From: Elusimicrobiota bacterium
GTDB lineage: Bacteria; CG03; SLGR01; PWQF01
Direction of reading: 5' to 3'
NCBI GenBank assembly: GCA_003557485.1
Contig: PWOI01000128.1
Location: 1-17,298, forward strand
Length of the DNA: 17,298 nt
Under the pieces are notes generated by a model. That model was not told the origin of the DNA. It ran no database searches and was given only the letters and a program-made list of their open reading frames with translations. Within the stretch, counting starts at the first letter, position 1. The number at the start of each line of letters is the position of its first letter. The translations under genes were made by a program, and so were the position numbers. Below, in pieces: positions 1-17,298 of the stretch.

Positions 1-1
1 G

Positions 2-826
2 AGTTTTCTATACCGTCCGCTGGGAAAACTGACACCGGTCGGAATCAGTGTTTCAGGAGCCGTTTCACACAGCCTTGCACAGGTAGCAGTCGCTTATTTC
101 ATTTTAGTAAGGCATACGGGGGTTTTTTATTTTCTTCCATTAATAATACTCTCGTCAGTGATTGCCGGATGGGTTACGGGGCTTGCGGCAAAAACCGTTT
201 CAGTGTCAATAGCTCCCTATGCGGACAGAAAAGTTTACCTTGTGTCCACATCCGAACGTAGAATAAGCATATTAAAATCCAAGGGAGTGCCGGTTCTGAC
301 AGTTTCCCCGGAAATAGAGGAGGATTTACCTCTTCCAGTTGAAACCCCCCGGGAATACGCCTCGAGGCAGGCAAAAAACAAACTGGACAGCTTAAAGGGA
401 AAGCTTCGGGGACCGGGTATAGCGCTTTCTGCAGATACAGTGGTTGAATGTGGAGGGAAAATATACCTTAAACCTGATGATTCGGGAGAAGCACACAGTA
501 TGATTACAGAACTCAGCGGTAAGGTTCAGACTGTATACACTGCGGTTTTTGCCGAAAATCTTGAAACCGGAAGAAGAGAGAAAACCGTTGGAAAAACCGT
601 GCTGAAGCTAAAAAAAATACCGCCCGAAGAAATAAAAAGGCTGTCCGATAAAAATCTTGATAAGGCAGGGGGCTATGCTCTCCAGGGGCTGAAAGACAGA
701 TATATTAAATGGATGAAGGGAAGTTATTTAAATGCGGTAGGTTTTCCCGCAGGAGCAGTATCGGGGCTTCTTAAAAAAGTCTCGCGGGTTCGTCCGGTCT
801 CTCAGTCCTCTGAGGAGGCTGAATAA
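2..826 (+). CDS. Gx-type transporter / Maf nucleotide pyrophosphatase fusion (5' partial)
   Basis: The frame is open from the window edge to TAA at 826 (274 visible residues). Visible residues 1-66 are hydrophobic and carry a glycine-rich stretch (PVGISVSGAVSHSLAQ, 12-27) followed by a membrane segment (about 43-65). This resembles the C-terminal end of the Gx transporter family, also annotated heptaprenyl diphosphate synthase component I. From residue 78 a full Maf domain follows: STSERR (82-87, family form S-x-S-P-R-R), SADTVV (143-148, catalytic Asp145), KP (157-158), LSGK (171-174) and DKAGGYALQG (220-229). The DKAG-Y-QG form fits YhdE-type Maf enzymes, which hydrolyse dTTP/UTP and modified pyrimidine nucleotides to monophosphates. 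No stop and no ATG separate the parts; GTG at 203 is the only plausible separate Maf start and lacks a ribosome site. The fusion is read directly; its function is unknown. The gene end overlaps the convergent gene by 56 bases. Confidence 0.8.
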   Translation, partial: SFLYRPLGKLTPVGISVSGAVSHSLAQVAVAYFILVRHTGVFYFLPLIILSSVIAGWVTGLAAKTVSVSIAPYADRKVYLVSTSERRISILKSKGVPVLTVSPEIEEDLPLPVETPREYASRQAKNKLDSLKGKLRGPGIALSADTVVECGGKIYLKPDDSGEAHSMITELSGKVQTVYTAVFAENLETGRREKTVGKTVLKLKKIPPEEIKRLSDKNLDKAGGYALQGLKDRYIKWMKGSYLNAVGFPAGAVSGLLKKVSRVRPVSQSSEEAE

Positions 827-1496
827 CATTAAAATTTATATCAATCCGGGCGTTTTGCCTTAGATTTTCCATCCAGTAGTTGTAGAGCGAAATTCTTTTT
901 TCCTGCAGGATTTCTTCTCTGAGTTCCATCGCCCGTTCCTGAAAATTATCCATGGATCCGTATTCCGTCTTATAATAAAGTTCAAGTTCGGGATCCGACA
1001 CTATAGCGGTTGATATAACTGCCTGTTCCAACTTCTGCACGGCGATGCTTCGGCGTATCATTTCTTCAAATTGATCAGGAGTCATTCCCAGGTTAAAATT
1101 AAGGACATTTCTGTATATATCAGGGTGAAACTGTCCCTCGTGCTGGAACTGCGGCAGGCTTCTTATTGTCTGTATTATTTCATCATCTGATACGGTTATT
1201 CCCATACGTTTTGCCTCCTGCAGCATCAGTTCCTGGTTGATAAGAGAAAAAAGAGCCTGCTGCCTTACCATCATGGCATCATCGTCGGTGACGGTTCCCT
1301 CTGAATCTTCCCTGTAGCGCCTTATCCGCCTTGAGAACTCGCTCTGGAATTCCTGTATTTCAATTCTGGTTCCGTTAACAGTTGCCGCATAGGTTTTAAG
1401 GCCACCGGTACCATACCAGAAGAATATTCCGATAATAAAAAGGCCGGCGACTATCCAGAGGACTGTTTTCATGTGTTTTCTCATTTGATTCATCAT
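771..1496 (-). CDS. SurA/PpiD N-terminal-domain protein, membrane anchored, no parvulin domain
   Basis: This is a 241-residue protein with a basic N-terminus and one membrane segment at about residues 11-28, followed by a SurA-N-like chaperone region (ATVNGTRIEIQEF at 38-50, continuing to about 175 and ending in a VSD-type motif before YY). In PpiD and SurA a parvulin prolyl isomerase domain normally comes next. Here the chain passes straight into the short C-terminal helix-and-strand piece (about 184-222) that usually closes a PpiD-like fold, so it is probably a periplasm-facing chaperone without isomerase activity. The start could be Met1, Met2, Met5 or Met9; I used the first, and none has a clear ribosome site. 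Its promoter is back to back with that of hisH. The last 56 coding bases overlap the Maf fusion gene on the opposite strand. The domain call is firm; the cellular role is inferred. Confidence 0.75.
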   Translation of the reverse strand: MMNQMRKHMKTVLWIVAGLFIIGIFFWYGTGGLKTYAATVNGTRIEIQEFQSEFSRRIRRYREDSEGTVTDDDAMMVRQQALFSLINQELMLQEAKRMGITVSDDEIIQTIRSLPQFQHEGQFHPDIYRNVLNFNLGMTPDQFEEMIRRSIAVQKLEQAVISTAIVSDPELELYYKTEYGSMDNFQERAMELREEILQEKRISLYNYWMENLRQNARIDINFNVIQPPQRTERPDEPARLF

Positions 1497-1505
1497 AACA
1501 GTAGA

Positions 1506-1534
1506 ATACTATAATAAATTGTTTGAAAATTCAA
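1506..1534 (-). promoter_or_regulatory. Predicted sigma70-type promoter of the SurA-like gene
   Basis: Read on the minus strand, TTGAAT (1534-1529) is followed after 17 nt by TAGTAT (1511-1506); TATAGT (1513-1508) is an alternative -10 with 15-nt spacing. Only 9-11 nt separate the -10 from the first ATG at 1496, so the mRNA would have almost no leader. Prediction by eye. Confidence 0.4.
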
Positions 1535-1551
1535 ATCTTTTCTGATATATA
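1523..1551 (+). promoter_or_regulatory. Predicted sigma70-type promoter of hisHF, leaderless
   Basis: TTGAAA (1523-1528, five of six matches to the -35 consensus) is followed after 17 nt by TATATA (1546-1551, four of six). The hisH ATG is at 1558, so transcription starting about 7 nt after the -10 would begin at or next to the start codon. There is no room for a Shine-Dalgarno site or a His attenuator leader. The -35 abuts the divergent -35 of the SurA-like gene inside the palindrome TTTGAA-AA-TTCAAA (1522-1535). Confidence 0.45.
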
Positions 1552-1557
1552 TAAGCC

Positions 1558-2169
1558 ATGATAGTTGTGATAGATTACAATCTTGGTAATATAAAAAGTG
1601 TTTTCAGGGGATTTGAGAAAATAGGTGCTCCTGTAAAAATTTCATCTTCCGCTTCTGATATTGACAGGTCCGACGGAATGGTGCTTCCGGGAGTCGGAGC
1701 TTTCAGAAAGGCTATGGAAAATCTGGAGTCTCTGGGACTGACAGATAAGATAAAGAAAAACATATTTTCAGGTAAACCCTACCTGGGAATATGCCTTGGG
1801 CTGCAGGTTCTTTTCAGTTCGAGCTGCGAACACGGTGAAACGGCCGGACTTAACATAATAAAAGGAAAAGTTAAAAAATTCGGGTCAGGGGTCAAGATTC
1901 CGCATATGGGCTGGAACAATGTCCGGTATAAAGAAAAAACAACAATCTTTAACGGAGTAGAGAGCGGGTCCTATTTTTACTTTGATCATTCGTATTATGT
2001 GGAGCCTTCGGAAGAAACAGTCTGTGCAACCACCGTTTACGGGAATGAATTCACTTCGGCTGTAGTTAGAAATAATATTTACGGGGTACAGTTCCATCCG
2101 GAAAAAAGTGGAGAAAAGGGGTTAAAAATGCTTAAAAATTTTTCAGAGATATGCTTACCAAAAGAATAA
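1558..2169 (+). CDS. hisH: Imidazole glycerol phosphate synthase, glutaminase subunit
   Basis: HisH is a class I glutamine amidotransferase. It hydrolyses glutamine and channels ammonia to HisF for the fifth step of histidine synthesis in the cytoplasm. The 203-residue length is normal. The N-terminus [11 protein letters not shown] matches the family. The oxyanion-site motif PGVGAF lies at 44-49, the nucleophile Cys79 in GICLGLQ (77-83), and the His180/Glu182 pair in QFHPEKSG (178-185). The segment FDHSYYV (142-148) corresponds to the usual FVHSYYV. The ATG at 1558 lies 6 nt below a predicted -10 and has no ribosome site, suggesting leaderless initiation. Its end overlaps hisF by 19 bases, as expected for subunits made in equal amounts. 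HisH distinguishes this pair from an ammonia-only HisF. Confidence 0.95.
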
Positions 2170-2909
2170 TACCGTGCCTGGACATAAAAGACGGTAGGGT
2201 TGTCAAAGGAATTGAATTTAAAAACCTGCGGGATGCCGGGGATCCCGTAGAGGCGGGAAAAAGGTATTCAGAAGAAGGGGCCGACGAACTGGTTTTCCTG
2301 GACATAAACGCATCGGCAGAGAACAGGAAATCAACAGTGGACCTGGTTTCAAGGGTTGCCGCCAGTGTTTTTATACCTTTCACCGTTGGCGGCGGAATAA
2401 GTGAAATAGAAGACATTAAAAATATTCTCCGGGCCGGAGCTGATAAAGTATCAATAAATACTGCTGCATTTGAAAATCCCGATCTTATTAAAGAGTCTTC
2501 GGAAGAGTTTGGGGTTCAGTGCATAGTATGCGCAATAGATGCCAGAAAAAAGGAAGAAGGCAAATGGGAGGTTTATTTAAGGGGCGGCCGCCAGGCTACA
2601 GGTACGGATGCTGTTGAATGGGCGCGCAAGGCAGCCGATTTGGGAGCCGGAGAGATTCTTCTGACCAGTATGGACGCAGATGGAACAGAAGACGGTTATG
2701 ACATTGAACTCACTAAAGCCGTTGCTGAAGCTGTTAATGTCCCTGTCATAGCTTCCGGCGGAGCCGGCAACCTGAAACATCTTTCCGACGTAATTAAATT
2801 CGGGAAAGCAGATGCGGTATTGGCTGCATCTATTTTTCATTTCAAACAGCACAGCATAAAAGAAGCAAAACTGTATCTTCAAAAAGAAGGGATTCCGGTA
2901 AGGTTTTAA
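2151..2909 (+). CDS. hisF: Imidazole glycerol phosphate synthase, cyclase subunit
   Basis: HisF uses ammonia from HisH to convert PRFAR into imidazole glycerol phosphate and AICAR, linking histidine to purine synthesis. The 252 residues form a (beta/alpha)8 barrel with catalytic Asp11 ([14 protein letters not shown], 7-20) and Asp130 (CAIDAR, 127-132). Phosphate-binding glycine loops are FTVGGGI (77-83) and VIASGGAG near residue 200. Two halves with matching Asp residues are typical of the HisA/HisF family. The sequence [13 protein letters not shown] and the absence of the HisA pattern make it HisF. The ATG lies inside the end of hisH, in a different frame, without a strong ribosome site, so it probably depends on translational coupling. 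No further gene follows on this strand before the convergent aminotransferase. Confidence 0.96.
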
Positions 2910-2911
2910 TC

Positions 2912-2937
2912 GAGAAGAAATTATTTAATTTCTTCTA
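2912..2937. terminator. AT-rich hairpin between convergent hisF and aminotransferase genes
   Basis: The arm 2913-2922 (AGAAGAAATT) pairs perfectly with 2927-2936 (AATTTCTTCT) around a 4-nt loop. It lies just past the hisF stop and contains the stop codon of the convergent aminotransferase gene (2921-2923). A symmetric stem could act in both directions, but it is AT-rich and lacks a long T-run on either side, so terminator activity is uncertain. Confidence 0.4.
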
Positions 2938-4096
2938 TAAATTCTTTTATTCTGGAAAGCCCTTTGGAGATGTTGTCCATGGAAGCCGCATAGGAAAGGC
3001 GTATGTAACCGGGTGCTCCGAACCCTTCTCCCGGAACAACCGCAACAAGCTTTTCTTCAAGGAGTTTAGTTGCGAATTCATCAGAGGATGATATCCCGCC
3101 CCGAAGCAGAGAGCTTATATCCGGAAATATATAAAAAGCTCCTGCCGGCCTGTTTACTTTAATGCCGTCAATGGAGCTGATCTCATCGTATATATAGTCG
3201 CGCCTTTTTCGGAACTCTGCAACCATCTCCTGTATGGCCCGTGAGCTTTCAGGCGAATCCAGGGCCTCAATAGCGGCATACTGTGATACTGTTGCGGGGT
3301 TCGAGGTTGAATGAGATTGGAGCCGTCCGCACGCGGCAATAATTTCCCTGTCACCCGCAGCATAGCCGATGCGCCATCCGGTCATGGAGTAAGCTTTTGA
3401 AATTCCGTTTATCACAATGGTCCGATTCTTCATTTCCGGTGATACCTGGGCTATACCGTAAAATTCTTCTTCATAAGTTAAATGTTCGTATATTTCGTCT
3501 GAAATCACATAAATGCCGTTTTCGAGAATTACAGAGGAAAGTTCTTTAAGTTCATCTTTAGTGTAAAGAGCCCCTGTAGGGTTTGAAGGGGAATTAAGGA
3601 TTAAAATCTTTGTCTTGGCGGTGATATTCTCCTTGAGCAGAGAAGGGGTTATCTTGAAATCCGGACCGCACTTTACTTCTATGGGGGTTGCGCCTGACGC
3701 TTTTACCATTTCCGGATATGAAACCCAGTAAGGAGCGGGAATTATTACTTCGTCGTCCTGCTCTGCCAGGCATAGGATCACATTAAATAATGAGTGTTTT
3801 GCTCCGCAGTTTATTATGACTTCATCCGGTGCGTATTCAAGTCCGTTTTCATTTTTAAACTTACGGCATACCGATTTTTTAAGAGCGGGCAGGCCGCTGG
3901 CTGGAGTATACTTGGTTTCACCTCTTTCGATAGAAGCTATAGCTGCTTTTTTAATAAAAGAGGAAGTATCAAAATCCGGTTCGCCGGCTCCGAATCCTAT
4001 GACATCTTTACCCTCGCTTTTAAGCTGTTTGGCATTAGCCGAAATGGCGAGAGTTGATGAAGTCTCTATTTTCTGTGCTAGCTGAGATATTTTCAT
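2921..4096 (-). CDS. aspC: Class I pyridoxal-phosphate aminotransferase, aspartate type (Ib-like)
   Basis: The enzyme moves amino groups between aspartate (or a related amino acid) and 2-oxoglutarate. It is 391 residues, normal for the Ib subgroup found in Bacillus and Thermus. Visible motifs are GAGEPDFDT (36-44) and KYTPASGLPALK (62-73) at the N-terminus, NSPSNPTG (168-175), SDEIYEHL (199-206), and SKAYSMTGWRIGYA (233-246) with the PLP-binding Lys234. A late Arg in YIRLSYA fits the substrate carboxylate-binding site. Substrate cannot be fixed from sequence: aspartate is most likely, but glutamate-prephenate or aromatic substrates are possible in this subgroup. It is a single-gene unit, convergent with hisF and divergent from the tRNA cluster. 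The ATG at 4096 has no Shine-Dalgarno site and sits 11 nt from a predicted -10. The symbol is by similarity. Confidence 0.88.
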   Translation of the reverse strand: MKISQLAQKIETSSTLAISANAKQLKSEGKDVIGFGAGEPDFDTSSFIKKAAIASIERGETKYTPASGLPALKKSVCRKFKNENGLEYAPDEVIINCGAKHSLFNVILCLAEQDDEVIIPAPYWVSYPEMVKASGATPIEVKCGPDFKITPSLLKENITAKTKILILNSPSNPTGALYTKDELKELSSVILENGIYVISDEIYEHLTYEEEFYGIAQVSPEMKNRTIVINGISKAYSMTGWRIGYAAGDREIIAACGRLQSHSTSNPATVSQYAAIEALDSPESSRAIQEMVAEFRKRRDYIYDEISSIDGIKVNRPAGAFYIFPDISSLLRGGISSSDEFATKLLEEKLVAVVPGEGFGAPGYIRLSYAASMDNISKGLSRIKEFIEEIK

Positions 4097-4107
4097 AGTT
4101 CAAGGAA

Positions 4108-4135
4108 ATTTTATAAAAAATATTTTAAAAATCAA
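4108..4135 (-). promoter_or_regulatory. Predicted promoter of the aminotransferase gene
   Basis: On the minus strand TTGATT (4135-4130) is followed after 16 nt by TAAAAT (4113-4108, five of six matches). Eleven nt separate the -10 from the ATG at 4096, implying a leader of about 5 nt. The spacer is nearly pure A/T. Confidence 0.4.
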
Positions 4136-4142
4136 CCTTAAG

Positions 4143-4172
4143 TTGACATAATAGCACCAAGTTTATTATCAT
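4143..4172 (+). promoter_or_regulatory. Predicted promoter of the tRNA-Arg/Lys/Leu cluster
   Basis: A perfect TTGACA (4143-4148) is followed after 18 nt by TATCAT (4167-4172, five of six matches). The expected start, near 4179, is about 29 nt before the first tRNA. A 5-bp hairpin (TCCGC, 4179-4183, with GCGGA, 4188-4192) would sit at the transcript's very 5' end. TCAAC (4132-4136) and GTTGA (4142-4146) form an inverted repeat that joins this -35 to the divergent one. Confidence 0.5.
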
Positions 4173-4207
4173 AAACAATCCGCGCTGGCGGAATCAGGTT
4201 TTAATGC

Positions 4208-4283
4208 ACCCTCGTAGCTCAATGGATAGAGCAACGGCCTTCTAAGTCGTAGGTTGGGCGTTCGAATCGCCCCGAGGGTGCCA
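4208..4283 (+). tRNA. tRNA-Arg (anticodon UCU)
   Basis: The 76-nt cloverleaf has acceptor ACCCTCG (4208-4214) paired with CGAGGGT (4273-4279), discriminator G, and CCA encoded at 4281-4283. The D stem is GCTC/GAGC and the anticodon stem ACGGC/GTCGT encloses the loop CTTCTAA, giving anticodon TCT for AGA/AGG. Those codons are common in the neighbouring genes. First of three tRNAs probably transcribed together. Confidence 0.96.
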
Positions 4284-4308
4284 GAGTGGTGTTTGTTTAA
4301 GCAGAAGT

Positions 4309-4384
4309 GGGCCGCTAGCTCAACCGGCAGAGCAAGTGACTCTTAATCACTAGGTTTGGGGTTCGAGTCCCCGGCGGCTCACCA
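4309..4384 (+). tRNA. tRNA-Lys (anticodon CUU)
   Basis: The 76-nt cloverleaf has acceptor GGGCCGC (4309-4315) paired with GCGGCTC (4374-4380) with one G-U pair, discriminator A, and CCA encoded at 4382-4384. The anticodon stem AGTGA/TCACT encloses CTCTTAA, giving anticodon CTT for AAG. It complements the tRNA-Lys(UUU) at 10098, so both lysine isoacceptors are in this window. Confidence 0.96.
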
Positions 4385-4413
4385 TCCTGTCTTCCGGCGG
4401 AAATAAAGTTTTT

Positions 4414-4499
4414 GTCGCGGTGGCGAAATTGGCAGACGCGCCAGGTTTAGGACCTGGTTCCTTTACGGAGTGCGAGTTCAAGTCTCGCCCGCGACACCA
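4414..4499 (+). tRNA. tRNA-Leu (anticodon UAG)
   Basis: The 86-nt class II tRNA has acceptor GTCGCGG (4414-4420) paired with CCGCGAC (4489-4495), discriminator A as required for leucine tRNAs, and CCA encoded at 4497-4499. The anticodon stem CCAGG/CCTGG encloses TTTAGGA, giving anticodon TAG, and a long variable arm follows. It ends 45 nt before tig, and no convincing separate tig promoter is visible in the gap. Confidence 0.96.
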
Positions 4500-4544
4500 C
4501 TATAGAAAAAATGTAACGGGAATAAATGAAAAGGATAAAATAAT

Positions 4545-5804
4545 ATGGAAGGACTTGAATATAAGATAAAGGATAAATCGGATTGCATAAAGGAAATTAC
4601 GGTACAGCTTCCCTGGGAACAAGTTTCCCCGCAACTTGAAAAAGTTTATGCAGACATAAGGAGACAGGTGCAGCTTCCGGGTTTCAGAAAAGGAAAAGTT
4701 CCTGTTGATATGGTAAAGGAGCGCTACGGTGAGGAAGCCCGGCAGGAAACAGTTGAAAGGATATCCCCTGAAGTCTTAAAAGAAGTTCTTGAGAAAGAAA
4801 AACTGTATCCTGCAGTTACTCCTTCAATAACTGACTATGATTTTGAACCCTCGAAACCTTTTAAGATGTCGCTGCAGGTGGAGATTATGCCAGAAATAAG
4901 CCCGAAAAAATATAAAAAGCTTAAACTTGAGAAACATATTCACAAAGTAAGCCGTGAAGATGTTGAGAAAACAATTACAAGCCTTAAAGAAAACAACCCC
5001 CGGCTTGAAAGCAAGGAAGGCCCAGCGGAAAAAGGTGATTACGCCATAATTGAATTCACTGTCTCCAGGCAGGGAAGAAAAATCGATCTGGGTTCCGGAA
5101 ACAGCAGGTTTCTTCTTATGGGGGAAAACAGCTTTCTTCCGGATTTTGACAAAAAGATATCTGGCATGAAAAAGGGGGACGAAAGAGAATTTGATTATAC
5201 TTTTCCGGACAGTTACGATAAGCAACAACTGCAGGGCGAGACGGCAAAATTTAAAGTTTCTCTCAAGGAACTGAAAAGTAAAACCCTGGTTTCCGATGAT
5301 GAAATAGCCGTAAGCATGGGTTTAAAAGATGCTTCGGAGCTAAGGGGTAAAATCAATGAGAGTCTGGAAAACCAGCTTAAAAGTTCCTCTGAGAATCATA
5401 TGGAAAATGAAATCATAAAGCAGATTCTTGAGGGCAACAAGTTTGAGATTCCGCCGGGACTGGTACAAAAAAGAGCCTCCGAAATGTTAAAAAGTATGGA
5501 AAGTTACATATCCAACCAGGGAGGAGACCCTTCTGAAATAGACCGGAAGCAGGTTGAAAAGAGAGCAGAAAGGGAAATAAAGGCCGGAATAGTACTCGGC
5601 GCGATTGCTGAGAAGGAGGGAATTGAAGTTTCGGAAAACGACCTGAAGGAAAAAGTGGAAGAAATCAAAAAGCAGATAGGGACGGAAGATTCTGAAAAAG
5701 CGGAAAAGTATGTGAACCGTAACGCTGTTCTGACAGAAAAAGTTTTTGAATTCATTAAGGAAAATGCTAAAATCAGTGAAAAGGAGGTCAAGGAGAAAAA
5801 GTAA
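4545..5804 (+). CDS. tig: Trigger factor, ribosome-associated chaperone
   Basis: Trigger factor binds ribosomal protein uL23 at the exit tunnel and shields nascent chains. The 419 residues are near the usual length (about 430). The N-terminal ribosome-binding domain carries the signature GFRKGKVP (46-53). The FKBP-like prolyl isomerase domain spans roughly 155-245, with [20 protein letters not shown] at its core. The C-terminal helical chaperone arms are rich in Lys and Glu, and the protein ends in a lysine cluster. The ATG at 4545 follows AAGGA (4531-4535) at 9 nt, a fair ribosome site. The gene opens the tig-clpP-clpX-lon block, a very common arrangement, and clpP starts 1 nt after its stop. 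It may be read through from the tRNA cluster. Confidence 0.95.
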
Positions 5805-5808
5805 TATG
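5791..5808 (+). promoter_or_regulatory. Ribosome binding site deciding the clpP start
   Basis: AGGAG (5791-5795) lies 10 nt before ATG 5806, inside the 3' end of tig. It favours this start over the in-frame ATG at 5746, which would add 20 basic residues overlapping tig, and over Met12 (ATG 5839), where the usual ClpP N-terminus begins. Confidence 0.6.
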
Positions 5809-6435
5809 AGTATAAAAGAAGAATTAAAAGAAGAAATTATGCAGCTGGTTCCAATGGTAGTGGAAAAATCCCACCGGGGGGAAAGGGCTTTTGACATTTA
5901 TTCCCGCTTGCTTAAGGACAGGATAATCTTTGTCGGGACACCCATAAATGACAATATTTCAAATCTTGTTATAGCCCAGCTTCTCTTTCTTGAGGCGGAA
6001 AATCCGGATAAGGACATTTCTCTGTACATAAATTCACCGGGTGGAGTAGTGACAGCCGGGCTTGCTGTTTATGATACTATGCAGTATATTTCTCCTACGA
6101 TTTCTACGATATGCATGGGTCAGGCAGCTTCAATGGCAGCCTTGCTTCTTGCTGCGGGAGCCAGCGGTAAAAGATACGCTCTCCCGAACTCAAGGATACT
6201 TATTCACCAGCCGCTCGGCGGAGTTCAGGGGCAGGCTACCGACATAGGTATACAGGCAAAGGAAATAATGCGCGTAAAAGAACGGATAAACCAGATTCTG
6301 ACCGACCATACCGGCCAGAAGCTTGAAAAAATAGAGAAAGATACCGAAAGGGACTTTTTTATGAGCGCCGCCGCTGCTAAAGAGTACGGCATAGTTGATG
6401 AAGTTATAGCGACAAGGAAAGAAATAACGAAATAA
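5806..6435 (+). CDS. clpP: ATP-dependent Clp protease proteolytic subunit
   Basis: ClpP forms the tetradecameric serine protease chamber fed by ClpX. From ATG 5806 it has 209 residues, a normal length. The catalytic triad is visible as Ser109 (MGQAASMAA, 104-112), His134 (RILIHQP, 130-136) and Asp183 (TERDFF, 180-185). Conserved NSPGG is at 76-80. The family's common N-terminus LVPMVVE begins at residue 14; the preceding segment is rich in Glu and Lys and could be a short propeptide. Met12 is thus an alternative start, but it has a weaker ribosome site. The gene lies 1 nt after tig and 1 nt before clpX, so ClpP and its unfoldase should be made together. Confidence 0.96.
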
Positions 6436-6436
6436 A

Positions 6437-7693
6437 ATGTCTGAAAAGGTTACTCCTGAATTAAATAACTGTAATTTCTGCGGCAAAAGCGCAGGAGATG
6501 TCCGCAGGCTTATAGGCGGCGGAGAAACGCTTATCTGCGACGAATGCGTAGAAACGGCGCATCGCATACTTAATAAACCTTCGGAAAGTGAAAAGGATCT
6601 GCAGATCACCGAAGTTCCCCGTCCCAGCGAAATCAAAAAGATACTTGACGAGTATGTAATAAGCCAGGAGGAGGCCAAAAGAACTATATCCGTTGCAGTG
6701 TATAACCATTACAAAAGAATGGACGCTGGCAGGGTGGAGGGAAAAGAAGTCCGTAATAAGGTAAATGTAGATAGGGATGTAGAAATCGAAAAAGCGAATA
6801 TACTTCTTCTTGGCCCTACGGGTACAGGTAAGACTCTTATTGCCCGTACTCTTGCCCGCATACTTAAAGTCCCTTTTGCAATAGCTGACGCTACAACTCT
6901 TACAGAGGCGGGTTATGTCGGTGATGATGTGGAAAATATACTTCTACGCCTGCTTCAGAACGCTTCTTTTAATAAGAAACGCGCCGAATGGGGTATAATA
7001 TACGTTGATGAAATAGATAAAATAGCAAGAAAATCCGAAAGTCCTTCAATTACGCGTGACGTTTCTGGTGAAGGAGTTCAGCAGGCACTTCTTAAAATCA
7101 TAGAGGGGACTATAGCAGACGTCAACCCGAAAGGAGGGAGAAAACACCCCCACCAGCAGTGTATTCCGATTGATACCAAAAATATTCTTTTTATCTGCGG
7201 AGGTTCCTTCAGCGGGCTCGAGGATATAATTGCCCGGAGGATTACCGAGAAAAAAATGGGTTTCGGAGCAGAGCTAGTTCGCCAGAAAGCTGACATCGGA
7301 GAAATTTTTAAATACGCCGAGCCGCACGATCTGAACCGCTACGGCTTGATACCCGAGCTTGTAGGGCGTTTGCCGGTACTGGCTCCGCTGCATGACCTTA
7401 ACAGAAAGGATCTGGTTAAAATTCTTTCCGAACCAAAAAATTCCATAGTCAAGCAGTATCAAAAACTTCTGGCGATGGAGGGGATTAAGCTGACTTTTAC
7501 AAAAGGAGCGCTTGAAAAAGTCGCCGAGATATCTATGGGTAAATACAGGGGGGCAAGAGGGCTGAGAACTGTTATTGAAAAGATAATGCTTAAGGTAATG
7601 TATGAGATTCCCGATAAGAAGAACATTGCCGAGTGCGTAATTAATGAAAAAGTAATAGAGAACCGAAGCGAACCCCGCCTTAAAACTGCCTGA
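6437..7693 (+). CDS. clpX: ATP-dependent Clp protease ATP-binding subunit ClpX
   Basis: ClpX is the hexameric AAA+ unfoldase that recognises tagged substrates and threads them into ClpP. The 418-residue protein has an N-terminal C4 zinc domain (Cys12, Cys15, Cys34, Cys37), Walker A GPTGTGKT (126-133), Walker B IIYVDEID (187-194), pore loop GYVG (159-162), RKH loop (235-237), arginine finger Arg311 in ELVGRLP, and sensor 2 Arg374 in GARG. The ClpP-docking loop reads Met-Gly-Phe (274-276) where many ClpX have Ile-Gly-Phe. The zinc domain and single AAA+ module separate it from HslU and ClpA. It starts 1 nt after clpP; AAGGAAA lies 16 nt upstream, rather far for a ribosome site, so coupling to clpP is likely. 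Confidence 0.97.
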
Positions 7694-7701
7694 GTAATCT
7701 T

Positions 7702-10017
7702 ATGACTAAAATTAAGACAAAAATATTGCCTTTTTTACCTGTAAGAGATATAGTTGTTTTCCCCCATATGATGTTGCCACTTGCAGTCGGTAGAAAGAAG
7801 TCCCTGAAAGCTGTTGAGATTGCGGAAAGAAACAATGACCTTATTTTTATAGCTGCGCAGAAAGATATTTACAATGAGTCTCCATCAAGGGAAGATGTTT
7901 TTAGTATGGGTGTTCTTGCCGATATAGTACAGGTAATAAGTCTTCCCGATGATTCCAAACGGGTGCTTGTTGAAGCCAGGAGCAGGGCTTTAATCAGGGA
8001 TATCCGGAGCGAATCCGGAGCGCTGAAGGCCGAGGTAGAGTTAGTAGCGGAGCCGGAGCCGGAAAAAAACACTGAAACGGACGCTCTTGTGAGAAGAGTT
8101 TCGGAACTTTTTGAAGAATACGGCATGATGAAACCCGGCACATATCTTGAAGGGCCAGCTGCCATTGAAGAAATAGAAGATATTTCAAAATTTACAGATA
8201 TTGTCGCGGGAAATATGCTGCTTTCAAAAAAGCAGGCGCAAAGCCTACTCGATGAACTTAGCCCTGAATGCCGGCTTGAAAAACTTCTTAATCTTCTTGA
8301 AAAAGAGATAGAAATCCTGAAGATAAAGAAAAAAATAGAGGGAAGGGTTAAAAAGCGTTTCGATAAATCCCAGAAAGAATATTTTCTTGCCGAGCAGATG
8401 AAAGCGATAAAAGAAGAACTTGGAAAAACCCGCGAAGGGGCAGAGGATGAAATAAGCCAGCTGGAATCTAAAATAAATAAAACATCAATGACGAAAGAAG
8501 CGCGCCGGCAGGCTAAGACGGAACTCGGGCGCCTGGAGAAAATGATGCCCTTCTCTCCCGAGGCCACAGTAATAAGGACTTACCTTGAATGGCTTATAAA
8601 ACTTCCGTGGGAAAAAAGGAGTGATAATAATATTAACTTATCTCGGGCGGCGTCAATCCTTGAGAAAGAGCATTACGGGCTCAGTGACGCAAAAGAAAGA
8701 GTTTTAGAATATCTGGCAGTATCAAAACTTTCCGACAAGCTTAAAACGCCGATTCTTTGTTTTGTCGGGCCTCCGGGGACAGGCAAGACTTCTTTCGGCA
8801 GGTCGATTGCCCACGCTCTGGGAAGGAAATTCACAAGAATTTCCCTTGGAGGAATAAGAGATGAAGCAGAAATAAGGGGACACAGGCGGACATATATCGG
8901 ATCGCTTCCCGGGCGGCTTATCCAGTCAATGGCAAAAGCAGATACAAAAAATCCCGTATTTTTAATGGATGAGATAGATAAAATGGGTAAAGATTTTCGC
9001 GGGGATCCCGCGTCGGCCCTTCTGGAAGCACTTGATCCCGAACAGAATAAAAACTTCAGCGACCATTATCTTGAAGTCTCTTTTGACCTCTCTGAAGTAA
9101 TGTTTATAACAACTGCAAATTCTATGTCTGCTATTCCACCGGCTCTTTTGGACAGAATGGAAATCATAAAATTCCCCGGGTATACAATAGATGAAAAACT
9201 GAATATAGCAAGAAAATTTCTTATTCCCAAGCAGAAAGAAGAGAATGGATTAGATGCAGCCGGATTTACTTTAAGCGACGCAGCCGTAAAATATATAATT
9301 GACAGCCATACCCGCGAAGCCGGTGTTCGCAGCCTGGAAAGAGAAATCTCCGGTATTTTCCGAAAAGTTGCCCGAGAGGCCGCCGAAAAAGGCATAAAGA
9401 AGAAAACTGTCAATATTAATAATATTAATGGTTATCTTGGCATCCCGGAATTCTCATATAACCGCGCCTCCGAAAACGATGTAGGAGTGGCGGCCGGAGT
9501 TTCTTGGACTGAAAACGGTGGAGAATCTCTCTCAATAGAGGTTTCATTGATGCCCGGCGACGGAAAACTGCGCCTTACGGGCAAACTGGGTGAAGTAATG
9601 AAGGAATCTGCTCAGGCGGCTCTTAGCTATGTCAGGGCAAATACGTCTTCGTTGAAGGTGCCGGAGAATTTCTATAAGGAAAAAGACATACACATTCACG
9701 TTCCTGCCGGAGCTGTTCCCAAAGAAGGGCCCTCGGCCGGCATAACCATATGCACATCGCTGGTTTCAGCCTTGACAGGGAAACCCGTTAAAAAAGGAGT
9801 GGTAATGACCGGCGAGATGACTTTGCGCGGAAATATTCTGGAAATAGGCGGCTTCAAAGAGAAGGTTATAGCCGCGCACCGGGACAAATTCAAAAAATTC
9901 ATATTCCCGGAATGCAATAATAAAAACCTGGAAGAGATTCCCGCTCAGATAAAGAAAAACATGAAATTTATACCTGTAAGCAATTACCGGCAGGTTCTAA
10001 AACATATTTTTTCCTGA
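7702..10017 (+). CDS. lon: ATP-dependent Lon protease (LonA type)
   Basis: Lon is a soluble hexameric AAA+ protease that degrades misfolded and short-lived regulatory proteins. The 771 residues are typical of LonA. The N-terminal substrate-binding domain begins ILPFLPVRDIVVFP (8-21), and a long charged coiled-coil stretch spans about 195-290. The AAA+ module has Walker A GPPGTGKT (356-363) and Walker B VFLMDEID (419-426). The protease domain carries the Ser678/Lys721 dyad in PKEGPSAG (673-680) and GGFKEKVIAAHR (716-727). No membrane segment is present, which rules out LonB. It lies 8 nt after clpX without a clear ribosome site. The block seems to end here, but I see no strong terminator in the 80 nt after its stop. 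Confidence 0.97.
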   Translation: MTKIKTKILPFLPVRDIVVFPHMMLPLAVGRKKSLKAVEIAERNNDLIFIAAQKDIYNESPSREDVFSMGVLADIVQVISLPDDSKRVLVEARSRALIRDIRSESGALKAEVELVAEPEPEKNTETDALVRRVSELFEEYGMMKPGTYLEGPAAIEEIEDISKFTDIVAGNMLLSKKQAQSLLDELSPECRLEKLLNLLEKEIEILKIKKKIEGRVKKRFDKSQKEYFLAEQMKAIKEELGKTREGAEDEISQLESKINKTSMTKEARRQAKTELGRLEKMMPFSPEATVIRTYLEWLIKLPWEKRSDNNINLSRAASILEKEHYGLSDAKERVLEYLAVSKLSDKLKTPILCFVGPPGTGKTSFGRSIAHALGRKFTRISLGGIRDEAEIRGHRRTYIGSLPGRLIQSMAKADTKNPVFLMDEIDKMGKDFRGDPASALLEALDPEQNKNFSDHYLEVSFDLSEVMFITTANSMSAIPPALLDRMEIIKFPGYTIDEKLNIARKFLIPKQKEENGLDAAGFTLSDAAVKYIIDSHTREAGVRSLEREISGIFRKVAREAAEKGIKKKTVNINNINGYLGIPEFSYNRASENDVGVAAGVSWTENGGESLSIEVSLMPGDGKLRLTGKLGEVMKESAQAALSYVRANTSSLKVPENFYKEKDIHIHVPAGAVPKEGPSAGITICTSLVSALTGKPVKKGVVMTGEMTLRGNILEIGGFKEKVIAAHRDKFKKFIFPECNNKNLEEIPAQIKKNMKFIPVSNYRQVLKHIFS

Positions 10018-10035
10018 CGATAAAAGTTTTTTGAT

Positions 10036-10064
10036 TTGACAAGAAGGCTTCAGATTAGTTAAAT
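10036..10064 (+). promoter_or_regulatory. Predicted promoter of tRNA-Lys(UUU)
   Basis: A perfect TTGACA (10036-10041) is followed after 17 nt by TTAAAT (10059-10064, four of six matches). Transcription would start near 10071, leaving about 27 nt of 5' precursor before the tRNA. Nothing else is recognisable between lon and the tRNA. Confidence 0.45.
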
Positions 10065-10097
10065 AGCAAAACAAAATAAGTTGTAAGGATTTTTTGT

Positions 10098-10173
10098 GGG
10101 CCCGTAGCTCAGCCGGTAGAGCACCGCCCTTTTAAGGCGGGTGTCGAGTGTTCGAACCACTCCGGGCTCACCA
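10098..10173 (+). tRNA. tRNA-Lys (anticodon UUU)
   Basis: The 76-nt cloverleaf has acceptor GGGCCCG (10098-10104) paired with CGGGCTC (10163-10169) with one G-U pair, discriminator A, and CCA encoded at 10171-10173. The D stem is GCTC/GAGC, and the anticodon stem CCGCC/GGCGG encloses CTTTTAA, giving anticodon TTT for AAA/AAG. A short T-run (10176-10180) follows without a hairpin. Confidence 0.96.
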
Positions 10174-10196
10174 TATTTTTCTATTGACTGTTGAGG

Positions 10197-10224
10197 TTGA
10201 CATTCAACATAATATTATTATCAT
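10197..10224 (+). promoter_or_regulatory. Predicted promoter of the rpmE-prfA operon, leaderless
   Basis: A perfect TTGACA (10197-10202) is followed after 16 nt by TATCAT (10219-10224), the same -10 as the tRNA cluster promoter. The rpmE ATG at 10233 lies 8 nt below, so the mRNA would begin at or within about 2 nt of it. The inverted repeat GTTGA-CAT-TCAAC (10196-10208) covers the -35, and ATAATATTAT is a 10-bp palindrome in the spacer. Either could be an operator, but no regulator is identifiable. Confidence 0.5.
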
Positions 10225-10232
10225 AAGATACC

Positions 10233-10445
10233 ATGAAAGACAAAATACACCCAAAACTACATACAGCCGAAGTTTCCTGCGCCTGCGGCGCTCAGTTTGA
10301 GCTTCTTTCTACCAGAGAAAGGATACACGTGGAGATATGTTCACGTTGTCATCCGTTCTTTACCGGCGAGCAAAAGTTCCTTGACACAGCCGGCAGGGTT
10401 GAGAAGTTCGAAAAAAAATACGGCAAGAAGAAAAAGTCTTCTTAG
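10233..10445 (+). CDS. rpmE: Ribosomal protein bL31, zinc-binding type
   Basis: bL31 bridges the ribosomal subunits near the 5S rRNA. The 70-residue protein starts [10 protein letters not shown] and keeps all four cysteines of the zinc (C+) form: Cys16, Cys18, Cys36 and Cys39 (CAC and CSRC). It then has the family motif [20 protein letters not shown] (40-59) and ends in a lysine-rich tail. This is the zinc-dependent paralogue, not the cysteine-free YkgM type. The ATG has no Shine-Dalgarno site and lies immediately below the predicted promoter. It heads a long operon and is followed 48 nt later by prfA, a very frequent neighbour. Confidence 0.95.
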
Positions 10446-10493
10446 AATATACCCTTCAATGCGCGTTGTTTTCCGGCAGCGTGTTTTTTTATT

Positions 10494-11567
10494 ATGATTG
10501 AAAAATTCGAGGAACTTAAAAAAGAGTTTTTAGCGATTGAAAAAAAGCTTACACTCCCCGAGGTAATAAACAACTCCGAAAAATTAAAAGAGTATTCCCG
10601 CAGGTACGGTGAACTTAAGGAAGTTGTCCGTAACTATGAAAAATTTCTTAAATTAAACGAAGAACTATCCCAGGCCATGGAGCTTGCAGGGGAAGAAAGC
10701 GGTGAAATGCGCGACCTGGCAATGGATGAAGCCCAGGTGCTGGAAAGAAAAGTCAGAACTAGCCGGGAAAACCTGAGGGAATTTCTTCTTCCCGCCGACC
10801 CTGATAGAGCAAAAGATATTATAATGGAAATACGCGCTGCCGTTGGCGGTGATGAAGCCGGGCTGTTCTGTGCGGATCTTTACAGGATGTATTCCAAGTA
10901 CGCCGAAAAACGCGGTTGGAACATTGATACTTATACTGCAAACAAAACAGGCCTTGGAGGCTTAAAAGAAATAATATTCGCTGTTGAAGGAAAAGAAGTC
11001 TATGAAATGCTTAAATATGAGAGCGGAGTGCACAGGGTCCAGAGAGTGCCGGAAACGGAAACCGGAGGAAGAATCCATACATCAGCCTGCACTGTAGCGG
11101 TACTGCCTCAGGCCGGTGAAGTGGAGGTAAACATTAACGAGAAAGATCTTAGAGTGGATACTTATCGTGCTTCCGGCAGCGGAGGGCAGCATGTTAACGT
11201 TACCGATTCCGCGGTAAGAATAACCCACATACCTACAGGAACCGTAGTTCAATGCCAGGATGAAAGGTCACAGCACCAGAATAAGCGCAAAGCTTTGAAT
11301 ATGCTGAGGGCAAAAATCAAGGAGCACCAGAAACTTCAGCAGGAGCGTAGTGAAAAAAACCGGCGCCGTAACCAGATAGGCTCCGGGGACAGGAGCGAAA
11401 AAATAAGAACATATAATTTTCCTCAAAACAGAATTACAGATCACAGGGTTAATATATCAGTTTACAACATAGACGCTGTTCTGGAGGGTGAACTCGACGA
11501 ACTTCTTCAGCAGGTGAGAAAAGAAATTACCCGCAGGCAGATTGAGGAAATTGAAACAGGCAGCTGA
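10494..11567 (+). CDS. prfA: Peptide chain release factor 1
   Basis: RF1 reads UAA and UAG in the ribosomal A site and triggers hydrolysis of the finished chain. The 357 residues match the family length. The stop-recognition tripeptide is of the P-x-T class, PET at 186-188 within RVPETETGG, which separates RF1 from RF2 (SPF). The peptidyl-hydrolysis motif GGQ is at 230-232 in GSGGQHVNVTDSAVR. Gln232 is the residue methylated by PrmC, encoded next. There is no frameshift site like that of prfB. The ATG at 10494 follows a T-rich stretch without a ribosome site. The 48-nt gap from rpmE shows no promoter or terminator. The end overlaps prmC by up to 26 bases. Confidence 0.97.
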   Translation: MIEKFEELKKEFLAIEKKLTLPEVINNSEKLKEYSRRYGELKEVVRNYEKFLKLNEELSQAMELAGEESGEMRDLAMDEAQVLERKVRTSRENLREFLLPADPDRAKDIIMEIRAAVGGDEAGLFCADLYRMYSKYAEKRGWNIDTYTANKTGLGGLKEIIFAVEGKEVYEMLKYESGVHRVQRVPETETGGRIHTSACTVAVLPQAGEVEVNINEKDLRVDTYRASGSGGQHVNVTDSAVRITHIPTGTVVQCQDERSQHQNKRKALNMLRAKIKEHQKLQQERSEKNRRRNQIGSGDRSEKIRTYNFPQNRITDHRVNISVYNIDAVLEGELDELLQQVRKEITRRQIEEIETGS

Positions 11568-12426
11568 AAAAAGCTGCGCTGAACTGCTTGAGATAGGCAG
11601 GTCTGTTCTTGAATCTTCAGGCATAACTGACCCCGGAGGTGAAAGCCTAAGGATACTCGCCGGCACGCTCTGTGTTCCCGCAGTTAACTTAAGGGCAGGT
11701 TTTGTGTGCGAGGTTCCCTCTTCGGCTGAAGAAAAATATTTTGATCATATAAAAAAAAGAATTAAAGGAATACCTCTTCAATATATTTTCCGGTCCGCAT
11801 GTTTCATGGGCCTGGATTTTTATGTGGATGAAAATGTCCTGATACCGCGCTCCGACACTGAGGTTCTAGTAGAAAGGTGCCTCCGGGAGCTGGGTGAAGA
11901 ATCCCGCAGCAAAAGAGTTCTGGAATTGGGTACCGGAAGCGGCTGTGTGGCCGTTTCCCTCGCCCGTCTTTCGGGCTGCCTGGTTGATACCGTTGAGATA
12001 TCCGCAGCCGCCCTTAGGGTTGCTAAAAAAAACGCCCGGATTCACGGAGTTGAAAAAAAGATAAATTTTATAAAAGGAGATATGCTGGATGCCGGCAAAA
12101 TTCCCGGGGAGGGATGTTGCGATTTAATTGTGTCAAACCCTCCCTATGTTTCCGAATGCGAGTATGCGGCTCTGTCCGAAGAGGTCAGGAAAGAACCGGC
12201 TCTTGCTCTCAAAGCTGGAAAAAGCGGACTTAAATATATAAAATTCATATTTGAGGAGTATATAGGATTTGTGAGGCCGGGCGGAAAAATGCTTATTGAA
12301 ATAGGTTATTCCCAGAAGAAAATGGTAGAAAATCTAGCCGCAGGCAGAAAGATTGAATTTATAAAGGATTTGAACGGAATTTACCGGGTGGCCATAGTAA
12401 CCCGTCCGCATAAAACGATGTTATGA
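11542..12426 (+). CDS. prmC: Release factor glutamine N5-methyltransferase
   Basis: PrmC uses S-adenosylmethionine to methylate the GGQ glutamine of release factors, raising termination efficiency. Taking TTG 11542 as start gives 294 residues. The SAM-binding motif VLELGTGSGCVAV is at 126-138, the substrate-site motif NPPY at 199-202, and IPRSDTEVLVE (101-111) corresponds to the usual IPRPDTE. The start is uncertain: no ATG is available, TTG 11542 and TTG 11551 are both possible, and neither has a well-spaced ribosome site. Either overlaps the end of prfA, so reinitiation after prfA is likely. It shares ATGA with murA downstream. Function follows from the motifs and from its position next to the substrate gene. 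Confidence 0.94.
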   Translation: MRKLKQAAEKSCAELLEIGRSVLESSGITDPGGESLRILAGTLCVPAVNLRAGFVCEVPSSAEEKYFDHIKKRIKGIPLQYIFRSACFMGLDFYVDENVLIPRSDTEVLVERCLRELGEESRSKRVLELGTGSGCVAVSLARLSGCLVDTVEISAAALRVAKKNARIHGVEKKINFIKGDMLDAGKIPGEGCCDLIVSNPPYVSECEYAALSEEVRKEPALALKAGKSGLKYIKFIFEEYIGFVRPGGKMLIEIGYSQKKMVENLAAGRKIEFIKDLNGIYRVAIVTRPHKTML

Positions 12427-13712
12427 ATGAAAGCGATTTAAACAGAATAAAGGAAAAAATATCCCCGCCGGGAAGCTTGTTAATTAAAGGCCCCGGAGCC
12501 TTAAAAGGCACAGTCAGGGTTTCGGGCTCCAAAAACGCCGTGCTTCCAATTCTTGCGGCGACCCTGATAACGGATAAAAAATGCACCATAAGAAATGTCC
12601 CGGATCTTACCGATATATCAATAATGGTTGAGCTCCTTAAGATTCTTGGAAAGAAAGTTGCCAGGGAAGGAACCGTTCTTTACATTGAAAAAGAGGAAGA
12701 TACCCCGGGAGTTGCGCCTTATGAGCTGGTGCGGATGCTCAGGGCCTCCATTCTCGTTATGGGGGCTCTTGCCGCCGGGAGAAACTCCTTTAGGGTAGCT
12801 ATGCCGGGCGGCTGTTTGATAGGAGAGAGGCCTATAGATATACACCTGAAAGGACTTAAAAAAATGGGCGCCGAAATTAAGGTTTCAGGCGGTTTTGTAG
12901 AGCTTGACGCTTCAGGCCTTAAGGGTTCTGTCATAACACTGGATTTTCCCTCGGTGGGAGCTACAGAGAATCTTGCGATAGCGGCGTGTGGCACTACCGA
13001 TAAGACCGTTCTTGAAAATATTGCCGTCGAGCCGGAAATTGAAGAGCTTTTTTCTTTTCTGAAAAGCCTCGGCGCAAAAGTTAAGCACAGAGGCAGCAGC
13101 GTTTCAATAAAAGGGCGCAGCAGGTACGGGGGTGCGGACTTTACGGTTATGGATGACAGGATACAGGCAGGAACCTATGTTATAGCCGGTGCCGTTCAGG
13201 GTTCTGATGTCAGGGTTGAGTTTTCATCACCAGAGACTCTGGACGCGCTTGTAGAGAAGCTGATTGAATGCGGATGTTTTGTAGATACGGGTTCTGATTA
13301 TATTCATATACGGACCCCTGAAAGACTGAAAAGCACAGATATAAGGACTTCTCCCTACCCCGGTTTTCCAACCGATCTTCAGGCGCCTTTTACGGCTCTT
13401 ATGAGTTGTGCCGATGGAGTAAGCGTAGTTAATGAAACTGTTTTTGAAAACCGTTTTCTACACTGCGGAGAGCTTAAAAGGATGGGAGCTGATATCGAAA
13501 TCAAGAAAGACTTTGCAGTAGTGCAGGGTGTAGAGAAACTTACGGGAGCGCCTGTTGCCGCAAAAGATTTAAGGGGGGGGGCTTCCCTTGTTATAGCAGG
13601 TCTTCTGGCTCAGGGAGTTACCCGCATAATTGAAACGGACCATATATGGCGCGGCTATGAAGATATAACCGGTAATTTTAAAAAACTGGGGGCAGAAATA
13701 TGGACAGAATAG
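12423..13712 (+). CDS. murA: UDP-N-acetylglucosamine 1-carboxyvinyltransferase
   Basis: MurA transfers enolpyruvate from PEP to UDP-GlcNAc, the first committed step of peptidoglycan synthesis. The 429 residues are slightly longer than usual. SGSKNAVLPILAATL (34-48) holds the conserved Lys37/Asn38 pair, and the catalytic loop MPGGCLIGERP (127-137) has Cys131. A Cys here, not Asp, is the form known to be fosfomycin-sensitive. YPGFPTDLQAPF carries the conserved late Asp. About 18 N-terminal residues precede the normal family start; TTG 12477 could be the real start, but the ATGA overlap with prmC favours ATG 12423. A run of nine G (13573-13581) codes for Arg-Gly-Gly within the conserved LRGGASLVIAGL segment. 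The end overlaps hisD by 13 bases. Confidence 0.96.
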   Translation: MNESDLNRIKEKISPPGSLLIKGPGALKGTVRVSGSKNAVLPILAATLITDKKCTIRNVPDLTDISIMVELLKILGKKVAREGTVLYIEKEEDTPGVAPYELVRMLRASILVMGALAAGRNSFRVAMPGGCLIGERPIDIHLKGLKKMGAEIKVSGGFVELDASGLKGSVITLDFPSVGATENLAIAACGTTDKTVLENIAVEPEIEELFSFLKSLGAKVKHRGSSVSIKGRSRYGGADFTVMDDRIQAGTYVIAGAVQGSDVRVEFSSPETLDALVEKLIECGCFVDTGSDYIHIRTPERLKSTDIRTSPYPGFPTDLQAPFTALMSCADGVSVVNETVFENRFLHCGELKRMGADIEIKKDFAVVQGVEKLTGAPVAAKDLRGGASLVIAGLLAQGVTRIIETDHIWRGYEDITGNFKKLGAEIWTE

Positions 13713-14857
13713 ACAAAATAATAAAGCGGGTCGCCGGGAAAGGAGACAGTGCTCTTTTAAAGTATACCCTGAAATACGACGGGGTGCGGCTGGCTGCAGG
13801 GGATATAGAAGTAAAAAACAGCGAAATAGATGAACTGGCTTCAGAGGCCTCTGAAAACATACGCTCTATACTTTCAGAGGCGGCGGAGAATATAAGAAAA
13901 TATTCCGAGCCTCAAAGTAGCGAAAAAACATACGAGAAGGATGGAATACAGATAACCGACAGGTTCATCCCGGTTAACAGGGCCGGTATTTATGTCCCCG
14001 GAGGTGAGTATCCTTATCCTTCAACTGTTCTTATGTGCGCTGTTCCGGCCCGCGCAGCCGGAGTAGAAGAAATCATAATGGCCACGCCTCCTTCAAACCT
14101 TACCCCTGCAGTTGCCGCTGCTATTCGCATAGCAGGAGTTGACCGGGTATTCAGAGTAGGTGGCGCGCAGGCGATTGCCGCAATGGCTTTGGGCACCGAG
14201 AGCGTCCCGAAAGCGGATATGATAGCCGGGCCCGGCAATAAATTTGTTCAGCAGGCTAAACTTAAACTAAGCGGTGAGGTGGGAATAGATATGCTTGCCG
14301 GTCCAAGCGAAGTAGTTATAATCGCATCGGAAAACCAGAACGCCCGGTGGATAGCATCAGACCTGATTTCTCAGGCAGAACACGGTGAAGGAACAAAAAG
14401 CATTTTAATATCTCTTTCGGAGCAATTAACCGGTGAGGTAAAAAAGTTGATACCCGAAAAGTTTTCGGGCCGCATAAGCTGTATAAATGTTTCCACAATA
14501 GAAGAAGCCGTAAAAATATCAAATGATACGGCTCCCGAGCATCTTCAGATAATGCTTGAGGAAAAAATTGCCGGGAAAGCCGCTTCAATGGTAAAAAATG
14601 CGGGTGCGGTCTTTATGGGCCCCTACAGTCCTGCCTGCCTCGGTGATTACTGGGCCGGGCCTTCGCATGTTCTTCCTACGGGAAAAGCTGCGCGTTACAG
14701 CGAAGGGCTAAGCTGGAGAAGTTTTGTTAAGAAAGTATCGTTTATAAAAAGCAGCCGGGAAGGAATGAAACAGGCAGCGGAAAAAATTGCTGCCCTTGCA
14801 GATGAGGAAGGTATGAAATATCACAGCCGTTCAGCGCGGAGCAGGACTGAAGAATGA
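13700..14857 (+). CDS. hisD: Histidinol dehydrogenase, short N-terminus
   Basis: HisD oxidises histidinol to histidine in two NAD-dependent, zinc-dependent steps, the last of the pathway. Zinc and catalytic residues are present: Gln225 and His228 (SQAEHGEGT), Glu280/His281 (APEHLQ), Asp316 (LGDYWAGPSH) and His375 (GMKYHSRS). At 385 residues it is about 45 shorter than the E. coli enzyme. The N-terminus begins directly at the helix before GDSALLKYT, so about 35 residues are missing there. No upstream extension is possible, since an in-frame TAA lies at 13679-13681 with no start after it. The ATG is inside the end of murA and is preceded by a G-rich stretch. It shares ATGA with hisC. hisG is not between murA and hisD. 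Confidence 0.94.
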   Translation: MDRIDKIIKRVAGKGDSALLKYTLKYDGVRLAAGDIEVKNSEIDELASEASENIRSILSEAAENIRKYSEPQSSEKTYEKDGIQITDRFIPVNRAGIYVPGGEYPYPSTVLMCAVPARAAGVEEIIMATPPSNLTPAVAAAIRIAGVDRVFRVGGAQAIAAMALGTESVPKADMIAGPGNKFVQQAKLKLSGEVGIDMLAGPSEVVIIASENQNARWIASDLISQAEHGEGTKSILISLSEQLTGEVKKLIPEKFSGRISCINVSTIEEAVKISNDTAPEHLQIMLEEKIAGKAASMVKNAGAVFMGPYSPACLGDYWAGPSHVLPTGKAARYSEGLSWRSFVKKVSFIKSSREGMKQAAEKIAALADEEGMKYHSRSARSRTEE

Positions 14858-15909
14858 AAAAGAAAAAAGCCCGGGAGCTTGTAAAAGAAAGAATCAGAAA
14901 ATTTTCCCCTTATGAGGTTTCACATATAGACGAAGGTGAAATAAAGCTGGATGCGCAGGAGAACCCTTATGCCTTTTCCCGGGAGCTTAAAGAAGAGATA
15001 AAAGGGACAATAACCGATCTTTCCTTTAACCGCTATCCTGATCCCTCATACAGGGAACTGAAGAATATGATTTCGGCTTACTGCGGGCTTAAGAGCTCCA
15101 ACATACTTGTGGGAAACGGGTCGGATGAGCTTATACTGGCATTGCTTATCGCCTCTGCCGGGGAGGGGAAGACGGTTGCGGCGCCTTCGCCTACTTTCTC
15201 AATGTACAGGATACTTTCAGAACTTACCGGAAGCGCCTACAGGGAGGTTCCCCTGGAAAAGGATTTCTCCCTTAACTCGGGAAAGATGCTTGACCTCAAG
15301 GCGGATGTTACCTTTATAGCCTATCCTAATAACCCGACCGGCAACTGTTTCAGTGAAGAGGAAATTGAAAAAATAATAGTTGCATCCGGCGGGCTTGTAG
15401 TTTTGGATGAGGCTTACTATGAATTTTCGGGAAAATCTTTTGCTTCCAGGATTGATGAGTACTGCAACCTGGTTGTACTCAGGACTTTTTCAAAGGCGTT
15501 TGCTCTTGCAGGAATAAGGGCGGGCTACCTTCTTTGTAATGAGGACCTTGCGCATCAGCTTCGCAAGGCGCAGCTTCCATATAACATAAGCGCTCTAAAC
15601 GAGGAAATACTAAAAGTTATCCTTTCAAAGAAGCGTGATATTCTGGGTACTGTGGAACTACTTATTGATTCCAGGGAAAAAATGGAGGAAAAACTGAAAA
15701 AGATACAGGGGATTAAGGTTTATCCTTCGGATGCCAATTTTATACTTCTGAAAATCGACAGGATTGATGATGTTATAAAGGCCCTTGAAAAAAATAAGAT
15801 AAGAGTAAGAAGATTTTCCGAACGCGGCCTTAATAATTATCTCAGAGTCACAGTAGGTGCGGAAAAGGAAAACAGGAAGTTTTTAAGAACACTGGAGGAA
15901 ATATTATGA
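14854..15909 (+). CDS. hisC: Histidinol-phosphate aminotransferase
   Basis: HisC transaminates imidazole-acetol phosphate with glutamate to give histidinol phosphate, using pyridoxal phosphate. The 351 residues and the class II aminotransferase pattern fit: LDAQENPY (32-39), NRYPDP (59-64), GNGSDELI (87-94), YPNNPTGN (157-164), LDEAYYEF (184-191), and RTFSKAFALAGIRAGY (210-225) with the PLP-binding Lys214. Position between hisD and hisB supports HisC over other members of this aminotransferase group. The ATG overlaps the hisD stop as ATGA and is preceded by AGGA (14843-14846) at 7 nt. The same kind of overlap joins it to hisB. It differs clearly from the aspartate-type aminotransferase at 2921. 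Confidence 0.95.
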   Translation: MKKKKARELVKERIRKFSPYEVSHIDEGEIKLDAQENPYAFSRELKEEIKGTITDLSFNRYPDPSYRELKNMISAYCGLKSSNILVGNGSDELILALLIASAGEGKTVAAPSPTFSMYRILSELTGSAYREVPLEKDFSLNSGKMLDLKADVTFIAYPNNPTGNCFSEEEIEKIIVASGGLVVLDEAYYEFSGKSFASRIDEYCNLVVLRTFSKAFALAGIRAGYLLCNEDLAHQLRKAQLPYNISALNEEILKVILSKKRDILGTVELLIDSREKMEEKLKKIQGIKVYPSDANFILLKIDRIDDVIKALEKNKIRVRRFSERGLNNYLRVTVGAEKENRKFLRTLEEIL

Positions 15910-16487
15910 GAAAAGCGCAGGAAAAAAGAGAGACTGCGGAAACACAGATAGAGGCGGAGATTAATCTTGACGGGACAGGCCGGTACAGCATAAATTTTCC
16001 CGGAAGCCTTTTCAAGCATATGCTCGAGCTTCTTTCGAAACATTCCGGAATTGATATAAAAATAAATGCAAAAGGAGATACCGAGGTAGACCTGCATCAT
16101 ACTGTTGAGGATACTGGAATAGTATTAGGAAAGGCCTTTGATAAGGCTCTCGGAAACAGGAAAGGAATAGAAAGATACGGGTATTCAATGATGCCTATGG
16201 ACGAAACAAGGTGTGACGTATGTATAGACCTGGGAGGAAGGGCAAACCTTGTCTACAACCTTGAATATCCGGTGGGGAATACGGAGGAATTTGATTATTT
16301 GCTTCTTAAAGAGTTTCTGAAGGCATTTGCCGACAATTCGCGCGCAACCATACATATAAACAGCGTTTATTCCCCTGAGAGCGCGCACCATGCGGCCGAG
16401 GCTGCTTTCAAGGGGTTTGCGCGTGCGCTCCGGCAGGCGGTAAAAGTAACCTCTTCAGATATGCCTTCCACAAAAGGACTCATATAA
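15906..16487 (+). CDS. hisB: Imidazoleglycerol-phosphate dehydratase
   Basis: HisB dehydrates imidazole glycerol phosphate to imidazole-acetol phosphate at a manganese centre in a 24-subunit shell. At 193 residues it is the dehydratase alone, without the histidinol-phosphatase domain of enteric HisB. Metal-ligand motifs are HHTVED (64-69) and HHAAEAAFKG (161-170), with His38 in FKHML (36-40) and PSTKG near the C-terminus. Two usually acidic positions differ: FDHML reads FKHML and DDHHT reads DLHHT. GGAGG-like SD sequence GGAGG (15894-15898) lies 7 nt upstream, in addition to the ATGA overlap with hisC. No histidinol-phosphate phosphatase gene is seen in the window. Confidence 0.95.
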   Translation: MRKAQEKRETAETQIEAEINLDGTGRYSINFPGSLFKHMLELLSKHSGIDIKINAKGDTEVDLHHTVEDTGIVLGKAFDKALGNRKGIERYGYSMMPMDETRCDVCIDLGGRANLVYNLEYPVGNTEEFDYLLLKEFLKAFADNSRATIHINSVYSPESAHHAAEAAFKGFARALRQAVKVTSSDMPSTKGLI

Positions 16488-17216
16488 ATGATAGTAATTC
16501 CGGCGATAGATATAAGAGGGGGAAATTGCGTCAGGCTCCGGCAGGGCAGGCCGGAGGAGGAAACTGTATATTTTTCCGATCCTCTTTCCGTTGCCCGGCA
16601 GTTTGAAGAAGACGGTGCCGAAAGAATACACATAGTCGATCTTGACGGAGCCTTTTCCGGCACAATGAAAAATAGGGAAATAATAAAAAAAATAGCCTCT
16701 TCAGTGAAGGTTCCCCTTCAGGTTGGCGGCGGGATAAGGGATTTCCTGGCTATTAAAGAATTATTCGGGGCCGGTGTCTCAAGAGTAATAATGGGTACCT
16801 CTGCCATCAAAGACAGGGATCTTTTAAGGAGGGCTTTAAAGAACTGGCCCGGAAAAATAAGTGTGGGAATAGACTCCGAGTCGGGAAATGTGGCTATAGG
16901 CGGATGGACAGATGTTACGTCAACAAAAGCTGAATCGCTGGCGTCGGAGATAGAAAAAGAAGGCGTGGATGAAATAATTGTAACCGACATTAAAACAGAC
17001 GGGATGCTTACAGGGCCTAATTTTGAGTGGGTTGAAAAAATAGCGCGCAGCTTAAGTATTTCCGTTATTGCTTCCGGGGGCGTTTCTTCAATAAGAGATA
17101 TAGAAAGAATCAGGGATCTGGAACCGGGAAACATTACCGGTATCATAGTAGGGAAGGCGCTTTACAGCGGCGGCTTTTCCCTTAAAGAAGCAATAGAAGC
17201 CGGCAGGAATAATTAA
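16488..17216 (+). CDS. hisA: ProFAR isomerase (phosphoribosyl-formimino-AICAR-P isomerase)
   Basis: HisA opens the ribose ring of ProFAR by Amadori rearrangement to make PRFAR, the HisF substrate. The 242 residues form a (beta/alpha)8 barrel with catalytic Asp8 (IPAIDIRGG, 4-12) and Asp129 (VGIDSESG, 126-133). VDLDGAFSG (50-58), QVGGGIR (78-84) and a late ASGGVSS phosphate loop are conserved. The VDLDGA motif separates it from HisF and from the tryptophan enzyme TrpF. It could be the dual-function PriA type, which cannot be excluded by eye. The ATG directly follows the hisB stop, with AAGGA (16474-16478) at 9 nt. Its product is used by the HisHF pair encoded near the left end of the window. 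Confidence 0.95.
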   Translation: MIVIPAIDIRGGNCVRLRQGRPEEETVYFSDPLSVARQFEEDGAERIHIVDLDGAFSGTMKNREIIKKIASSVKVPLQVGGGIRDFLAIKELFGAGVSRVIMGTSAIKDRDLLRRALKNWPGKISVGIDSESGNVAIGGWTDVTSTKAESLASEIEKEGVDEIIVTDIKTDGMLTGPNFEWVEKIARSLSISVIASGGVSSIRDIERIRDLEPGNITGIIVGKALYSGGFSLKEAIEAGRNN

Positions 17217-17227
17217 AAAGAGGAAAA

Positions 17228-17298
17228 ATGGATATAAGCAAAATTAAATTTGATTCGCAGGGTCTCATTCCCTGCATTGCGCAGGATTGGGACGACGA
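17228..17298 (+). CDS. hisI: Phosphoribosyl-AMP cyclohydrolase, 3' partial
   Basis: Only the first 23 codons are in the window. They read MDISKIKFDSQGLIPCIAQD and then WDD, matching the family start K-F-x-x-x-G-L-I-P-x-I-x-Q-D. HisI opens the purine ring of phosphoribosyl-AMP, the third step of histidine synthesis. The ATG follows AGAGGA at 4-5 nt and lies 11 nt after hisA. Whether the gene carries a fused HisE pyrophosphohydrolase domain cannot be seen. The motif is short but characteristic, and the location after hisA supports it. Confidence 0.85.
   Translation, partial: MDISKIKFDSQGLIPCIAQDWDD

Follow-up and report, generated by a model that had tools for sequence, protein, structure and literature searches.

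The locus described here raises the question of whether a Maf nucleotide pyrophosphatase has genuinely been joined to a membrane transporter and, if so, what the two might do together. Maf proteins have a wide distribution and their overproduction affects cell division; the reason for their retention is debated. The window, by which we mean the whole stretch of DNA analysed, comprised the entire contig C166 of its source genome (17,298 of ~2.07 million bases). A sequence-only reading of its first bases had described a Gx-type transporter running in frame into a complete Maf domain, with no stop and no ATG between the two, and had offered either membrane tethering of the enzyme, perhaps linked to isoprenoid metabolism, or a lost stop codon that was simply tolerated.

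The fusion gene (Table 1) was read in frame 2, open from base 2 to the stop codon at 824-826, giving 274 residues with an open 5' end and no upstream stop; the longest open stretch in the other five frames over 2-826 was 97 codons. A Pfam search with the window protein placed both domains in one polypeptide above their curated cut-offs, as the sequence-only reading had anticipated: residues 9-65 matched positions 91-146 of the 147 in PF07456 (47-51 bits against a cut-off of 30), and residues 77-259 matched positions 1-186 of the 187 in PF02545 (120.5 bits against 27). The window DNA contained neither a stop nor an ATG between the domains, which agreed with the earlier description. Three GTG codons occurred near the join and were not conserved in the relatives. 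A hidden internal start from which a separate Maf could be made was ruled out, as no conserved ATG, GTG or TTG was present near the Maf start across the fusion relatives. The missing N-terminal part of the transporter domain lay on another contig of the source genome, at the very edge of C161. C161 ended in WAVM and the window began with SFLYRPLGK, whereas relative G001 was continuous across this site as WAVM-SILYRPLGK; judged from this one relative, the two contigs therefore appear to abut directly, and the full-length fusion protein of the source genome is predicted to have ~374 residues. At its 3' end the gene overlapped a convergent SurA-N-like open reading frame by 56 bases in antisense (window 771-826), and a similar overlap was seen in G001.

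Table 1. Coordinates of the features discussed; positions given without a contig or locus name are those of the window.
Feature	Position	Strand	Basis or remark
EetB (PF07456)-Maf (PF02545) fusion gene	2..826	+	Frame and Pfam; 5' end on contig C161, same genome
PF07456 / EetB-like ECF-S membrane domain, C-terminal part	26..196	+	Profile positions 91-146
Linker of ~11 residues, last membrane helix to Maf, without a stop or a conserved internal start codon	197..229	+	
Complete Maf domain	230..778	+	Profile positions 1-186 of 187
Maf motif S-x-x-R (Ser10, Arg12, Arg13 of YhdE)	245..262	+	
EIEED with metal-binding Glu (Glu33 of YhdE, Glu44 of ASMTL)	311..325	+	ASMTL alignment
AKNK with conserved phosphate-binding Lys (Lys52 of YhdE)	371..382	+	
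SADTVV with catalytic Asp and YhdE-subfamily Thr (Asp70, Thr71)	428..445	+	
YLKP with conserved Lys82	464..475	+	
ALQG with Gln153 of the YhdE subfamily (R-T-Q)	677..688	+	
SurA-N-like protein, convergent neighbour; 3' end overlaps fusion tail	771..1496	-	
N-terminal part of PF07456 (profile 1-81)	G000:C161:1-306	-	68 bits against cut-off 30; contig edge, reading off the end
Divergent Rnf-like cluster, rnfCDGEAB order	L025 (G000:C161) 299-3674; L029 8018-12126	- in L025	
Histone-deacetylase-like gene (PF00850)	L025 3653-4567; also L026, L027, L028, L029, L031	- in L025	
PF07456-ECF-T (CbiQ, PF02361) fusions, genomes G082 and G350	L083 3107-4309; L082 3976-5307	+; -	

The same architecture was found, in full length and in frame, in all seven other genomes examined of this order of uncultured bacteria, so that with the window's own it was present in eight of eight genomes from four families and independent assemblies; close relatives with two separate genes were not found. 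In the seven relatives the fused frames measured 355-448 codons from stop to stop, encoding proteins of ~355-375 amino acids, and the full-length PF07456 domain scored up to 134 bits. Stops reported inside the matches in G004 and G007 turned out to lie behind the end of the open reading frame, not at the join. The surrounding locus was mostly conserved: in the seven relatives the next gene was the SurA-N-like one on the opposite strand, and most also had HisH/HisF and an aminotransferase there. Maximum-likelihood analysis placed all eight fused Mafs in one clade with support of 100/100, indicating a single origin of the fusion as far as sampled. Between G000 (the source genome) and G001, dN/dS was ~0.10 for the linker and Maf (dN 0.14, dS 1.44) and ~0.13 for the Gx part (dN 0.10, dS 0.78), which shows both halves to be under purifying selection. 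A stop or frameshift masked by faulty assembly or sequencing could be suspected because the window starts inside the gene, at a contig end. The join, however, lies ~200 bases inside the contig, and the same continuous frame in seven independently assembled genomes excludes both an error and a recent loss of a stop, leaving such an artefact a vanishingly small probability. The idea of a tolerated lost stop codon thus fails as an account of a recent accident, the fusion being old, monophyletic and under purifying selection, though it may originally have arisen by stop loss in a tightly spaced eetB-maf pair.

The Maf signature consists of six residues, S-R-E-K-D-K (Ser10, Arg13, Glu33, Lys52, Asp70 and Lys82 of YhdE), to which the YhdE subfamily adds the residues R-T-Q (PMC3899018). 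The window protein and its seven relatives had all six signature residues, the register of the Glu being set by the alignment with ASMTL, as the PDB chain of YhdE that was used has Ala there. R-T-Q was present in the window and in six of the seven relatives, the exception being G007, where Arg12 is replaced by Gln. Since these residues are intact in a domain that covers nearly the whole profile, the earlier claim of a complete Maf domain with its main motifs was borne out, and the Maf half is predicted to be an active NTP pyrophosphatase of the pyrimidine, YhdE type. It was the sole PF02545 match in each of the eight genomes of the order. A contig profile scan returned, for Maf, only an unrelated Dehalococcoidia protein.

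For the membrane half, the old family name of PF07456, 'heptaprenyl diphosphate synthase component I', is misleading. Listeria EetB, the characterised member of this family, binds FAD, acts as the ECF-S subunit in an FAD exporter that serves the flavin transferase ApbE, and is needed for flavinylation; genes of the PF07456 family are found close to apbE and, in 572 clostridial genomes, to Rnf (PMC9973259). Maf is not mentioned in that paper. ECF-T genes were present in all eight genomes of the order, and ApbE in six of the eight, including the source genome, where it lay on another contig; it was not found in G004 or G006, both incomplete genomes. Two genomes outside the order, G082 and G350, had PF07456 fused to ECF-T, which supports a role of PF07456 as an ECF-S subunit. 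The C-termini of ECF-S proteins are cytosolic in known structures.

Directly upstream of the fusion, C161 encoded a histone-deacetylase-like protein, RnfC-like and RnfD-like proteins, an FMN_bind (RnfG-like) protein, two small membrane proteins and a ferredoxin (RnfB-like). The two small membrane proteins occupied the places of RnfE and RnfA, and the order and sizes of the genes fitted rnfCDGEAB. Among the five relatives with sufficient contig (those of G005 and G007 ended too soon), the same cluster was found upstream in G001 and G002, with recognisable members in G003, G004 and G006. Profile matches were obtained for RnfC, RnfB and FMN_bind, mostly under the NCBIfam cut-offs, and weakly for RnfD and RnfA in G002. 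The RnfA-, RnfD- and RnfE-like proteins of the source genome had no match among the Pfam and NCBIfam Rnf models, and comparing its RnfA- and RnfE-like proteins by profile with a single genuine Rnf-Nqr subunit gave none either; the cluster is possibly a new branch of Rnf. ApbE modifies proteins at the motif D-x-x-[S/T]-G-A-[S/T] (PMC12052999). The RnfG-like protein had D-x-x-T-G-A-T in G002, G003, G004 and G006, whereas the corresponding DVITEAT in the source genome and DVVTAAT in G001 both deviated at the Gly. In G002 the ferredoxin and fusion genes were separated by an EetA-like NusG_II gene. In all genomes of the order in which the stretch was present, the Rnf-like cluster was immediately preceded by the histone-deacetylase-like gene (PF00850).

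The survey covered 386 genomes (16 from the window's phylum and the others from various further phyla), as well as 398 from the phylum of G210 and 6 from that of G223. Among the matches listed for the ~780 of these that lie outside the order there was no Gx-Maf fusion, and a full-length match would have ranked top. Separate genes were a different matter: eetB was directly upstream of maf on the same strand in 16 of the 81 genomes having both, from ~11 families and with gaps of -16 to 259 bases, and apart from it in the other 65. An estimate with ~2,500 genes per genome gave ~0.1 adjacent genome by chance, against the 16 observed, although the genomes are not independent. In all 16 pairs eetB came first, and the usual order was apbE-eetA-eetB-maf. 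Some lineages had radC or mreB after maf (radC-mreBCD), so adjacency could partly stem from a flavinylation cluster inserted next to an old maf-radC-mre block. Neither radC nor mreB, however, was within the stretch read in G125, G133, G223, G262 and G353, and conservation of the pair across ~11 families, also in the absence of these genes, suggests more than chance packing. G223 had the order Rnf-apbE-eetA-eetB-maf followed by SurA-N on the opposite strand, an unfused counterpart of the window; G353 had apbE-eetA-eetB-maf and the same convergent SurA-N gene on a contig that starts within apbE, so that Rnf was visible only in G223. These unfused blocks (L075 and L081) suggest an old gene order common to two phyla. 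Eight Bacillota-type genomes among the 398 of the G210 phylum looked like fusions because the model match spanned both domains, but proved to hold adjacent genes with one in-frame stop between them, which indicates that a fusion could form easily. A second independent fusion in G176 (G176:C6:144330-145619, a reported open frame of 504 amino acids) was likewise rejected, as four stops separate the genes; a reported open frame can mislead where separate genes share a frame.

We regard it as probable, though with reservations, that the fusion combines an EetB-type exporter subunit with an active Maf of the YhdE type, placed on the cytosolic side, and that it goes back to an apbE-eetA-eetB-maf operon. 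Under this reading it would be a two-domain membrane enzyme whose N-terminal half, an EetB-type ECF-S subunit, binds FAD and, with an ECF-T/A module, moves it out of the cytoplasm for use by ApbE in attaching FMN to the RnfG-like subunit, whose gene lies just upstream. The Maf half, at the C-terminus, would be held at the cytosolic membrane face and is predicted to act on UTP/dTTP and modified-pyrimidine triphosphates. The fusion would have been born once, in the ancestor of the order, from the older gene order. For this protein we infer FAD as the substrate, the cytosolic position of Maf, its enzymatic activity and, more tentatively, functional coupling; real coupling of Maf and exporter beyond co-expression seems doubtful to us, if possible. 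Several observations sit uneasily with the exporter-Maf reading: the upstream Rnf-like subunits are very divergent, the RnfG motifs of two genomes lack the Gly, ApbE is on another contig and was not found in two incomplete genomes, the placement of maf before radC-mreBCD in some lineages may partly explain adjacency by cluster insertion, and it is not obvious what the chemistry of Maf (NTP to NMP and PPi) would contribute to FAD export.

What the join means for the cell can be read in several ways. The membrane domain might carry a different substrate, such as an isoprenoid precursor, and the Maf link would then belong to nucleotide or lipid-carrier metabolism. The family name suggests as much, but since PF07456 is now known as EetB, with a characterised member that binds FAD and on which flavinylation depends (PMC9973259), this is quite improbable; the neighbours are Rnf-like here and apbE and eetA elsewhere, with no prenyl synthase recognised among them, and the two fusions to ECF-T also speak against it. 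Of the tethering once proposed for this locus, the attachment of a nucleotide pyrophosphatase to a transporter therefore stands, while its link to isoprenoids has become less likely. A stronger contender, falling a little short of probable in our judgement, is that the fusion is neutral, a housekeeping Maf attached through stop loss between tightly packed genes, with the two halves working independently. A single Maf copy per genome with an ordinary YhdE signature, a short linker and conserved residues that suit two independent modules, unfused pairs elsewhere that are one in-frame stop from fusion, and the radC/mre genes after maf in several lineages all fit this. Neutral attachment accounts less well for an eetB-maf order that persists in ~11 sampled families outside the order, even without radC/mre, and for a fusion never undone in eight genomes.

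The alternative to neutrality is that Maf works in flavin export, either by cleaving competitors of FAD at the cytosolic mouth of the exporter or by acting on a flavin nucleotide that sets FAD export. Recurrence of apbE-eetA-eetB-maf in distant lineages, always with eetB upstream on the same strand, and the fusion in one order are in its favour, whereas the Maf residues match pyrimidine-triphosphate Mafs and not a new pocket, eetB and maf are apart in most genomes that have both, and our literature searches found no paper linking Maf with apbE, EetB or Rnf; we consider such a role conceivable but unlikely. More speculative still is the proposal that Maf belongs to the EetB/ApbE flavin-export and flavinylation pathway as a dedicated component that has so far gone unrecognised, tied to it through an adjacent gene in several distant lineages and through a shared protein in this order. 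Maf would then act on nucleotides, possibly a flavin nucleotide, at the cytosolic mouth and thereby control or protect FAD export. That the gene order recurs speaks for some functional link, without proving one.

The Gx-Maf domain architecture is real and conserved, and apparently unreported in the literature searched. Its conserved join to an FAD-export subunit, together with the same gene pair in distant bacteria, gives Maf a concrete, testable partner, and eetB-maf emerges as a recurring operon link alongside the fusion. Maf may have an overlooked link to the flavin supply of proteins outside the cell. It is also a candidate for a new factor in extracytosolic flavinylation, a process that serves both Rnf and extracellular electron transfer. 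Should the fusion prove neutral after all, EetB-Maf would still stand out as a recurring operon pair, one that annotation misses because PF07456 carries its isoprenoid name.

Among known systems, Listeria EetB (PMC9973259) belongs to the same Pfam family and has a comparable neighbourhood of flavinylated redox proteins, with ECF-T genes likewise found throughout the order studied here, but it is a stand-alone protein, whereas here Maf is attached at the C-terminus and the partner system resembles Rnf. EetA-EetB fusions (14 genomes, PMC9973259) and the PF07456-ECF-T fusions of G082 and G350 also tie EetB to functionally linked neighbours, though the partner is EetA or ECF-T and not an enzyme. 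Mafs of the YhdE/BSU28050 subfamily (PF02545; PMC3899018) share with the fusion the complete domain, the six signature residues and the R-T-Q specificity residues, but are usually soluble, stand-alone proteins of ~190 residues, while this one is joined to a multi-helix membrane domain. Human ASMTL, a Maf-methyltransferase fusion (PDB 2P5X, 6XI4), likewise has Maf as one module of a two-domain protein; there a soluble methyltransferase lies C-terminal to Maf, whereas here a membrane transporter subunit lies N-terminal to it.
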